From an uncultured Tateyamaria sp. (GTDB lineage: Bacteria > Pseudomonadota > Alphaproteobacteria > Rhodobacterales > Rhodobacteraceae): 64,000 nt of DNA. Shown piece after piece: positions 1 through 64,000 of the stretch; positions within the stretch are counted from its first letter, which is position 1, and the number at the start of each line of letters is the position of its first letter. Below the pieces are notes generated by a model. The model searched no databases. It had not been told where the DNA came from and saw only the letters and a program-made list of their open reading frames with translations. The stretch covers positions 1-64,000 of the forward strand of contig NZ_CANNDN010000005.1 in the NCBI RefSeq assembly GCF_947503465.1, written 5' to 3'. Position numbers and translations under genes: made by a program.

Positions 1-304
1 CAGTTTCCAAATCCTGTTGGTCCGCCTGCCATCCCGGCAGGTCCGAGAAAACCGGCAAGCGCCGCCGCTGGCGTCGGTTCCGGTCGAGAATTCCGGTTCC
101 TCCCACGCGCAGGCGCGCGGTTCCCTCCCAAATTCACGCCCTCCACCGGGTTGTCACGGCCCCGCCGGGCCGCAGGACGGGCTTTGCCCTTACCTGCTCT
201 GCCCTTCGGAATGCATGGGCATTCCAAAGATCAGAACAGGAAGGCCCGCCCATTGGCGGAAAGGGGAAGAGACCCGGCCCGCGTCACGCGAAGGAGGGTC
301 ACAA
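1..304 (+). promoter_or_regulatory. Leader region upstream of ardC-like gene (partial)
   Basis: No convincing gene lies in these 304 bases, although the reading frame of the next gene stays open through them. The stretch is GC-rich and contains short inverted repeats, for example CCTGCC (25-30) with GGCAGG (36-41). A good ribosome binding site (GGAGG) sits just before 305, which fixes the start of the downstream gene. Long structured leaders also precede the genes at 5264 and 8545. What begins left of the window cannot be seen. Confidence 0.4.
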
Positions 305-1189
305 ATGACCGCAGAGAAGTTTGACGTTTACACCCATGTCACCAATCAGATCATCGCGCAGATCGAGGCGGGAACGCCGCCCTGGCGCAAACCGTGGACC
401 GGCGGCGGGGCAGGGGTCAGCTTGCCGGAACGGTTCAACGGCGAGGCCTATCGGGGCATCAACATCCTGATGCTTTGGGCGACAGCGATGGCCAAGGATT
501 ACAGCTCAGCCCGCTGGATGACGTTCAATCAGGCCAAGCAGCTTGGGGGCCATGTCCGCAAGGGCGAGAAATCCGCAACCGTGGTGAAGTACGGCACCGT
601 CGAGCGCGAGGACGAGAACGGCGAGGCGCGTCAGATCCCCTTTGCCAAGGCCTACCGCGTGTTCAATGCCGACCAGATCGAGGGCTTGCCTGCCGAACTC
701 TACATCCTGCCCGATCCGCCCCGTGATCTTGGCACCGTGGCCGACCCCGAGCTGGAGGCGTTCTTTGCCGCGACAGGCGCGCAGATCGACGTGACCGAGG
801 AGCCGCGTGCCTATTACAACATCAAGACCGACCGCATCCACATGCCGCCCGTTGGCACGTTTCATCGAGCGGCAGGGTATTTTGGCACCTTGGCCCATGA
901 GACAATCCACTGGACAGGCGCGACAAAGCGGCTGGACCGTTTGGGCCGGTTCAATGACCGAAAGGCCTATGCGTTCGAGGAGCTGGTCGCGGAAATCGGT
1001 AACTGCATGCTTTGCGCGCAGATCGGGGTGGAGCCCGAATTTGACCAGAGCGCGGCCTATGTCGAAGGATGGCTTGAGGCGATGAAGGAAGACAGCCGCG
1101 CGATTTTCCGCGCCGCGTCAGAGGCCCAGAAGGCCGTGGATTACATCATGGAGCGTACCGCGCAGGCCGAGCGGCTGGCGGCAGAGTAA
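305..1189 (+). CDS. ArdC-like antirestriction protein (zincin-like)
   Basis: 294-aa protein of the ArdC family, which binds single-stranded DNA and protects incoming plasmid DNA from host restriction during conjugation. The N-terminal half carries the ArdC-type PPWRKPW segment. The C-terminal half has a zincin motif, HETIH at residues 198-202, followed by a conserved Glu-rich helix (EELVAEIG) that would supply the third metal ligand. The open frame extends upstream to 17, but the ATG at 305 has a strong GGAGG and matches the family start. It is followed by its own terminator. In Rhodobacteraceae plasmids such genes accompany DUF3768 and ParB-like genes, as here. Confidence 0.85.
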   Translation: MTAEKFDVYTHVTNQIIAQIEAGTPPWRKPWTGGGAGVSLPERFNGEAYRGINILMLWATAMAKDYSSARWMTFNQAKQLGGHVRKGEKSATVVKYGTVEREDENGEARQIPFAKAYRVFNADQIEGLPAELYILPDPPRDLGTVADPELEAFFAATGAQIDVTEEPRAYYNIKTDRIHMPPVGTFHRAAGYFGTLAHETIHWTGATKRLDRLGRFNDRKAYAFEELVAEIGNCMLCAQIGVEPEFDQSAAYVEGWLEAMKEDSRAIFRAASEAQKAVDYIMERTAQAERLAAE

Positions 1190-1212
1190 CAGACAGCCCT
1201 GTCGAATTATTC

Positions 1213-1242
1213 AGGCCCCCGTCAGTAGGTGGGGGCCTTTTT
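1213..1242 (+). terminator. Rho-independent terminator after ardC-like gene
   Basis: Perfect 8-bp stem AGGCCCCC / GGGGGCCT with a 10-nt loop, followed by a T run. It lies 24 nt after the stop codon. Confidence 0.85.
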
Positions 1243-1356
1243 GCGTTGTGGAGTGATCTTGGGCGGGGCGGTTTCAGGGTGACCTGTCGGCGGGCAACCT
1301 GAAGGCCACCCGCCGACAGGCCCGGCGCTTCGCGCGGACGCCCCAAAGGGGGTGGG

Positions 1357-1617
1357 TCAACTGGCGGCATCTAGTTCAGCCTGGATCGCGGTTAGCTCTG
1401 AGCTCGTTTGTGAGATAATGTCAGCTGTGCAGCCTACGCAGAAGATCGGCCTGGTCGTAAATCCATTCTTAACCTTCGGGATTTTGAAGCATTTCCGCCC
1501 AGTCCCGACAAGCTTTGAGCATCTGCTGCATTTCGTAGCCTTGCCGCAAATGTGGCTGATAGGTTTGCCCGTCGACTGGGATAGAAGTGAAGGTGTCTTA
1601 CCCTTTGGCTTTGCCAT
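1357..1617 (-). CDS. Small zinc-finger protein coupled to helicase
   Basis: 86-aa protein, no family recognised with confidence. The middle holds a Cys-rich stretch with C-x2-C pairs: KCSRC near residue 30, then FCVGC about 30 residues later, with other cysteines at ICGK and RKCF. This would suit one zinc ribbon or finger; the N-terminus is Lys-rich. Its ATG overlaps the last 20 nt of the helicase gene upstream in another frame, so the two are probably translationally coupled. The arrangement suggests an accessory or nucleic-acid-binding subunit of the helicase, which is inference. Confidence 0.65.
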   Translation of the reverse strand: MAKPKGKTPSLLSQSTGKPISHICGKATKCSRCSKLVGTGRKCFKIPKVKNGFTTRPIFCVGCTADIISQTSSELTAIQAELDAAS

Positions 1618-3598
1618 GCATTAGCCCCTTATAGCGGCGTGTAATTGAATTGAGTATGTTCTCAAGTTCAGCTTCAGCCGCCTTGAACTCTTCGACTGAC
1701 CATTCTTTTCGCTGCTTGGGAAAGCTGGCCTTCAATTCCTTGTTGATGAGAGTCACGCCTGCGACGAAGTTGTTCGTTGCTGCGACCCCCAAATTTATGA
1801 GATCGCGGCCAGCGCGATTTATCTCAAGCCTGTTCATAAGCAGGTTTGCGGCTCGGTTAACCTGGTCATTCAGGCCCTTTCGTTGGGCTTCCCATTCACG
1901 TTGAGGTAGAATCTGAAATGGTTGCGCCGCTTTGGTCATCGTACGACCGCTGGACTTAGCTAGTACTATTGCTTCAGCCTGTTCGGGATCGAGGCCGAGC
2001 TGGTCCAGTTTTTCCCTTAGCTCGTTGATGATGTCTTCTTGCTCAGCTGACGTGAATTGCTCTTCGATCAGTTCGTCAACGATCTCGTAGTTGACGACTG
2101 CTTGCTCGCCGAGTTTCATTCGGGCTTGCCCGCCTTTGACTTCATCAGACGGCTCTGGCTCTTTTCCGCCTATGACGTCTTCCCAGAATTTCTGATCATC
2201 GCTTTCAAAGAGCTTAAACTCTCGAAGCCTCTCGTCGAGGTTCATACCCGCATGGGTTACAATATGCCCGTAGTTGTCAGGATGGCCCGGGCTGTTTTGC
2301 ACAATGACGCGGAGAACCCTGCCGACAAATTGAACGTAGGGTGCTAGTGTGCGGAAGGGCCGGAATATGGCTGCAACACTCAGTTTTGGATGATCAAAAC
2401 CCTCGCCGAGCATCTGAACCTGAACAATGACGTCTAGCTCGCCGCTCTTCAGACGACGTTTGACTTCCACCTTCTTGTCTTCGTCCATTTCACTATAGAT
2501 GAGATCGGCACTAAAACCTCGCGCCTCGTAAAGTCGGACAATGGACCGAGCGTGATTGACGCTACATGCAACGGCGATGAGTTGGTGCGCGGTCCCAGTC
2601 TCGCGTAGCTGTTCGAGGCGCTGGAGACTGTTGTCGACAATCGTTTGATTGCAAGGCTCCGAGAGAGCAATCCCGCGGCTAAACCAGTCTTTCTCTTTCA
2701 TCTTCAAGACTTCATCGAGCGAGTAGGTCTTGGTCTCACCGTGTGCTGTGAACTCTAACTCATTTGGTGCGGCGTACGATGCTGTCAGTCGTTTGATGTA
2801 TCCTTTGAAAGTCGCTTTTTTGAAGGGATAACGATAGACGAGATCTCCCTCGATTTCCTGTGCGTCACCCCGGAACGGAGTTGCCGTCATGTTGACAACT
2901 CGCGCATCCCCGAAATGTTCGCATACCTTTTGCCAGCTGGCCGCTGGCGCGTGATGAGCCTCGTCCACAATAAGCATATCGAAGAAATCTCTTGGAAAGC
3001 GATGCAGCCACTTGTCGGGGTTGGTAGAGAGCTGCTGCACATTCGAGATGACAATATGCGACTTTTCGCAAACTGAGATGTTGCCGGTGTCCAGCGTGGT
3101 CGCAAAGGGTCCGCCAATCATCGCTTCGTCGCTCAAGATTCCGCGCCTACGCCAGAAACACTTTTGGCGGTTGGTCACGTCCATCGACTCGAACAGACCT
3201 TCTTTGATCGTCAAGTTTGGTGCGACGATGAGCACCCTACCTGTGGCAATCCCAAATGGAACAATTGCAGCGATCCCGGATTTTCCACATCCAACAGGAA
3301 TTTGAACAATCGCGGACTTACGGCCCGAACGAAAGTACTCGTAGAGCGCCTTGTAGGCTTCGACTTGCGGTTCCCTGAGCTGAAGATTTTCTTCGATATG
3401 AGCAGGTGTCCTCATGAAGAACTGCTCAAGGGGGATATTCGACCTTACCCATGCGTCTAGGTCTTTCTTGCTGAATAGCCATTTGCTGCCGATCTTGTTG
3501 GAAGGAAGCGCCCCCTCCCTCGCGAGATCGTACAGTGCGGTTTTCCCGATTTGTAGGTAGCGTGCGGTCTCTTCGATTGTCATCCACTCTTCGGCCAT
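1598..3598 (-). CDS. SF2 DEAD/DEAH helicase with N-terminal excisionase-type HTH
   Basis: 666-aa protein. Residues 6-52 form an excisionase/MerR-like HTH (MTIEETARYLQIGKTALYDL). A superfamily 2 helicase core follows: Walker A PVGCGKS (101-107), DEAH box (212-215), TAT motif III (238-240), GEGFD (398-402) and motif VI QFVGRVLR (423-430). The type III restriction / DEAD-like fold is common in defence loci. The start at 3598 is chosen because AGGAG precedes it; the open frame runs to 3781 but that extension is low-complexity. About 280 nt separate it from a divergent HEPN-type gene. Base composition looks less GC-rich than the flanking backbone, suggesting an inserted cassette. No nuclease or methylase domain is evident. 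Confidence 0.8.
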   Translation of the reverse strand: MAEEWMTIEETARYLQIGKTALYDLAREGALPSNKIGSKWLFSKKDLDAWVRSNIPLEQFFMRTPAHIEENLQLREPQVEAYKALYEYFRSGRKSAIVQIPVGCGKSGIAAIVPFGIATGRVLIVAPNLTIKEGLFESMDVTNRQKCFWRRRGILSDEAMIGGPFATTLDTGNISVCEKSHIVISNVQQLSTNPDKWLHRFPRDFFDMLIVDEAHHAPAASWQKVCEHFGDARVVNMTATPFRGDAQEIEGDLVYRYPFKKATFKGYIKRLTASYAAPNELEFTAHGETKTYSLDEVLKMKEKDWFSRGIALSEPCNQTIVDNSLQRLEQLRETGTAHQLIAVACSVNHARSIVRLYEARGFSADLIYSEMDEDKKVEVKRRLKSGELDVIVQVQMLGEGFDHPKLSVAAIFRPFRTLAPYVQFVGRVLRVIVQNSPGHPDNYGHIVTHAGMNLDERLREFKLFESDDQKFWEDVIGGKEPEPSDEVKGGQARMKLGEQAVVNYEIVDELIEEQFTSAEQEDIINELREKLDQLGLDPEQAEAIVLAKSSGRTMTKAAQPFQILPQREWEAQRKGLNDQVNRAANLLMNRLEINRAGRDLINLGVAATNNFVAGVTLINKELKASFPKQRKEWSVEEFKAAEAELENILNSITRRYKGLMHGKAKG

Positions 3599-3877
3599 GC
3601 TAGACTCCTTTTGCCGTATGCTGCCATTTGATGCCAAATGATGCAACAGAAAAGGCTTGATTGCGTCGCCTTGGGTCAACCCGCTGATCCTCGTGACGCC
3701 TCTACAGAAACGTAGGCGTCGGTCTCTCGTGGCTAACGCTGGTGTCGTGTGAGCGTCACGAGTCCTCGGGTCAGTTGTCATACAAGGTTTCCCAAGAAAT
3801 GCCGGACCAATCTGTTTACATGAGAACCGCAGGCTGGAAGGCTCTCACCATTTAGGGCTTCGCCGAAGGAATCTCAG

Positions 3878-4582
3878 ATGCGGAAGATTGATCCCGAAGG
3901 AGTTTGGGAAGATTTTGAAGATCAGCTTGATGAACAGTCGCAATACTACAGAAGCTCTTGGAACACGCTCACCGGTGCAGCTGATAGGAAGATCGCAACC
4001 GAAAACTACGCTCTCACTATTGGCGTCATGTTCGAAGGCTATATCAATGACCTTATCTTTGCCTATGCGAACCGCGACTGCTCTCGCGTGATGCAGCACC
4101 TTGAGAACAGTGTGCGCGAAACGCTTGCAGCCATTCCCAAGGCGGAAGCCGCGTTCAACAAGTTTGCGGACTTTAAACACCGGGATCACCTGACTAAGTC
4201 AGAGCTTAAGGCAATCCTCGACCCGGAGGGCCGAAACACGTCTTTTCCGAATTTTGTCGCTATTGAGGATCGTGCGCAGCAATGGCTTGCCGATCACCAC
4301 CGCAACAGATTCACCGGATTGAACGCCCAGCAAAAAGCGGTGATCAACGCTGTAATAGCGACTCGCAACAACCTTGCGCATCGCAGCAAGGGATCGCTGG
4401 ACCGCCTGAACGAAGCGTTCAGTGCAGGAGCGCTTTATCCCACCGGCCTTCAGCGAAACGTCAACCGCATTCAACAAGCTGGACATTACCTGAAGGCAAA
4501 GCATCCCCCTAATAGTCCAGATACCCGCGCAACGATCATGGGACATCTGCTGAAGGACGCAGCCGAGAGCATCGTCCATTGA
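3878..4582 (+). CDS. HEPN-domain protein (putative RNase, RiboL-PSP-HEPN-like)
   Basis: 234-aa protein. The segment RNNLAH at residues 163-168 fits the HEPN RNase signature R-x4-6-H. The earlier FEGYINDLIF segment (about 52-61) resembles the first helix of the RiboL-PSP/MAE_28990 HEPN families. HEPN proteins often cut RNA in toxin or abortive-infection systems. The gene is divergent from the helicase at 1598-3598 with a shared intergenic region, which suggests joint function. GAAGGA precedes the ATG. The HEPN call rests on one short motif plus context. Confidence 0.6.
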   Translation: MRKIDPEGVWEDFEDQLDEQSQYYRSSWNTLTGAADRKIATENYALTIGVMFEGYINDLIFAYANRDCSRVMQHLENSVRETLAAIPKAEAAFNKFADFKHRDHLTKSELKAILDPEGRNTSFPNFVAIEDRAQQWLADHHRNRFTGLNAQQKAVINAVIATRNNLAHRSKGSLDRLNEAFSAGALYPTGLQRNVNRIQQAGHYLKAKHPPNSPDTRATIMGHLLKDAAESIVH

Positions 4583-5263
4583 CCGGTACCATGCCAGAAG
4601 CGGTCCATTGTGCCAGCATGCACCGCCGAATGCCGGATCAACCACTTACGCGGGTCAAAAACCCTGGGCAAAACAGACGCGGTTTTGGCAGGTTTGCGCC
4701 CATCACGCCAGTAACGATAGGTTTTCGTTATCGTAGCCAGTGTCTTTGTATCTGACTTTGGCCCCTGACGCATCCTGACGGCTGCGCCACCGCGCTCTTC
4801 AGGCTCCAGCCGGTAACGCCGGCTTACGCCCGGAACATACGCCTCGATCCTTCCCTGCTCACATCCGCCACCTCCAATGTCTCCTGAGGAGCCATAGGAC
4901 GTGGCGTTCGCATGGTCAGGTCTCAAGGCGATGATCCGCCCTGGCAGGTTTCGATCGCGGGGGCAGGGGATCTGCGATCCCATCTTTCCCTTGTCCCCTT
5001 GGGGTTCGCGCGTGCCGCGCGATACGCCGCTGCGGGGACGTTGCTTTAGAACCCGCTGGGTTCTCGCGCACGCAACCAAAATAGACCTCCCCCGTGTCCT
5101 CGGCTGCGCCTGCGGGCCGCACCAGGTCGGTCGATTTCTGGTGGCGTTTGCTCACTCCGGCACTTCGCCAGTGGGTCAGGTTTTAGAGACGACGCCCTCA
5201 AGGGGCTTCTCTCAAAACCAGACACCAAAGGGGCAAGGACCCCAACCACAAAGGAGAGACCAG
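4583..5263 (+). promoter_or_regulatory. Long structured leader upstream of DUF3768 gene
   Basis: About 680 bases with no ORF I would defend; frames open here on both strands have no family resemblance. Several hairpins are visible: ACGATA/TATCGT around 4715-4735, AGAACCC/GGGTTCT (5048-5064), and a larger GTTTT-GAGA / TCTC-AAAAC stem around 5185-5220 with an inner GCCC/GGGC. It probably carries the promoter and an untranslated leader for the backbone genes that follow. Parts resemble the leader before 8545 in style and in the final AAGGAGAGACC ribosome site. Confidence 0.35.
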
Positions 5264-5659
5264 ATGACACAAGCAAAGGACACTTCAGGCGAGTGCGAAG
5301 ACGAAGGGGCAATCGCGGCCAAGATCGCGGAGCAGAACGACCGCTTCCGCACCACGTGGGGTGCTGATTTCACGGTGCCGGGTCAGATCGTCATGACGCG
5401 CGGGGTGTCGGACCTCTCGCCCGCCGCCAAGGCGATCATCCTGCAGCGGGTTCAAAAGTTCGCCACCTTCACCGAAGACAACGACCCCTACCGCGATCAC
5501 ACCTTTGGTGCGTTCGAGTTTGAGATTGGCGGCAACAGCTACCGCATCTTCTGGAAGATCGATCTCTACGACACTGAATACAGCATGGGCAGCGATGAGT
5601 CAGCGAACCCGCAGGTCACCCGCCGCGTCCTCACCATCATGCACGCCTCTGAATACTGA
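5264..5659 (+). CDS. DUF3768 domain protein
   Basis: 131-aa protein of the DUF3768 family, function unknown, common on alphaproteobacterial plasmids. Recognisable landmarks are the N-terminal IAEQNDRFR, the central FTEDNDPYRDHTFGAFE, and the C-terminal WKIDLYD...RRVLTIMHASEY. The reading frame is open from 4901, but the ATG at 5264 follows AAGGAGAG and matches the family start. It precedes the ParB-like gene by 72 nt and is likely cotranscribed. Confidence 0.85.
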   Translation: MTQAKDTSGECEDEGAIAAKIAEQNDRFRTTWGADFTVPGQIVMTRGVSDLSPAAKAIILQRVQKFATFTEDNDPYRDHTFGAFEFEIGGNSYRIFWKIDLYDTEYSMGSDESANPQVTRRVLTIMHASEY

Positions 5660-5731
5660 TCGGAACCGCCCTGAGCCGGGGCGGGTCCAAACCAGATGCA
5701 TTTCTTCAATCAACCACAAAGGAACATCCCA

Positions 5732-7582
5732 ATGACAAACCAAACTCAAATCACAACCGGGACCGCAATCATCTATGCCTCGCTGGATCAGCTTTACCTG
5801 CATGATCTGAACCCACGCCAAGAGGTGGCGCAGGAGGCCATCGAGACCCTGGCCGAGAGCATCAAAACCTGTGGCCTGTTGCAAAACCTCGGCGGCCTGC
5901 AGGACGATAGCGGCAAGGTCGGCATTGTGGCTGGGGGTCGCCGCCTGCGGGCGCTTGCCTTTCTCGCGGAGACCGACCCGGCGCAGGAGAGCGTGACCTC
6001 CATTCCCGTATTGTTGGCCAAGGATGCGGAACAGGCCGAACTCTGGGCCAACGCCGAGAACACCGCGCGCGCCGATCTCGATCCAGCCGACGAAATCCGC
6101 GCCTATGGCCGGATGGCAAAGAGCAATGCAAGCGCTGACGACATCGCTAGTGCCTTTGGGGTCACCGTCGCCCATGTCAAAGGCCGGTTGAAACTGTCGG
6201 ACCTGCCCGAGGCGGCGCTGGATGCGCTCAAGGCCAAGAGCATCAATCTGACCGTTGCGCAAAAGCTCACCACAGCCGATGATGAGAAGCTGATCTTTGA
6301 GGTTCTGCGCCTCATCGACGAAGGCCAGATCACCAACACGGGTCAGATTGATGGCGTGTTGCATCCCAAGGCGGTGAAATCCACCGACCGTCGCGCCACC
6401 TTTGTTGGCGTGGAGGCCTATGAGGCTGCAGGTGGCAAGGTCTCGCGCGATCTCTTCTCCGAGGATGTCTTCTTCGAGAACCGCGACATTCTGGACGAGG
6501 TATTTGCGCTGCGTCTTCGCGAAGCAGCGGACAAGGTGATGAAAGAGGCAGGCTGGGCGTGGGTCATGCCCCACGATGAGTCCTACCTTGGCTGGCACGT
6601 CATGGATGAGCACAAGTTCGAGCGGGTCTATCCGGTGGAAGGTGTGCTGTCCGATGATCTCACCGAGCGCTACGACGAGTTGGCAGAACTGGCCGAAGGT
6701 GATGTTCTGAATGAGGCTGGCCAAGCCGAGTTGGACAGCCTGCAAGCGGTGCTGGACGGCGCGTTCACGGAGGCACAAAGGGCCATCGCCGGGTGTGTCG
6801 TCCATGTTGGCAACAATGGCCAGCTTGAAGTCACCGGCGGGCTGATCAAAGCCGCAGACAAGAAGGCGGCGATTGAAGCCGGGATACTGGCCAAGTCACA
6901 TCATGGCGGCAGCGGTGAGAAGACCCCGAAGAACCCCTATTCGCAAAAACTGCAGGCTGATCTGGAGGCGATCAAGCTGGCCTCCCTGCAGAATGCCATG
7001 CTCGACCAGCCCGATCTGTTGCTCGATCTGCTGACGTTCCAGTTGAGCGGCATGACCGGGTTTCGGGATGTGCTGGATATCAGTCTTGGCACGCCCTGCA
7101 ATGCGCCCTCTACGGAAACCGGGTTTGACGTGGACAAGCGTCTGAGCAAACCATCATCCTGTCCGGAAGACCGCTGGGGCGTTGACCTCATAAAGGCCTT
7201 TGCCGCCTTCAAGAAGAAGGGCAAGAAGCACCGCGATGCGGAACTGGCTCGGCAGCTGGCCAAACTTCTGACCGGCGGGGATGAGGTGTTCGCAGCTGTG
7301 TTGGCCGACAAGTGCAACGCGGGCATCCGCAAGGTCTGGACGCCAACGACGGAGAACCTCTTCAAGCGGATTTCCGGGGTGATGATGGACGGCATCTACT
7401 GTGATCTGTTGGACCTTGCTCCGACGGACGAGCGGGCCAAGGCGTTCTCCAAAAAGAAGAAGGCCGACAAGGCCGAAGCACTTGAGAACTTGTTCTCTGA
7501 TCCGACCACCCAGAAGCTGCTTGGCGTGACGGAGGCGCAGAAGGCGCGCATCGACGCGTGGCTGCCTGACTACTTCGCGTGA
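5732..7582 (+). CDS. ParB-like nuclease-domain protein
   Basis: 616-aa protein with an N-terminal ParB/Spo0J domain: LDQLYLHDLNPRQ near residue 20, then VGIVAGGRRLRAL (the GxRR box) and ENTARADLDPADEIRAY near 110-125. A KorB/ParB-type HTH follows (IASAFGVTVAHVKGRLKLS). The long C-terminal part is Lys-rich near its end and unlike canonical ParB. No ParA gene adjoins it, so a classical segregation role is uncertain; similar solitary large ParB-like genes are part of many Rhodobacteraceae plasmid backbones. The ATG at 5732 is preceded by AAAGGAA; the earlier in-frame ATG at 5696 lacks a good site. Confidence 0.8.
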   Translation: MTNQTQITTGTAIIYASLDQLYLHDLNPRQEVAQEAIETLAESIKTCGLLQNLGGLQDDSGKVGIVAGGRRLRALAFLAETDPAQESVTSIPVLLAKDAEQAELWANAENTARADLDPADEIRAYGRMAKSNASADDIASAFGVTVAHVKGRLKLSDLPEAALDALKAKSINLTVAQKLTTADDEKLIFEVLRLIDEGQITNTGQIDGVLHPKAVKSTDRRATFVGVEAYEAAGGKVSRDLFSEDVFFENRDILDEVFALRLREAADKVMKEAGWAWVMPHDESYLGWHVMDEHKFERVYPVEGVLSDDLTERYDELAELAEGDVLNEAGQAELDSLQAVLDGAFTEAQRAIAGCVVHVGNNGQLEVTGGLIKAADKKAAIEAGILAKSHHGGSGEKTPKNPYSQKLQADLEAIKLASLQNAMLDQPDLLLDLLTFQLSGMTGFRDVLDISLGTPCNAPSTETGFDVDKRLSKPSSCPEDRWGVDLIKAFAAFKKKGKKHRDAELARQLAKLLTGGDEVFAAVLADKCNAGIRKVWTPTTENLFKRISGVMMDGIYCDLLDLAPTDERAKAFSKKKKADKAEALENLFSDPTTQKLLGVTEAQKARIDAWLPDYFA

Positions 7583-7713
7583 AGCCAAAGGCCGGGGCGG
7601 CGCATCGCCGCCCTCGCCATCCACCGAGGACCAGAACACCAGCGTTCTGTCATGACCGACCGAGCAGCGCGTTCAGCCGTCTTTCTGATACTCCAGCTAT
7701 GGGAGCCCCAGAC

Positions 7714-8229
7714 ATGCCAAGCCTCACCACATCCGCGCGCCGCGTCTGGACGTCGGCGCAGCTCTACATCGGGTTCCACCGCGACCCCAACGGCAAGCAG
7801 CGCGGCACCCCCCATGTCTGGCCCCCGAAGAATGCGCGCGCCGCGCTCCATGACAAACCTGAGGATCAGGAGGTCTTTGTGGTGGTCAAGGCAGCCGATG
7901 GAGATGCCTCGCAAGATGTCCAGATCAAACTGCGCCCCGACATGATTGTCCTGCGTCGTGATTGCCCGGACACATGGCAGGGCGTGGTCATCGAGCAATA
8001 TGAGCTTGCGGTCAGGTTCGGCGATGTCTCGATCCGCATCAACTATGATGGGTCCATCACCCGAAAGGATGCCGACAGCACGACTTGGGTCGAGGCCGAT
8101 GGCGGCATTCTTAAAAAGACCGAGTTTGTCGACGCGGCGATGTCAGCCGATGGCACGGAATTGTCACGCCGGACGCCGGACAATCTCGCCGCCATTACGC
8201 TGCAAGGCGTGCTGTCCAAGGCGCGATAG
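7714..8229 (+). CDS. Conserved hypothetical plasmid protein
   Basis: 171-aa protein with no recognised catalytic motif. The sequence is soluble and rich in Asp and Val, with no membrane segment. The upstream in-frame sequence from 7579 is Pro/Arg-rich and looks like untranslated leader; the ATG at 7714 with GGAG upstream is the best start, though 7699 is possible. It follows the ParB-like gene in the same direction and is probably part of the same backbone unit. Confidence 0.6.
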   Translation: MPSLTTSARRVWTSAQLYIGFHRDPNGKQRGTPHVWPPKNARAALHDKPEDQEVFVVVKAADGDASQDVQIKLRPDMIVLRRDCPDTWQGVVIEQYELAVRFGDVSIRINYDGSITRKDADSTTWVEADGGILKKTEFVDAAMSADGTELSRRTPDNLAAITLQGVLSKAR

Positions 8230-8544
8230 CTGAGTCACACGGTCCGCCAGTGTGGGTTGATGGACGTCTCAAGTGCGTGCGTGAGGCAGGTGCAGCTCGA
8301 GCGCGTCATCGTCCAGGTGAACAAGAACAGTGGCTCCAGCGAGAGGACTGTTCATCCCTAGGTCTTTCCCTTTTGCTCAAAGATGTGGATCGCACGGGGG
8401 CGGCCCGTCCGTGCCCTCCGCTGCGCTCCGGCAAGCACAAATACGGCTTCCACGCCCATGGCGCGGACCCTCCGCATTTTCGCTTGCGACCGGGCCTCTT
8501 GCCCCCGTGCTGTTTGATCCCCATCGCAAAAAGGAGAGACCCAA
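8230..8544 (+). promoter_or_regulatory. Leader region upstream of small conserved gene
   Basis: 315 bases without a credible gene. It is GC-rich with imperfect inverted repeats around 8393-8420 and ends in an AAGGAGAGACCC ribosome site before the ATG at 8545, very like the site before 5264. It probably holds a promoter and a structured leader. Confidence 0.35.
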
Positions 8545-8751
8545 ATGACCAACCACTACGTCGCCACCGTCCCCGTCACATTCACCGACACTGACGGCCA
8601 GGAACGCACCCGCTTCCAACGCGTGGGTGCTATGTTCCGCAACACCCGCACCGGGGATGGCTCAGAGTTCTTCAGCCTCAAGCTCGACTTCCCCGTCGCG
8701 GTCTCGGAGCTGGTAATGTTCCCGCCGAGCTCCCGGGAACCGCAGGACTAA
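8545..8751 (+). CDS. Small conserved hypothetical protein
   Basis: 68-aa protein beginning MTNHYVATVPVTFTD. It shows alternating beta-strand-like segments and no membrane or metal motif. AAGGAGAG lies at correct spacing before the start, and a strong terminator follows 16 nt after the stop, so it is probably a real, separately ended gene. Function unknown. Confidence 0.65.
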   Translation: MTNHYVATVPVTFTDTDGQERTRFQRVGAMFRNTRTGDGSEFFSLKLDFPVAVSELVMFPPSSREPQD

Positions 8752-8767
8752 ATCCTCTGCCGAGGAG

Positions 8768-8793
8768 GGGCCGCCGACAGGCGGCCCTTTTCC
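8768..8793 (+). terminator. Rho-independent terminator
   Basis: Perfect 8-bp stem GGGCCGCC / GGCGGCCC around a GACA loop, followed by TTTTCCT. It closes the backbone block before the mobilisation region. Confidence 0.9.
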
Positions 8794-9008
8794 TGTTCCA
8801 TGCGATGCGGTGCAGATGCCATCAACTCTCGCCAAGTCCAAGTTCAGCGATTTGACGCCGAGTGCCGCCGGGAAGATCCCGTGGTCCTCGGGCAGCTCTT
8901 AGCCCTCAGAGCTGTCCTTGCTTTTGCGCCGGACGCCCTTGGCCTGGACGTGCCGAGCGAGGCTCAGCGCGCAGTTCTTGCCAAGGCAACATGAATGTTT
9001 GAATCGGT

Positions 9009-9046
9009 ACGTAAGTATATGATTGACACGTAGCTATAGGATTGGC
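9009..9046 (+). repeat. Two adjacent 19-bp imperfect direct repeats, possible oriT/regulator site
   Basis: ACGTAAGTATATGATTGAC (9009-9027) is followed directly by ACGTAGCTATAGGATTGGC (9028-9046), 15 of 19 positions identical. They lie about 55 bases before the mobilisation genes. A TTGACA (9023-9028) overlaps the junction, so they may be an operator on the mob promoter, an oriT accessory-protein site, or both. The rest of 8794-9099 shows no credible gene. Confidence 0.5.
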
Positions 9047-9099
9047 GATAGTGGGAGACGAAGGCGGAAGTTGGCAGGAAATAGGGGGTCTTTCTTCGC

Positions 9100-9681
9100 A
9101 TGACGCGCAGCAAACGACTGACAGAGGCGGAGCGCATGGAGATTGTGCGCGAGGCGGCCGAGGGGGTGTCCAGCACCGAGCTGGCCGCGCGCTTCGGTGT
9201 GACGCCCCGGGCTGTCCAATACACGCTCAAGGCCGACGAAGATCGTCAGCGCGACACCTCTGTGGCGACCGCCGCGGTGAGCCTCAAGGTGACCCCTGAG
9301 GAGCTTGCAGCCTTTGACGCGGTGCTGGCATCAGCTGGCATCGAAACCCGCTCAGAAGGACTGCGCCGGTTGATGCAGGCCGCTGGTGGGGTCTTTGTGC
9401 CGGACGCCCAACTGGCTGCCGAGATGGAGCGCTACCGGGCGTCCCTGAATGAGGTTGGCAACGGGGTCGCGCAGATCGCCAAACAGATGACGCTGGCCAA
9501 CCGAAGCGGACAGGGCGTAGGCCTCGAATTCTCGGAACTGCGCCTCGCACAGATGCGGGGTCTGTCGCGGTTCATCCTCGATGCGGCTGATGAGATCGAC
9601 TTGCTTGTGCGCCGTCGTCGGGACGCGATGCGGCTGACGGCTGTCGAGGCTTTGCGGGAGTTTGCCCATGCCGCGGAGTGA
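9100..9681 (+). CDS. VirD1/MobC-like relaxosome accessory protein
   Basis: 193-aa protein. Residues 1-45 form a HTH (TEAERMEIVREAAEGVSSTELAARFGVTPRAVQYTL). The remainder resembles VirD1/MobC accessory proteins, which help the relaxase recognise and melt oriT: VSLKVTPEELAAFDAVLASAGIETRSEGLRRLM is a ribbon-helix-helix-like segment, and EVGNGVAQIAKQMTLANRSG is the MobC-type core. It overlaps the relaxase start by 14 nt, indicating coupling. A fusion of HTH and MobC-like parts is typical in Rhodobacteraceae mob modules. Confidence 0.75.
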   Translation: MTRSKRLTEAERMEIVREAAEGVSSTELAARFGVTPRAVQYTLKADEDRQRDTSVATAAVSLKVTPEELAAFDAVLASAGIETRSEGLRRLMQAAGGVFVPDAQLAAEMERYRASLNEVGNGVAQIAKQMTLANRSGQGVGLEFSELRLAQMRGLSRFILDAADEIDLLVRRRRDAMRLTAVEALREFAHAAE

Positions 9682-11902
9682 TGCTGTCGACGCCGTCACC
9701 GGCGAGATTTTCCGGGAGGGCTGGAGCCGGATCCGCGGCTCGATGCAGGGGCTGAACACGTCGAAGTATCGGCAGTTCATTCGTGCCTCGGCGGGGCACC
9801 GCGCGGCCGTCTTCAAGGCGATCCGAGGCGGCGGCACGCAGAGCAAATCGCAGCTCTCAAACCAGCTGCATTACCTCACCACCAAGTCCACCCATATCGT
9901 GGACTCGAGCGGGTTCCTGGACGGGAAGAGCAAGCTCGAGAGCGGAGAGATCAAAGACCTCACGGAGCGGTTTGCCAAGCGCTGGAGCGCGGGGTTCAAA
10001 CCGAAGCTCGGGCAGACCACGCATCTGCTGATGTCCTTCCCGATCGGGACGCGCGGGACGGATGTGCGTGACATCGCGACGGATGTGGCCGAGCGGTTCT
10101 TGCAAACCGATGAAGGGCATTTCGACTACATCATCGCGGTGCATGAGGACCGGGATCATCCGCACGCGCATCTGGTGCTGAACCGCCGCTCGCAGGAGGG
10201 TGAGTTCTTCTATCTCGCGCGGGATCACCGGTTCAACTATGACGACTTCCGCCTTGCGATGGTCGAAGAGGCCGAGAAGTACGGTGTGCGTCTCGAGGCC
10301 ACCCGCCGCGTGGATCGGGGCGTTGCGCATTACCCGCCGCGCATCCGCGAGGTCTATGCCGCGAAAGAGGAAGAGCGGGAGGTGATCGAACGGGAACGCG
10401 TCGGCGCCGACCTCACCCGGACCCTGGAAGAGATCGCCAATACCAAATCCATCTACCAGGCGCTGGCCGCCGAAGCCTCATCCGAAAACCGCGCAGACGT
10501 GGCGGACGCGCTTTTCCGCGCGGGTGAGATGCTGGCGCGCGGCGGGCAGGTGGCCCAGGAAGGAGACATCTACATGGCCGAGGAAAACAGCTTCGACGAG
10601 CTCAGAAGCCGCTACGCGGAGAAAGTCGAGCGGGTCCAGACCATGATCGCCGCGCGGACCGATGCGGAGCGACCTGCGCTCGAGAAAAGCCTCAACGAAA
10701 TCCAGGCGCGGGTGCAACATATGCAGCCCCTTGGGATCCGATCCCAGACGCTGACCGAGCGACCGTCGGAGGGCGGGGTGTATTCGGAAGCAAACATCGA
10801 GACCACGCGGCTGGATCGGCTCGAGAGACCGGAGGTGCGGGCGCAGGTGGATGCGGCGCTGCGCGGGACGGGGATCAATACGACGACCGTCATGGCGCGG
10901 TTGGAGACCGGGGCGCAGAACGCCGCGCTTGAGCGCCAGTGGATCGCAGACGATCTGACCAAGGTGGCCGAAGAGAACGGGCTGAACCTCGAACGCCGCC
11001 GTGATCTCGAACAGGCGCGCGAGGTTCTGAACCGCGTCCATGTGGAGCTTGGGACCACCCTCGAGCGCGCCGGTGTGCTACGCGAAGACGGGGTGATCGA
11101 GGAAGACCGCGAGCTGGATATCCATTTCGACCAGCGCCATGTTGAGGACACAACGCGGGCCGTCCGCGCAGAGATGCGTGCGGAGGGCATGAGCGAGGCG
11201 GAGCTCGCACGCCAGACCCTGAACGTCGAAGAGCGCGTCTTCGACCGGATCGAGGCAGAACAACAGAGCTATCTGCGAGACCGGCCCGAACTCCTGGCGC
11301 GACCCACGGATGTGATCCGTCTGGATCAGGAGGGTGCACCGCAGATCAGGGACAGGGTTCTGGCCGGTCGGATAACCCAAGAGATCGAGGCGGCGCGTCT
11401 TGGCGCCTCGACAGATCAGCCGGTAGCGGAGGCCGTGGCACAGGACCTGAAAGCCCGCTACCCGGACATGCCGGATCATGTGGCGCGGGGTCTGGGGGAT
11501 ACCTACGCGCAGGTTGACGAGGCGCTGCGGGCGGAACGAGAGCCCGCACCCGTCGAGACTGAAGAATTGCGCCGCGTCATTGCGCATGAGCGCGAGGGCA
11601 ATCTGTCGTCACCTTTTGCCGACGAGAGCCAGCGCATGAGCTATCGCGCCGAGGTCGATCGGCTTCTGGACGACGATCAGACCGCACGGCTGGGATCCGG
11701 GGACAGCGACGCTCTGAAAGACGTGGTCGAGGATCGGCTCGATCGGCTTTATGCGGCGAAAGCCTATCTGCAATCCGATGCGACCACGGCGAACAGCGAC
11801 GCGGCCCGGGTCGTGGTCGAAGAGATCGCCGAGCGGGAATACGAGGCGCAATGGCTGAGCGAGACCCATGGCGAGCGCGAGAAAGGCCAGACCCATGGGT
11901 AG
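9668..11902 (+). CDS. VirD2-type relaxase
   Basis: 744-aa conjugative relaxase that nicks oriT and is carried to the recipient bound to the DNA. The metal-binding motif is clear: HEDRDHPHAHLVLNRR with H164, H166, H168 and N172. The N-terminal region (residues 10-60) should hold the catalytic tyrosine, with LNTSKYRQF a candidate. Beyond about residue 230 the protein is a long charged helical region, likely the T4SS signal and oligomerisation part. ATG at 9668 is preferred over the in-frame TTG at 9662. It is followed with overlap by the coupling protein gene. Confidence 0.85.
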   Translation: MPRSDAVDAVTGEIFREGWSRIRGSMQGLNTSKYRQFIRASAGHRAAVFKAIRGGGTQSKSQLSNQLHYLTTKSTHIVDSSGFLDGKSKLESGEIKDLTERFAKRWSAGFKPKLGQTTHLLMSFPIGTRGTDVRDIATDVAERFLQTDEGHFDYIIAVHEDRDHPHAHLVLNRRSQEGEFFYLARDHRFNYDDFRLAMVEEAEKYGVRLEATRRVDRGVAHYPPRIREVYAAKEEEREVIERERVGADLTRTLEEIANTKSIYQALAAEASSENRADVADALFRAGEMLARGGQVAQEGDIYMAEENSFDELRSRYAEKVERVQTMIAARTDAERPALEKSLNEIQARVQHMQPLGIRSQTLTERPSEGGVYSEANIETTRLDRLERPEVRAQVDAALRGTGINTTTVMARLETGAQNAALERQWIADDLTKVAEENGLNLERRRDLEQAREVLNRVHVELGTTLERAGVLREDGVIEEDRELDIHFDQRHVEDTTRAVRAEMRAEGMSEAELARQTLNVEERVFDRIEAEQQSYLRDRPELLARPTDVIRLDQEGAPQIRDRVLAGRITQEIEAARLGASTDQPVAEAVAQDLKARYPDMPDHVARGLGDTYAQVDEALRAEREPAPVETEELRRVIAHEREGNLSSPFADESQRMSYRAEVDRLLDDDQTARLGSGDSDALKDVVEDRLDRLYAAKAYLQSDATTANSDAARVVVEEIAEREYEAQWLSETHGEREKGQTHG

Positions 11903-13916
11903 GGGACGCATCGCCATCGGCGTTTTGCTGGTCACGCTGGTGGCGATCGCGATGGGCTATGTCATCGCCTCCGCCGTGCTCACCTTCCGCGACCTCGGAT
12001 TCCAGGCCGATATCGACTTTGCCTATATCGCCCGGAACTACCTTGCAATCCGAGATGTCCGGCCCGAAGATTTCCGGCTGATCAACTTCATTATGGGTGG
12101 GGCAGGGGTCGCCGGCCTGATGATCGCCATCGCGCTCTCGGGTTCCGCGCTCACGCGGTTCGGCCAGACCCATTGGCAGACGCGCCGCGAGATGAAGCGC
12201 AACGGGTTCTTCGGGACCCCGGGGACCGGATTTATCATTGGCAAGCTCGGCAAACCCAAGGGCCGCGGGCCGTTCCTCTGCTCGAAGGTCCTGCCGCACG
12301 CGCTGATCGTCGCCCCGACCGGTCGCGGCAAGACCACGGGTTTCGTGATTCCGAACCTGCTCACCTGGCAAGGATCGTCGGTGACGCTGGATGTGAAGGG
12401 CGAATGTTATGAGGCGACGGCCCGGCATCGTGCGTCGCAGGGCGACGCGGTGTTCCGCTTCGCGCCAACGGATTGGGAGACCAAGCGCACCCATCGTTAC
12501 AATCCGCTTCTGCGGATCTATGAGTTGGAAGACCCCGCGCGTCAGCAGATGGAGTTGCAGCTTTTGGCCACACTCTTTCTGCAGAACGACAATGACCGCG
12601 TGCAGGGGCTTCTGAAGGGCGGGATCGATCTCTTCGTCGCGGCAGGTCTTCTGGCCTTCCAGCGCAAGAAACCCACCTTGGGAGAAATCTACCGCATCGC
12701 CGCCTCAGGCGGGAACAAGCAGAAGGAGTACCTCGCGCGTTCCCATGAGGTAGAGAACAAGGCCGCGAAACTGGTCTTCACGCGGCTGGCCTCCACGAAC
12801 AACGACACCCTGACCTCCTATGTCTCGCTCCTGATGACCTCCGGACTCGATCAATGGCAGAACCCGGCCATCGATGAGGCGACAGCCGTCTCGGACTTTG
12901 ATTTCCGGGAGATCCGCAGAAAACCGATGAGCGTCTATCTGGTGGTCCAGCCGCTCATGGTGAAACCTCTCGCCCCCCTCATCCGGCTCTTCTTTTCTGA
13001 TCTGCTTTCGGCCATGCAAGAGAAGGAACCGGGACCCGACGAGCCCTGGCGCGTGATGATCATGCTGGATGAGTTCAACCGGCTTGGCAAAATGCCTATC
13101 GTGGTTGAGAGCATCGAGACGCTCAGAAGTTACCGCGGGCATCTCGCTGTGGTCACCCAGACCATTCCCGCCATCGATGAGATCTACGGCGAGAACACGC
13201 GGCGCTCCTTGCAAGGCAATGCTGGCGTAAAACTCTACCTCACACCCTCCGATGAAAAGACGATCGAGGAGCTCAGCAAAGCGGTCGGCAAGACCACGAA
13301 GACCGTCGTCACGCGATCTCGGTCGATCGGCAAGAATCCATTCGAAGGGCGCAGCCAGTCGATGCGCACAGAAGAAACCTCGCTGTTACCGGAAGATGAA
13401 GCGCGGCGGTTGCCCCTAGATGAGATCATCATGGTCATCGATGCGCAGATGCCGATCCGGGCGAAGCGCATTCAGTATTTTGATGATGGATATTTCATGA
13501 AGATCCACGATGCGCAGAAGGGGGAACTGCCGTTTCCGGCGACGAGCGGTGGCGAGAAGAAGGCGCGTTCGGACAAAGGTGGCGATGCTTCTCAAAGAGG
13601 AAATGGGGATACAGGCGATAGGATCAACCTGTCAGAGGAACTGCCCAAGAGAGACCCGCAAATACGCGAAGAGCGGCGCGGGGGACCTAGACCGAAACGG
13701 AAGGTTTCCACGGCTGTTCAGCAAGTTCAGGATGCGGATCAGGATCGCCAGATCGAGATGAATTTTGAGGGCGCTGTTGAAGGTGGAGGTGACAGCGTCA
13801 AGCCTGAGGATCGAGACGACGTCGAAACTGCATTGTCTGACCTCGAAACGATGGAGGCAAGGCTTGGCGACGAAGACCTGCTCACCGAGGAAGGGGTTCG
13901 GGAGATCACAGGCTGA
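11895..13916 (+). CDS. virD4: VirD4/TraG-type coupling protein
   Basis: 673-aa T4SS coupling ATPase that brings the relaxosome to the VirB channel. Two membrane segments lie near residues 6-30 and 63-85. Walker A PTGRGKTT is at 141-148 and Walker B VMIMLDEFNRLGKM near 385-398; VVTQTIPAIDEIYG follows. The acidic, hydrophilic C-terminus (after about 540) is variable. It overlaps the relaxase by 8 nt with ATG at 11895 and AAAGG upstream; ATG at 11868 in the same frame is an alternative. The matching VirB channel genes are 11 kb away on the other strand. Confidence 0.85.
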   Translation: MGRGRIAIGVLLVTLVAIAMGYVIASAVLTFRDLGFQADIDFAYIARNYLAIRDVRPEDFRLINFIMGGAGVAGLMIAIALSGSALTRFGQTHWQTRREMKRNGFFGTPGTGFIIGKLGKPKGRGPFLCSKVLPHALIVAPTGRGKTTGFVIPNLLTWQGSSVTLDVKGECYEATARHRASQGDAVFRFAPTDWETKRTHRYNPLLRIYELEDPARQQMELQLLATLFLQNDNDRVQGLLKGGIDLFVAAGLLAFQRKKPTLGEIYRIAASGGNKQKEYLARSHEVENKAAKLVFTRLASTNNDTLTSYVSLLMTSGLDQWQNPAIDEATAVSDFDFREIRRKPMSVYLVVQPLMVKPLAPLIRLFFSDLLSAMQEKEPGPDEPWRVMIMLDEFNRLGKMPIVVESIETLRSYRGHLAVVTQTIPAIDEIYGENTRRSLQGNAGVKLYLTPSDEKTIEELSKAVGKTTKTVVTRSRSIGKNPFEGRSQSMRTEETSLLPEDEARRLPLDEIIMVIDAQMPIRAKRIQYFDDGYFMKIHDAQKGELPFPATSGGEKKARSDKGGDASQRGNGDTGDRINLSEELPKRDPQIREERRGGPRPKRKVSTAVQQVQDADQDRQIEMNFEGAVEGGGDSVKPEDRDDVETALSDLETMEARLGDEDLLTEEGVREITG

Positions 13917-14236
13917 AAGTGATGGGAAACCGCTGTGGTCCGATGCATTGATTTAATGACCTGACTTTCGAACCGAGCGCGGCAAAAGCTCCGAAAGAGC
14001 CTACAGCGGAAATAATGATTCCTCGCTGCGCGCGCACGCAGCACGGAAATTGCTGCGGGCACTTGGATTTTGGCGCGCGAATGCGGCGGTGAAACCGGCC
14101 ATTCATCCGGGCTACTACTAAGTTTGGAGCACAAACCCACGGGCGGCAGATCAGTTACAATCAGGTTTGCGAGTAGCATTCCAACGTCAGCGCGGTGCTG
14201 ATGCGTGGGTTTGGAGGGCGGCAAGGAGGGCAAATC
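13917..14236. other. Intergenic gap between virD4 and recombinase gene
   Basis: 320 bases with no credible gene. A GCTGCG/CGCAGC inverted repeat lies at 14025-14042 without a T run, so it is a weak terminator candidate. The recombinase ribosome site AAGGAGG is at 14223-14229. No attachment-site repeat could be recognised within the window. Confidence 0.4.
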
Positions 14237-14869
14237 ATGCCTCGAGTCCAACTTCCTGCTGTCACCCCGAAACGTAAAGCCTGGAACAAGGGGCGGATCG
14301 TCGGCCAGAAACGACCGCTGCTACCAAAACAGGTTTGGGCGATCCGAGCGCGACTGGAACTGGCGAACAACCTTCGCGATCTGGCGCTATTTAACGTGAC
14401 CATCGACAGCAAGCTACGCGGGTGTGATCTGGTCAGGCTTTCTGTGGTCGATCTGGTCAAAGTGGACCGCGTCCGAGAACGTGTTTCGGTCATCCAGAGC
14501 AAAACCAAACGACCTGTTCAGTTTGAACTGACGGAAAACACAAGGGAAACTGTCCTGGCTTGGGTCAAATCACCCGAAATGTTGGCTTGCTCGTTCATGT
14601 TTCCCAGCCGCTTTCACGATCGCCCGCATATCTCAACCCGTCAATATGGCCGGTTGGTGCACGAGTGGGTGTCGTCAATTGGTCTGGAATCAACCGGATA
14701 CGGAACGCATTCGCTTCGCCGAACCAAAGCTGCTGAGATCTATCGAAAAACAGGTAACCTGCGCGCGGTTCAGCTCTTGCTAGGACACACAAAGGTCGAC
14801 AGCACGGTGCGCTACTTGGGAGTTGAACTCGAAGATGCGCTGAGCATCGCCGAAAATATTGACCTTTAG
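14237..14869 (+). CDS. Tyrosine recombinase / integrase
   Basis: 210-aa site-specific recombinase. The catalytic set is visible: R61 (KLRGCDL), a beta-hairpin Lys near 89-91, H158-x-x-R161 (THSLRRT), H184 (LLGHTKV) and nucleophile Y193 (VRYLG). It is shorter than phage integrases and lacks an arm-binding domain, resembling small solitary recombinases found on Rhodobacteraceae plasmids that may resolve multimers or mobilise cassettes. AAGGAGG fixes the ATG at 14237; GTG/ATG codons at 14195 and 14201 are less likely. Confidence 0.85.
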   Translation: MPRVQLPAVTPKRKAWNKGRIVGQKRPLLPKQVWAIRARLELANNLRDLALFNVTIDSKLRGCDLVRLSVVDLVKVDRVRERVSVIQSKTKRPVQFELTENTRETVLAWVKSPEMLACSFMFPSRFHDRPHISTRQYGRLVHEWVSSIGLESTGYGTHSLRRTKAAEIYRKTGNLRAVQLLLGHTKVDSTVRYLGVELEDALSIAENIDL

Positions 14870-15064
14870 GCATTGGGTGAGCGGCTGATGCCGCTCGCCT
14901 TTGCGGGCCGACCAGCTGCAAGCATCAGTTTTGACGTAAAATGACCAGCGCCGCCAAAATCTATTTGACGTCCGCTCGCCATAACCATCCCGGAACAGAT
15001 AAAGTCGGGTGAATTGGCTGCCAGCTCCAAGTGGGTAATCACTCAGACGGCCAACCCTTTTAGC

Positions 15065-15745
15065 TCAAGTAGCGATCCGGATGGCGGCGCAAAGTTCGGG
15101 GTGCAGAATCCAGTTCCCCGGCTTCTCTTCGTGTCCGGAATCACTGCAAAATCCAATCAGCGCAACTCCATCCAAACTCGTTGAAGGCACCTTGGAACCT
15201 GTCTCTGTAGACAAATATCCAGCAATCATTCGACCCGCGCTTGCTAGCGCTTTTTTGGCTGAGGCAGTGGATTTGTAACTGCCCGCATTCGCGACCCTCT
15301 CCTCTGTCAGCCCGTCCGCTTCCGCCAGCGATAACGCCATCAACATGGCGCCTTGCGATTTTGTCAGATTTACAGTGTTGAGGGCCTCCACGTATTCGTC
15401 GGATGTTGGTACCTGCGTCCCGGTGCTTGGATCTGTCCTTCGGTCCTCGCTCCTGCGGGTTTCACGCGCATCGATGACGCAATGCAAAGCGGCGATCGCG
15501 GCTTCTTCGGTCTTACCGGTTGCCTCGGCAATCAAACCACGGGCTTTCGTCGGCGGCTTTGGGAATGCCCGAGCCGTGTATACGCCCGCGACACAAGCGG
15601 ACTTGATCTGATATCGGCCATATTCGCCCATGCGGATCGACATAGGGGCTTCTTTATCGGTGTACTTGGCCTTCGATTTCTTCGACATAGCCTTGAAGAC
15701 GCCACGTCCCGCATCTGATCTGTTCGGCGCTGTGTAGTCTGACAT
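15065..15745 (-). CDS. Conserved hypothetical protein
   Basis: 226-aa protein not assigned to a family. It is hydrophilic with Lys/Ser-rich N-terminus (FKAMSKKSKAKYTDKE) and a central helical region rich in Ala. The C-terminal part contains VANAGSYKSTASAKKALASAGRMIAGY, which could be a winged-helix-like segment. AGGAGG before the ATG at 15745 fixes the start; the longer frame to 15949 lacks support. It is a single gene between the recombinase and cspA. Confidence 0.5.
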   Translation of the reverse strand: MSDYTAPNRSDAGRGVFKAMSKKSKAKYTDKEAPMSIRMGEYGRYQIKSACVAGVYTARAFPKPPTKARGLIAEATGKTEEAAIAALHCVIDARETRRSEDRRTDPSTGTQVPTSDEYVEALNTVNLTKSQGAMLMALSLAEADGLTEERVANAGSYKSTASAKKALASAGRMIAGYLSTETGSKVPSTSLDGVALIGFCSDSGHEEKPGNWILHPELCAAIRIAT

Positions 15746-15876
15746 CGGCTGGCCTCCTGAGGATGGCATGTCGCAGCGCCAGTGCAGCGCCAGTTCGGTG
15801 GTTACCGATCCGGGCAATGGAACTGCTGCGTTAGTCGGTGGAAGAAAACTAAGAAACAAATGGCCGTCGGGCGATG

Positions 15877-15897
15877 GGGCGCTCCAAATGAGCGCCC
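15877..15897 (-). terminator. Hairpin downstream of cspA-like gene
   Basis: Perfect 8-bp stem GGGCGCTC / GAGCGCCC with a 5-nt loop, 12 nt past the cspA stop on the minus strand. There is no clear T run, so termination may be partial or it may only protect the mRNA 3' end. Confidence 0.5.
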
Positions 15898-15908
15898 ACT
15901 TGCAAAGA

Positions 15909-16115
15909 TCAGGCAAGCGCGATGTTGGTTGCGCTTTCGCGGCCATCACGGCCGGCCTCGACGTCGAAGGTCACCTTCTGATCGTCGTTCAGGGTGGTCA
16001 TGCCCGACTTCTCGAGTGCGGAGATGTGCAGAAATACATCTTTCCCACCTGTCTCAGGGGCAATAAAGCCAAATCCTTTGGTGGTGTTGAACCATTTCAC
16101 TGTGCCATTGGCCAT
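15909..16115 (-). CDS. CspA-family cold shock protein
   Basis: 68-aa single cold-shock domain, an RNA/ssDNA chaperone. RNP1 KGFGFI and RNP2 DVFLHIS are intact, and the protein starts with the usual MANGTVKWFN. AAGGAAA precedes the ATG at 16115; the frame extends to 16145 without a better start. Length is typical for the family. CspA genes are usually chromosomal but plasmid copies occur in alphaproteobacteria. Confidence 0.95.
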   Translation of the reverse strand: MANGTVKWFNTTKGFGFIAPETGGKDVFLHISALEKSGMTTLNDDQKVTFDVEAGRDGRESATNIALA

Positions 16116-16312
16116 GTGAATTTTCCTTACTTTATCGCTGCCCACAACATGCAGCAGCCCGGCTTCTCACGACAGTGTCGAGCGCTGCGAGCCAGTGAAG
16201 GAAAACAGAGGGTCGAATGGAGGTCAGTAGCCCATAAAACGTGGTGGCTGCCGGGGAGGATTACAAGGTGCACTCAGTGCTTTGGCCAATGTTCCCTTTG
16301 CCAAGAGAGCAT

Positions 16313-16329
16313 TGATCCACTATGGATCA
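16313..16329. promoter_or_regulatory. Inverted repeat upstream of small gene
   Basis: TGATCCA-cta-TGGATCA is a perfect 7-bp inverted repeat with 3-nt centre, 42 bases before the ATG at 16372. Position and symmetry suit an operator; the regulator is unknown. It does not fit the FNR TTGAT-N4-ATCAA spacing. Confidence 0.4.
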
Positions 16330-16371
16330 CAAGCTGCCGGATACCCTGGCAGCCAGAAAAGGAAAGCCAGA

Positions 16372-16476
16372 ATGTCGTTTAACGACTTGGCGAAGAAAGA
16401 GACCGCCGACAAAAAGGCCTCGCAAGAAAAAGATACGAAACCGCAGACTGCAACCAAACGACCTCCTGAAGCATAG
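16372..16476 (+). CDS. Very small MSFxDL protein
   Basis: 34-aa peptide starting MSFNDLAKKETADKKAS and ending Lys/Thr/Pro-rich. It shares its MSFxDL start and Lys/Ala/Pro composition with the 45-aa product at 22824-22961. AAAGGAAA lies before the ATG. No function known; the recurrence of the same start in two places supports it being translated. Confidence 0.45.
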   Translation: MSFNDLAKKETADKKASQEKDTKPQTATKRPPEA

Positions 16477-16553
16477 ACCGAGCCGACCGACCCAAAAACG
16501 GGTTGAGAGGCTGAGCATTTAGGCTTTTCTTATCCAACGTAAGAGGATCGGCG

Positions 16554-16790
16554 TTACGAGCGTCGCGATAGGTTGCCGCCAATGATGATCTCGTTGATCA
16601 GTTTGGCGGCTGCCCCATGCAATTTGCGCTCGTCTTCCGGGTCTTGAGCATTCTCGTGGGTCGCTGCCGCATCCCGAAGAATCCCCACGATCTCGCGTTC
16701 CGGCAGCAGATTGCGATCTTGCAGGGCAAGTAGGAGCGCCTCGCAAATCGAAAAGGCGGCCACGCCTGCGGCGTCTCGTTGGTCTGACAT
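16554..16790 (-). CDS. Small conserved hypothetical protein
   Basis: 78-aa, mostly helical acidic protein (VAAFSICEALLLALQDRNLLPEREIVGILRDAA). AGAGGA lies 8 nt before the ATG at 16790. No membrane or metal motif is seen. It is divergent from the Crp/Fnr-type regulator gene, with about 150 bases between. Confidence 0.6.
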   Translation of the reverse strand: MSDQRDAAGVAAFSICEALLLALQDRNLLPEREIVGILRDAAATHENAQDPEDERKLHGAAAKLINEIIIGGNLSRRS

Positions 16791-16940
16791 CGGGGCATTC
16801 CTCTTTCGTTCGTTGTATTGCGACCGGGTTGGGTCTTGATCGTCCTAAACTCACAAAGAGTTTGGTATCCCGTACTGATCGAAAGCAGTCTCGGCGCCGA
16901 ATTCTTCCATGAGTACGCGCCGGTTCGGGAGGGACCGATA

Positions 16941-17672
16941 ATGAACATCAAAGCCAGTCCACTCACCCAAAAGCTCTCCGCGTTTGTTGCACTGTCGGAG
17001 ACTGAGCTGGCCGTTCTTGAGCGTTTGCACCAGAGAAGGAAATCCTTTTCTGCAAGTCGCGACTTGGTTCATCAGGGTCAATCAGAGCAGGCTGCTTACA
17101 TCTTGGCGGCGGGTTGGGTCGTTTCTTACAAGATACAGGCTGACGGGTCGCGGCAGATTGTTGATTTCCAGATACCGGGGGATTTTCTGGGGCTGCGCAG
17201 CGTGCTTTTGCACACATCCGATCATGGGATTGAGCCAATCGTCGAGATCGAAGCTGCGGAAGTCCTGGTGAGCGATCTTCTGCAAGCCTTTGCAGAGACA
17301 CCCCGGCTGGCTACGGCCATTCTCTGGGCCGTGTCGCGGGATGAGGCTATGGTGGTCGAGCATCTGGTTGGGCTGGGGCGGCGCGATGCGGATGCGCGCA
17401 TGGCGCATTTCCTGCTGGAGCTTGGCGTGAGACTATCACTCGTCGGTATGGGAAGTAGGCAAGGCTATGCCTGCCCGCTCACACAGTATCATCTGGGGGA
17501 TGCGTTGGGGTTGAGCGCCATTCACGTCAACCGCGTCCTTCGTAAACTCCGCGAAAGCGGGCTCGTCACGTTTCAGGGCGGGCTTGTCACGTTCGATGAC
17601 TACGAGGGGCTGGTTGCATTGGCGGATTTCGATCCGGCCTACCTCGATCAGTCGCGGCCTTTGTTGCCGTGA
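16941..17672 (+). CDS. Crp/Fnr-family transcriptional regulator
   Basis: 243-aa regulator with an N-terminal cyclic-nucleotide-binding-like beta barrel (residues 15-130) and a C-terminal winged HTH (PLTQYHLGDALGLSAIHVNRVLRKLRESGLV, about 182-212). It has no Cys cluster for an Fe-S centre, so it is not an Fnr oxygen sensor of the classical type; the ligand is unknown. GAGGG precedes the ATG at 16941, and the upstream frame to 16818 is unlikely to be translated. A hairpin follows the stop. Confidence 0.85.
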   Translation: MNIKASPLTQKLSAFVALSETELAVLERLHQRRKSFSASRDLVHQGQSEQAAYILAAGWVVSYKIQADGSRQIVDFQIPGDFLGLRSVLLHTSDHGIEPIVEIEAAEVLVSDLLQAFAETPRLATAILWAVSRDEAMVVEHLVGLGRRDADARMAHFLLELGVRLSLVGMGSRQGYACPLTQYHLGDALGLSAIHVNRVLRKLRESGLVTFQGGLVTFDDYEGLVALADFDPAYLDQSRPLLP

Positions 17673-17677
17673 AACGA

Positions 17678-17702
17678 CCGCCCTCAGTCAGGCTGGGGGC
17701 GG
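17678..17702 (+). terminator. Hairpin after Crp/Fnr-type gene
   Basis: CCGCCC / GGGCGG plus CAG/CTG form a 10-position stem with a 5-nt loop, 5 bases after the stop. No T run follows, so it may be bidirectional or rho-assisted. Confidence 0.5.
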
Positions 17703-17732
17703 CCCTGCGGTCTTGTCACATAGAGGCCGACA

Positions 17733-17933
17733 TCACATCAACGCGCGGCTTGCTTCCTTGAGTTCCTTGTGGGCCTCTTCGTCGTTTTCGGCTTCATGGG
17801 CCTTTTCGGCGGCTTGGTAGTGCTTCAAAGCTGTGGCTTTCTTGGAGCCTTCGGGGGCCTTGTCATAGGCGGCCTTGACGGACGCCATATGTTTCACAGT
17901 CTGGTTTTCCGCGGTTTGGTTTTCTTCATTCAT
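17733..17933 (-). CDS. Small charged helical protein
   Basis: 66-aa protein, almost entirely charged helix (KKATALKHYQAAEKAHEAENDEEAHKELKEASRAL), with a Gln/Asn-rich start. AAAGGA precedes the ATG at 17933. It may be a coiled-coil or stress-type protein; no enzyme motif is present. Confidence 0.6.
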   Translation of the reverse strand: MNEENQTAENQTVKHMASVKAAYDKAPEGSKKATALKHYQAAEKAHEAENDEEAHKELKEASRALM

Positions 17934-18102
17934 GGAAATGTCCTTTCCTGGACGGTCCGAGAAAAAGAGGCGCAAAATACATGCAGTTCTATGGAGGAAC
18001 TGCATGTGCCCCGCGCCTCTGAACTACTCGGAAAATGCCACCATGACTTTCGGTGGACAGGGTCACCTATCCGGTTTCTCCGTGTCTTCGCACTGACGCA
18101 GG

Positions 18103-18513
18103 TTAGCCCGTCTGAGCCAGATAGTAGAACCATGCCAGAACCACGACCCCAACGAAGGCCATCAGTGTCCAAGAAACCGATAGTTTCGGAAAGGTGCCTG
18201 CTTCGAGCGGTTTCGGAACGCGAGGCGACGCACGCAATGGCAACAATGAAACCAGCTTTGCTGCTTTGCCCTCGCTTGCTAGCGCCAGCGCCGGAATGTC
18301 GGTAATCGCTTCAAAATGCGTTGTCAGCCGAACTTGCGCACCCTCCCGGCCCAGACCAGCAAGCTCACTCGCCTCAGTCCATGGCTCGAGGTCAAGGCGT
18401 GCAAGCGCAGACAAGACCGTAACGGCTGCACCGGTTCTGTCTTCACCCACTTGCGCGTAAAGGAAGGCATCGTAGTCGCTGCCATCGGGGTGGAGAACAT
18501 CTGAGGCGGACAT
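18103..18513 (-). CDS. Hypothetical C-tail-anchored membrane protein
   Basis: 136-aa protein with a soluble N-terminal 100 residues and one C-terminal membrane segment (WTLMAFVGVVVLAWFYYLAQ). AAGGAAA precedes the ATG at 18513. The lack of a signal peptide and single terminal helix suggest a tail-anchored inner membrane protein facing the cytoplasm. Function unknown. Confidence 0.6.
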   Translation of the reverse strand: MSASDVLHPDGSDYDAFLYAQVGEDRTGAAVTVLSALARLDLEPWTEASELAGLGREGAQVRLTTHFEAITDIPALALASEGKAAKLVSLLPLRASPRVPKPLEAGTFPKLSVSWTLMAFVGVVVLAWFYYLAQTG

Positions 18514-18755
18514 GGGTTTCCTTTCGGCGTGAAGATCATTCGATAACTCGCACGCAGGTTTCTGAAGCCGCGGAACGGCTTTTCCTCTCACCCTGACAGC
18601 AAAGACCCCGACGGGGGCTAACCTCGATCAGCATCGCACCACAACAGTTCAGATAGTGTTCCCGCAGCTGCCTTGCTGTGACGAGGCGTTCCTTTCGACG
18701 CTTGCCACATTGGCGACGGCGGAAAGTCCAGCATTCTAATCAATGGAGACCCGGG

Positions 18756-19070
18756 ATGCTCTCGCGTTCGACCAGATCAATGGTGACGTTTTCCAACGAC
18801 TTCATGATTGGCGAGAGCCTGCGTGAGTTTCCGGCAGGAACGTACGAAATCCTTGTCGAGGAAGAGCTCCTACAAGGCCTCAGCTTCGAGGCTTACCGGC
18901 GCACCGGGACATACTTGATGGTCCAGGGGCGCGGGAGCAATGCGGGTCAGACGACCATGCACATGACCACACAGGAGGATCTGGAACATGCAATGGCATG
19001 TGATCGGGCACTCTCCGAAACGAACAAACACAGCGAAGCGGCGCTTTCCCCGCAGGAGGACATGACATGA
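18756..19070 (+). CDS. Hypothetical protein with FPAGTYEI segment
   Basis: 104-aa soluble protein. The segment FPAGTYEILVEEELLQGLSF resembles LPAGEYDIETELA in the product at 23019-23540, so the two may share a small beta domain. The ATG at 18756 is weakly supported by a ribosome site and 18780 is an alternative. It overlaps the next gene by ATGA. Confidence 0.5.
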   Translation: MLSRSTRSMVTFSNDFMIGESLREFPAGTYEILVEEELLQGLSFEAYRRTGTYLMVQGRGSNAGQTTMHMTTQEDLEHAMACDRALSETNKHSEAALSPQEDMT

Positions 19071-19420
19071 CCACACCCGAATGGCTGAAACCCGGCATCT
19101 ACGGCGCGCTCCTTGGCGCAGCGTTTGTCGGCATCGTTGGATTTTCGTGGGGCGGCTGGGTGACCGGTGGCGGCGCGGAGGAGATGGCCAACAATATGGC
19201 GCAGGAGGAGGTGATCGCGGCGCTCGTGCCCTTCTGCCTCGACAAGTCTCGCGCCGACAATGAACGCATTGCAAAGCTGGTTACGATCCGCGAGGCATCG
19301 TCATTCAAACGGCGCGACGCTGTCATGGAAACCGGTTGGGCGACGATGCCCGGATCAGATGGCCCGAACCGCGATCTGGCACAGGCATGCATCGAAGGTC
19401 TCGACCTTGATGCATCGTAG
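19067..19420 (+). CDS. Hypothetical membrane-anchored protein
   Basis: 117-aa protein with a membrane segment at about residues 11-33 (YGALLGAAFVGIVGFSWGGWV) and a hydrophilic remainder with two Cys (PFCLDKS and QACIEGL) that could pair outside the cytoplasm. ATGA overlap with the gene before and an 11-nt overlap with the gene after show a tight three-gene operon. It resembles conserved alphaproteobacterial proteins without assigned function. Confidence 0.6.
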   Translation: MTTPEWLKPGIYGALLGAAFVGIVGFSWGGWVTGGGAEEMANNMAQEEVIAALVPFCLDKSRADNERIAKLVTIREASSFKRRDAVMETGWATMPGSDGPNRDLAQACIEGLDLDAS

Positions 19421-20243
19421 TGACCTCAAATTCTCGCCCGTTTCGTCCAAGGGCACCGTAGGCGTGCTTGCCACGGTGTCTTTCACGGAGTTCCTTGCGC
19501 TCGCCTTCGTCGCGCTCATCGCGATCGGATCGCCATCTTACGCCCAATCTCAGTCTACCCCGATGCCTGCGAATGCGCAGCCTAAGAGCTATGGCGAGGG
19601 ATGGGAGTGTGATCGTGGGTACCGGCGTGACGACGATGCCTGCCTTGCCATCATCGTTCCGCAGGACGCCTATGCCACCAAACGAACCTATGGCGCAGGC
19701 TGGGAGTGTCTGCACGGGTACAAGATGGTCAATGACGCGACTTGTCTTGAGGTCGTCGTGCCCGATGGCGGATTTCTCGACCCGTCGGGAAAGAGCTGGA
19801 GCTGCCTTCGTGGCTACATGAAGGTCGACGACATTTGCCTCGAAGTCGTTGTGCCGGACAATGCGTATCTGTCGGCTGACTCCTATGGCGCCGCTTGGCT
19901 TTGCAACCGTGGCTACCAGATCGAAGGCGATACATGCGTCGCAATCGCGGTTCCTGAAAACGCCTTTCTGAATGGGTCCGGATACGGGCAGCCATGGACA
20001 TGTGAGCGGGGCTATTTCGAACGCGATGACACCTGTGAGGCTGTCGTCGTTCCGGAGAACGCCTATTTCGACGATGCGAGCTATGGCTCAGGCTGGAAGT
20101 GTAATCGCGGCTTTGCAGAGGCCGACGACGGGTGCAATGAGATCGACCTCCCCGAAAATGCGCATCTCGACCGATCGGGAAACGGTTGGGAGTGCCATAG
20201 GAATTTCCAGCGCTCGCAGGGGCGTTGCGTCCTGAACGACTAG
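19410..20243 (+). CDS. Exported Cys-repeat protein
   Basis: 277-aa secreted protein. A signal peptide or anchor spans about residues 20-46 (FLALAFVALIAIGSPSYAQ). The mature part is built of seven repeats of about 33-38 residues with core YGxGWECxRGYxxxDDxCLxVVVPENAYL; each has two cysteines 11-14 residues apart, suiting one disulphide per repeat. The last repeat is shortened. No enzyme motif is seen; it may be a cell-surface or periplasmic binding protein. Start at 19410 follows from the overlap with the preceding gene. Confidence 0.65.
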   Translation: MHRSDLKFSPVSSKGTVGVLATVSFTEFLALAFVALIAIGSPSYAQSQSTPMPANAQPKSYGEGWECDRGYRRDDDACLAIIVPQDAYATKRTYGAGWECLHGYKMVNDATCLEVVVPDGGFLDPSGKSWSCLRGYMKVDDICLEVVVPDNAYLSADSYGAAWLCNRGYQIEGDTCVAIAVPENAFLNGSGYGQPWTCERGYFERDDTCEAVVVPENAYFDDASYGSGWKCNRGFAEADDGCNEIDLPENAHLDRSGNGWECHRNFQRSQGRCVLND

Positions 20244-20332
20244 CGCTCGCAATTAGAACCGAAACGCGGCTCACCCGCCCGAACGCTTCATGTGATCGGA
20301 GCCGGGAAAACCCGCTTGGCAAAGGAATAATC

Positions 20333-21532
20333 ATGGAATCGGACAATGTAGAAAACTCGATGGCACGGCTGTCAACGATGGGGCCGCAAGCCCCGCCTGA
20401 CCTGTCCGCGTCCCGTCGATCTCACACCAGCAAAGAAGTAACAAAAGGGGTGCTCACAGCGATTGTCTATTGCGAGGGGAACTTCGGGCAGATCGACGGG
20501 AAAACCGCAAACGGGCTTGTCCGTCACAGCCAAGCCTACCGCATTCTTTCGGTCATAGACAGCAGACTTGAAGGGCGCGACAGCGGGCAAGTGCTGGACA
20601 ATGTGAGTAACGGCATCCCCATCCTTGAAGATATTGAGGCTGCGGTTGCGCGTGAAGCAAGTATCCCAGACACGCTGATCTATGGGATGGCCCCCTCTAC
20701 AGGGAAGATGTCACCTACTGATCGAGAGATCGTGCTGGATGCCATCGCGCTCGGCATGAACATCGTCAGCGGTCTCCACGAATACCTTGGCGATGATCCC
20801 GAGATTTCAAACGCCGCTGATGCGGCCAACGTTACGATCCGAGATATTCGCAAACCCCGACCAAGCAAGGACATGCGTCTGTTTGACGGAAGCGTGTCCG
20901 AGGGGAAGGCAATCCGCATTGCCGTACTCGGAACGGATTGTGCAATTGGCAAGCGGACGACGGCGACCATTCTGGCCAGGGAACTGAACGCGCGTGGTAT
21001 CAAGACCGTCCTCGTCGGCACCGGCCAGACGGGACTTATGCAGGGCGCAAAATACGGGATCGCCATGGACGCCGTGCCACCGCAGTTTTGCTGCGGGGAA
21101 CTTGAACGTGTGATTGTCGCGGCGTCTGAGGGTGAAGACCCGGATGTCATCCTGATCGAAGGACAAGGCGCGCTCAGCCATCCGGCCTTTTGCACGTCGG
21201 CTTTCATTCTGCGCGGCAGCCAGCCGCATGCCGTCGTTCTTCAACATGCGCCGAAGCGTGCCCATCGATGCGACTTTCCCACCATGCCGATGCCCGAGCC
21301 GAAAAGCGAGATTGTCCTCATCGAAGCTTTTGCCGACACACGGGTGATTGGTATCACGCTCAATCACGAGGCGATGACGGACGGCGAGGTCGGTCATGCA
21401 ATCAACAGCCTTTCACGCGATCTCGGCATTCCGGTGACGGACGCGCTGACCCGGCCGGAAGTGTACCTGAGCGACATGATCCTGACCGCCTTTCCACAGT
21501 TAAAGCCCGTGCCTCTCGTGGCTGCGGAATGA
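20333..21532 (+). CDS. DUF1611 protein, DgcN-type (D-glutamate N-acetyltransferase-like)
   Basis: 399-aa member of DUF1611, a family that includes DgcN, reported to N-acetylate D-glutamate in bacterial D-Glu catabolism. A Rossmann-like domain carries a P-loop-type segment LGTDCAIGKRTTA and later IEGQGALSHPA. AAAGGAA precedes the ATG at 20333; the frame open from 20225 is leader. The stop overlaps the following racemase start (ATGA), so both are cotranslated. The pairing suggests use of a D-amino acid, here inference. Confidence 0.7.
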   Translation: MESDNVENSMARLSTMGPQAPPDLSASRRSHTSKEVTKGVLTAIVYCEGNFGQIDGKTANGLVRHSQAYRILSVIDSRLEGRDSGQVLDNVSNGIPILEDIEAAVAREASIPDTLIYGMAPSTGKMSPTDREIVLDAIALGMNIVSGLHEYLGDDPEISNAADAANVTIRDIRKPRPSKDMRLFDGSVSEGKAIRIAVLGTDCAIGKRTTATILARELNARGIKTVLVGTGQTGLMQGAKYGIAMDAVPPQFCCGELERVIVAASEGEDPDVILIEGQGALSHPAFCTSAFILRGSQPHAVVLQHAPKRAHRCDFPTMPMPEPKSEIVLIEAFADTRVIGITLNHEAMTDGEVGHAINSLSRDLGIPVTDALTRPEVYLSDMILTAFPQLKPVPLVAAE

Positions 21533-22650
21533 CCTCGCCGCGAGTGGAAATTGATCTGGGCAAGATCCAGGCAAACGCGCGATGTCTCGTCCGTCGTCTT
21601 GGTGCCCGTGGGCTCTCGGTCACCGGTGTGACCAAGGCAGTGTGCGGGCATCCTGACGTAGCCGGGGCGATGCTGGACGGCGGCGTTGTCGGTCTGGCCG
21701 ACGCACGCATCAAGAACGTCGTTCGGATGCGGATGGAAGGGATCAAATGCCCGATCTCTATGATCCGCGCTCCGCTGGTGAGCGAAATGGAAGACGTCGT
21801 CCGGTGTTGTGACGCGAGCTACAACACAGAGATGGACACAATCCTGAAGCTTGGCGCCGCAGCGAAGCAACAAGGAACGTCGCACGGTGTCATCCTGATG
21901 GTCGAAATGGGAGATATGCGCGAAGGCATTTTGCCCGAGAACCTTAACGACTTCGCTACTCGGGTCAGCGCGACACCCGGTGTTGCGCTCAAAGGCATCG
22001 CTGCAAATTTCGCCTGCATGGGAAACGTGGCACCGACGGCCGGTGACATGGACATGCTCTCGCGACTGGCCGACCAAGTCGAAGGCGCTTGCGGACCTTT
22101 TGTCGGGCTTGTTTCAGGAGGTGGATCAGCCAATTTGCCATGGGCGCTTGGCAAAGACTCATCCGGGCGAGTCAACAACCTCCGCCTCGGCGAGGCGATC
22201 CTGTTGGGCACCGACCCCGTGACAGGGCAACCGATCACTGGCCTTCATACGGACGCGTTTGCCCTTTTTGCCGAGGTGATCGAAACAAGTGACAAACCAA
22301 GCGCAATACCTCCTGCATCAATTGCTCCGGAGCTTGGGATACTCAAATTGGTTCGAAATGATGACCTCCGAGCCCGAGCAATCCTTGCTGTCGGGCAGCA
22401 AGACACCGAAACAAGCGGCCTTACGTTTCCCTCAGGAATTATGTTCATCGGCGCGACCAGCGACCACGCCGTTGTCGACACGACCAAATCCGCCGTATCC
22501 GTCGGGTCCGAGATGAAAATGGGGACTAATTACAGCGCCCTCATGCGGGCGATGAACGCCCCGGATGTCGCCAAGGTTGTTCATGGCAAGCAAAAGATGA
22601 ACGGTCGTTCCAAGGACTGCGAGACCCAACCCTACCTGACGCTGGTATGA
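21529..22650 (+). CDS. PLP-dependent alanine/ornithine racemase-family protein
   Basis: 373-aa fold-III PLP enzyme of the alanine/ornithine racemase group. The N-terminus VEIDLGKIQANARCLVRRL...GVTKAVCGHP holds the PLP lysine (VTKAVCG). SGGGSANLPWAL and RLGEAILLGTDPVTG follow the family pattern. Translation starts inside the stop of the DUF1611 gene. With that gene it probably interconverts and acylates an amino acid such as glutamate or ornithine; the substrate cannot be read from sequence. Confidence 0.75.
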   Translation: MTSPRVEIDLGKIQANARCLVRRLGARGLSVTGVTKAVCGHPDVAGAMLDGGVVGLADARIKNVVRMRMEGIKCPISMIRAPLVSEMEDVVRCCDASYNTEMDTILKLGAAAKQQGTSHGVILMVEMGDMREGILPENLNDFATRVSATPGVALKGIAANFACMGNVAPTAGDMDMLSRLADQVEGACGPFVGLVSGGGSANLPWALGKDSSGRVNNLRLGEAILLGTDPVTGQPITGLHTDAFALFAEVIETSDKPSAIPPASIAPELGILKLVRNDDLRARAILAVGQQDTETSGLTFPSGIMFIGATSDHAVVDTTKSAVSVGSEMKMGTNYSALMRAMNAPDVAKVVHGKQKMNGRSKDCETQPYLTLV

Positions 22651-22823
22651 CGCCCAGATGATCGCCTGCGGGAACGACGAAAGTCATATCTCGCAGACTT
22701 GTCCGAAACCGCGCCATAGTAATGGGGCCGGCCAATACACATATACAGATAAGCCGCATTCGAGAATTCGAGCCTGATCGGGGCCCGGAAATTCCAGCGG
22801 AAAACCCGAAAAGGATGAAGCGC

Positions 22824-22961
22824 ATGTCTTTCAAAGACCTGACGACCAAGGCTGCTGCCATACTGAAAGCCAAACCTGCGGAGCCATCGAAAAAGGAACC
22901 GCAAATCAGGACGCCGGACACTGCTGCGAAACCTGGGGCTCCGGATCCGAAGAAAACCTGA
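22824..22961 (+). CDS. Very small MSFxDL protein, paralogue-like of 16372 gene
   Basis: 45-aa peptide starting MSFKDLTTKAAAILKAK and ending Pro/Lys-rich. AAAAGG lies at good spacing before the ATG. The MSFxDL start and overall composition match the peptide at 16372-16476. No function known. Confidence 0.5.
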   Translation: MSFKDLTTKAAAILKAKPAEPSKKEPQIRTPDTAAKPGAPDPKKT

Positions 22962-23018
22962 AGCGGCTGGTTTTGCTCCACGTCGTGGAAAACTGCTAAA
23001 TTGAAAGGATCAAACGCA

Positions 23019-23540
23019 ATGGACGACCAAACAGACACGACCGTCGCGGTTTTTGACTGGCCTTTCAAACTCCCGGGCTTCGACGAAACGCTTCCTGCCG
23101 GAGAGTACGATATCGAGACAGAACTCGCCTCACCGCCCGATCACAAGGATCCGGAGGCCTGGAAGGCCTCCGTCATGATCCACCTGCATCCACGCCTGTC
23201 CCATCCGGGATTGACGCGGAGCCTGTCCGTGTCGCTGGCCGATCTCGACCATGCCCGGGCGAAAGACAAACTGTCCGGCAAGGACCTCTCGCAGGTCTTT
23301 CTCGAAGAAATGCTTGCCGATCCGATGGTGCAAATGGTCATGAAGGCCGACGGGGTGTCGGAGGCGCATTTGCGCCATCTCTACTCGGGATCGCGGATGG
23401 CACAGACTGACATGGATGACGCGGACGCTGAGACCGAAAACGCAACAGCGCAGGGGGCTTCGCGGGACGCTTCGGACATTCATGACGCCGAGAACGAAGG
23501 GATGCCGTGCCGACCGCGCACTTCATCCTTTTCCGTATGA
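23019..23540 (+). CDS. Hypothetical acidic protein
   Basis: 173-aa acidic protein. N-terminal FDWPFKLPGFDETLPAGEYDIETELA resembles the segment in the product at 18756. The tail (about 125-165) is Asp/Ala/Glu-rich and probably disordered. GAAAGGA precedes the ATG at 23019. Its stop overlaps the next gene (ATGA). Confidence 0.6.
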   Translation: MDDQTDTTVAVFDWPFKLPGFDETLPAGEYDIETELASPPDHKDPEAWKASVMIHLHPRLSHPGLTRSLSVSLADLDHARAKDKLSGKDLSQVFLEEMLADPMVQMVMKADGVSEAHLRHLYSGSRMAQTDMDDADAETENATAQGASRDASDIHDAENEGMPCRPRTSSFSV

Positions 23541-23803
23541 TGTCCGAAACGCAATTTCAGGGACCAATTGAACGCGAGGAACTGATGCAAGCAAGAGTCG
23601 ACGGCACCCTGATGGACTACCCCGGCCGCGTGCTCGGCGATGTGCCGAAGTTGCGGTTCTGCTTGTGTTGTAAGGTTTCCTTTTGGAGCGAAGGGTTCGG
23701 CCAGCGCATCTGTGCAAGGTGCAAAGGCAGGACAGCATGGCGCGCAGCTGTGCCGGAAGGCGTCAGCAAAGGCCGGTCTCGCTCAGCCGGTCGCTCCGCT
23801 TAG
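23537..23803 (+). CDS. Small zinc-ribbon protein
   Basis: 88-aa protein with a C-x2-C pair (FCLCC) and a second pair (ICARC) about 17 residues later, flanked by basic residues: a likely zinc ribbon. Translation is coupled to the preceding gene by ATGA. Several small zinc-ribbon proteins of this type occur in alphaproteobacterial genomes without known role. Confidence 0.55.
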   Translation: MMSETQFQGPIEREELMQARVDGTLMDYPGRVLGDVPKLRFCLCCKVSFWSEGFGQRICARCKGRTAWRAAVPEGVSKGRSRSAGRSA

Positions 23804-23812
23804 GTCCGCCGC

Positions 23813-24679
23813 ATGTCGACAATCACGGTCGCACACATGACCACCTATCGCTATCGCTCCGCCGTGGTCCTTGGACCGCACAGGCTGATGTTGCGTCCGC
23901 GTGAAACGCGGGACCTCACATTGACGGCTTTCGATCTTGAAATCACGCCGACGGCCCGACTCGACTGGTCCCACGATGTCGCCGGAAACGCCATCGTTAT
24001 CGCCAATTTTGATGCCGCAACGGATACGCTTTCGATCCGGTCCCACACGACCGCCATCCTCACCGCGCCTGAGTGGCCAGTCTTCCCGATCGCGGCCGCT
24101 GCGACGCCCTACCCGTTCCTTTACTCCGCCGAAGACTGGACAGATCTCGGGGCGCTTTCTGCGCCACAATACCAAGACGACGCAGGGCGCTTGTCAAACT
24201 GGGTCGAACAATTCGTGATGCACAGGCCAACGGATACCCTGTCGCTCCTGAAGGACGTCAGCAATGGCATCACAGCGCAGATCACATATGAGATCCGCGA
24301 GAGCGAAGGCACGCAGGGACCACTCGAAACCCTCGACCGGGGCTGTGGCTCGTGTCGCGATTTTGCGGTCCTCTTTGCCGAGGCTATCCGAACGCTGGGA
24401 TTCGGGGCTCGTCTGGTGTCCGGCTACCTCTACGACCCCAGTGATGATCAACGCGGATCTGCTGGCTCGGGTTCTACGCATGCATGGGTCGAAGTCTTCG
24501 TTCCCGGGGCCGGTTGGATCCCGTTCGACCCAACGAACAGGTCAGTAGGGTCGGCCAACCTGATCCCGGTGGCCGTTGCGCGGAACATATCACAGGTCGC
24601 TCCGGTAACCGGCAGCTTCCAGGGAGAAGGTACCGATCTGCTCTCGATGGAGGTGGTTGTGCGTGTTGAGGATCAGTGA
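23813..24679 (+). CDS. Transglutaminase-like cysteine protease family protein
   Basis: 288-aa protein with an N-terminal bacterial transglutaminase N domain (TTYRYRSAVVLGPHRLMLRPRE) and a C-terminal transglutaminase core. The triad is visible: Cys in GCGSCRDFA, His in STHAWVEVF and Asp in IPFDPTN. Most bacterial members are likely peptidases or amidases acting on protein or peptide substrates. No signal peptide. It starts 9 nt after the preceding gene. Confidence 0.85.
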   Translation: MSTITVAHMTTYRYRSAVVLGPHRLMLRPRETRDLTLTAFDLEITPTARLDWSHDVAGNAIVIANFDAATDTLSIRSHTTAILTAPEWPVFPIAAAATPYPFLYSAEDWTDLGALSAPQYQDDAGRLSNWVEQFVMHRPTDTLSLLKDVSNGITAQITYEIRESEGTQGPLETLDRGCGSCRDFAVLFAEAIRTLGFGARLVSGYLYDPSDDQRGSAGSGSTHAWVEVFVPGAGWIPFDPTNRSVGSANLIPVAVARNISQVAPVTGSFQGEGTDLLSMEVVVRVEDQ

Positions 24680-24962
24680 TTGCGCCGGTAAGAACGGGAC
24701 GTCCATTCGCCGACTATCATGCGGCGTTTGGACGGTTTGTCCGGGTGCTCCTTTTTGGCATGGCAAAAGACCGCTTCGGCGAATATGGCTGCAACGCGGC
24801 GAAACGTATGTCGCAGATGCGAGCGGTTTCTGCGTCAGCAAAAGCCGCACCTGCAAAAGGCGGGTTTGTCCGCATCTTGCCCATTGAGTTAAACTGCAGC
24901 GAATGCTCAAATTGTTTCAGCAAGCGGTCTTCGGCTCTGCACTAGGTTGGTGATCGAAATAG

Positions 24963-25268
24963 CTAATTCTCCGGCATCCCATCTATATCTGGATGGTTTG
25001 GCAGGGGTGGAACCATACACCAATGACTTGGCTCGACGGGTTCGTGTTCGAACTGACCGGGTGCTGTCAGTCTGAGGGTGTTGCTGAAGATCTCAATCGA
25101 CCATGTCTTTTCATCGTCATCCCGAAAGAGCTTGCCAAAGTGGTCTGTTGTGACCTTTCCAGAGAGGTCCCGAATCCGAAAGTACCCAACGACCCTATCG
25201 GTGTGCAGTTCCGCTCCGGTTGGTGGACGATCTTCGAACTTGATCCATGAAGTTGCGGGATTTGTCAT
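24963..25268 (-). CDS. Hypothetical protein at end of T4SS operon
   Basis: 101-aa soluble protein of unknown family, with no signal peptide or metal motif. It starts 2 nt after the virB6 stop and is the last gene of the T4SS operon; the following 283 bases to 24680 show no gene. An accessory or regulatory role in transfer is possible. Confidence 0.5.
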   Translation of the reverse strand: MTNPATSWIKFEDRPPTGAELHTDRVVGYFRIRDLSGKVTTDHFGKLFRDDDEKTWSIEIFSNTLRLTAPGQFEHEPVEPSHWCMVPPLPNHPDIDGMPEN

Positions 25269-25270
25269 CC

Positions 25271-26347
25271 TTATCTCCGTCCCAATCTTCCCAATCGCGC
25301 CAGCTGCGCCAACATCTGCGCTCCGGTTCCTGGACCTGCGGTCCCGCCCGGCGGTGACATTTGGCTTATTCCTGGTCGCATCGGCATTTGCTGAACACCG
25401 AACATCTGCCGTGCACGGAGCGCTGCATATTCCGCTCCACTCGCCCCACCCACCAGATAGCGGTTGTAGGCCTGCTGGCTGCCCATGGCGGCGCGGCCGA
25501 AGCTGTAGGCGCCGCTAAGGCCGCCTGAGAGTGCCGGCATCATGATGTTCCCGGAGATCGCGCGGACGATGAACGGCGTAGCAATGATGAACCCTTTTGC
25601 CATCAGAACCATCATGAAAAACGGGATTAGCGCGCCGATATTGGATGCACCTTCAGGGTCTCCCAACTCACCAATGAGCGCGGATGACACGCCGGTGATG
25701 GTCGCGAACACACCCGCGACGACAATCGGATAGAGGGCAAATGAGATGAGCGCCGAAAGCCAGCGCGCAAAATAGTCTTTCGTCACGTCAAACAGCGTCA
25801 GGAAGATCATAACTGGGGCGATCCCGATAAGCAGCGCGATCATCAGCCGGGAGGCCACGAGAATGAACGCCGCCAGACCTCCCAGGATCGAAAGCAAGAG
25901 CACTCCCAGAACGTCCAGAAGCGCTCCTGCCATCCAGTTCAGTTCCGAGCCTGCCGCGTTCAGATACTCCCCAAGTTCTTCGATCAGCCGGTCAAACTCT
26001 TCGGCAAAGGTCCCGGATGGGCCGGGCGTGCCACCTCCAACAGACGCCACAAGCGATCCTGCGATGCTGTCGATGCCGTTCAGGATCGCCCCAGAAAGCG
26101 CATTAAACTGCACCCAATTGGTCGCAAATATCCCGATCAGCCCTACCTTGACTGCTAGCCAGAAAGCCGTGCGCCCATCCATGGCTCGATACTGATAGAT
26201 CATGTTGATGAATACGAAGAGCACCGCGAGGGTTGTTCCGAGGACGAGCAAGGTTCCGACCGTCGCCGCTACAGCGCCAAACTGTGTCTCAGCGGCGGAA
26301 TCTAGATAACCTTGCGAGGTTTCGACAAAGTAGGTGACGACGCTCAT
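25271..26347 (-). CDS. virB6: VirB6-like inner membrane channel protein
   Basis: 358-aa polytopic protein of the TrbL/VirB6 family, part of the inner-membrane core that passes DNA. Hydrophobic segments cluster near residues 25-50, 60-85, 145-175 and 185-215, with a Gly/Met/Pro-rich C-terminal tail. It lies late in the operon, after virB11, instead of the Agrobacterium order. Confidence 0.8.
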   Translation of the reverse strand: MSVVTYFVETSQGYLDSAAETQFGAVAATVGTLLVLGTTLAVLFVFINMIYQYRAMDGRTAFWLAVKVGLIGIFATNWVQFNALSGAILNGIDSIAGSLVASVGGGTPGPSGTFAEEFDRLIEELGEYLNAAGSELNWMAGALLDVLGVLLLSILGGLAAFILVASRLMIALLIGIAPVMIFLTLFDVTKDYFARWLSALISFALYPIVVAGVFATITGVSSALIGELGDPEGASNIGALIPFFMMVLMAKGFIIATPFIVRAISGNIMMPALSGGLSGAYSFGRAAMGSQQAYNRYLVGGASGAEYAALRARQMFGVQQMPMRPGISQMSPPGGTAGPGTGAQMLAQLARLGRLGRR

Positions 26348-26359
26348 TTCTCGCGCACC

Positions 26360-26764
26360 TTACCAGTTGCCCACAGCTTCACAGATCGCCATGGCCTGCG
26401 GGCGCAATGCGTTCGCCTCGCGTCCGTATGCGCTCGAGGCGTCCAGCATTTCCCAACGTTCGCTGGTGGTGAACTGTTCGTTGAAATCCGCCACGGCGGC
26501 ATCCCACGGAGGGAACAGAGTCTGGCAGGCGCAATCACCGGTTTCGACGACTCGCGCGAGACTTTGTGCTCTGTAGATGTCTTGCACCAGCACGCGCTGA
26601 TACGCGTCTCGCAATGCGATCTCTTGCATCCATTGCGGCTCTTCCGGGCGATCTGGGCAGATGTTGGACACGCCGTCCATCGTTGGAATGAGGTTGCGTT
26701 CTGCAATTGCCGGGCATGGTGCGAGGCCGAGAACAACGACCAAAAGAAATCTCGGCGGTTTCAT
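26360..26764 (-). CDS. Small exported T4SS-associated protein
   Basis: 134-aa protein with a signal peptide (PRFLLVVVLGLAPCPAIAE). The mature part has several Cys (ICPDR, CACQT, AICEAV) and is otherwise hydrophilic. Overlap with the DUF4177 gene and spacing before virB6 place it in the operon. It could be a periplasmic accessory subunit; no VirB family is assigned. Confidence 0.55.
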   Translation of the reverse strand: MKPPRFLLVVVLGLAPCPAIAERNLIPTMDGVSNICPDRPEEPQWMQEIALRDAYQRVLVQDIYRAQSLARVVETGDCACQTLFPPWDAAVADFNEQFTTSERWEMLDASSAYGREANALRPQAMAICEAVGNW

Positions 26765-26964
26765 GACGTCTGGTCTCCTTCGACGAGATCAGCGATCTCG
26801 CGCTTTAGAAACGCCGTATGGCCGAGATGGGCGAATTCAGACGTGCTGACTGAGACAACCTCCCACCCTTGGTTCCCGCGCAAGTTCAAATCCTCCTGCA
26901 TCTCGATGAGGCTGGTTTTCTGGTCCATCGGATAGGCGACGATCTGATATTCAAAACGGGTCAT
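26761..26964 (-). CDS. DUF4177-like small protein
   Basis: 67-aa protein matching the DUF4177 pattern (FEYQIVAYP...NLRGNQGWEVVSVS...FLKRE). It overlaps virB11 and the next gene by 4 nt each, so all are translated together. Function unknown. Confidence 0.65.
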   Translation of the reverse strand: MTRFEYQIVAYPMDQKTSLIEMQEDLNLRGNQGWEVVSVSTSEFAHLGHTAFLKREIADLVEGDQTS

Positions 26965-27950
26965 GCGGCATCTCCTTCGTCCAGTCTGGTGCCCGGCAGA
27001 TAGAACTCGGTGATTCCGCGCGCGCCGTCTTTTCGCCCGGCCTGGATGATCACGTCGATCGAGCTTTCGATGTACTGGACCATGTCCTGATAGGTCATTG
27101 GGATCTCCGTCTTGAGGGCCGCGATGGCGAGGCGCTGAACCGCGAGTTGGGGGGTTTCGGCGTGCAGGGTCGTCATGGAGCCGCCATGGCCCGTGTTGAT
27201 CGCCTCGAGGAAGGTCATGGCTTCTTTGCCACGGACCTCGCCGAGGATGATCCGGTCAGGCCGCATGCGCAGGGTGGCGGTCAGAAGCACATCGGCGGTC
27301 TGGAATTTGGCATCGCGGTTGGCAATGAGCGTGACGGCGTTCGGCTGTGCGGGCAGCAGTTCCGCTGCTTCTTCGATGGTCACGATCCGCTCATAGTCGC
27401 CGACGTAAGAAAGGATCTTGCGGGCTGCGACGGTCTTGCCGGTGGAGGTGCCGCCGGAGACGATCATGTTGAGCTTGTTCTCGACGCAGAATTGAACGGC
27501 ATCCGTGATCGCGCCCGAGGCCACGACATCGCGCAAGGCGCGGTTCTTCGCTTCGCGCAGCTCTTCGAGTTTGCGTTCTTCCCCAAATAGGTAGCGCAGT
27601 TCGATGGCATCGAGTGGTAGACTCGAAAAAAAGCGCAGTGAGATCGACATTCCGTCTAGCACGGCCGGCGGCGTAATGACCTGCGCGCGGATCGGTCGGT
27701 TGAGATAGGTGATCGACACCGAGACGATGGGCTTATCCTTGCTCATCGTTGTGTTGGCGCTGGAGGCGATCTGGTTGCCGAGATCTTTCACTTCGGTGAC
27801 GCTCATATGCTGATCCAAAGCCCGCATGAAATGGTCTCCCTGGAACTCGCCCCAACAGGAGCCGTCGGGGTTGATGCAGATTTCGATCACGTCATCGCGG
27901 GACGCGTCCGTTAGCTTGTCGAGAGAGGTCTGGAGATAGCTTAGGGTCAT
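26961..27950 (-). CDS. virB11: VirB11 secretion ATPase
   Basis: 329-aa hexameric cytoplasmic ATPase that powers T4SS assembly and DNA passage. Walker A GGTSTGKTVAA lies near residue 165; TIEEAAEL, the Walker B-region RPDRIILGEVRG and the GHGGSMTTLHA His box all follow in family order. Length is typical. It starts 3 nt after virB10. Confidence 0.95.
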   Translation of the reverse strand: MTLSYLQTSLDKLTDASRDDVIEICINPDGSCWGEFQGDHFMRALDQHMSVTEVKDLGNQIASSANTTMSKDKPIVSVSITYLNRPIRAQVITPPAVLDGMSISLRFFSSLPLDAIELRYLFGEERKLEELREAKNRALRDVVASGAITDAVQFCVENKLNMIVSGGTSTGKTVAARKILSYVGDYERIVTIEEAAELLPAQPNAVTLIANRDAKFQTADVLLTATLRMRPDRIILGEVRGKEAMTFLEAINTGHGGSMTTLHAETPQLAVQRLAIAALKTEIPMTYQDMVQYIESSIDVIIQAGRKDGARGITEFYLPGTRLDEGDAA

Positions 27951-27953
27951 GGC

Positions 27954-29345
27954 CTAGAAAATCTCCAAATCGCGATCGACCATGACGGTGACGCGCGCGC
28001 CTTGGTCGACATAGATGACCGGTCCGATGGAGAGATACTCGCCGATCACGCTGTCGGTCGCGTCGGCAAGGTCATCACCGACGTCTTCGAGAATGTCGGC
28101 CGCGGTTTCATCTTCAACCCCGCTGGCGGCCGCAGTTGGGGCCGCGGAGATGATCGAGATGAGGGCTGCCGAGCCGAAGCGTTCATCAAAACGGGTATCG
28201 ACAAAGCCCGTGACACCCGACCGGCCAAGCTGATCGCCGCCAAAGGAGCTGATCTGGATCGTCTGGTCCGTGGGCAGGATGATCCTGTCCCAGGCGATGG
28301 TGACCCGGCGCTGCGCGATCTCCAGCCCGGAGCGGTAGCGCCCGATCAGACGAGACCCGCGCGGGATCAGCAGCCGCGTGCCATCGTAGCTGTAGACGTC
28401 CTCAGAGATGATCGCGCGAACTTGGCCGGGCAATGAAGAGTCGAGGGCCGTTTCCATAACGGCCTGGATCATCGTGCCTTGAATCACGGTGTTCGAGGGG
28501 TTGGCGATGACCTGCGCTTGAGTGACTTGCGTAGGCAGCGCGCCATTCAGCACAAAATCCGTCACGTCTCCGAATGTCCGCTCCGTGAGTTCGGTCGCGC
28601 CCGGATTGGTGCCGCCCGCGCCTCCGAAGGCGATCACGGGTGAGGCGATGCGGCGCTCCTGGAAGGCGCGTTCCTCCTCCGCGCGGCGCTGCAGGTCAGC
28701 CAGTCGTCGCGCCTCTTCTTCCTGGCGCAGCCGCTCTTGTTCTCGCCGGAGCAACTCGTCTTCGCTTGGACCAAGGGGGGCCTGGGCAGGGGCGGTGGCC
28801 TCAAGACGGGCGAGGTCGAGGTCTATGCGCAATTGCTGTAATTCGCGGTCTCGGGCCGCGAGCTCGTCCTGGAATTGCTGTTGCCCGTTCTCCGAGGCGG
28901 CCTGTAGGGCGGCGATCTGTTCGGTGAGCGCGTCGATGGCCTCTGCTGCGGCGGTATCTTCTGCAACGACGGGCTTGGGCGCATTCCGCAGCTCTTCGAT
29001 CTGCGCCTGGAGGGCTTCGAGCTGCGCTAGCAGTTCGGCATTCGGCTCCGCAGGCTCCGGCGTGACGAGAACAATCTCAGGGTCTGGGGCAGGTGGCGGC
29101 ACGAAGGGTTCAATTTCGCCGAAGCCGTCACCCTCCGTCTGGAACACGTCGGGCGTGGCCGTCGGCAGTGCAACCTCTTCTTCGGGCTGAGACAGGACGT
29201 AGAGCACGATGCCACCAGCCGCGATCAGGCCAATAACGAGCAGCGCGAGAAGCGGAGAGCGCCGCTTCGGGGTGGAACCACGTCTGGACCCGCTCTGTTC
29301 AAGGGCGGCGAGGCGTTTCTCAAGATCGGCGTTGCTATCGCTCAT
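27954..29345 (-). CDS. virB10: VirB10 / TrbI-like core complex protein
   Basis: 463-aa protein spanning both membranes. A single N-terminal membrane segment (LLALLVIGLIAAGGIVLYVL, about 29-48) leads into a Pro-rich and then long coiled-coil region (about 110-240). The conserved C-terminal barrel follows, with VIQGTMIQAVMETALDSSLPG and LLIPRGSRLIGRYRSG. The ATG overlaps the virB9 stop. Confidence 0.95.
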   Translation of the reverse strand: MSDSNADLEKRLAALEQSGSRRGSTPKRRSPLLALLVIGLIAAGGIVLYVLSQPEEEVALPTATPDVFQTEGDGFGEIEPFVPPPAPDPEIVLVTPEPAEPNAELLAQLEALQAQIEELRNAPKPVVAEDTAAAEAIDALTEQIAALQAASENGQQQFQDELAARDRELQQLRIDLDLARLEATAPAQAPLGPSEDELLRREQERLRQEEEARRLADLQRRAEEERAFQERRIASPVIAFGGAGGTNPGATELTERTFGDVTDFVLNGALPTQVTQAQVIANPSNTVIQGTMIQAVMETALDSSLPGQVRAIISEDVYSYDGTRLLIPRGSRLIGRYRSGLEIAQRRVTIAWDRIILPTDQTIQISSFGGDQLGRSGVTGFVDTRFDERFGSAALISIISAAPTAAASGVEDETAADILEDVGDDLADATDSVIGEYLSIGPVIYVDQGARVTVMVDRDLEIF

Positions 29346-30037
29346 GAGGACACCCCTGTGGGCAGTGCGGCCTGGATGCAGACCACATCCTCACCAAGCC
29401 GCAGCACCCATTGGCCATGCACACCAGAGACCCGGATGACCCCATTTTCAACAGCCTGCGTATTCGCTGTCCGTTCGCGCCCATTGGCGTATCGGAATAT
29501 CGCCGGCACCGGCGCGTTTCGGGCAAACTCGAAATAAGTGAAGGTCCCATCATCCCAGACCCGCGCGGGTGTGAAGTCGAGGCGTTCGCTGGCCCCGTAA
29601 TTGTAGTTCGGCGCGGCCTGGGCGATGACGTTTGTGGGCTGTTGCTCATCCTCTGGATAGCGGAACTGGACCACATAGAAGGTCGGGGTCGAGGCCTCTG
29701 TGACGTTGAAATAATAGCTCCGCCGATTTGTGTAGACGGTCACGTTGGTGCGCACGCCGCGGGCGAGCGGTTTGATTGCAAAGGCCTGACCGCCGGGGAC
29801 GCCGTCGATCTCAAAACCCTCCGTGTCGCCAGAAATGATCGACCGAATGCTCTCGCCTTCGCCAAACTCGATGGTGGTCACATGGGTGAGTGAAACATTC
29901 AGTCGATAGACCTGACCCTCCTGATAGGTCGCGACCCGGACGCGATTGTCATTGGGACCGCCGCGCGGGATCGCCTCTGCGATGGCGAGGGCAGGGATCA
30001 AAACCAGACAGGCAAAGGCAGCACTCAAAAACTTCAC
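29342..30037 (-). CDS. virB9: VirB9 core complex protein
   Basis: 231-aa periplasmic/outer-membrane-complex protein. It has a signal peptide (LSAAFACLVLIPALAIAEA), the N-terminal VirB9 pattern VRVATYQEGQVYRLNVS and the C-terminal domain (RVWDDGTFTYFEFA). It is directly followed by virB10 with 4-nt overlap and preceded by virB8 with no gap. Confidence 0.92.
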   Translation of the reverse strand: MKFLSAAFACLVLIPALAIAEAIPRGGPNDNRVRVATYQEGQVYRLNVSLTHVTTIEFGEGESIRSIISGDTEGFEIDGVPGGQAFAIKPLARGVRTNVTVYTNRRSYYFNVTEASTPTFYVVQFRYPEDEQQPTNVIAQAAPNYNYGASERLDFTPARVWDDGTFTYFEFARNAPVPAIFRYANGRERTANTQAVENGVIRVSGVHGQWVLRLGEDVVCIQAALPTGVSS

Positions 30038-30691
30038 TTAATTCTCCAATCTGTCTGAGCGGATGGCGTATTCAACGACCGTGAATCCGAACGGGTTGGT
30101 CCAGACCTGATCGATGGAACGGCTTTCCTCGGGGCGAAATTCGAAGAGCAAAGTCGCGGTGAAAAGGCCGGTCTGGACGCCATTGATGGAGGTCAGCCGT
30201 TTCCGCAGGCGTACGGTCGCGCGGTTGGTGCCGATCCGGTTGATGCTGAGGATCTCGACCTCGAGGCGGGCGTTGGGTCCGTAAAGCGTCGGGGGATACT
30301 CTGAATTGGCCGAATTCCAGATCTGGCGCACAGAGGCTGCGGCCGCCCCATCTGAGCGCTGTAAGACGCTGCGGATGCGCACGTCATTGTCGAGCTGGTT
30401 GTAGACCTCGCGGTCGGTCACATAGCGGAAGACCTCCGCTTCAATGATCGCCTGATTCTCGGTCACGGTCGTGGCGCCGACCGCGGCTTCCGGTAGCGCG
30501 AAGCCGGTCTCCGGATCATAAGGGACGACTACGGGCGGCGGATCGACATCGAGGATCGCGACAGTAGCGGCCGCCAAGCACCCGAGGATGCCAAAGATGA
30601 GGCCCATTAGCCCGAGGCGCTGCCAGAGTCGTTCCCGTCTGAGCGCGCCGTAGACCAGTTCCTCTTCGATGATGGCGGTTTCTTCATCCAA
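30038..30691 (-). CDS. virB8: VirB8 inner membrane protein
   Basis: 217-aa bitopic protein. The single membrane segment is near residues 25-47 (LGLMGLIFGILGCLAAATVAIL), followed by the periplasmic NTF2-like domain with RYVTDREVYNQ and FGFTVVEYAIR. Length and position before virB9 fit. Confidence 0.9.
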   Translation of the reverse strand: MDEETAIIEEELVYGALRRERLWQRLGLMGLIFGILGCLAAATVAILDVDPPPVVVPYDPETGFALPEAAVGATTVTENQAIIEAEVFRYVTDREVYNQLDNDVRIRSVLQRSDGAAAASVRQIWNSANSEYPPTLYGPNARLEVEILSINRIGTNRATVRLRKRLTSINGVQTGLFTATLLFEFRPEESRSIDQVWTNPFGFTVVEYAIRSDRLEN

Positions 30692-30702
30692 TTTGGCGCG
30701 CC

Positions 30703-31530
30703 TCAGTCCGCTCGCAGATCAGGGAGGGTGAACTCCATGAAGCGCTGTTCCTCAGCGATAGTGGCCGCATCAATGACACCGCCGGTGCCATCCCCCACGG
30801 TCTGCACAGCCTCGAGCTGCCACATGGCGACGAGCGCGATAGCGAGTTCGGCCGTGACGCGGGTGTTGAGATCGACGCTTTCCTTGAGCTCATCCATATC
30901 ATCGATGAGCCCAACGAGCCGTTCGACGCGTTCCAGCGACTGCCCGGCATCGTAATAACTGTTCTGGGCTGCCGCCGAGACGAGCGCGCCGGTCGTGGCC
31001 TGCGTTGCGATCCGTTCCGCCCCCGGATTGCCGCTCCGGGCCATCTCGCTCAGCGTGTCCTCGTCGAACCCAAGATCGGCCAGAACCTGGTCCATTTGCG
31101 TTTCGATCTCGCTGGCCCCGGAGCCGCTGAGGCCCGAGAAATCCCCAGTCCGGATCGCTCGGATTGTGGCGAGGATGTCGCCGAATTCCTGATCGAGCAG
31201 CCCGTTCAATTCCTCTTCCATCTCGGTCTGGATGATTTCCGGCAGCTCGGCGAGGCGGGTCAGAGCCTCGTAGGTTCGCTGCAACTCCGCGAGCTGTTCC
31301 GTGAGGGTGGCCAATTGTTCGCGGAGCTGCAGCAACTGCTCGTTTTGTAAAAGTTCGTCTTCGATCATCTGTCGAAGCTGCTGGATGTTTTGCGTGATGT
31401 TCTGTGTGTCGACGACAGGCACGCCTTGGGCATGGGCCGGAGCTGGCAAAAGGTTGGGACTCAGAAAGGTGAGTGCTCCGATGAGTATGGGTGTGGGCAG
31501 CGCCGATTTGCGGAAGGTGTTCAGTCTCAT
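30703..31530 (-). CDS. virB5: VirB5-like minor pilus protein
   Basis: 275-aa exported protein. Signal peptide ends near LLPAPAHAQ; the mature protein is largely coiled-coil (IQQLRQMIEDELLQNEQLLQLREQLATLTEQLAEL). It ends in RFMEFTLPDL, which recurs at the end of the transglycosylase just upstream. VirB5 proteins sit at the pilus tip. The ATG overlaps the upstream gene stop. Confidence 0.75.
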   Translation of the reverse strand: MRLNTFRKSALPTPILIGALTFLSPNLLPAPAHAQGVPVVDTQNITQNIQQLRQMIEDELLQNEQLLQLREQLATLTEQLAELQRTYEALTRLAELPEIIQTEMEEELNGLLDQEFGDILATIRAIRTGDFSGLSGSGASEIETQMDQVLADLGFDEDTLSEMARSGNPGAERIATQATTGALVSAAAQNSYYDAGQSLERVERLVGLIDDMDELKESVDLNTRVTAELAIALVAMWQLEAVQTVGDGTGGVIDAATIAEEQRFMEFTLPDLRAD

Positions 31531-32714
31531 CAGTCCAGGTCCTCCAAAGTGAATTCCATGAAGTCGCCCTCGGCCATCCTTGCAGAGGCCTGTGCAAGCT
31601 GCGCGGCACTGAGGGGTTGCGTACGGGCGGCTTGCAGACGGATGCGTGCCGCCATCAGACGCACGAGTTCGGCGCGGGCGTAAGTGTTGAGGGCAATGCT
31701 TTCCTGGATGTCCTCGGTCTCGCCGATGCGGCGCACGATGTCCTGAATGCGCATAGCGGCCTGGCGGATCGCAGCCGGAGAATTGCTGCCATAGTAGGCC
31801 GCGCCATGGCCGGTCAGGGAGAGATTGGCGTTGGCCAGTAGGGCGGGGTCGATGGTGCCAAGTGCCTCGATACCGCCAATCCGCGAGAGATAAAGGTTGT
31901 AGCGTTCCGGGATGACCTGGACGTAGTGCTGTGTCTCGGCGAAGGGCGGCACGCCGCCATATTCAATAACGCGGCCCGGACCGGCATTGTAGGCCGCCAG
32001 TGCATTGATGATGTTGCCGTCGAAGCTGTTAAGTTGTGCGGCCAGATAGCGCGCACCGCCTTCGACCTGCAGATAGGGGCTGTCATAGTATTCCGGGTTG
32101 ATCCCGAGATCGGAGGCCGTGCCCGGCATGATCTGGGTGAGGCCGAAGGCCCCGACGGGCGAACGCGCACCGATGGAGAAGCGGCTTTCCTGCCAGATCA
32201 ACGCTTGCAGGAGCGCGCGCCATTGTACGACGGACAGGCCCGCACGGCTGATCCCGGGCCGGCCATGGGTTTCCTGGGCCACCCGGATGATCAATTGCTC
32301 GATGTTATGCGCCGCATCTCCAAACATCTGCGCGCCGCCGGGATTGGGGTCGAGATCGCCGGTGCCGTAAACTGCTTCTACGCTTCGTGCATCATCGTCG
32401 CTTCCGGACTCGAGCGTCGACACCAGTGCGGGCAAGCCCTGTCCGCCGAAACTCGTCTGTGCATCGAGTATACTTTGCAGGACTGCGAGCTGCTCTTGTT
32501 CGATTTCACTGAGAAGTTCTTCGACGGCCAGCGTCTCGCGTTGGATGCCAAGATCGGTCTCGCGGTGGCGGGTTTCGACGAGATCGCGGGCTGTCAGACC
32601 AGTATCGTTGGTAGGAACGCCCTGAGCGGCCGCCATACCGGTCAACAGGCACAGCAAGACGATATGAGGAAGCTTAGACCTCAACGTCGGCCCCCGGCGT
32701 CTCAAGCGGTTCAA
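31530..32714 (-). CDS. Lytic transglycosylase with VirB5-like C-terminal tail
   Basis: 394 aa by the longest frame. Signal peptide region HIVLLCLLTGMAAAQG, then an SLT domain: WQESRFSIGARSPVGAFGLTQIMPGTASDLG (catalytic Glu in the WQESR segment) and [17 protein letters not shown]. It would open peptidoglycan for the T4SS channel. The last 90 residues resemble the VirB5-like protein encoded next (YY...DIQESIALNTYARAEL and FMEFTLEDL). Starts are non-ATG: TTG at 32714 or TTG at 32684, both inside the lipoprotein gene upstream. A second transglycosylase lies at the operon start. Confidence 0.8.
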   Translation of the reverse strand: MNRLRRRGPTLRSKLPHIVLLCLLTGMAAAQGVPTNDTGLTARDLVETRHRETDLGIQRETLAVEELLSEIEQEQLAVLQSILDAQTSFGGQGLPALVSTLESGSDDDARSVEAVYGTGDLDPNPGGAQMFGDAAHNIEQLIIRVAQETHGRPGISRAGLSVVQWRALLQALIWQESRFSIGARSPVGAFGLTQIMPGTASDLGINPEYYDSPYLQVEGGARYLAAQLNSFDGNIINALAAYNAGPGRVIEYGGVPPFAETQHYVQVIPERYNLYLSRIGGIEALGTIDPALLANANLSLTGHGAAYYGSNSPAAIRQAAMRIQDIVRRIGETEDIQESIALNTYARAELVRLMAARIRLQAARTQPLSAAQLAQASARMAEGDFMEFTLEDLD

Positions 32715-32841
32715 AGATGCAGTCTGGTTCGACAGGCGCGACGGAGGCTCGAAAGGCGAAGCAATTGACCGTCGGCTCCCGGTATTGCGCGCAGGCGGAG
32801 AGAAACCCGATCAGAGCCAACAGGACGAGAGTTCGGATCAT
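32674..32841 (-). CDS. virB7: VirB7-like lipoprotein (55 aa)
   Basis: A 55-aa lipoprotein whose start overlaps the virB4 stop (ATGA). It begins MIRTLVLLALIGFLSAC; LSAC is a good lipobox, giving a mature protein from Cys17. The mature part has two more Cys (NCFAF, PDCIF), as in VirB7 proteins, which lodge in the outer-membrane ring with VirB9. It runs 41 nt into the transglycosylase gene in another frame. Assignment as VirB7 rests on size, lipobox, and place in the operon. Confidence 0.7.
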   Translation of the reverse strand: MIRTLVLLALIGFLSACAQYREPTVNCFAFRASVAPVEPDCIFEPLETPGADVEV

Positions 32842-35201
32842 GGGAGCCTCCAGAAGTCAGGTCGATCGCGATAGTCGGCGCCGACGAGCGCCTCACCCTT
32901 TTCCATGCCGCCAAGCATGGTGAGATAGGGACCGAGGGCCGAGAGATCGGCGTCAACTACAACCGAACCGGTATCATCGCGGATCAGGGCGAGGCGGCTG
33001 TCGCTGCCAGTGTTCAGGAGCACATCGAGTTCTTTCTCGTAGAGGTTCAACATCGCGTAATCCGAGGCATGGGCCCGGATGTTTGGCAGCAGGATCTGCG
33101 TGGGCACGGCTTCAATGATGGTCTTGCCCGTGCGGGTGCGCTCTAGCTGGCTCGCATATTGGGTCATCATCACCGCGACGGTGTTCTGCTTTCGCGCCGT
33201 CACCAGCCAGTTCGAAAGACGTTCCGCAAAATACGGGTTGTCAAGCGCCTTCCAGGCCTCATCGATGATGATGATCGTTGGGCGGCGGTCTTCGATTTCG
33301 CGCTCGACTCTTCGGAAGAGGTAGGAGAGCACGGCCATGCGTTCTTTTTCGGATTCCGAGTCCAGGATGCCCGTGAGATCGAAACCAACCACATCGCCCT
33401 CTAGCGAGAAGGTGTCTTCCAGGCTTTGCCCGAAAATCCAGCCGTAGCGCCCGTCTACTGTCCATTCGAGCAAGCGCTGGTGTAGATCGCCATCGTCATC
33501 GGTCGAGACAAAGAGGGAAGCGAAGTCCTTCCAGTTGCGTAACTGCGGATTGGCCGCGCCTGCGTTCTGGCGAACCACTTCCTGGATACGGTTGGTCTGG
33601 GCGGGCGCGAGAGGTTTGTCCGAGCGATAGAGCAAGGAGGCCAACCAGTCCGAAAGCCAGGCCGTGCCGCGATCATCGATCTCGGTCCAGAGCGGGTTGA
33701 GACCGGTTGGCTTGCCGGCTTTCACGGAGGCATAACGCCCGCCATTGGCGCGCACGGCCATCTCCATGCCGAGCCGATAGTCAAAGACGAAAATGCGCGC
33801 GCCGACGCGACGCGCTTGCGTCATTAGGAAGGCCGAGAGAACGGATTTGCCGGACCCGGGACGCCCCAATATGAGCGTGTGGCCCCCGGTTGGCTCTTTG
33901 TCGGTTGAACCTTGCTCGTGGTAGGAAAACCGGTACGCGCTTTGCTCTGGCGTCGGGAAGAGCGTGATCTCCTGGCCCCAGGGGAGCTGGTGTTTGTCCT
34001 TGCCGAGTTGCGTGCGATGCAGGGCCGCGAAATCCGCGAAGTTGCGGTTGGTCACCGCACTGGCACGCACGCGCTTCGGCTGATTGCCTGGATGCTGGCT
34101 AAAGTAGTGGGTCTTGGCGGCCATGCGCTCGCCGATCATCTTCACGCCTTGGGCTGCGGCGGCATTTACGATCTCGGCCCCGAGGGTCTGCAATTCGTCG
34201 AGCGTGTCGCAGAACACCGTCACGACCATATGGTGCTCACCGAAGCTCTGGCGCTTGGCCTCCAGATCATCATGCGCGATGTCGAGCGCTTCGAGGAGCG
34301 AGAGGGCGGCGTCCTGAGAGGCCTGCATCTGGCGCTTCTGGCGTTTGATCCGACCGGCCATCAGGTTCGAATTGATCGGTGTGAAGGAATGCGTGACAAT
34401 CATGTCGACGGGCAGGTTCAGCATGTCGAACATCGTGCAGGTCGTGGCCTCGGAGTATTCGCCGATGGTGAAGCTCTTGCCATAGCGTTGTCCGACGACA
34501 CCCTCTGAGAGCTCGAAATGCTCATCGAAGAAGGTCACGCGGGTGTTGGCCACGTTGGTTGCGAGGAAGCCATATCGATTGGCCGGGTAGAGCGGTCGTT
34601 CTTGACCGGTGTTAAGCGCGCCCAGAAAACCCACCAACTCGCCTGATTGTGCGGAGAGGAGGCGCGGCTTCAGGTCGGCTAGGCCGGAGGTGAAGACACC
34701 CACAGCTTCGTTGAGACGCCGGACTCGTTTCTGCGTCTCTGTCTTGAACCGCCCCGGATCGCTCCTATTCATGAACCCAAGAAAGCTCCTCGGCGGCGGC
34801 CGATGGATGATTGTGAGTGTCAGCGTCTTATCGCGCAGGCCGGCTTGCCTGAGCTTCTCGCGCCATCTCTCATCGACCGCCGCCGCGTAGTGATCACCGG
34901 GGACGGGGAGGAGGTCCGGGGTGATCGCTTTCGAGACCTTGTGAACGTAGTAGCTGAACTCCGGCCCAAGCTGTGCGATGATCCGGGCGAAAAGTGCCGT
35001 CACCTTGTCGAGATAGACATCATCGGTCGTGTAGCTGTTCACGCCGCTCAGACGGATGCATTGGAAGAGCTCATTGACCCGTGTGCGCACCGTGTGGTCA
35101 TCGACCAGACTGACATAGGGCAGCATATGCGCGAGATGTTTCTCGCGGGCGTACCAGTCCGGCATGAGGGTGCGTTCATCCAGCGTCTCGTCACGGGGCA
35201 T
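32838..35201 (-). CDS. virB4: VirB4 T4SS ATPase
   Basis: 787-aa ATPase of the CagE/TrbE/VirB4 family, needed for pilus biogenesis and substrate transfer. The N-terminal domain spans about 1-400; Walker A GRPGSGKSVLSAF is at about 450 and Walker B TIIIIDEAWKALDNP at about 655. It overlaps virB3 at its start and the lipoprotein gene at its end. Confidence 0.95.
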   Translation of the reverse strand: MPRDETLDERTLMPDWYAREKHLAHMLPYVSLVDDHTVRTRVNELFQCIRLSGVNSYTTDDVYLDKVTALFARIIAQLGPEFSYYVHKVSKAITPDLLPVPGDHYAAAVDERWREKLRQAGLRDKTLTLTIIHRPPPRSFLGFMNRSDPGRFKTETQKRVRRLNEAVGVFTSGLADLKPRLLSAQSGELVGFLGALNTGQERPLYPANRYGFLATNVANTRVTFFDEHFELSEGVVGQRYGKSFTIGEYSEATTCTMFDMLNLPVDMIVTHSFTPINSNLMAGRIKRQKRQMQASQDAALSLLEALDIAHDDLEAKRQSFGEHHMVVTVFCDTLDELQTLGAEIVNAAAAQGVKMIGERMAAKTHYFSQHPGNQPKRVRASAVTNRNFADFAALHRTQLGKDKHQLPWGQEITLFPTPEQSAYRFSYHEQGSTDKEPTGGHTLILGRPGSGKSVLSAFLMTQARRVGARIFVFDYRLGMEMAVRANGGRYASVKAGKPTGLNPLWTEIDDRGTAWLSDWLASLLYRSDKPLAPAQTNRIQEVVRQNAGAANPQLRNWKDFASLFVSTDDDGDLHQRLLEWTVDGRYGWIFGQSLEDTFSLEGDVVGFDLTGILDSESEKERMAVLSYLFRRVEREIEDRRPTIIIIDEAWKALDNPYFAERLSNWLVTARKQNTVAVMMTQYASQLERTRTGKTIIEAVPTQILLPNIRAHASDYAMLNLYEKELDVLLNTGSDSRLALIRDDTGSVVVDADLSALGPYLTMLGGMEKGEALVGADYRDRPDFWRLP

Positions 35202-35469
35202 AGCTGTCGCCCCCGTGGATGCTGCGGTTCCGCGTCGGCGGCGTTTCCTGCAGGGCGGTCATCATCACGTCGATGAAGCGCGGGTCCCAATCGGCGGCTT
35301 TCCAAAGCGCGGGGTAGAGGATGGCGGCGACGCCGAGCAGGGCGATGTGCTGGATCCAGACAAAGAGCAGCACAGACCCGAAGAGCCAGACCATCGCATA
35401 CATGATCGGCAGCCCGAGAAGCTTGGGCGGGCGCACGAGGCCCAGGAAGAGGGGAGATCGCTCAGCCAC
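35191..35469 (-). CDS. virB3: VirB3-like inner membrane protein
   Basis: 92-aa protein with the VirB3 pattern: short N-terminus, PPKLLG motif, then hydrophobic segments at about 22-57. It overlaps virB4 by 11 nt and follows the pilin gene by 12 nt. Confidence 0.85.
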   Translation of the reverse strand: MAERSPLFLGLVRPPKLLGLPIMYAMVWLFGSVLLFVWIQHIALLGVAAILYPALWKAADWDPRFIDVMMTALQETPPTRNRSIHGGDSYAP

Positions 35470-35481
35470 ACCCGCTCTCCC

Positions 35482-35871
35482 TCAGGCTCCGAAGACAGCC
35501 GCAACGATCGTTGGTGCAGCAGCCACGCCTGCGATCCCAACTAACACCCAAAGCGCCTGGCGCAAATCGATGATATTGAAGAACCAGCTCAGGAAAACGC
35601 CAAGGACCGCGAGCGTCGCGATGACGACGCCAAGTGGTCCCGTGAGGGCGTCCACGATGCCTTGCAGCAGGCTCTGGATCGGGGAGAGATCGATGCTCTG
35701 CGCGAGCGCGGGTTCGGCCGCGAGCACAAACAAAGAGAAAGATGCGATAAAGAAATGCAGCCGACTTGTGCGGAAATGGTAGGTTCGCCAATGCACTGCC
35801 GCGCTTCGCGCTCTCGTGACATTGGCGAAAAGTGATTTGATTCTTGGTTTCCACAAAGATCGGGAGTTCAT
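35482..35871 (-). CDS. virB2: VirB2-like pilin
   Basis: 129-aa pilin precursor of the TrbC/VirB2 family. A long signal peptide ends near AEPALAQS (about residue 58); two hydrophobic helices follow (about 75-95 and 103-128), as in mature T-pilins. The basic N-terminal extension before the hydrophobic core is long for the family. ATGA overlap with the preceding transglycosylase. Confidence 0.85.
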
Positions 35872-36605
35872 TGGGTCGCTCCTTCCAGCCGGTTGAAGAC
35901 GGCCAGCACGCGGCTGACGTGGTTTTGGGTTTCCCGAAAGGGAGGGATCCCCCCGTATCGACGGACCGCATCCGGCCCGGCGTTGTACGCAGCCAGCGCT
36001 AAGCGAACGTCGCCAAACTCCGAGAGCATCATTGCGAGATATCGCGCGGACCCATCGAGGTTTTGCTGCCAGTCTCGAGGATCAACGCCAAGCACACTGG
36101 CTGTCGCTGGCATGAGTTGACCCAACCCAATGGCTCCGGCAGAGGAGACTGCCTGCGGGTCGTAAGCGCTCTCGATCTCGATATTGGCCCGATAGAGGTT
36201 CATCCAACCGGTGACAGTGAGATCCGCGGCGCGAAGGCCGGGATGACCGACGTAGCGTAGAGCGGTGTCTTCGATGGCAGCGAGGAGTTCGGGGCGGGGA
36301 GCGATGGCTCTGGGCGCGACGGCGGCAACGCGAACCTCTTCTTGGTCTGCAACGCCTTCTCCGAAGATGATCAGAGCGGTCTCGGCAGAACCTTGACCAA
36401 TCCCGCCAACGTAGTTGCGTGCAAAACGCTCTTGCGCCTCAGACGGGCGAAGCGAGCCATCGTCCTCCATCACCAGCACCATTTGTGCCGACACTGGAGA
36501 CATCAGAAATGAGACGAGAAGGGCGCTAAGCCCGGCTTGCCGCCAGTTCTTCGCCCGAGAGCTTAAGCTCTGTTCGCTTTCCTTCCTCGAGCGGGATGTC
36601 GGCAT
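35868..36605 (-). CDS. virB1: VirB1-like lytic transglycosylase
   Basis: 245-aa exported SLT-family murein hydrolase. A signal peptide runs through [21 protein letters not shown]. The SLT core is clear: [32 protein letters not shown], with catalytic Glu in IEIES, then [17 protein letters not shown]. The start is uncertain: ATG at 36605 gives a long n-region, and the next in-frame ATG lies within the signal sequence. The beginning overlaps the upstream gene by about 80 nt in another frame. Confidence 0.8.
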
Positions 36606-36894
36606 GGGAAAAGCCGATGCCTTGCAGAAAGGAGATGACACCCGTGACGGTTTTGATCTCACGGATCTTGATATCGTTGCGAGATGTGCGTGTACGCGCA
36701 GTGACCAAGAGCTTTTCGAGCCCTTCGTCGCTGACAGCGCGCATGATCCAGACCCCATGCCAGTTGGGGCCCTTCTTATACGCTGCCTCCTTGCAGACAA
36801 CTTCCACGCGATAGCCGTCGGCGACCAGATCGCGGAATCTGGGTTCAGTGACCACATTTGGTGCTTCTTGTTCTAGGTCCATCACCCGGATCAT
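36526..36894 (-). CDS. Hypothetical first gene of T4SS operon
   Basis: 122-aa soluble protein, no signal peptide, no family recognised. It contains a basic, conserved-looking centre ([35 protein letters not shown]). As promoter-proximal gene of the virB operon it may be regulatory. The start at 36894 follows a region with CCGCAA/TTGCGG inverted repeats (36962-36990). Confidence 0.55.
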
Positions 36895-37024
36895 GTTCTC
36901 CCTAAAGGCGAAGACCCGGGTATCAGGAGTTGATGCCCAAGCCTACGATGCTATATAAATGACCGCAAGATATTATTTTGTCGTTGCGGCTGTACTCTGG
37001 TTGCGCACCCATTAGGCATGCGCC

Positions 37025-37345
37025 ATGGATTCTATCAAGGTTTTACGGGGTTCGGAGAACCTCCGGTTGTGTTGGCTCCTCGGTAGCCAGGCTATAGCTT
37101 TGTCGTTGTTGTTTGGCAGCGACGCAGTAGCTGAGACCTGTCTCGCGCCGCAGAGACCATTCGTTCCGAGCGATCCTCAAGCAGCGCGGGAATATGCGGA
37201 TGTGATTCGGTCGGACTTCGAGTTCTACATTCGCGATGTTCAGGGCTACTTTCGGTGTCTTGAGGACGAACGAGCACGGGCTTTTGAAGAGGCGCGTGAG
37301 GTTAGCGAAGAATTCGGACGCTTCCTTGAGACGGTTGGTCCGTGA
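37025..37345 (+). CDS. Hypothetical exported protein
   Basis: 106-aa protein, divergent from the virB operon. A hydrophobic segment WLLGSQAIALSLLFGSDAVAET reads as a signal peptide; the mature 70 residues are acidic and helical with two Cys (TCLAPQ, YFRCLED). It may be a small periplasmic transfer or exclusion protein; function unknown. Confidence 0.55.
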   Translation: MDSIKVLRGSENLRLCWLLGSQAIALSLLFGSDAVAETCLAPQRPFVPSDPQAAREYADVIRSDFEFYIRDVQGYFRCLEDERARAFEEAREVSEEFGRFLETVGP

Positions 37346-37436
37346 CGCAGATTTTTTATGTTTCCTGATCTGCCATGCACTTCCAGAGACCTCCAACTTA
37401 TCCAGATTTTAGATAATCTATAAAGCAGATTAGCCC

Positions 37437-37457
37437 CGTCACAAGAGGTATGTGACG
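37437..37457. promoter_or_regulatory. Operator-like inverted repeat before XRE regulator
   Basis: CGTCACA-agaggta-TGTGACG is a perfect 7-bp inverted repeat with a 7-nt spacer, immediately before the GTG start at 37459 and covering its ribosome site. This suits autorepression by the XRE protein. Confidence 0.5.
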
Positions 37458-37458
37458 C

Positions 37459-37716
37459 GTGGCAAAAACGATTAGAAGTTCTGGACATGAGGCGCTGCGC
37501 GAAGCCCTGATCGCAGCGAGGAAGGCGGCTGGTCTAACGCAGACTGAGTTGGCTTCACGGCTCAAGTGCCATCAATCATTCGTGGCGAGATTGGAAAGTG
37601 GGCAGCGTCGGATCGATGTGATCGAGCTAATTGTCTTGTCGCGAGCAATTGACGGAGATGCGCATGAACTTTTGGATGTTGCAGAGCGAATGACAGAGCC
37701 TGATCATCAGCTCTAG
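37459..37716 (+). CDS. XRE-family HTH regulator
   Basis: 85-aa protein consisting of one Cro/C1-type HTH ([40 protein letters not shown]). GTG start. It lies between the virB operon promoter region and the catabolic island and may control transfer genes or itself. Confidence 0.85.
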
Positions 37717-37825
37717 ATTGGGCAATGTGCCTCAAAACATTAAAGAAACTAGTGAGAGGTACAGAAACAGTGTGGTTTAGTTGCGCACCTCCAATGGCGG
37801 TTCCAGCGATCAGCAACTGACCAGA

Positions 37826-38008
37826 CTAGTATTCTGCGGGACCTTGCCTCGAGAATGATGGAAAAATCTCATCGGTAGGCTCGTCGGCAATCCACATTGG
37901 GGCAACTTCACCGTTGTTCCACAAATACAACCAACCCACGACTTTGCCTGTTCGAGCATCAAGGATTTTCTTGATCGGCACTGCCTCCAGGTGACCTTCT
38001 GAGTTCAT
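37826..38008 (-). CDS. Small hypothetical protein
   Basis: 60-aa protein (KKILDARTGKVVGWLYLWNNGEVAPMWI), possibly a small beta-barrel. GGAGA precedes the ATG at 38008. The longer frame to 38122 would run into the GST gene and is not supported. A perfect 12-bp inverted repeat lies upstream at 38024-38054. Confidence 0.5.
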   Translation of the reverse strand: MNSEGHLEAVPIKKILDARTGKVVGWLYLWNNGEVAPMWIADEPTDEIFPSFSRQGPAEY

Positions 38009-38023
38009 TTGCTCTCCAAAGAA

Positions 38024-38054
38024 ACAAACTAGCGACCAATGATCGCTAGTTTGT
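38024..38054. repeat. Perfect 12-bp inverted repeat
   Basis: ACAAACTAGCGA (38024-38035) and TCGCTAGTTTGT (38043-38054) flank a 7-nt centre. It lies between the GST stop (38079) and the start of the 60-aa gene. It could terminate GST transcription on the minus strand (T-rich after the stem) or act as operator for the small gene. Confidence 0.7.
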
Positions 38055-38078
38055 ATTTTCTCCTGATTTTCACGAGGT

Positions 38079-38753
38079 TCAAAAGTTTTGTGGAAACAGT
38101 GCCTTGGCTGTTTCGTCATCAAAGTCCTGCTTGAACTCGTGACGACCCTTCAGCGCCTCAACCCGCTGAGCGGCGGGATTTGCAGAGATCGCATCAAAAA
38201 GCCGCGCGACATTTGGGAACTGCGCCAAGCCATCGTCAAAGATATAGGGCGCGAAGTTCATCCAGCCCCACGCACCAATGTCGGCGATGGAGTATGTGTC
38301 ACCCGCAATAAACGCGTTCGTTTTCAGGCGTTCATCAAGGACGGCATAGTGGCGCGCCACTTCTTTCTCGTAGCGGTTCTTGGCGTAGGGGATGTCTTCG
38401 GGGCACATCTTGAGAAAATGGACTGCCTGCCCTGAAAAAGGCGACAGTCCCGTTGCAATAAAGTGATGCCAGCTTAGGACGCCCGCACGCACGGCCGGAT
38501 CCTGCGGGAGGAACTTACCGTGCTTTTCGGCCAAGTAGAGCAAGATCGCGTTGGAGTCGAAAATTGTGGCGTCACCGTCCACCAGAACGGGTAACTTCGC
38601 ATTCGGGTTCAGCGCAAGAAACTCCGGCTTGTGCTGTTCGCCCTTGAACGTGTCAACCGGCTTGACGTCGTAATCAAGCTCGAGCTCTTCCAACAAGAGC
38701 GCGACCTTCAGCGGATTTGGCGAGGGGTGAAAGTAGAATGTGAGATCTGACAT
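38079..38753 (-). CDS. Glutathione S-transferase family protein (A)
   Basis: 224-aa GST. The N-terminal thioredoxin-like domain (1-80) carries SPNPLKVALLLEELELDYDV and the glutathione-binding LPVLVDGDATIFDSNAILLYLAE. The C-terminal helical domain ends with IAGDTYSIADIGAWGW. It follows the exported ABM-like gene by 3 nt. GSTs of this type serve in detoxification, disulphide reduction or dehalogenation; the role here is not fixed. Confidence 0.85.
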   Translation of the reverse strand: MSDLTFYFHPSPNPLKVALLLEELELDYDVKPVDTFKGEQHKPEFLALNPNAKLPVLVDGDATIFDSNAILLYLAEKHGKFLPQDPAVRAGVLSWHHFIATGLSPFSGQAVHFLKMCPEDIPYAKNRYEKEVARHYAVLDERLKTNAFIAGDTYSIADIGAWGWMNFAPYIFDDGLAQFPNVARLFDAISANPAAQRVEALKGRHEFKQDFDDETAKALFPQNF

Positions 38754-38756
38754 CCG

Positions 38757-39185
38757 TTATTCAGCCGCCAATGTGATGCTGAACACATCGTAGGGATGGA
38801 AAACCGGGCTGGAAATGGTGAAGGCTTTGCCCAATTCGGGCAGATCACCGGCGGTCAGGGCTTCGACGACCGCTTGCACAGACGCTTCACTGTCCCATTG
38901 CGCATAGTTTGTCACGACAGTTTCATCGCGGCTGATGTGGACCGACGCGTTGCGAAAGCCGTCGAAGCTGCTGATTTCGGTCTCCATTGCTAGGGTTAGT
39001 TGCTGGGCCAGTTCCTGGATCGTAACGCCTTCATTTGGCGTCATCACGTTGATGAAAGTGACGGCATCGCCTGCTTCAGCAATCGAGACGGTTGCATCCT
39101 GGGCACTTGCGGAAATCGGGGCGAGCGCGACGCCAGCGGCGAACGCGACGGCTTTCAGTGGTGAGAGGTTTAGCGTAGAGAACAT
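38757..39185 (-). CDS. Exported antibiotic-biosynthesis-monooxygenase-like protein
   Basis: 142-aa protein. A signal peptide (LSPLKAVAFAAGVALAPISASAQ) precedes an ABM-type ferredoxin-like domain (VTFINVMTPNEGVTIQELAQQL...SVHISRDETVVTNYAQWDSEASVQAVV). ABM proteins are usually cytoplasmic cofactor-free oxygenases or heme-binding; an exported form is unusual. AAAGGA precedes the ATG at 39185. Divergent from the TetR gene. Confidence 0.75.
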   Translation of the reverse strand: MFSTLNLSPLKAVAFAAGVALAPISASAQDATVSIAEAGDAVTFINVMTPNEGVTIQELAQQLTLAMETEISSFDGFRNASVHISRDETVVTNYAQWDSEASVQAVVEALTAGDLPELGKAFTISSPVFHPYDVFSITLAAE

Positions 39186-39234
39186 AGTCAATATCCTTTA
39201 GGTTGGAGAAATCCGTTGAATCTTGGGACAAAAC

Positions 39235-39293
39235 GGATTAATGTAGTGATCGATAGTTAAATTGATCGCTATGGTCAAGGATTAATGTAGTGA
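39235..39293. promoter_or_regulatory. Paired 15-bp direct repeats in divergent promoter
   Basis: GGATTAATGTAGTGA occurs exactly at 39235-39249 and 39279-39293, 44 bases apart start to start. Between them lie ATCGATAG and ATCGCTAT half-sites. The region separates the TetR gene from the ABM/GST pair, so it probably holds the TetR operators. Confidence 0.6.
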
Positions 39294-39865
39294 CCACTTC
39301 ACAAAAAAGAACGCGAGGCCGTCCAAGAAAGTTTGACATCGAAAGCGGTGTTCGGCAGGCGCAATTACTTTTTGCCAGTCGCGGGTATGATGTGGTTGGC
39401 GTGAGCGAGATTTGCGACACTTTGGGGATCACCCCGACATCGCTATATTCGGCCTTCGGCAACAAGCTGGGTCTATATGAGCGCGCGGTAGAGGCCTACG
39501 CCAGTTCGACCGGACGTTTCGTTGGAGAGGCACTTGAGCAGGCGCAGACAGAGCGGGAGGTGTGGGACAAGGTCCTTCGCGCTGCCGCAGATGCCTACAC
39601 CTCAGGAGAAATCAAAGGGTGCCTGGTCCTTGATGGGACGCTCACCTCACAGGATCCGGAGGCGAACGCGCTAGTGGCGGCGCAAGCGCAGGGCACACAG
39701 CTGGTAATAGCGGAACGGTTGCAGGAGTTGGGTGCAGAAGAGGCCGAAAGTTCGGCCTCGACCATTCTCATCTTAATGCGGGGCTTATCAGCCTCTGCGC
39801 GAAACCTTGCGACCAAGGAAGACCTTGAAGCGGTTGTGGACCTTGTCCTGATCGCTAAGGACTAA
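39290..39865 (+). CDS. TetR-family regulator
   Basis: 191-aa repressor-type regulator. N-terminal HTH at about 20-65 (VRQAQLLFASRGYDVVGVSEICDTLGITPTSLYSAFGNKLGLYERAV); C-terminal ligand domain is Ala/Glu-rich. GTG start with AAGG upstream. Its position suggests control of the divergent ABM/GST genes; its 3' end just overlaps the convergent GST gene. Confidence 0.85.
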   Translation: MTTSQKRTRGRPRKFDIESGVRQAQLLFASRGYDVVGVSEICDTLGITPTSLYSAFGNKLGLYERAVEAYASSTGRFVGEALEQAQTEREVWDKVLRAAADAYTSGEIKGCLVLDGTLTSQDPEANALVAAQAQGTQLVIAERLQELGAEEAESSASTILILMRGLSASARNLATKEDLEAVVDLVLIAKD

Positions 39866-40494
39866 ATCCCAAGGCGATCCGGAAGGGCGTAGGCTTTCTG
39901 AATCGCAGGGCGCGCCGATATCCGTTCGCTCCATGAGTGTACTGCGGGAAAATCATTGAGATCGACATTTTGCCAAGCATGTCTTTGCACCCATGGAAAA
40001 ATCATCATGTCTGCAATTGAATAGGCACCAGCGACGAAGTCGCGCCCTTCAAGCCTGCGATCCAACACGCCATAGAGGTGAAGCGCCTCTTTGTTATACC
40101 GTTCCCTGGCATAGTGAGCATCGTCAGGCGCCTTTCGGTTAAAGTGATGCGCTTGACCAAGCATGGGTCCGAACCCTGCTGCCTGCCAAAAGAGCCATTG
40201 CAAGACCTCCATCCGCTCCGGCGCGGTCTTTGGAAGAAAGAGGCCGGTCTTTTCGGCCAGATAGAGCAATATCGCCCCGGACTCGAAGACTTCCTGCCGT
40301 GAAAGACCGTCTGACGGTGCGTGATCAACGATCGCAGGGATCTTGTTGTTCGGATTGATCGACAGGAATTGCGGTGAAAACTGCTCGTCTTTCTGGATAT
40401 CGACTGCCGTGACACGGTACGCGAGTTCCATTTCCTCAAGGCAGATTGCCACTTTGTGACCGTTGGATGTTTTCCAATAATAAAGCTCAATCAT
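39862..40494 (-). CDS. Glutathione S-transferase family protein (B)
   Basis: 210-aa GST resembling the YfcG/Nu group: N-terminal YYWKTSNGHKVAICLEEMEL, glutathione region NPNNKIPAIVD and FESGAILLYLAEKTG, C-terminal LEGRDFVAGAYSIADMMIFPW. It is the last gene of the leftward catabolic operon and overlaps the VOC gene by 8 nt. Thr/Asn in the TSN motif suggests disulphide-bond or thiol transfer chemistry, as in Nu-class enzymes. Confidence 0.85.
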   Translation of the reverse strand: MIELYYWKTSNGHKVAICLEEMELAYRVTAVDIQKDEQFSPQFLSINPNNKIPAIVDHAPSDGLSRQEVFESGAILLYLAEKTGLFLPKTAPERMEVLQWLFWQAAGFGPMLGQAHHFNRKAPDDAHYARERYNKEALHLYGVLDRRLEGRDFVAGAYSIADMMIFPWVQRHAWQNVDLNDFPAVHSWSERISARPAIQKAYALPDRLGI

Positions 40495-40972
40495 CGCTGA
40501 CCCCGAAGACGTTGATGAGGTTCCCGTCCGGATCGCGAAACAGCGTCGACGTCGAACCGGCATCATCAAGCACGAGTTCTTCCCAAAGAGTCTCGACCTC
40601 GTTCGCGTTCAGATATTGTGTGAAACCGGACAGATCGTTCACATCAAACACGATGGCCTTGAACCCTTGCGTAAGCAGATGGGTTGGGGGTGGGGTATCC
40701 AGTTCTGGCAACCGTTCGGAGCCTTCGACCTCAAGCAGTTCCAGCCGAACATCCGCGAGGGCGATGAATGCGACCTTTGCGGAGACCGGTTCAAAATAGG
40801 TTTGGGATACGACCTCGAACCCGAGGATGTCGCGGTAGAACGCGATGCTTTCGTCCAGATCGGAAACGGAGATCGCAACATTGTTGAATGTCAGATCAAA
40901 TTCCTGTGCCTTGGCGGTTGTTGTCATCATGCCGACAGCGACGATTGCGGCAAATACTGTGGGATATCTCAC
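40487..40972 (-). CDS. Exported VOC-family protein lacking usual metal ligands
   Basis: 161-aa vicinal-oxygen-chelate protein with a signal peptide (YPTVFAAIVAVGMMTTTAKAQ). The VOC fold pattern is clear (VAISVSDLDESIAFYRDILGFEVVS; LFRDPDGNLINVF). The first metal His of glyoxalase-type VOCs is replaced by Asn (FNNVAI), and the last ligand position reads Asn (INVF) in place of Glu. It is closely related to the cytoplasmic product at 60902-61333. GTG start. Confidence 0.75.
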   Translation of the reverse strand: MRYPTVFAAIVAVGMMTTTAKAQEFDLTFNNVAISVSDLDESIAFYRDILGFEVVSQTYFEPVSAKVAFIALADVRLELLEVEGSERLPELDTPPPTHLLTQGFKAIVFDVNDLSGFTQYLNANEVETLWEELVLDDAGSTSTLFRDPDGNLINVFGVSDD

Positions 40973-40976
40973 TTTT

Positions 40977-41603
40977 TCAGATCCTTAGGTTTCGTTCTGC
41001 ATCACGAACGACAGAAAATCCCGGTCGTGACGTCAGCCGCGCGAACCAGTCTGCGACATGGGGTGGAAGTGTGAATTCGGGATTTACGGTAAGAAGCCGG
41101 TTCAACCCGATCACAAGCGGGAGGTCGCTCAGACGAGCATCGCCTGAGCTTTCGGCTTCGCCAACGCGGCACGTTTCAAGGAGGTCCACATTCGCTGCGA
41201 CCCGCGCAAACAGCTTCGATGCCTCCGGTGAATTGAGAGCGAACACCTTGTCGCGCCATCCATCGAGAAACAACGTTCTGATCGGTGGCCAGAACACGTT
41301 TGAGTGCCAATCGAGCCAGCGGTCATCATAGGAGCGTTCATTTGCGTTCCCAGGGTAGTAGCTTTCTGCTCCGTTTTTGTTGGCAAGAAAGCGCAGGATT
41401 GCATGAGACTCCCAAATGACGCATCCATCGTATTCGAGCACAGGCACCGTACGGTTTGGGTTCAGTCGGGCAAACTCTGGCGTATCGAGCCCACCGAATG
41501 GCCCACCAACTTCGCGGTGTTCTATGTCCAGCTTAAGCTCTTCGGTAAACCAAAGGACTTTCTGAACATTGGTCGAGGTGCTTCTGCCCCAAAGACGGAT
41601 CAT
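40977..41603 (-). CDS. Glutathione S-transferase family protein (C)
   Basis: 208-aa GST: WGRSTSTNVQKVLWFTEELKLDIE, then LNPNRTVPVLEYDGCVIWESHAILRFLA. The STSTN turn would place Ser or Thr at the thiol contact. ATGA overlap with the YciI gene upstream. In this pathway context a glutathione-dependent dehalogenation or isomerisation step is possible but not shown. Confidence 0.85.
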   Translation of the reverse strand: MIRLWGRSTSTNVQKVLWFTEELKLDIEHREVGGPFGGLDTPEFARLNPNRTVPVLEYDGCVIWESHAILRFLANKNGAESYYPGNANERSYDDRWLDWHSNVFWPPIRTLFLDGWRDKVFALNSPEASKLFARVAANVDLLETCRVGEAESSGDARLSDLPLVIGLNRLLTVNPEFTLPPHVADWFARLTSRPGFSVVRDAERNLRI

Positions 41604-41893
41604 GGGGCAGGCTTTCCGCGCCGCCAATCGAATGCCTGCGCTTCGTGCGACGCCCAGATACCTTCTTGGGCGAAAGGATCCTGACCCAAGAAATCTTGAA
41701 CAACTTTGAGCGACGTTGCTTCAAAGATAAAGAACGACCCCTCAGGCGCGTCGCCCTGATCAAGAAGCGGGCCGCTCACGACGACGCGCGGGTTGTCGAT
41801 GGCGCGGTCCAGATGTGCGGCGTGCTTCGGATGAAACTCGGCCCTTTTGGCGCCGGTTCCCGACCGGTCTTGAGCCTTTGCGATATAGAACAT
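41600..41893 (-). CDS. YciI-family protein, possible dehydrochlorinase
   Basis: 97-aa YciI/muconolactone-isomerase-like protein. It has a central HPKHAAHLDRA segment with the His typical of the family and GPLLDQGDAPEGSFFIFEATSL. It directly follows the hydroxyquinol dioxygenase gene. TftG of 2,4,5-T degradation, a YciI-fold protein, removes chloride from chlorohydroxyquinone; the same step here is inference from family and neighbours. Confidence 0.7.
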   Translation of the reverse strand: MFYIAKAQDRSGTGAKRAEFHPKHAAHLDRAIDNPRVVVSGPLLDQGDAPEGSFFIFEATSLKVVQDFLGQDPFAQEGIWASHEAQAFDWRRGKPAP

Positions 41894-41905
41894 GTCCAGT
41901 GCCCC

Positions 41906-42772
41906 TCAATTTTTGACGAGGGAAATGGTGTTGTGGACATGGTAGAACGGATTGGCCACGCCATATTCTGCCGCGCGCACGGGGTCATCCACCAGATCGA
42001 ATTCCCGCACGAGGCTTTCCTTCACACCAAAGACGACGTCGGATTCGATGTATGGATCGTTTTCAACAAAGAGGTGGCTCGTGATTGGCTCATGCCCTTC
42101 GGCCATCCCAATGAAATGAATGTGTGCCGGGCGGTTAGGGTGTCGACCGGACGCCAGCACCATTTTCCCGACGGGTCCGTCTGTTGGGATCGGATAGTAG
42201 CTGGGTAAAACCGACCGGAACCAGAACGAACCATCCTCCTCTGTCGTGAACAGACCGCGCAGGTTCAGATCGGGTAACTCACCGGGTTTCTGCACGTCGT
42301 AGAACCCGTCCTCATTGGCCTGCCAAATGTCGACTTTCGCTTGCCGTAAGGGCTTTCCATCCAGATCGGTCACCGTTCCGGTCACAACCAAAGGCGCGCC
42401 GCTGCCATGGCGTGCCACGTTTTCGCCATTCGGGTACGCAGGGCTTTCGACCATGTGAAAGGGGCCCAATACGGTGGACTCAGTCGCCTCTGCGGGTTTT
42501 CGGTTGTTGATAGCGTCAACCAGTGTCGAGACCCCGAAGACATCTGAAAGCAGAATAAACTCCTGGCGGACGTCGTCGCATTTTTGTCCGACCTCGGTGA
42601 GGAACTCGAGCGCTTGCATCCATTCCGCGGTCGTTGGCTCAACCTCGCGGATAAGGGCGTGCAGGTGGCGCACAATTGCTTCGGAAACTTCCTTGAGGCG
42701 CGGGTCGGGGCAGTCTGCGTAGCGGCTGAGGACTTCGGCCGTTGCGTTCTCTTCGGTGAAATTTCTGGTCAT
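41906..42772 (-). CDS. Hydroxyquinol 1,2-dioxygenase-like intradiol dioxygenase
   Basis: 288-aa Fe(III) intradiol ring-cleavage enzyme converting hydroxyquinol (or a catechol) to maleylacetate (or cis,cis-muconate). Iron ligands visible: Y158 (DGFYDVQ), Y192 (SYYPIPTDGP) and H217/H219 (RPAHIHF). The N-terminal dimerisation helix region (EWMQALEFLTEVGQKCDDVRQEFILLSDVFG) is typical of catechol/hydroxyquinol dioxygenases. The maleylacetate reductase gene on the other operon supports hydroxyquinol as substrate. Confidence 0.85.
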   Translation of the reverse strand: MTRNFTEENATAEVLSRYADCPDPRLKEVSEAIVRHLHALIREVEPTTAEWMQALEFLTEVGQKCDDVRQEFILLSDVFGVSTLVDAINNRKPAEATESTVLGPFHMVESPAYPNGENVARHGSGAPLVVTGTVTDLDGKPLRQAKVDIWQANEDGFYDVQKPGELPDLNLRGLFTTEEDGSFWFRSVLPSYYPIPTDGPVGKMVLASGRHPNRPAHIHFIGMAEGHEPITSHLFVENDPYIESDVVFGVKESLVREFDLVDDPVRAAEYGVANPFYHVHNTISLVKN

Positions 42773-43581
42773 TTTTTGATCTCCTTGATTGCGTGAGAAT
42801 TGATGTCTTGGTTCGTCCGGAGCACGTCAGTGATCTGCTTCGAAGCGGCTTCAAGCATCGGCACGATGGTGTCGCGGAGCCGCTTGGACGGGTATCGAGT
42901 TGGGGTCGAACTGAAATTGAGGGCGGCAAGCGTTGCGCCCGTCGGTGCGAAGACGGGAACCGCGACAGAGATCAGATCTTCTTCAAGCTCTTGATCAACG
43001 ATCGCATAGCCATTTGACGCGACGCCGCAGAGCGTTTCCAATAGAACTTGCCTGTCTGATAATGAAAAACGTGTCCTGCGCGGGAGCTCGGTCTGGTTGA
43101 TCAACGCGGTCAGCCTCTCCGGTACGAGGTTGGACAGAAGAACGCGACCCATCGAGGTATGGACAGCAGGCAGCCGACTGCCGACTTCGAGGTGGACGGA
43201 AAGCACACGGCGGCTTGGCGCGCGCGCGACGTAGACGATATCCTGACCATAGAGGGTCGACATTGAGCAGGCTTCGCCCGTCTTTTCAGACACATGCTTC
43301 ATGGGCGGACGCAACGCTTCCCAGAAGGGTTCAGTCACAATTGGGCTTATGGCAAGTTCAGCAAGCTTTGGTGTCGGCAAGAACCACTTTTGGTCTTGGC
43401 GCAAGATGTCCATGTCGCAAAAGGTGAGCAGAAGCCGGCGGGCGGCAGCTCTACTGATTTCAACATCTTTGGCCGTCTCCGCAATCGTACACCCAAAAGG
43501 TCTTGAAGCGACGAATCCTAACACAGACAACCCCTTGATAAGAGTTACACTTCGTTCGGGTGAGACAACGTGCAGACCCAT
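42769..43581 (-). CDS. IclR-family regulator (PcaR/PobR-like)
   Basis: 270-aa regulator: winged HTH at about 25-65 (GCTIAETAKDVEISRAAARRLLLTF) and C-terminal IclR effector domain. It overlaps the dioxygenase gene by ATGA and follows the YdcZ-like gene by 2 nt. IclR regulators of aromatic pathways bind 15-bp palindromes; GTTCG-N5-CGAAC sites occur before three transcription units here. The frame to 43644 is leader; start at 43581 fits the family. Confidence 0.85.
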   Translation of the reverse strand: MGLHVVSPERSVTLIKGLSVLGFVASRPFGCTIAETAKDVEISRAAARRLLLTFCDMDILRQDQKWFLPTPKLAELAISPIVTEPFWEALRPPMKHVSEKTGEACSMSTLYGQDIVYVARAPSRRVLSVHLEVGSRLPAVHTSMGRVLLSNLVPERLTALINQTELPRRTRFSLSDRQVLLETLCGVASNGYAIVDQELEEDLISVAVPVFAPTGATLAALNFSSTPTRYPSKRLRDTIVPMLEAASKQITDVLRTNQDINSHAIKEIKK

Positions 43582-43583
43582 TT

Positions 43584-44069
43584 CTAGAACCTGCCGAACC
43601 GGAATGTCAGCACGCCGACAAGTGCCAGACCCACACCCAGACATCTGCTGAGTGTCATTGGCCGCTTAGGCGTGCCGAACAGCGCAAAGTGATCCGCAAA
43701 CGATGCAGCGGCGAGCTGGCCGGTGACGACGATCATTAGAAAGAGCGCGATGCCCATGATTGGTGCAATGGTTATGCCCGCAGTCACAAAAGCCGCTCCT
43801 GCAAGCCCGCCTAGCCAGACCCACCAGGGGGCTGAGGCAATCGCTGGCCCGATTGGCGCCCGATCCTGCAGAAAGGCGAACGGCAGAACGATCGCTGTGC
43901 TTACCAGCAACGAAAACAGAACAGCGGCGAAAGGGGACGCAAGACGACGGCTGACTTCGGCGTTGATTGCAGGTTGTACGCCAATCAGGACGCCACACGT
44001 CAGGGCAACAGCAATGCCAAACAAAAGCATCAGGGCAGGCTTCTTTCTTTGGAGAGTTGAGGCAATCAT
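43584..44069 (-). CDS. YdcZ/DUF606-type DMT transporter
   Basis: 161-aa protein with five hydrophobic segments (for example LMLLFGIAVALTCGVLIGVQPAINAEVSRRL) matching the DUF606/YdcZ small membrane family, related to the DMT superfamily. It overlaps the TRAP permease by ATGA, so it may help export or uptake of a pathway intermediate. Upstream ATG at 44081 is an alternative start. Confidence 0.75.
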   Translation of the reverse strand: MIASTLQRKKPALMLLFGIAVALTCGVLIGVQPAINAEVSRRLASPFAAVLFSLLVSTAIVLPFAFLQDRAPIGPAIASAPWWVWLGGLAGAAFVTAGITIAPIMGIALFLMIVVTGQLAAASFADHFALFGTPKRPMTLSRCLGVGLALVGVLTFRFGRF

Positions 44070-46051
44070 GGCATCAGCCAAAAGAGCGAGATCATCGGAA
44101 AGGCCGTCAGGATCAGCATCACGACCGCCATGATCAGCACGTATGGAAATGCGCCCCTGAATATCGCCGTCAGCGTTACGTCATCCGTCGCGAGCGTCGC
44201 TTTGACGACGTAGACGGTGATGCCGAAGGGGGGCGTCAGCAGCCCGATTTCGACCGCGATGATAGTGACGATGCCAAACCATATCAGCGGATCGCTGGCG
44301 ACGATGCCTTGTGTGATCTCGGGCACGATGCCGACCACGAGAGGCACGACGATCAGGATGATCGAGGTGGAGTCGAGGAACATGCCCAGCAGAATGATCA
44401 CTGCGAAATAGCCAAGCATGAAACCCCAGAACGAAATGCCTTGCTCAAGAAAGACCGAGACGATTGCGTTGGGGATGCCGGACATCACGAGCATTTTTGT
44501 GAAAGCGGCTGCTGCGATGATCAAAAGTAGGATTGTGACCGAAATCACGCCGGTTTCTTTCATTACGAGCCATAGTTTTGTCCATGTAAGTGAGCGGCGG
44601 GCGACAGCGACGATCAGTGTTGTCGCAGCACCGACTGCGCCCGCCTGTGTCGGTGTGAAAACGCCACCGTAAATCCCGCCGAGCACCACAAAAACCAGAA
44701 AGAAGATGGGGGCCAGGGCACGAATTACCTCGCCGCCCGATACGGGTGCGATGTCTTCTGCGATGTCCGGGCAGCCAACTTTCTCCGGCGCAAATCGCGC
44801 TGCGAGATAGATGAACAGACAAAATGAGATAGCGAGCAACAGCCCCGGCAAAGTGGCTGCGATGAACAGACTTCCGACGCTCGTTTCGGTCACGAAGCCA
44901 TAGATAATCAATAGCAGACTGGGCGGTATCAGCATGCCGAGGACGGATGATCCAGCGACAGTCCCGGCAGCGAAGCCCGACGAATAGTGATGCGCGGTCA
45001 TTTGAGGAACTGCTACGCGGGTAAAGACGGCGGCAGAGGCAATGGAAATGCCGGTGATCGCCGCGAAAACAGTGTTTGCGGCCACAGTTGCGATGGCCAG
45101 ACCGCCGTAAAGGCGTCGCAATAGTGACGCGGCAACGCGGTAGGCGTCCTTGCCCAAATCCGAAGCGTCAACGAGCAGCCCCATCAATACAAACAGAGGA
45201 ACCACGCCAAAATCGAATTTATTGATCGTGCCTGTTGCCGCAGATCTGATGGTTTTTAGGGCAAGGGTTGGATTTTCGCGGATCAACCAGACGCCGACCA
45301 AGGCCACCAGCATCATGGCTACCGGGATGTGTATGCCTAGAAGGATCATGAGCACCATGGCCACGACACCGATCACGCCGATCCCGATGCGCCCGATATC
45401 AGGAGCCACCCAGACCGCGATGCAAATCAGCAAGACCAGTCCGAACGGAACAATTGCGGCCTTCACGGCCTTCTCCGCAAGGATTGCGTGCGCCAGACGA
45501 ATGGACTGAAACCCGAACTCAAGTGCGGTCATGGTGACGCCCAGAAGGATGATCGCCTTGATCGGCCACACCTGCATCGTAAAGATGCCTTGGGTTCCGA
45601 TGAACTCACCTTCAAGTAGGGCCGAACGGGTGGGATCTATCAGCATCCATGCGAGAGCAGCGAAGATGCCCAGACCGCAAAGACAGAATATCAGGTTCAG
45701 CGCCAACCCCAGGTGCGGCGTCTTGATTTCCAGCGTCGAGATTAGAAAATCGGCCCGCGTCATGCGTTTTTCGAACAGCGTATGAGGTAGCTGGGCAAAT
45801 ACAACGGCAACGATCGAGGCGCCGGTCAATTCGACGACGCCGTAAAGCGGGCGTGAGAACACCTTTAGCCCGATTACATCCGCGCATATCATTAACATTA
45901 TGACAAAAATCCATAGGGTCGCGCCAGCCGCCAGCATCGCGGCGATGTAGGAGAACCCGAGATGCAGCGACCCGAACCATTTCGGCTTTTCAAGAGCTAT
46001 CGGGTTTGTTGGATCAGATTGGCGATGTAGCAGAGTGGGTGTGCGCGACAT
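44066..46051 (-). CDS. Fused TRAP transporter small/large permease (DctQM)
   Basis: 661-aa membrane protein. The first 190 residues match the four-helix DctQ small subunit (GATLWIFVIMLMICADVIGLKVFSRPLYGVVE), and the rest the DctM large subunit with repeated hydrophobic segments (MGLLVDASDLGKDAYRVAASLLRRLYGGLAIATV). Fused QM forms are common in sodium-driven TRAP systems. With the binding protein at 46118 it would import an organic acid, perhaps an aromatic or dicarboxylate. Confidence 0.9.
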   Translation of the reverse strand: MSRTPTLLHRQSDPTNPIALEKPKWFGSLHLGFSYIAAMLAAGATLWIFVIMLMICADVIGLKVFSRPLYGVVELTGASIVAVVFAQLPHTLFEKRMTRADFLISTLEIKTPHLGLALNLIFCLCGLGIFAALAWMLIDPTRSALLEGEFIGTQGIFTMQVWPIKAIILLGVTMTALEFGFQSIRLAHAILAEKAVKAAIVPFGLVLLICIAVWVAPDIGRIGIGVIGVVAMVLMILLGIHIPVAMMLVALVGVWLIRENPTLALKTIRSAATGTINKFDFGVVPLFVLMGLLVDASDLGKDAYRVAASLLRRLYGGLAIATVAANTVFAAITGISIASAAVFTRVAVPQMTAHHYSSGFAAGTVAGSSVLGMLIPPSLLLIIYGFVTETSVGSLFIAATLPGLLLAISFCLFIYLAARFAPEKVGCPDIAEDIAPVSGGEVIRALAPIFFLVFVVLGGIYGGVFTPTQAGAVGAATTLIVAVARRSLTWTKLWLVMKETGVISVTILLLIIAAAAFTKMLVMSGIPNAIVSVFLEQGISFWGFMLGYFAVIILLGMFLDSTSIILIVVPLVVGIVPEITQGIVASDPLIWFGIVTIIAVEIGLLTPPFGITVYVVKATLATDDVTLTAIFRGAFPYVLIMAVVMLILTAFPMISLFWLMP

Positions 46052-46074
46052 GTGATTTCCTTTCGAGCCGTTTT

Positions 46075-46104
46075 GGCCCCGCAGCAGGGAGTTACTGCGG
46101 GGCC
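46075..46104 (-). other. Intercistronic hairpin between dctP-like and dctQM-like genes
   Basis: Perfect 10-bp stem GGCCCCGCAG / CTGCGGGGCC with a 10-nt loop, 14 nt after the binding-protein stop. No T run. Such hairpins raise the yield of the upstream binding-protein mRNA relative to the permease. Confidence 0.7.
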
Positions 46105-46117
46105 GAGGAAGGCCGCG

Positions 46118-47164
46118 CTACTGGTCCCAGTTGCGGCCTGGCTCGACTCCGGCGGCGCGAACGGCCGCCATATAGGCTGCCAGCACTTCCGGGCCTGCGG
46201 AGTGACGTGCAGCCCAGTCGCCTGCCAAGTCCGGCAGGCTTCTGATCCATTGTTGGCGGTCCTCGGCGGACATCTCCGAAACGGTCACGTCCGGATCATC
46301 ACGCATTGCCTGAAGGAACTGGTCGTAGCGTCCCTGAACCTGTTCGGCGTGCAGGATCGCGTACTCAGCTCCAAGTTCGCGCAAAACACTCTGCACATCT
46401 TCCGACAGGCCATCCCAGGAATCCCGGTTGAACGAAAGGCCCCCGGTATATTGAGCACCAACACCGACGAGCGTCACATAGGGCGCGACCTCGTGAATCT
46501 TGTTGGGGTAGGTCCCTGTGATGATGGAGATTACTCCGTCGGCAACCCCAGTCTGAAGCGAGTTGTAATATGTAGGCAAAGCACCGTTGACTGGGACGGC
46601 ACCGATGGCCGACATCCAATTCCCCGATGGCCCCGGTGCCAGGATCTTGCGGCCTTCGAGGTCAGCCAGAGAGTCTACGGGAAAGGTCGTCAGCAAGTGG
46701 TATGTTTCAACGCCTGATGCGCCAAGAAAAACCTGGCCGCGATCCTCCCAAGACTGCGCCATAGCTGGGGTGTTTTCGTTGAGATCATTCATGATCGCCA
46801 TCAAAGTCGGTTGGTCATCAATGACGAAGGGTGCGTAGTAGGTAATCGTTTGCAGCGGCATCTTGGATTCTTCCCACAGACCCGCACCGACCCAACCTGC
46901 ATCTACAAGGCCATCTTCAACTGCCTCGAGCGTGTCTTGAAACCCGAATAATGCGCCGCCGTAGCTTTCGGTCCACTCGACACGATCTTCTGATCCCATT
47001 GCTTCGAGCCGTGCGTTCGTCTGCCCGACAACGTGTTCAGACAGCACGCCGACCCAAGGAACGACCGTTGGATGGCTGGATCCCATTGTCAGATTGAATG
47101 TCTCTGCGAACGCAGTTTGAGCAGACACGGCGATGGTCGCCGCCAAAGCGGTTTTAAGTAACAT
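46118..47164 (-). CDS. TRAP transporter substrate-binding protein (DctP-like)
   Basis: 348-aa periplasmic binding protein. Signal peptide LLKTALAATIAVSAQTAFAE. DctP hallmarks: EWTESYGGALFGFQDTLEAVEDGLVDAG and LEGRKILAPGPSGNWM, where the conserved Arg binds a substrate carboxylate. First gene of the leftward operon, 14 bases after a GTTCG-N5-CGAAC palindrome. Confidence 0.9.
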   Translation of the reverse strand: MLLKTALAATIAVSAQTAFAETFNLTMGSSHPTVVPWVGVLSEHVVGQTNARLEAMGSEDRVEWTESYGGALFGFQDTLEAVEDGLVDAGWVGAGLWEESKMPLQTITYYAPFVIDDQPTLMAIMNDLNENTPAMAQSWEDRGQVFLGASGVETYHLLTTFPVDSLADLEGRKILAPGPSGNWMSAIGAVPVNGALPTYYNSLQTGVADGVISIITGTYPNKIHEVAPYVTLVGVGAQYTGGLSFNRDSWDGLSEDVQSVLRELGAEYAILHAEQVQGRYDQFLQAMRDDPDVTVSEMSAEDRQQWIRSLPDLAGDWAARHSAGPEVLAAYMAAVRAAGVEPGRNWDQ

Positions 47165-47177
47165 TGTTTCCTCCCTT

Positions 47178-47192
47178 GTTCGATATACGAAC
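47178..47192. promoter_or_regulatory. IclR-type palindrome 1 (GTTCG-N5-CGAAC)
   Basis: GTTCGATATACGAAC, ending 14 bases upstream of the dctP-like start. Matches in form the operators of PcaR/PobR-type IclR proteins. Same motif at 47304 and 58576. Confidence 0.65.
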
Positions 47193-47302
47193 GATTATTT
47201 GTTTATGTAATGATGTTGACAAAAAAAGAATCGTCCGTCAAGAACGATTACTACAAAAATAGCAAAACTGCTGAACCTGCCCAAAAGTTCGGCAGATTAA
47301 AA

Positions 47303-47319
47303 TGTTCGATTATCGAACA
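47303..47319. promoter_or_regulatory. IclR-type palindrome 2
   Basis: TGTTCGATTATCGAACA has 8-bp perfect arms around one base, 17 bases before the nitroreductase start. It contains the same GTTCG-N5-CGAAC core (47304-47318). Overlap with the initiation region suggests repression. Confidence 0.65.
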
Positions 47320-47336
47320 AAAGTGAGGAAAGACAA

Positions 47337-47987
47337 ATGGATACCGATAAGCTGGACGCGCAGGCGCGCAACGATGTACGCGACCTGAGAGAGCGCATTT
47401 TGACGGCGGATCCGGCCACGCTGGACCTGCTGTTACGGGACGGTAGAACGCATTATGGATTTCAAGACCGCGATGTGAGCGATGACACTCTAAAAGAGCT
47501 CTACGACCTCGCAAAATGGGGTCCGACGAGCATGAACCAACAGCCGGGGCGCTTCGTCTTTGTTCGAAGTGCTGACGCGAAAGAAAAACTGCGTCCTGCG
47601 CTGATGGAACCTAACCAAGCGAAGATGATGTCCGCGCCGGTCACTGCGATCATTGCCTTCGACACCGAATTCTATGAACAGCTTCCCGCAGTGTTTCCAC
47701 CCAACCCCAACGCGCGCGACATGTTCGCCGGGAACCCGGAGATGGCGGCTGGAAACGCCTTTCGCAACGGGTCCATGCAGGGGGCGTATTTCCTGATCGC
47801 TGCCCGCGCACTGGGTCTGGATACTGGGCCGATGTCCGGCTTTAACCCCGCCGCCGTCGACGAGGCTTTCTTGTCGGGCACGACTTGGAAGACCAATTTT
47901 TTGTGCAATCTTGGTTACGGGGACGAAGAAAAGCTGTTCCGACGGCTGCCCCGCTTGCCGTTTGACGACGTCGCCAAGATCATCTGA
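47337..47987 (+). CDS. Nitroreductase family protein (RutE/HadB-like)
   Basis: 216-aa FMN-dependent nitroreductase-fold protein. DLAKWGPTSMNQQPGRFVFVRS near residue 60 is the family FMN-binding region; FNPAAVDEAFL and NLGYGDEEKLF lie near the C-terminus. RutE-type members reduce malonic semialdehyde; others reduce quinones or nitro groups. As first gene of the rightward catabolic operon it may reduce a quinone or enal intermediate. Substrate unknown. Confidence 0.8.
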   Translation: MDTDKLDAQARNDVRDLRERILTADPATLDLLLRDGRTHYGFQDRDVSDDTLKELYDLAKWGPTSMNQQPGRFVFVRSADAKEKLRPALMEPNQAKMMSAPVTAIIAFDTEFYEQLPAVFPPNPNARDMFAGNPEMAAGNAFRNGSMQGAYFLIAARALGLDTGPMSGFNPAAVDEAFLSGTTWKTNFLCNLGYGDEEKLFRRLPRLPFDDVAKII

Positions 47988-47994
47988 AAATCCC

Positions 47995-48858
47995 ATGCCA
48001 AAGCTCGTACCACTTGCCGAAGCCATCCAAACGCACGTGAAGGATAGCATGTCCGTTGCGCTCGAAGGGTTCACACATCTGATCCCCTTCGAGGCCGGGC
48101 ACGAGATCATTCGTCAGGGCATTCGTGAACTGACCCTGATCAGGATGACGCCAGACATTATTTACGACCAGCTCGTCGGCGTAGGCGCGGCCAAAAAGCT
48201 CGTGTTTTCATATGCGGGCAATCCTGGTGCGGGTCTTCTGCACAGGGTTCGCGACGCTGTCGAGAATGGCTGGCCAAACACGCTCGCGCTAGAGGAACAT
48301 AGCCACGCCGCGATGGCAAACGCCTACCATGCGGGGGCGTCAAACATGCCGAGTGCAACCTTTCGCGGTTATCGTGGCACTGATCTTGTGACCGTCAACT
48401 CCAACATCTGCTTTGTGATGTGTCCGTTCACAAACGAACGCTTGGCTTGTGTCCCGTCACTCCGACCGGACGTCACCATTATTCATGCCCAACGCGCTGA
48501 CCGCGCAGGAAATGTCATGATCGACGGTATCGTCGGTGTTCAGAAAGAAGCGGTCCTTGCGGCCAAGACTGCAATCGTCACCGTCGAAGAGGTGGTCGAC
48601 GATCTGCGGGAGTATTCTGAGCTTTCCAGCAACGCATGCGTCCTTCCAAACTGGAGTATTGCCGCCGTTTGTCATGTGCCCGGCGGTGCCACGCCTAGCT
48701 ATGCCACGGGGTTCTACCCCCGCGACAATGATTTTTACCTCGAATGGAGCAATATCTCGGCGGACCGTGACCGTTTCACGGCTTGGATCGACGCCAATGT
48801 ACTGCAGACGCCTGTAGCGAAAAACACGTCGCACCTGACCGCAGGGGCCACGACATGA
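47995..48858 (+). CDS. 3-oxoadipate CoA-transferase subunit A (CatI-like)
   Basis: 287-aa CoA-transferase alpha subunit of the CatI/GctA type. GFTHLIPFEAGHEIIRQG near the start, FRGYRGTDLVTVNSNI and DVTIIHAQRADRAGNVMIDGIVG are diagnostic. With subunit B it moves CoA from succinyl-CoA to 3-oxoadipate. ATGA overlap with subunit B. Start at 47995 is chosen; the frame from 47911 runs into the nitroreductase. Confidence 0.8.
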   Translation: MPKLVPLAEAIQTHVKDSMSVALEGFTHLIPFEAGHEIIRQGIRELTLIRMTPDIIYDQLVGVGAAKKLVFSYAGNPGAGLLHRVRDAVENGWPNTLALEEHSHAAMANAYHAGASNMPSATFRGYRGTDLVTVNSNICFVMCPFTNERLACVPSLRPDVTIIHAQRADRAGNVMIDGIVGVQKEAVLAAKTAIVTVEEVVDDLREYSELSSNACVLPNWSIAAVCHVPGGATPSYATGFYPRDNDFYLEWSNISADRDRFTAWIDANVLQTPVAKNTSHLTAGATT

Positions 48859-49661
48859 CGGGCGTCTCACCAAAAGAATACATGACGATCGCCGCCGCAC
48901 GGCTTTTGACTAACAACGATGTTTGTTTTGTTGGCATAGGCGCGCCTTCCGCAGCCTGTAATCTCGCGCGCCTGACCCATGCGCCCGACATCACGTTGAT
49001 CTACGAGTCGGGAACGATAGCTACACGACCTGACCGATTGCCGCTGTCAATTGGCGATGGTGAATTGCACGATACGGCGCTAACAACAGTCTCTGTCCCG
49101 GAAATGTTTCACTATTGGCTGCAGGGTGGCCGTATATCCATCGGGTTTCTGGGTGCAGCGCAACTGGACCGACGGGGCAATCTGAACACAACCGTGATTG
49201 GGAGCTATGACGCGCCCAAGGTCCGCCTTCCCGGCGGCGGTGGCGCCCCCGAAATCGCAACGCAGGCCAAACAGGTCTTTATCATTGCGGAGCAATCCAA
49301 GCGTACCTTCGTCGACAAGATCGACTTTCTGACCAGCCTTGGACAGGGCAAGCCGGGCGAAAGCCGTGCCGCCTATGGTGTGCACACGCAGGGGCCGACT
49401 AAGTTGGTCACCGATCTTGCGATCTGGGAAATGCGCGACCTTGTGGGGCGAAATGTCATCGATCCGGCGTTTGAGGCTGCGCACGCTGAGTTCACCGTGA
49501 TGTCCCTGCATCCCGGCGTCGCGCGTGATGATGTGGCGGCAAGCGTCGGCTGGACCCCGCAGTTTGCGCCCACAGTCGTGACAACGCCAACACCTTCACA
49601 AACCGAAATTGAGACACTGCGCGCCCTGCACGCACGCTCGGCCAGCGCAAAAAAGGAATGA
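48855..49661 (+). CDS. 3-oxoadipate CoA-transferase subunit B (CatJ-like)
   Basis: 268-aa CoA-transferase beta subunit. The catalytic Glu lies in LIYESGTI; FLGAAQLDRRGNLNTTVIGSY and LPGGGGAPEIATQA follow family order. The role in the 3-oxoadipate pathway follows from neighbouring maleylacetate reductase and thiolase genes. Confidence 0.82.
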   Translation: MTGVSPKEYMTIAAARLLTNNDVCFVGIGAPSAACNLARLTHAPDITLIYESGTIATRPDRLPLSIGDGELHDTALTTVSVPEMFHYWLQGGRISIGFLGAAQLDRRGNLNTTVIGSYDAPKVRLPGGGGAPEIATQAKQVFIIAEQSKRTFVDKIDFLTSLGQGKPGESRAAYGVHTQGPTKLVTDLAIWEMRDLVGRNVIDPAFEAAHAEFTVMSLHPGVARDDVAASVGWTPQFAPTVVTTPTPSQTEIETLRALHARSASAKKE

Positions 49662-49668
49662 CAGACCA

Positions 49669-50724
49669 ATGCAAGCTTTCACATATGAGCCGCAAAAATC
49701 GCGTGTCATCTTCGGCTCAGGCACTGTCGCCGCAATACCGGAGGAAGCCGGCCGCCTTGGGTTAAAGCGCCTTTTGGTTCTCTCGACACCCGAACAGGCA
49801 GATCAGGCGGAGACCGTTGCCAAATCGGCAGGACAATTGGTCGCTGGCATATTCTCAAAAGCGGCGATGCACACGCCAACAGAAGTTACCGAGAACGCGA
49901 TGGAGGTGATGAAGTCGCTGAAAGCGGATGGCATTTTGGCAATCGGTGGCGGGTCGACAATCGGTCTTGGAAAGGCCCTTTCAGTGCGAACTGGAAAGCA
50001 TCAGATCGCAATCCCGACAAGTTATGCGGGGTCGGAAATGACCCCAATCCTAGGCGAAACAGCCAATGGCAAGAAAGTCACGCGGCGCGATCCGCGCATT
50101 CTTCCCGCTTCGGTCATTTACGACGTGGATTTGACACTCAGTTTGCCGTGGCCGATGACGGTGACGTCAGCGATGAATGCAATGGCCCATGCGGTCGAGG
50201 CGCTTTATGCAAAGGATCGCAATCCTGTTGTCGAAGTCTTGGCGGAACGTGGTATTGCCGCTTTTGGTCAAGCCCTCAGAACCCTGAAGACGACCCCAGA
50301 TGATCTCGCCGCGCGCAGTGACGCATTCTTTGGTGCCTGGGCCTGCGGGACTTGCCTGGGACAGGTCTCCATGGCGCTTCACCACAAACTTTGCCATGTG
50401 CTTGGCGGTAGTTTCAACTTACCGCACGCAGCCACGCACACGGTCATTCTCCCGCACGCGGCAGCCTTTAACGGATCCGATGGGCGGCTGGCTGCGGTCA
50501 ACCGCGCGTTGGGTGGAACACAACCGGGGCAGGCGCTTTATGACCTAGCCAGGGAGCTTGATGCGCCTCTGGCCCTGTCGGCGCTCGGATTTGCAGACGC
50601 CGATGTGCCCCGCGCAACCGACATAGTCATGGAGAACCCTTACTGGAATCCGCGGTCGTTTGATGCAGAAGATATCACATCCATTCTATCGCGCGCGCTG
50701 CACGGCGATCGTCCGGAGAGATGA
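49669..50724 (+). CDS. Maleylacetate reductase
   Basis: 351-aa iron-type alcohol dehydrogenase family enzyme reducing maleylacetate to 3-oxoadipate with NAD(P)H. ILAIGGGSTIGLGKAL is the nucleotide loop; AIPTSYAGSEMTPILGET and AMAHAVEALYA, MALHHKLCHVLGG and LPHAATH are the maleylacetate-reductase pattern with its His residues. It directly precedes the thiolase with 4-nt overlap. Confidence 0.9.
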   Translation: MQAFTYEPQKSRVIFGSGTVAAIPEEAGRLGLKRLLVLSTPEQADQAETVAKSAGQLVAGIFSKAAMHTPTEVTENAMEVMKSLKADGILAIGGGSTIGLGKALSVRTGKHQIAIPTSYAGSEMTPILGETANGKKVTRRDPRILPASVIYDVDLTLSLPWPMTVTSAMNAMAHAVEALYAKDRNPVVEVLAERGIAAFGQALRTLKTTPDDLAARSDAFFGAWACGTCLGQVSMALHHKLCHVLGGSFNLPHAATHTVILPHAAAFNGSDGRLAAVNRALGGTQPGQALYDLARELDAPLALSALGFADADVPRATDIVMENPYWNPRSFDAEDITSILSRALHGDRPER

Positions 50725-51929
50725 TGATGCAGGACGTCTTCATCTGCGACTATATCCGGACGCCTATTGGTCGCTATGGCGGAGCGCTGTCAGCGGTCCG
50801 CGCCGACGATTTGGCCGCCATTCCAATCAGAACACTGATGGAGCGGGCACCGCACATCGAATCTGCGCATATCGGCGAGGTCGTACTGGGATGCGCAAAT
50901 CAAGCTGGCGACGACAACCGGAACGTCGCGCGCATGTCTTTGTTACTGGCTGGCCTGCCGGTTTCAGTGCCAGGAACCACGCTCAATCGGCTGTGTGGGT
51001 CCGGGTTGGATGCCGTCATGTATGCGGCGCGGTCGATACAGACGGGTGCATACGATTTAGCCATCGCTGGCGGGGTCGAAAGTATGTCGCGCGCGCCCTT
51101 CGTCATGCCGAAGGCAATGACCGGGTTTTCGCGCAATGCCGAAGTATACGACACGACGATCGGATGGCGTTTCGTCAATCCTGAGATGCAGGCGGCGCAC
51201 GGCGTGGATTCAATGCCGGAAACAGCTGAGAATGTAGCCGAGGCATTTAACGTTTCGCGCGAGGATCAAGACGCGTTTGCGTTCAGGTCGCAGCAGCGCG
51301 TCGAAATCGCACAAAAAAGCGGTCGGCTGACGAAGGAAATCGTGCCGGTCAGCGTCAAAGGTGGCAAAGGTGATGTGCGCATCGTCGATACCGACGAGCA
51401 TCCAAGGCCTACCGCGCTCGACACGCTCTCAGGGTTGCGGGCACCGTTCCGAACTGGGGGGTCGGTAACCGCTGGAAATGCTTCTGGTGTCAACGATGGT
51501 GCCGCGGCATTGCTTTTGGCCTCACAAGAGGCCGTGAGTATTCATGGTCTTGCACCCATTGCCCGCATTGTCGGTGGTGCTACCGCCGGTGTGGAGCCGC
51601 GACTGATGGGTATTGGTCCCGCACCTGCGACGAAGAAGCTGTGCGACCAAATTGGGACGCAACCTTCTGACTTTGACTTCGTCGAACTGAACGAGGCATT
51701 CGCGAGCCAAGCGCTCGCGGTGCTCCGTAACCTCGGCCTTTCCGACGATGCGGGTCACGTAAATCCAAACGGAGGTGCCATCGCACTGGGACACCCGTTG
51801 GGGATGTCCGGCGCCCGCTTGGCGGGAACACTCGCACTAGAACTTAGGGCAAACGGCGGCGGCACTGGCCTTGCCACGATGTGCATCGGGGTGGGGCAGG
51901 GGATCGCCATGGCGCTGGAGGGCGTCTGA
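50721..51929 (+). CDS. 3-oxoadipyl-CoA thiolase (PcaF-like)
   Basis: 402-aa thiolase splitting 3-oxoadipyl-CoA to succinyl-CoA and acetyl-CoA. Nucleophile C92 in LNRLCGSGLDAV; HPLGMSGAR and TMCIGVGQG carry the other catalytic His and Cys. DYIRTPIGRYGGAL at the start is typical of PcaF. The start is one of three consecutive ATGs (50721-50729). Confidence 0.9.
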   Translation: MMMQDVFICDYIRTPIGRYGGALSAVRADDLAAIPIRTLMERAPHIESAHIGEVVLGCANQAGDDNRNVARMSLLLAGLPVSVPGTTLNRLCGSGLDAVMYAARSIQTGAYDLAIAGGVESMSRAPFVMPKAMTGFSRNAEVYDTTIGWRFVNPEMQAAHGVDSMPETAENVAEAFNVSREDQDAFAFRSQQRVEIAQKSGRLTKEIVPVSVKGGKGDVRIVDTDEHPRPTALDTLSGLRAPFRTGGSVTAGNASGVNDGAAALLLASQEAVSIHGLAPIARIVGGATAGVEPRLMGIGPAPATKKLCDQIGTQPSDFDFVELNEAFASQALAVLRNLGLSDDAGHVNPNGGAIALGHPLGMSGARLAGTLALELRANGGGTGLATMCIGVGQGIAMALEGV

Positions 51930-51971
51930 CAACGAACCAAAGCAACCAACAATGAATTCTGGGAGGAAATC

Positions 51972-53246
51972 ATGTTCACACGACGCAAAATTATCAAGTC
52001 CGGTATGGCTTCAAGCCTAACTTTGGCCGCTGGCGGACTGGCAGCCCCGGCTCTGGCACAGGGCGCGAAAATCAAGCTGGGCTATGTCAGCCCTCAATCT
52101 GGACCACTCGCGGCGTTTTCAGAGGCAGACCAATTCGTCATCGACACATTCTTGGCGTCGGGCGCCGATGCAAATTTTGAAGTGATCGTCAAAGATAGTC
52201 AGTCCAATCCGAACAGGGCTGCGGAGGTGGCGCGTGAGCTGATTATCGATGACGGGATCGATATGATGCTTGTTGCTTCGACACCAGAAACTACCAATCC
52301 CGTCGCGACAACCTGTGAAGCCGAGGAGATACCCGTCATCTCGACCCTCGCACCCTGGCAACCCTATTTCATTGGGCAGCAGGGGAACCCGGGCGATCCG
52401 GGATCATGGCGACCCTTTGATTTCAGCTTTCACTTTTTCTGGGGTTTAGAGGACGTCATCAGCGTCTTTACCGCGATGTGGAATCAACTTGAGACGAACA
52501 AAAGCGTCGGGGCGATTTTCCCAAACGACGGAGATGGCAATGCATGGGGCGACCCTAATCTAGGCTTTCCGCCGGTGCTTGAAGCACAAGGTTACCAACT
52601 GACCGATACCGGCCGCTATCAGAACCTAACCGACGACTTCAGTGCGCAAATCAATGCATTCAAGGCCGCGAACTGCGAAATCATTACCGGCGTACCGATC
52701 CCACCGGACTTCACCACATTTTGGACGCAAGCCAAGCAACAAGGCTACACGCCAAAGGCGGCTAGCATTGGCAAAGCTATCTTGTTTCCACAAGCAGTTG
52801 AGGCGCTAGGCGATCAAGGCCACAATCTGAGTTCCGAAGTTTGGTGGTCACCGTTCCATCCGTTCGATTCATCTCTTACTGGGCAGACTGCCGCAGGTGT
52901 TGCCGCGGACTACATGGCGGCGACGGGGCGACCGTGGACGCAGCCAATTGGATTTGTCCATGCTCTCTTCGAGATGGCTTCAGACGTCATGGCTCGAGTT
53001 GATGATAGCGGTAATGTCGACAAAGTGGCCTCCGCTATCGCCTCCACCGAATTGAAATCGGTCGTCGGGCGTATCGCATTCGATGGTGCAGGCCTGCCGC
53101 CCTTTGCGGCACAGAATGTGGCCAAAACACCCCTCGTGGGTGGACAGTGGCGGCTCCAGAATGATGGCTCCTATGAGTTGGTGATCGTGGACAACTCGGA
53201 CCATACCGACATCCCGACCGCAGGAACAATGGAAGCAATCGTTTGA
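51972..53246 (+). CDS. ABC transporter substrate-binding protein, Liv-type (1)
   Basis: 424-aa periplasmic binding protein. The N-terminus TRRKIIKSGMASSL looks like a Tat signal, followed by AGGLAAPALAQ. The mature part shows the branched-chain/aromatic-binding fold (KIKLGYVSPQSGPLAAFSEAD). It resembles the second binding protein at 58774 along its length (VKDSQS-PNRA-EV; TTFWTQA). Likely ligand is an aromatic acid or phenol, by context. Confidence 0.88.
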   Translation: MFTRRKIIKSGMASSLTLAAGGLAAPALAQGAKIKLGYVSPQSGPLAAFSEADQFVIDTFLASGADANFEVIVKDSQSNPNRAAEVARELIIDDGIDMMLVASTPETTNPVATTCEAEEIPVISTLAPWQPYFIGQQGNPGDPGSWRPFDFSFHFFWGLEDVISVFTAMWNQLETNKSVGAIFPNDGDGNAWGDPNLGFPPVLEAQGYQLTDTGRYQNLTDDFSAQINAFKAANCEIITGVPIPPDFTTFWTQAKQQGYTPKAASIGKAILFPQAVEALGDQGHNLSSEVWWSPFHPFDSSLTGQTAAGVAADYMAATGRPWTQPIGFVHALFEMASDVMARVDDSGNVDKVASAIASTELKSVVGRIAFDGAGLPPFAAQNVAKTPLVGGQWRLQNDGSYELVIVDNSDHTDIPTAGTMEAIV

Positions 53247-53256
53247 CCAACGGTCA

Positions 53257-53276
53257 GGGCGGGTTTCGGCCCGCCC
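53257..53276 (+). other. Hairpin between binding-protein gene and ATPase gene
   Basis: Perfect 7-bp stem GGGCGGG / CCCGCCC with a 6-nt loop, 10 nt after the stop. Lack of T run suggests mRNA stabilisation of the binding-protein cistron or partial termination. Confidence 0.65.
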
Positions 53277-53292
53277 CTCGAGGGAAACAGCC

Positions 53293-54009
53293 ATGATTTT
53301 ATCGCTTAAGAACGTGTCCAAGTCCTTTGGTGCGCTGACCGTCTCGGATGATGTCAGCTTTGATGTGCCGGCCGGGCAGGCCTTGGGCATTATCGGGCCA
53401 AATGGCGCGGGCAAGTCGACGTTGTTTAACTTGATCACAGGCAATTTGCGCGCCAACGCGGGCAGCGTTCATTTCGAAGGCCGCGATGTAACAAACGTTT
53501 CCGCGATGGAACGTTGTCTGACGGGAATTGGCCGGTCTTTCCAGATCCCACAGCCTTTCGGGACCCTCACGGTTTATGAAAACCTTGTCGTCGCCGCCAC
53601 GCATGGCCGCAACCTTTCTGAGACCACCGTGCTTGAAGACTGCGTCGACATTCTGAAACGCACCGAATTGATCGAACGGGCCAATACGCCCGCGTCTCAC
53701 CTGTCTCTGTTGGAACGCAAGCGCCTTGAGCTGTCGCGCGCGATGGCCACGCAACCCAAGTTGTTGTTGCTCGACGAGATCGCAGGCGGCCTGACCGAGG
53801 GTGAATGTCAGGCCCTGATTGCCACCATCAAGGACATCCACGGCCAGGGCGTGACGATCATCTGGATAGAGCATGTCCTGCACGCACTGACTTCAGTCGT
53901 CGAACGATTGCTGGTTCTGGACTTTGGCAGGGTCATTGGTATCGGCGATCCAGACGAAATCATGGCCAGCAAGCAGGTTCAGGAAATCTATCTGGGGATT
54001 GAAGTCTGA
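53293..54009 (+). CDS. ABC transporter ATPase, LivG-type (1)
   Basis: 238-aa ATPase. Walker A GPNGAGKST near residue 38; Walker B LLLLDEIAGGLTE. The signature region reads LSLLERKRLELSRAM in place of LSGGQ, as in many LivG-like subunits. One-base overlap with the next ATPase gene. Confidence 0.9.
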   Translation: MILSLKNVSKSFGALTVSDDVSFDVPAGQALGIIGPNGAGKSTLFNLITGNLRANAGSVHFEGRDVTNVSAMERCLTGIGRSFQIPQPFGTLTVYENLVVAATHGRNLSETTVLEDCVDILKRTELIERANTPASHLSLLERKRLELSRAMATQPKLLLLDEIAGGLTEGECQALIATIKDIHGQGVTIIWIEHVLHALTSVVERLLVLDFGRVIGIGDPDEIMASKQVQEIYLGIEV

Positions 54010-54716
54010 TGGCCCTGTTGCAAACGGATGAACTGATTGCCCACTACGGTGATTTTCAAGCGCTCTTCGGGGTGGATATCACGCTGAACGAGGCCGAGGT
54101 TGTTGCGATCATCGGTGCCAACGGAGCGGGTAAAACGACGCTTATGCGGTCAATCTCCGGTGTGCTCAGGAATGCCGCGCAAGCCATAAAATTTGACGGA
54201 GCGGCAATTGGTGATCGACCCGCCGATGAGATCATGGCTAAAGGCCTGGCCATGGTGCCCGAAGGGCGCAGGCTATTCCCTTCACTCAGTGTAGAAGAAA
54301 ACTTGCTGATCGGTGCCTATGGTCGCAAGGGCGAAGGGCATTGGACCCTGGATACGGTTTACAATCTTTTCCCAATCTTGCGCGCCAAGCGGACAAATCC
54401 GGGCACTGCCTTATCCGGCGGCCAGCAACAAATGGTGGCAATTGGACGCGCGCTGATGAGCAACCCTCGTGTTCTTTTGTGTGATGAAATCAGTCTTGGC
54501 CTCGCCCCCGTAGTGATCAAGGACATCTACAAAGCAGTGCCCGCGATCAAGGCTGCCGGTGCCTCGCTGATCGTAGTTGAACAGGACATCGGGCAAGCCA
54601 TGGCAGTGGCTGACCGGGTCTATTGCATGATGGAAGGGCAGGTCACGCTGTCGGGAACGCCGGCCAGTCTGAGCCGAGACGCCATTCATGATGCCTACTT
54701 TGGAGCAGTAGCATGA
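54009..54716 (+). CDS. ABC transporter ATPase, LivF-type (1)
   Basis: 235-aa ATPase with Walker A GANGAGKTT, canonical signature LSGGQQQMVAIGRALM and Walker B VLLCDEISLGLAP. It overlaps the permease gene by ATGA. Pairs with the LivG-type subunit. Confidence 0.92.
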   Translation: MALLQTDELIAHYGDFQALFGVDITLNEAEVVAIIGANGAGKTTLMRSISGVLRNAAQAIKFDGAAIGDRPADEIMAKGLAMVPEGRRLFPSLSVEENLLIGAYGRKGEGHWTLDTVYNLFPILRAKRTNPGTALSGGQQQMVAIGRALMSNPRVLLCDEISLGLAPVVIKDIYKAVPAIKAAGASLIVVEQDIGQAMAVADRVYCMMEGQVTLSGTPASLSRDAIHDAYFGAVA

Positions 54717-55576
54717 TTTGGGTCGATACAATCGCACAAGGCATACTTTTGGGCGGGCTCTATGCATTGTTTGCGGCCGGGCTCAGCTTGGTTTTTGGAA
54801 TAATGCGGCTGGTCAACTTGGCGCATGGCGATCTGATCGTGATGGGGGCCTATCTAATCCTTGTCTTGGTCACGCTATTGGGCCTTTCCCCATTCATCGC
54901 TGTGCTGGTTGCAATGCCTTTGATGTTTGCGCTTGGGTGGGGGCTCCAAAAACATCTGCTGAACCGGACGCTGGGCGATGACATCCTACCGCCTCTGTTG
55001 GTGACCTTCGGTCTTTCCGTCGTTTTGCAGAACGCCCTGCTCGAGGGCTTCTCAGCCGACAGTCAGCGGCTTCCTACCGATATGCTAACCACAGCATCCG
55101 TTCAGATCGGGTCAATCGCGCTTGGTGTTATGCCGCTCTTGACCTTCGCCTCGGCGATATTGGTGATTATCTGTTTGAATCAGATCTTCTACCGTACGTC
55201 GCTCGGCCGCGCCTTCCGCGCCACTTCCGATGATCCGGTGACGGCAAGCCTGATGGGCATCAAACCAAACCAGGTTTTCGCCGTTGCGACCGGCATTGCG
55301 ATGATCATCGTCACGATTGCGGCGCTCTATCTTGGCCTGCGGTCCAACTTTGATCCGAACATCGGCCCCGCGCGCCTGATCTATGCCTTCGAGGCTGTGA
55401 TCATCGGCGGGCTTGGATCACTTTGGGGGACGCTGATCGGAGGGATCATCATTGGTGTCGCCCAAACAGTCGGTGCCGCAATCAACCCCGAATGGCAGAT
55501 CCTGGCAGGGCATATCGCGTTCCTCGTGGTTCTCTTGATCCGCCCGCGTGGACTCTTTCCAAGGGCAAATGACTGA
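54713..55576 (+). CDS. ABC transporter permease, LivH-type (1)
   Basis: 287-aa inner membrane permease with about eight hydrophobic segments; GGLYALFAAGLSLVFGIMRLVNLAHGDLIVMGAY at the N-terminus is the LivH hallmark, and LGSLWGTLIGGIIIGVAQTVG lies near the end. One-base overlap with LivM. Confidence 0.9.
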   Translation: MIWVDTIAQGILLGGLYALFAAGLSLVFGIMRLVNLAHGDLIVMGAYLILVLVTLLGLSPFIAVLVAMPLMFALGWGLQKHLLNRTLGDDILPPLLVTFGLSVVLQNALLEGFSADSQRLPTDMLTTASVQIGSIALGVMPLLTFASAILVIICLNQIFYRTSLGRAFRATSDDPVTASLMGIKPNQVFAVATGIAMIIVTIAALYLGLRSNFDPNIGPARLIYAFEAVIIGGLGSLWGTLIGGIIIGVAQTVGAAINPEWQILAGHIAFLVVLLIRPRGLFPRAND

Positions 55577-56631
55577 TGACCTATTTCGTGCAAACCCGCA
55601 CTACTATCTCTGGTGTCTCGACGGCGCTAGGGGCTGCCATCCTGTTTTGCTTGATCTTGCTGCCCTTTTTTGCAGGTCGCGGTCTGATCCAGGACATGTT
55701 CACGATCCTTACGATGCTGGTTCTGGCGCAGTTGTGGAACCTGTTGGCCGGCTACGGCGGCCTAGTCAGCATCGGCCAGCAAGCCTTTGTTGGCATGGGT
55801 GCCTATACGCTGTTTGGTGTGGTGATCCTTGGAGGTGTGGATCCGGTGGCGGCAACCCTCTGTTCCGGTCTCGGAGCGCTTGTCATTGCGGTGCCCACGG
55901 CCTTCTTCGCCTTCCGTTTGAACGGCGCATATTTCGCCATCGGCACCTGGGTCATCGCTGAGGTTGTTCGTCTGCTGGTGGCGCAATGGAAGGTCCTTGG
56001 CGGCGGGACAGGCACGTCATTGCCGCGCGATGCGACCGGTAACATGTGGTTTGTCGACGGCATCAAGGCGCTGCTGAATATCAAAACCTCGGCCGCGCGG
56101 GATGTATTGGCCTATTGGCTGGCACTTGCCCTCGCGGTCGCTACGATCGCGGGGATATACTGGCTGTTACGGACCCGCCGAGGCCTAGCACTTGCCGCTG
56201 TACGCGACAACATCGAGGCCGCCAAATCGGTGGGTGTGGATGCCGCGCGCATGAAATGGGTCGTGTTCCTGACCTCTGCTTTTGGCACGGGTCTCGCAGG
56301 TGGGCTTATCTATATGCAAAAGGCCCGCATCAGCCCCGATGCAGCCTTCAGCGTCACCGACTGGACGGCCTACGTGATCTTTATCGTGGTCATCGGGGGC
56401 ATTGGTACTATCGAAGGCCCAATCCTTGGCGTCCTGATTTTCGTTGTCCTGCAATCGCTTTTGGCAGATTTCGGCAGTTGGTATCTCCTCAGCCTTGGGC
56501 TGCTTGCGATTGTCATCATGCTCGTTGCGCCGCGCGGCCTTTGGGGGCTGCTGTCAGAGCGTACAGGACTCCACATCTTTCCCGTTCAACGTCGTTTGCA
56601 CGGGCTCGGCCTTGAGACATCGGAGGAGTAA
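55576..56631 (+). CDS. ABC transporter permease, LivM-type (1)
   Basis: 351-aa permease. LAQLWNLLAGYGGLVSIGQQAFVGMGAYTLF and RRGLALAAVRDNIEAAKSVGVD are LivM patterns. It ends 2 nt before the hydroxylase gene. Confidence 0.9.
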   Translation: MTYFVQTRTTISGVSTALGAAILFCLILLPFFAGRGLIQDMFTILTMLVLAQLWNLLAGYGGLVSIGQQAFVGMGAYTLFGVVILGGVDPVAATLCSGLGALVIAVPTAFFAFRLNGAYFAIGTWVIAEVVRLLVAQWKVLGGGTGTSLPRDATGNMWFVDGIKALLNIKTSAARDVLAYWLALALAVATIAGIYWLLRTRRGLALAAVRDNIEAAKSVGVDAARMKWVVFLTSAFGTGLAGGLIYMQKARISPDAAFSVTDWTAYVIFIVVIGGIGTIEGPILGVLIFVVLQSLLADFGSWYLLSLGLLAIVIMLVAPRGLWGLLSERTGLHIFPVQRRLHGLGLETSEE

Positions 56632-56633
56632 TC

Positions 56634-58391
56634 ATGGCAGATATCCAAACAGAAGTTCTTATCATCGGGACCGGACCTGCGGGTTCTTCCTTGGCTGCGC
56701 TGCTGGCCACGCAAGGCGTCGAAACGCTTGTCATCAACCGTTACCGCTGGCTTGCGAATTCCCCGCGGGCCCACATCACCAATCAACGGACAATGGAGGT
56801 TCTTCGCGACCTTGGCCATGATGTTGAGGAGGAGGCCTACATTCACGCAACTGAGCAAGAGTTAATGGGCCAAAACGTGTTTTGCTCGTCGCTTGCAGGA
56901 GAAGAACTAGGACGTCTGCCCGCATGGGGGACACATCCTCTTTCGAAGGCAGAACACCAGTTGTCCAGCCCGTCGCTCATGAACGATCTACCGCAAACCC
57001 TGATGGAGCCGCTGTTGTTCAAGACCGCGTGCGCGCGTGGTGCGCAGGCGCGCATGTCCTGCAACTACCTGTCGCATGTTCAGGATGAAGACGGCGTCAC
57101 AACAACAATCGAAGATCGCCTTTCAGGCAAAACATTTACTGTCCGGTCCAAGTATCTTGTCGGTGCTGACGGGGCGAATAGTAAGGTCGCAGAAGACTTG
57201 AACCTTCCTTTGGAAGGCAAAATGGGGGTATCGGGATCGATCAATTTCTTGTTCAAGGCCGATCTAACCCGGTTTGTCGCGCACAGGCCTTCCGTCCTTT
57301 ATTGGGTCATTCAGCCTGGTTCTGATGTTGGTGGTATTGGGGCAGGCGTGGTGCGAATGGTGCGCCCTTGGAATGAATGGCTGGCGATCTGGGGTTATGA
57401 TATCGCCGAAGGTCCACCAGACCTGTCCGATGACCAGGCCAAGAAAATCATTCGGGATCTTGTCGGCGATCCCGATCTCGACGTCGATTTGAGAGAGGTC
57501 AGCTATTGGACCGTCAACGATGTCCATGCAACACGCCTTCAAGAAGGACGTGTGTTCTGCGTCGGTGATGCCATTCACCGTCATCCTCCGACAAACGGTC
57601 TTGGATCAAACACCTCTATTCAGGATTCCTTTAATCTTGCGTGGAAACTGGCCGCCGTCTTGAAGGGAGCGGCTGGCTCAGGGTTGCTCGACACCTACAC
57701 AGACGAACGCGCACCTGTCGCAAAACAGATTGTGGCACGCGCCAATAAATCGATCGGCGACTATGGGCCGATCTTTGCTGCACTTGGCCTGACCGAGACA
57801 AATGATCCCGCAGAAATGCAGGCAAACATGGACAAGCGAGCGGCGGATACTGTTGAAGCTGCCAAACAGCGGTCAGACCTCAGGATAGCTATCGCGAACA
57901 AGCGATACGAGTATGACGCCCACGGTGTTGAGATGAACCAGCGGTACTCGTCCTCTGCAATATTGCATGATGGCTCTGCAGGCCCTGCCCTTGGTTCCGA
58001 TCCTGAACTTCATCACCAGCAAACGACCTTTCCCGGCGCACGAGTCCCTCACGCTTGGGTTTTCGATGCCTCCGGTCAAAAAGTTTCCATTCTCGATCTC
58101 TGTGGAAAAGGTGGGTTCACCCTATTGACCGGCAATGGGGGAGGCGCCTGGATCGATGCGGCAGAAGATTTCTCGCAACAGTCCAAAGTCGATTTGCGGA
58201 GTTTCATGATTGGTCCGAAACGCAACTTTCAGGATCATACAGGCGATTGGGCGCGACTTTGTGAAATCGAGGACGATGGCTGTTTGATTGTACGTCCGGA
58301 TCATCATGTTTGTTTCCGCGCAAGAACCATGGTGCAGAACTCAGAAATGACCTTACGGGACGTTATGATGCGGGTGCTTTGCCAAGTATGA
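56634..58391 (+). CDS. FAD-dependent phenol hydroxylase, TfdB-like
   Basis: 585-aa group A flavoprotein monooxygenase. Dinucleotide fold GTGPAGSSLA (12-21); NSPRAHITNQRTMEVLRDLG closely matches the TfdB chlorophenol hydroxylase family; VGADGANSKVAEDL is the DG motif; CVGDAIHRHPPTNGLGSNTSIQDSFNLAWKLA is the GD motif. C-terminal thioredoxin-like domain lacks active cysteines. It would hydroxylate a phenol ortho to OH, giving a catechol or hydroxyquinol for the dioxygenase. Substrate may be halogenated or resorcinol-like; not resolved by sequence. Confidence 0.85.
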   Translation: MADIQTEVLIIGTGPAGSSLAALLATQGVETLVINRYRWLANSPRAHITNQRTMEVLRDLGHDVEEEAYIHATEQELMGQNVFCSSLAGEELGRLPAWGTHPLSKAEHQLSSPSLMNDLPQTLMEPLLFKTACARGAQARMSCNYLSHVQDEDGVTTTIEDRLSGKTFTVRSKYLVGADGANSKVAEDLNLPLEGKMGVSGSINFLFKADLTRFVAHRPSVLYWVIQPGSDVGGIGAGVVRMVRPWNEWLAIWGYDIAEGPPDLSDDQAKKIIRDLVGDPDLDVDLREVSYWTVNDVHATRLQEGRVFCVGDAIHRHPPTNGLGSNTSIQDSFNLAWKLAAVLKGAAGSGLLDTYTDERAPVAKQIVARANKSIGDYGPIFAALGLTETNDPAEMQANMDKRAADTVEAAKQRSDLRIAIANKRYEYDAHGVEMNQRYSSSAILHDGSAGPALGSDPELHHQQTTFPGARVPHAWVFDASGQKVSILDLCGKGGFTLLTGNGGGAWIDAAEDFSQQSKVDLRSFMIGPKRNFQDHTGDWARLCEIEDDGCLIVRPDHHVCFRARTMVQNSEMTLRDVMMRVLCQV

Positions 58392-58573
58392 CTGCCAGCT
58401 TCAGGCGGGTCGTTTCCAAATCAGTATCTCTATTCACATCTCAGGCGCGGAGCAAATGCCGCGTCTGACTCAAAATTTGTATCACAGACCACACAGGCAT
58501 CTTGAGAACTGTACCAGAATGCCAACGCGGACCCGTTGCGCACGCATGCGAGGGGTGAGACCAAAGCTGACAT

Positions 58574-58592
58574 TTGTTCGGAATGCGAACAA
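58574..58592. promoter_or_regulatory. IclR-type palindrome 3
   Basis: TTGTTCG-gaatg-CGAACAA, perfect 7-bp arms, with the GTTCG-N5-CGAAC core at 58576-58590, as at 47178 and 47304. It lies about 180 bases upstream of the gene start, possibly upstream of the promoter. Confidence 0.6.
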
Positions 58593-58713
58593 GTAATAGC
58601 TGTGCGAAGGTCGATCTCATTTCTAGTGGGAGAATTTTTCTATTATATATCAATATTTTAATGAGATCAATATTGTAATAAAGTAAATTACTTTTTTACA
58701 TTGACAGCTGCCC

Positions 58714-58729
58714 CTCTGTTCGAACAGAG
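58714..58729. promoter_or_regulatory. 16-bp perfect palindrome
   Basis: CTCTGTTCGAACAGAG, a perfect palindrome containing GTTCGAAC, 8 bases after a TTGACA box and 44 bases before the ATG at 58774. Likely operator; the same half-site GTTCG as the IclR-type palindromes but without the 5-nt spacer. Confidence 0.6.
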
Positions 58730-58773
58730 TTGTGTTGCGCTCACTACAAAATGAGCATTGGGAGGAGAAAAAA

Positions 58774-60045
58774 ATGTCCAGAACTCTGCTTCGGCCGAGC
58801 CGAAGAGCTTTTGTCACCGCCATAGGTGCCACGCCGTTAACTTTTGCTTTGCCGACTTATTTGAGGGCGCAAAGTGCTGATCTCAAAATAGGAGTCGTCG
58901 CCCCGTTGACCGGCGTCCTATCGCCAACAATTACCGGCATTGACCATGTTTTTGGCCGGGTACAGGAAACCCTTTCTGCCGGTATCGAGACGGCGTCCGG
59001 CATCCGCACCATTTCACTGGTCGTGAAAGACAGCCAGTCGAGCCCGAACCGGGCATCCGAAGTCACCAGCGACCTGATTCTGAACGAAGAAGTGGATATC
59101 ATCGTCACATTCATGGCGCCGGACACGGTCAATCCCGTAGCTGATCAGTGCGAATTGAATGAGGTGCCTTGTATTTCGACATTAATGCCATGGCAGACTT
59201 TCTATTACGACCGCGGTGCGACGGATGAGAAAGGGTTCGACTGGACCTACCACCACTTCTGGGGCATCGATCAGGTCATCGATGTGTTTACTGATCTATG
59301 GTCGCAGGTGGACACCAATGGCAACGTCGGCGCGCTGTGGCCCAGCACTGGCGACGGGCTGGCCTGGGCAAATTCGGAAACAGGGTTTCCACCCGCGCTT
59401 GCCGCCCGCAACTTCAATCTGACGGATCCAGGGCGTTATCGGCCGCTGACCGATGATTTCAGTCAGATTATTTCAGATTTCAAAGCCAATGAGGTCGAGA
59501 TCGTAACAGGTGTGGCGCTGCCGCCGGATTGGACCACGTTCTGGACACAGGCCGCGCAGCAGGGCTTTGAAGCAAAAGTCGCCTCGACGGGTCAAGCCTT
59601 GGTCTTTCCTGCCAGTGTCGAAGCCCTTGGTGATTTGGGCAACAATCACTCATTCGACTTGTTCTGGCATCCAGATTTCCCGTTTACTTCGACAATCACG
59701 GGCCAAACTGCCCGAGAATTCGCCGATGACTATATGCAGTCGACGGAACGTCAGTGGATCCAGACAATGGGTTCCATACATGCGGTGCTCGAAGCGGCGG
59801 TACGGTGCTTGCGGGACAGCGACGGAACGCGCAGTGGCACACGCGATGTGTTAGCCACATTGCAAATGGAAACCATCGCCGGTCGCATCGATACTCCAGC
59901 AGGCCCGGTCAAGAACGTTGCTCTGACACCATTGACGGGCGGGCAATGGCGCCAGGTGGACGGACCACACCCCTATGAGCCGGTAATTGTCAGCAATATC
60001 GTCAATCCGGAAATCCCGGTGACTGGAGAGGCTCTGCCGATCTAA
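58774..60045 (+). CDS. ABC transporter substrate-binding protein, Liv-type (2)
   Basis: 423-aa periplasmic binding protein paralogous to the one at 51972. Tat-like start SRRAFVTAIGATPL; mature part DLKIGVVAPLTGVLSPTITG. GGAGGAG fixes the ATG at 58774. It is followed by a hairpin and then an SDR gene. Confidence 0.88.
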   Translation: MSRTLLRPSRRAFVTAIGATPLTFALPTYLRAQSADLKIGVVAPLTGVLSPTITGIDHVFGRVQETLSAGIETASGIRTISLVVKDSQSSPNRASEVTSDLILNEEVDIIVTFMAPDTVNPVADQCELNEVPCISTLMPWQTFYYDRGATDEKGFDWTYHHFWGIDQVIDVFTDLWSQVDTNGNVGALWPSTGDGLAWANSETGFPPALAARNFNLTDPGRYRPLTDDFSQIISDFKANEVEIVTGVALPPDWTTFWTQAAQQGFEAKVASTGQALVFPASVEALGDLGNNHSFDLFWHPDFPFTSTITGQTAREFADDYMQSTERQWIQTMGSIHAVLEAAVRCLRDSDGTRSGTRDVLATLQMETIAGRIDTPAGPVKNVALTPLTGGQWRQVDGPHPYEPVIVSNIVNPEIPVTGEALPI

Positions 60046-60054
60046 TCACAGTCA

Positions 60055-60083
60055 TGCGGCGGCGCGAACGAATGTCCGCCGCA
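60055..60083 (+). other. Hairpin after second binding-protein gene
   Basis: Perfect 8-bp stem TGCGGCGG / CCGCCGCA with a 13-nt loop, 9 nt after the stop. Same arrangement as after the other two binding-protein genes. Confidence 0.6.
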
Positions 60084-60137
60084 CGTTCCCAAACAGAAAT
60101 CATTTCAGACCGCAAGTTCACAGGAAAGGAACGCGCA

Positions 60138-60902
60138 ATGGCTCGTTTGCAAGGAAAACAGGCCCTGATCATCGGTGGGGCACAAGGCATTGGCGCTGCA
60201 ACAGCAGAACTGTTCGCAGCCGAAGGGGCAGACGTCGTCGTTGCCGATTTGAAATTGGACGGCGCTCAAGCCGTATCAGATAGAATCAAGGCGCTTGGGC
60301 GAAAGTCCGATGCGGTTCAGATCGACGTCAGCAATTCGGAAAGCGTAACCAATGCGCTTGCCGAAGCGGGCAAGATACTGAGTGACCTCAGTATTTTCGT
60401 CAACACTGCTGGCATCATCGGCTCGGTCCCGGCCATGTTGGACATGGAGGAAGCCGAATACGACACAGTCACTAATGTGAATGCCAAGGGCATGTGGCTG
60501 GCCATGCGCGCTCAGGCAAGGCACCTGACAAACGCGAAACGCCCGGGCAGTATCGTCAACATCGCCAGCATCATGGGCATCATTGGCCAACCCGGCATGA
60601 CGGCCTATGGCACGTCCAAGGCATCCGTGGTCAGCCTGTCCTATAATGCAGCACTCGAACTTGGGCCCCAGGGTGTGCGGGTTAATTCCGTTCTGCCGGG
60701 CAACGTCAAAACCGATATGATGCGGCAAGTCGTTCCGACCGACTTTGAAGCTGTGTTGGTCGAACAAAACCCCATGCGCCAACTGGCCGATCCAGTCGAT
60801 ATTGCCGAGGCTTGTCTCTGGCTGTGCAGCGATGCGTCAAGAATGGTTAACGGTGCGTCCATTGTTGTGGATGGCGGCGTCTCGAATGCGTGGTTTGTGT
60901 GA
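60138..60902 (+). CDS. Short-chain dehydrogenase/reductase
   Basis: 254-aa classical SDR. NAD(P) motif GGAQGIGAAT near residue 13, VNTAG, catalytic Ser in NIASIMG and YGTSK (Tyr-x3-Lys). Asp after the second strand (VVVADLKLD) favours NAD(H). Start at 60138 follows AAAGGAA. Substrate unknown; context suggests an alcohol or dihydrodiol in aromatic metabolism. Confidence 0.88.
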   Translation: MARLQGKQALIIGGAQGIGAATAELFAAEGADVVVADLKLDGAQAVSDRIKALGRKSDAVQIDVSNSESVTNALAEAGKILSDLSIFVNTAGIIGSVPAMLDMEEAEYDTVTNVNAKGMWLAMRAQARHLTNAKRPGSIVNIASIMGIIGQPGMTAYGTSKASVVSLSYNAALELGPQGVRVNSVLPGNVKTDMMRQVVPTDFEAVLVEQNPMRQLADPVDIAEACLWLCSDASRMVNGASIVVDGGVSNAWFV

Positions 60903-61333
60903 TGGGACAGTCTTCAATTACCGATTTCGACCTCGCTTTCAACAATATCGCCATTGCTGTCAAAGACATTAAGACAGCCGTAAAATGGTATGGAGATGTG
61001 CTGGGATTTGAGCTGGTTTCGGAAACCTATTTCGAACCGATCGAAGCCAACATAGCCTTTATCAGTCGACCCGGCCTGTCGCTCGAACTGGTCAACCCGA
61101 AATCTGTGGAAACAGTGCCGGAGTTGTTGGTCGACCCACCTGCGCATGTCGGTTTCGCGGGCTACAAGGCCATCGTATTTGACGTTGATGATCTCGCGGG
61201 CTTTACACAGCATCTGCGTAGCCACGAGGTAACCATCCTGTGGGCCGAGCAGGCCTTGAACGACGAAGGCCTGAAGTCGACCCTGTTCCGGGATTTTGAT
61301 GGTAACCTGATTAACGTGTTCAACCGCACCTGA
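60902..61333 (+). CDS. Cytoplasmic VOC-family protein, paralogue of exported one
   Basis: 143-aa VOC protein with no signal peptide. FNNIAIAVKDIKTAVKWYGDVLGFELVSETYFEP parallels FNNVAISVSDLDESIAFYRDILGFEVVSQTYFEP in the exported protein at 40487-40972, and both end LFRD-DGNLINVF. Usual metal ligand positions are Asn in both. ATG overlaps the SDR stop by one base. Confidence 0.8.
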   Translation: MGQSSITDFDLAFNNIAIAVKDIKTAVKWYGDVLGFELVSETYFEPIEANIAFISRPGLSLELVNPKSVETVPELLVDPPAHVGFAGYKAIVFDVDDLAGFTQHLRSHEVTILWAEQALNDEGLKSTLFRDFDGNLINVFNRT

Positions 61334-61341
61334 TCATCCCA

Positions 61342-62055
61342 ATGACGCCGCTGCTGGAATCTCAAAAGCTGTACGTCGCCTATGGTGATATGGTTGCCGT
61401 GCACGGTATTGACCTGGTGCTTCGCCACGGCGAAGCGCTGGCGATTATCGGTGCCAATGGTGCCGGCAAGTCCACCTTTCTCAAGGCAGTGACAGGGTTG
61501 CAATCATCAAGAAGCGGAACTGTACTATACGATGGCGCACCAATAGAGGCATTGCATCCTCGGCGCATCTTTCGCAAGGGTATCGCGCTGGTCCCCGAAG
61601 GCCGCCGGCTTTTTTCCTCTCTGACAATCGAGGAAAATCTGCGCCTTGGGCAGATCGGTTCGGGCCGAACTGGGAATTGGGATCTAGAACGGGTCTACGC
61701 ACTTTTCCCCGCCCTGAGGGAAAGGCGCACGCTCTACCCCTCCGATTTATCGGGCGGTCAGCAACAGATGGTCGCAATCGGCCGGGCGCTTTTGTCCAAT
61801 CCGGAAGTGCTGATATGCGACGAAATCTCGCTCGGCCTGGCCCCGTCGGTGATCAAGGACATCTATGCGGCGCTCGAAACGCTCAAGGGAAAGATGGCAA
61901 TGATCGTTGTCGAACAGTCGCTCGAAATGGCGCTATCGCACTCTGATCGCTTCTATTGCCTGATGGAGGGACGTGTGAAACTGACCGGACGTTCAGCAGA
62001 AGCGCAACTGGATCAAGTTAAGCAGGCCTATTTCGGAAGCACAACCGATGCGTGA
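61342..62055 (+). CDS. ABC transporter ATPase, LivF-type (2)
   Basis: 237-aa ATPase: Walker A GANGAGKST, signature LSGGQQQMVAIGRALL, Walker B VLICDEISLGLAP. It overlaps the LivG-type gene by 8 nt; in this operon LivF comes before LivG, the reverse of the first set. Confidence 0.92.
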   Translation: MTPLLESQKLYVAYGDMVAVHGIDLVLRHGEALAIIGANGAGKSTFLKAVTGLQSSRSGTVLYDGAPIEALHPRRIFRKGIALVPEGRRLFSSLTIEENLRLGQIGSGRTGNWDLERVYALFPALRERRTLYPSDLSGGQQQMVAIGRALLSNPEVLICDEISLGLAPSVIKDIYAALETLKGKMAMIVVEQSLEMALSHSDRFYCLMEGRVKLTGRSAEAQLDQVKQAYFGSTTDA

Positions 62056-62788
62056 TACTCAAGTAGCTGGTACCGCATTGTCTCTCAGGAATGTTTGCAA
62101 ACGGTTTGGAAAAACCATCATCGCAAACGATTTATCGATGGATTGCGCTCATGGCGAGCTTGTGGGCGTCATCGGTCCCAATGGTGCTGGGAAAAGCACG
62201 CTATTCAATTTGATATCGGGAGATATCGCTGTCGATTCGGGGGAAATTGAGGCCAACGGCCAAATTGTCACGGCACTCAAACCTTTTGAACGCAATCGGT
62301 TGGGCGTCGCACGTTCCTATCAGGTGCCCAAACCTTTTGGCCGCATGAGCGTCGCTGAAAACCTGGAAGTATCCGCGATTTTTGGTGCCGGATTGCGACG
62401 TTCAGACGCCAGGAGTTGGGTCGATGAGGTCTTGTCTCTGTCAGGTTTGCAGGCGCAGCGTGATTTGCTGGCTGGAAGTCTTCCTTTGCTCGTGCGGAAA
62501 CGACTGGAACTGGCAAGGGCGGTCGCAACCAAGCCGGCGATCTTGCTTCTGGATGAAATCGCCGGTGGCCTCACGGACGCAGAAGTCGATGATCTCGTAT
62601 CGATCATCCGCGCCATAGCCAGCCAGGGCGTGACTATACTTTGGGTCGAACATGTGCTGCGTGCACTAACAAAGGTGGCTGATCGGGTGCTTGTTTTGCA
62701 TGGGGGAACCTGGATTGCCGACGGTGCGCCGGAGGCGGTGATGATCGACCCTGAGGTGCAGCGCATTTACTTTGGAGCAGTGGAATAA
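62048..62788 (+). CDS. ABC transporter ATPase, LivG-type (2)
   Basis: 246-aa ATPase: Walker A GPNGAGKST, Walker B LLLDEIAGGLTD. The signature region reads LPLLVRKRLELARAV, divergent in the same way as the first LivG-type subunit. Confidence 0.9.
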   Translation: MRDTQVAGTALSLRNVCKRFGKTIIANDLSMDCAHGELVGVIGPNGAGKSTLFNLISGDIAVDSGEIEANGQIVTALKPFERNRLGVARSYQVPKPFGRMSVAENLEVSAIFGAGLRRSDARSWVDEVLSLSGLQAQRDLLAGSLPLLVRKRLELARAVATKPAILLLDEIAGGLTDAEVDDLVSIIRAIASQGVTILWVEHVLRALTKVADRVLVLHGGTWIADGAPEAVMIDPEVQRIYFGAVE

Positions 62789-62790
62789 GC

Positions 62791-63663
62791 ATGATCATTT
62801 CATTGACAAACGCAGTCGTTCAGGGCGCGCTGCTTGGCTGTTTTTACGCCTTATGTGCGGCTCCTTTGGCAATCGCGTTTGGGATTATGCGCATCGTTAA
62901 CATCGCCACTGGCGATATGCTGGTTCTGGCCGCTTTTTCAGTGTTGTTCCTGTCGTCCACGGCGAATATCCATCCAACACTGGCCCTTGTGGGCGTTGTG
63001 GTTTTGATGGCCGCCCTTGGCTACCTTCTTCAGCGGGGTATACTCAACTATACGCTTGATCCTGACATGATGCGCCCGCTCCTAGTAACCTTGGCCCTGT
63101 CATCAATTCTGCAAAACAGCCTCTTGATTGTCGCCAGTGGCGATTCTCGTAAGGTGTCCATCGGTGGCTTCGAAACCATGGGCCTCGAAATTGTTAATGG
63201 CTTGACGATCGGCCTCTTTCCGCTTGCAACCGCCATTGCGGCATCCCTGCTTATTTGGGCCACATCCCATCTCATTCATCGGACGGAGCTTGGCATCTTT
63301 TTTCGCGCGGCATCGGACGATCCAGACATTGCACGCGCATTTGGCATCAATGAACGTGACGTTTTTTCCAAAGCCTTTGCCGTCGTGGGTGTGTTGACCG
63401 CTATTGCCGGGGCTTTCCTGGCCGTTAAAACCCAATTCAATCCGTTCTCAGGAAACGATCGCCTGATTTACGCGTTTCAAGTGGTCGTGTTGGGAGGGCT
63501 CGGCAGTCTGCGTGGAGTGTTCCTGGGGGGCCTCATCCTTGGGGTTGCCCAAGGTCTTGGTGCATATTTCCATCCTTCCCTTCAGATTGTCATGGGGCAC
63601 ATGGTATTTGTGGCAGTATTGATATTCCGGCCCACTGGTTTCTTCGGCGCAAAAAGGAACTAG
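62791..63663 (+). CDS. ABC transporter permease, LivH-type (2)
   Basis: 290-aa permease; LGCFYALCAAPLAIAFGIMRIVNIATGDMLVLAAF at the N-terminus and LGSLRGVFLGGLILGVAQGLG near the end are LivH patterns. Confidence 0.9.
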   Translation: MIISLTNAVVQGALLGCFYALCAAPLAIAFGIMRIVNIATGDMLVLAAFSVLFLSSTANIHPTLALVGVVVLMAALGYLLQRGILNYTLDPDMMRPLLVTLALSSILQNSLLIVASGDSRKVSIGGFETMGLEIVNGLTIGLFPLATAIAASLLIWATSHLIHRTELGIFFRAASDDPDIARAFGINERDVFSKAFAVVGVLTAIAGAFLAVKTQFNPFSGNDRLIYAFQVVVLGGLGSLRGVFLGGLILGVAQGLGAYFHPSLQIVMGHMVFVAVLIFRPTGFFGAKRN

Positions 63664-63665
63664 CG

Positions 63666-64000
63666 ATGCATCACAAGTCATTCTTCGCCATCATCATCGT
63701 TTCAGTCACCATCGCGATTTTCGCCCCGATGTTCCTGGGGAGAGGTGATGTACGCCTGCTCACAGAGATATTCTTGGTACTTACCTTGGCTCAATTGTGG
63801 AACCTGTTGGCTGGCTATGGTGGATTGGTTTCCGTCGGGCAGCACGCATTTGTTGGCGCAGGCGCGTATGCCTTCTTTGTGCTTTGCGCCCAGTTCGGCG
63901 TGCACGTTGCTCCTGCCTTGCTGTTTGCTGGTTTCGTCTCCGGGTGTCTTGCCATTGGGATCTATGCCTTGGTCTCCCGCCTTGTTGGACCATACTTTTC
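63666..64000 (+). CDS. ABC transporter permease, LivM-type (2), cut by window end
   Basis: First 111 codons of a LivM-type permease, open to the last base. The translation begins MHHKSFFAIIIVSVTIAI and includes LAQLWNLLAGYGGLVSVGQHAFVGAGAY, matching the first LivM at 55576. The ATG lies 2 nt after the LivH stop. Confidence 0.88.
   Translation, partial: MHHKSFFAIIIVSVTIAIFAPMFLGRGDVRLLTEIFLVLTLAQLWNLLAGYGGLVSVGQHAFVGAGAYAFFVLCAQFGVHVAPALLFAGFVSGCLAIGIYALVSRLVGPYF

Follow-up and report, generated by a model that had tools for sequence, protein, structure and literature searches.

The locus lies in a 64,000-nt stretch of DNA (hereafter the window) and consists of a helicase gene and a small Cys-rich gene on the minus strand, with a HEPN-like gene running divergently from them. 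The positions that the first-pass annotation gave for the three genes were confirmed. The following features were assigned:

1598..3598, minus strand: SF2 helicase gene, 666 aa, with an N-terminal excisionase-type HTH (Pfam; alignment A4; AAGGAG before the ATG at 3598)
3437..3586, minus strand: HTH_17 domain, helicase residues 5-54 (Pfam; A4)
2306..3385, minus strand: helicase core, residues 72-431, RadD/XPB/ResIII-like by sequence (Pfam; RadD model; solved-chain matches; A4)
1601..2191, minus strand: family-specific C-terminal region of the helicase, residues 470-666 (A4)
1357..1617, minus strand: Cys-rich partner protein, 86 aa, CxxC...C...CxxC
1598..1617, minus strand: 20-nt overlap of the helicase 3' end and the partner 5' end
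3878..4582, plus strand: gene for the 234-aa HEPN-like protein with R163-x4-H168, running divergently from the helicase gene
3599..3877: intergenic region of 279 nt separating the helicase and HEPN starts, which are divergent
4695..4695: end of homology to P. aerodenitrificans plasmid p2 (L001) and to L013
305..1189, plus strand: ardC-type gene (ArdcN + MPTase-PolyVal), lying within the homology to L001 and L013

The mechanical ORF of the helicase starts at 3781. The start at 3598 is likely, because AAGGAG stands just upstream, HTH_17 begins at residue 5 and many close homologues of 666 aa match with full coverage. The partner ORF starts at 1617 and the helicase stop codon occupies 1598-1600, so the small protein indeed begins inside the helicase gene, as had been noted before. 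Overlap or near-contact of the two genes was also seen in relatives, and the 20-nt overlap likely reflects translational coupling. In the window type, L001 and L013, all three genes are retained together at 91-93% DNA identity, with mainly synonymous change. The differing codons (synonymous/nonsynonymous, window versus L001 and L013) amounted to 70/12 and 89/10 for the helicase, 14/4 and 13/2 for the partner, and 27/2 and 25/5 for the HEPN gene, which indicates that the three are more than chance ORFs. The GC3 values of the helicase, partner and HEPN genes (0.582, 0.575 and 0.587) are similar and differ from those of ardC (0.786) and ParB (0.742), which makes a common foreign origin plausible. 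It had been proposed that the cassette was inserted between ardC and the DUF3768/ParB backbone. Homology to both replicons ends at the same base, 4695 (in L001, a recombinase gene has its annotated end, coordinate 5735, 16 nt away). The proposal is loose, however, as ardC lies inside the shared stretch. In nine relatives of the backbone (L161-L169; L161 is cut by a contig end), the place upstream of DUF3768/ParB was variable and no common slot was seen.

The assignment of the first gene as an HTH-SF2 helicase was borne out. The Pfam models ResIII (3.7e-26), HTH_17 (5.3e-15) and Helicase_C (3.9e-12) all exceeded their cut-offs, as did DEAD. Motifs I, II, III, V and VI of SF2 helicases were found. 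In the 16 aligned sequences of A4, the residues G105 and K106 (Walker A), D212, E213 and H215 (DEAH), T240 and P241 (TATP), E399, G400, D402 and H403 (GEGFDH), and Q423, G426 and R427 (QFVGR) are invariant. HTH_17 is absent from shorter A4 relatives that start at about residue 59-73. In the C-terminal region 470-666, G535 is the sole invariant residue, so no conserved catalytic centre was seen there, and a hidden nuclease in this region is judged unlikely from this alignment. No nuclease domain was seen in the helicase or in the partner. The core and motifs resemble those of RadD/XPB/ResIII-type helicases; the RadD model spans residues 73-432, and sequence matches were obtained to solved chains of RadD and XPBII. 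However, the scores lie far under the cut-offs (83 bits against 720 for the RadD NCBIfam equivalog, 23 against 610 for XPB), and, unlike RadD and XPB, the window helicase has HTH_17, its own C-terminal region and a separate small partner. The HTH_17 domain matches mad1, the HTH protein of MADS (1.5e-10, 56.5 bits), but falls short of the 80 bits that NCBIfam sets as its cut-off; MAD1 is modelled over 49 and 60 positions, whereas the window HTH is fused to a helicase.

The three cassette genes were also scanned against PADLOC-DB 2.0.0, whose matches were judged without a curated cut-off. The best helicase match (9.7e-17) covers part of a 945-position type IV enzyme model, and we read the 21 families listed at E<=1 as probably generic helicase or HTH matches. 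Hachiman and PsyrTA are two-gene defence systems with a helicase, and the pair resembles them as a helicase plus one further gene carried as mobile cargo. However, no Hachiman model was among these 21 families, the PsyrT match was weak (3.8e-5), and the partner had no PADLOC-DB 2.0.0 match. A phage gene was considered as well and dropped: no match to the helicase was obtained at E<=1e-30 in 50,697 phage records, although relatives do occur on IMG/VR contigs.

The pairing of the helicase with the small gene was followed in plasmid records and in a set of loci. With a Xanthomonas helicase of the family as the query, 39 plasmid records, many near-identical to each other, were retrieved at E<=1e-60. 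The partner lay next to the helicase match in 36 of them by tblastn (26 via the partner queries, 7 more via the window partner and a further 3 via a Mesorhizobium partner). From one search for helicase relatives, the best 80 of 578 were taken; 64 of these (L067-L130, 23-31% identity) were dropped as generic SF2 helicases, L051-L066 were kept, and L066 fell outside the count by its E-value. At helicase E<=1e-60, a profile found the partner directly after the helicase stop in 24 of 44 locus rows kept, or 19 of 39 distinct loci; other small genes stand there in 15 of the 39. When the profile was built from database sequences only (120 homologues), the top ranks among 5,587 small ORFs went to 19 rows of ORFs adjacent to a helicase, including five copies of the window cassette, and the next ORF had E=0.68. 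The divergence of helicase and partner is correlated (Mantel r 0.84, 12 dereplicated pairs, 0 of 20,000 permutations), which could stem from shared inheritance alone. These results show that the helicase and the small protein form a recurrent two-gene unit. The listings and abstract openings of the literature searched held nothing recognisable as this pair.

The partner itself falls into several sequence types. That of the window, a 6-Cys type, is linked to the others weakly by sequence (E 0.006-0.016 among the 5,587 ORFs; 37% probability in hhalign), and the link is mostly one of position. The database-only profile fails to detect the Rhizobium/Aminobacter/L037 type. One type is missing the second CxxC, so not all partners would carry a zinc site. 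The window partner matched no named zinc-finger profile. Among the 48 A5 members, one zf-PARP match (0.0092) and two Churchill matches (best 0.0014) were obtained within 23 weakly matched families; the matches being weak and mixed, no named zinc-finger family was assigned. A 6-Cys profile further picked up minus-strand ORFs lying over the helicase match (L123, L127 and L129; E 8e-6 to 0.001 with high bias), and these were taken to be artefacts. The plasmid records that list the partner gene annotate its product as hypothetical. In the incomplete gene table of PLSDB, a partner row is missing for the records examined from P. aerodenitrificans, Rhizobium, Aminobacter and Mesorhizobium. The gene is easily missed in annotation.

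Carriers of the pair range from 5.9-kb mobilizable plasmids to large chromosomal contigs. Defence genes were found by PADLOC within about 5 kb in 7 of the 19 distinct partner-bearing loci, among context genes chosen from their annotation or by inspection, with no matched control set. They comprise AbiEi/AbiEii (L037, L138), dGTPase (L138), IetA/IetS (L139), SduA of Shedu (L002), type II R-M (L041, L046) and R-M-like genes (L001). The other 12 gave no clear match among the genes tested (L040 HipA was weak, 2e-7). In small enterobacterial plasmids the pair occupies the slot after rep. The same slot in sister plasmids gave PADLOC matches to Old/GajA, HEC-06, AbiU, PD-T4-4_A or ThsB in 5 of the 10 read, or 4 of 9 without L141, which was chosen for its DUF262 annotation. 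These genes are OLD/Gabija-, GmrSD-, AIPR-, PD-T4-4- or TIR-like; the one in L145 may be truncated, as its match spans 231 of the 460 positions of the model. The slot genes without a PADLOC match encode a 718-aa protein, an acyltransferase, a DUF4231 protein and two unnamed proteins, and one slot had no annotated gene. The defence role suggested in the first-pass annotation is plausible from this context.

We propose, with a probability of about 0.6, that the two-gene operon of HTH-SF2 helicase and overlapping Cys-rich partner is an uncatalogued module directed against phages or plasmids, which travels as cargo on plasmids and islands. The two proteins would form a complex via the helicase C-terminal region, and the HTH and the partner may help this complex to recognise certain DNAs or DNA structures or to load onto them. 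Powered by ATP, the helicase would then strip proteins from, or dismantle, replication intermediates of the invader. As no nuclease domain was seen, the helicase itself would presumably block the invading DNA or take it apart, with the partner serving as an adaptor. A more specific form of this proposal is tentative: the small gene could be a swappable adaptor that sets recognition for a nuclease-less SF2 helicase, the HEPN RNase having been added in the window lineage. The adaptor would be the Cys-rich finger-like protein in Pseudomonadota and a different 106-150-aa protein, found after the helicase, in the Leptospira, Peribacillus and viral-contig relatives.

The pair may instead resemble a toxin-antitoxin system, in which the helicase would be harmful alone and the partner would restrain it until infection. 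We regard this as rather unlikely, though it is compatible with a defence role. The gene overlap fits it. So do Polymorphobacter L050, the one plasmid relative of its class without the partner, whose helicase is shortened (annotated CDS of about 530 aa), and Pseudonocardia L146, where a partner without an annotated helicase lies behind an IS630 transposase. In three near-identical Zymomonas records, with about 530 nt between the helicase and partner matches, the partner stands beside helicases matching over only 34% of the query. Against this, such cases are very few, and the partner gene comes after the helicase gene.

It is improbable that the pair serves plasmid maintenance or replication, the helicase aiding carrier replication or fork restart with the partner as a DNA-binding cofactor. 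The RadD/XPB-like core would suit such a role, and on a 5.9-kb plasmid of Klebsiella the helicase gene, with the partner behind it, overlaps rep. However, the Rep of this plasmid has 2,944 matching records at E<=1e-20, and the 60 matches listed include three plasmids of only 2,476 bp whose Rep is 82% identical. These are too small for the pair, which speaks for cargo rather than a replication gene. The post-rep place holds defence-like genes in sister plasmids, and elsewhere the pair sits on large contigs without an adjoining rep.

The first-pass annotation had all three genes acting together. In a three-gene defence system, the helicase complex would sense the invader and the HEPN RNase would be the effector. 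The HEPN motif is Rx4-6H with a polar residue following R (PMC3710099). The RNNLAH motif reported earlier (R163-N164-x3-H168) agrees with this definition, and R163 and H168 are invariant in all 37 sequences of alignment A2. The HEPN nature held by motif and family: 18 of 27 A1 members match HEPN_RiboL-PSP (PF18735) at E<=0.5 (best 9.5e-7), and sequence P0052 bears this domain in the protein database. The protein's own PF18735 score (12.8 bits) is nevertheless below the cut-off of 28.4. The R-x4-H motif is shared with HEPN/MNT toxins. The predicted model is all-helical and the top structural matches are HEPN toxins, a fold match that is suggestive only. Unlike in HEPN/MNT toxins, no MNT gene was recognised by eye among the genes directly flanking it. 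It is likely a HEPN protein. None of its neighbours was clearly conserved, apart from genes of prophage type in one group and recombinases, seen in four loci.

Joint retention at high identity and similar GC3 speak for the three-gene system, but the co-occurrence counts led us to reject it, and we hold it quite improbable. In the stretches searched, HEPN homologues were accompanied by this helicase in 2 of 21 genome loci, 1 of 6 plasmid records and none of 6 viral contigs, and lacked it in the remaining 19, 5 and 6. Presence of single genes alone in relatives had been named in the first-pass annotation as grounds for refuting joint action. All three loci with both are cassette copies, and other helicases near HEPN in L004 and L006 had no match to the window helicase at E<=1e-3. 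Conversely, cassette copies aside, none of the 16 distinct partner-bearing loci has HEPN within the stretches examined, and HEPN is transcribed divergently from the pair. The HEPN-like protein would be a candidate RNase in its own right that shares the cassette with the pair. An accessory RadD-like DNA-repair helicase with no immune role is very unlikely: RadD and XPB are among the matched characterised families, but the helicase scores far below RadD and is patchy (3 of 390 genomes sampled from the order and 3 of 398 from the phylum at E<=1e-80, its own genome counted in each).

Should the pair prove to be a defence module, it would be compact, at about 2.2 kb. A helicase that protects without a nuclease, if true, would make it testable how helicases alone halt invading DNA. 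The post-rep place in small plasmids is a ready spot for seeking more defence genes.

In the window, the genes considered here were arranged as follows (backbone genes assigned with Pfam):

305-1189, plus strand: ardC-type antirestriction gene of the element backbone
1357-1617, minus strand: gene for the 86-aa Cys-rich partner, its start at 1617 lying 20 nt ahead of the helicase gene end
3598-1598, minus strand: gene for the 666-aa SF2 helicase
3878-4582, plus strand (opposite to the helicase): HEPN-like gene for a candidate RNase, 279 nt from the helicase start
5264-5659: DUF3768 gene of the element backbone
5732-7582: ParB-like gene of the element backbone

The helicase contains an HTH_17 domain (residues 5-54) and a ResIII/Helicase_C core, with every domain above the Pfam cut-off. 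Among the characterised families related to it are RadD, XPB and type I/IV restriction enzymes' helicases. It reached none of the NCBIfam equivalog cut-offs; the excisionase-HTH domain model alone was reached.

The first-pass annotation had proposed that the Cys-rich gene is coupled to the helicase, and the neighbourhood search bore this out: the partner lay beside the helicase in 36 of 39 plasmid records, many of them near-identical replicons. These 39 records were found by tblastn with a Xanthomonas helicase relative (E ≤ 1e-60). The Xanthomonas partner matched 26 plasmid records, all among the 39 and each adjoining the helicase match; two pairs span the start of the circular record, and ~530 nt separate the matches in three Zymomonas records. 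The window partner added seven records, adjacent in all, and a Mesorhizobium partner matched six (three new and adjacent, two already counted, one orphan). The orphan partner, in Pseudonocardia (L146), has an IS630 transposase immediately upstream, and no annotated helicase was found within the 6.5 kb read. The three records lacking a counted partner are two from Rhodococcus and one from Polymorphobacter. In the Rhodococcus record that was read (L007), a divergent small ORF in the partner's place matched, at 2.9e-11, a profile built only from 120 database homologues, with sequences of the loci themselves left out; in Polymorphobacter (L050) the helicase is shortened and the partner absent. Partner genes begin anywhere from 40 nt upstream to 31 nt downstream of the final base of the helicase stop.

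Taking every locus whose helicase relative reached E ≤ 1e-60, the partner was found by profile in 24 of 44 rows (19 of 39 distinct loci), a count that is circular if taken alone because that profile was built partly from the same loci's partners. Of 5,587 ORFs of ≤130 aa, the database-only profile picked out 14 partner ORF rows (E ≤ 2.9e-11) and the five window-type copies (0.006-0.016); no other ORF scored below 0.68. The profile missed the partner type of Rhizobium, Aminobacter, L035 and L037, which a 6-Cys profile trained on these partners joins to the window type. Among the 20 partnerless rows, four (L038, L039, L051, L055) have too little sequence after the helicase gene, and L050, as noted, has no partner. 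In the other 15 (L042, L043, L052-L054, L056-L065), a different small ORF of 106-150 aa occupies the partner's place, with its start between 19 nt upstream and 56 nt downstream of the helicase stop. Peribacillus, Leptospira and viral contigs carry helicase relatives with this uncharacterised protein, and five tested gave no convincing Pfam match. Helicase and partner distance matrices were correlated (r 0.90 for 16 pairs, 0.84 for 12 dereplicated; 0/20,000 permutations each). Such correlated divergence would also arise from shared inheritance of the locus.

The cassette claimed earlier was recovered elsewhere. The same four-gene stretch, including ardC, is present in Paracoccus aerodenitrificans plasmid p2 (L001; window 1-4695, 93.4%) and in a MAG contig (L013; window 233-4695, 91.5%), and both alignments end at base 4695. 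GC3 is ~0.58 in the helicase, partner and HEPN genes versus 0.786 in ardC and 0.742 in the ParB-like gene, and changes in all three are mainly synonymous. From this shared stretch, common end, GC3 and substitution pattern, the cassette is real and selection acts on its genes. Window 1-11579 (11,579 nt, as far as the retrieved sequence extends) has a 100% identical copy on a contig from an uncultured Tateyamaria (L012). Identity over at least 11.6 kb suggests recent transfer or very close genomes. The helicase of another genome of the genus (G333) is also 100% identical, and this is perhaps the same genome.

The proposal that helicase, partner and HEPN act together was not supported. At E ≤ 0.001, homologues of HEPN fall into 53 protein clusters. 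In one collection scan, this helicase lay near them in 2 of 21 genome loci, both cassette copies, within the ≤7 kb, often less, examined on each side. A HEPN homologue occurs in six plasmid records, one of which (L001) also has this helicase; the other five are absent from the 39 helicase-bearing records (tblastn, E ≤ 1e-60). Three of these five were read and gave no helicase or partner match at E ≤ 1e-3; in these three, HEPN has Shedu, R-M, recombinase or nucleotide-metabolism genes nearby, with other helicases also close by in two of the records. None of six viral contigs with a HEPN homologue contained the helicase in the 4-11 kb examined. HEPN is thus an autonomous mobile gene, since its homologues in genome loci, plasmids and viral contigs mostly occur without this helicase, and beside the pair it is an independent gene. 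By eye, from translations, HEPN homologues at L014 and L131-L134 (76-77% identical) adjoin phage-tail-like genes, where HEPN is possibly cargo.

Around the pair, PADLOC was run on picked genes only, without a control set. It recognised AbiEi/AbiEii (L037, L138), dGTPase (L138), IetA/IetS (L139), SduA (L002), type II R-M (L041, L046) and R-M-like genes (L001); HipA at L040 was a weak candidate match. A caspase-like neighbour of the helicase relative without a Cys-rich partner at L043 had no PADLOC match. CBASS-nucleotidyltransferase-like and DUF2235-like genes were seen by eye upstream of a ParB-like gene in genome G929 (L164:3371-6193).

A 5.9-kb Klebsiella plasmid (L008) has the gene order RelE, NadS, rep, helicase, partner, mobC. 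At E ≤ 1e-20 its Rep has matches in 2,944 plasmid records, in 1,107 of them over most of the query, and among the 60 matches listed three plasmids are 2,476 bp long; therefore, the pair is cargo in L008. Ten sister plasmids with 82-87% identical Rep were read, and their genes after rep were compared with PADLOC.

Genes after rep in the sister plasmids, with PADLOC matches.
L140: Old/GajA-like ATPase, 6.1e-19
L141: HEC-06/GmrSD protein, 2e-68
L142: GTPase, weak LeoBC match, 7e-9
L143: AIPR/AbiU protein, 3.6e-23
L144: two genes, no match
L145: part of PD-T4-4_A, 1.6e-77
L147: nothing annotated
L148: acyltransferase, no match
L149: DUF4231 protein (no match) and TIR protein (ThsB, 2.5e-14)
L150: 718-aa HTH protein, no match

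Very different genes thus stand right after rep in these enterobacterial plasmids, which are small and mobilizable and have related Rep proteins. A PADLOC-recognised gene was present there in five of the ten, L141 having been picked after its annotation had been seen. This place is possibly a hotspot for defence discovery.

No specific PADLOC 2.0.0 model for the pair was recognised, in a library that here provides no cut-offs. Helicase and partner are a real, recurrent two-gene module, which probably has an immune role. As read from sequence, the pair is of interest as a candidate immune module.
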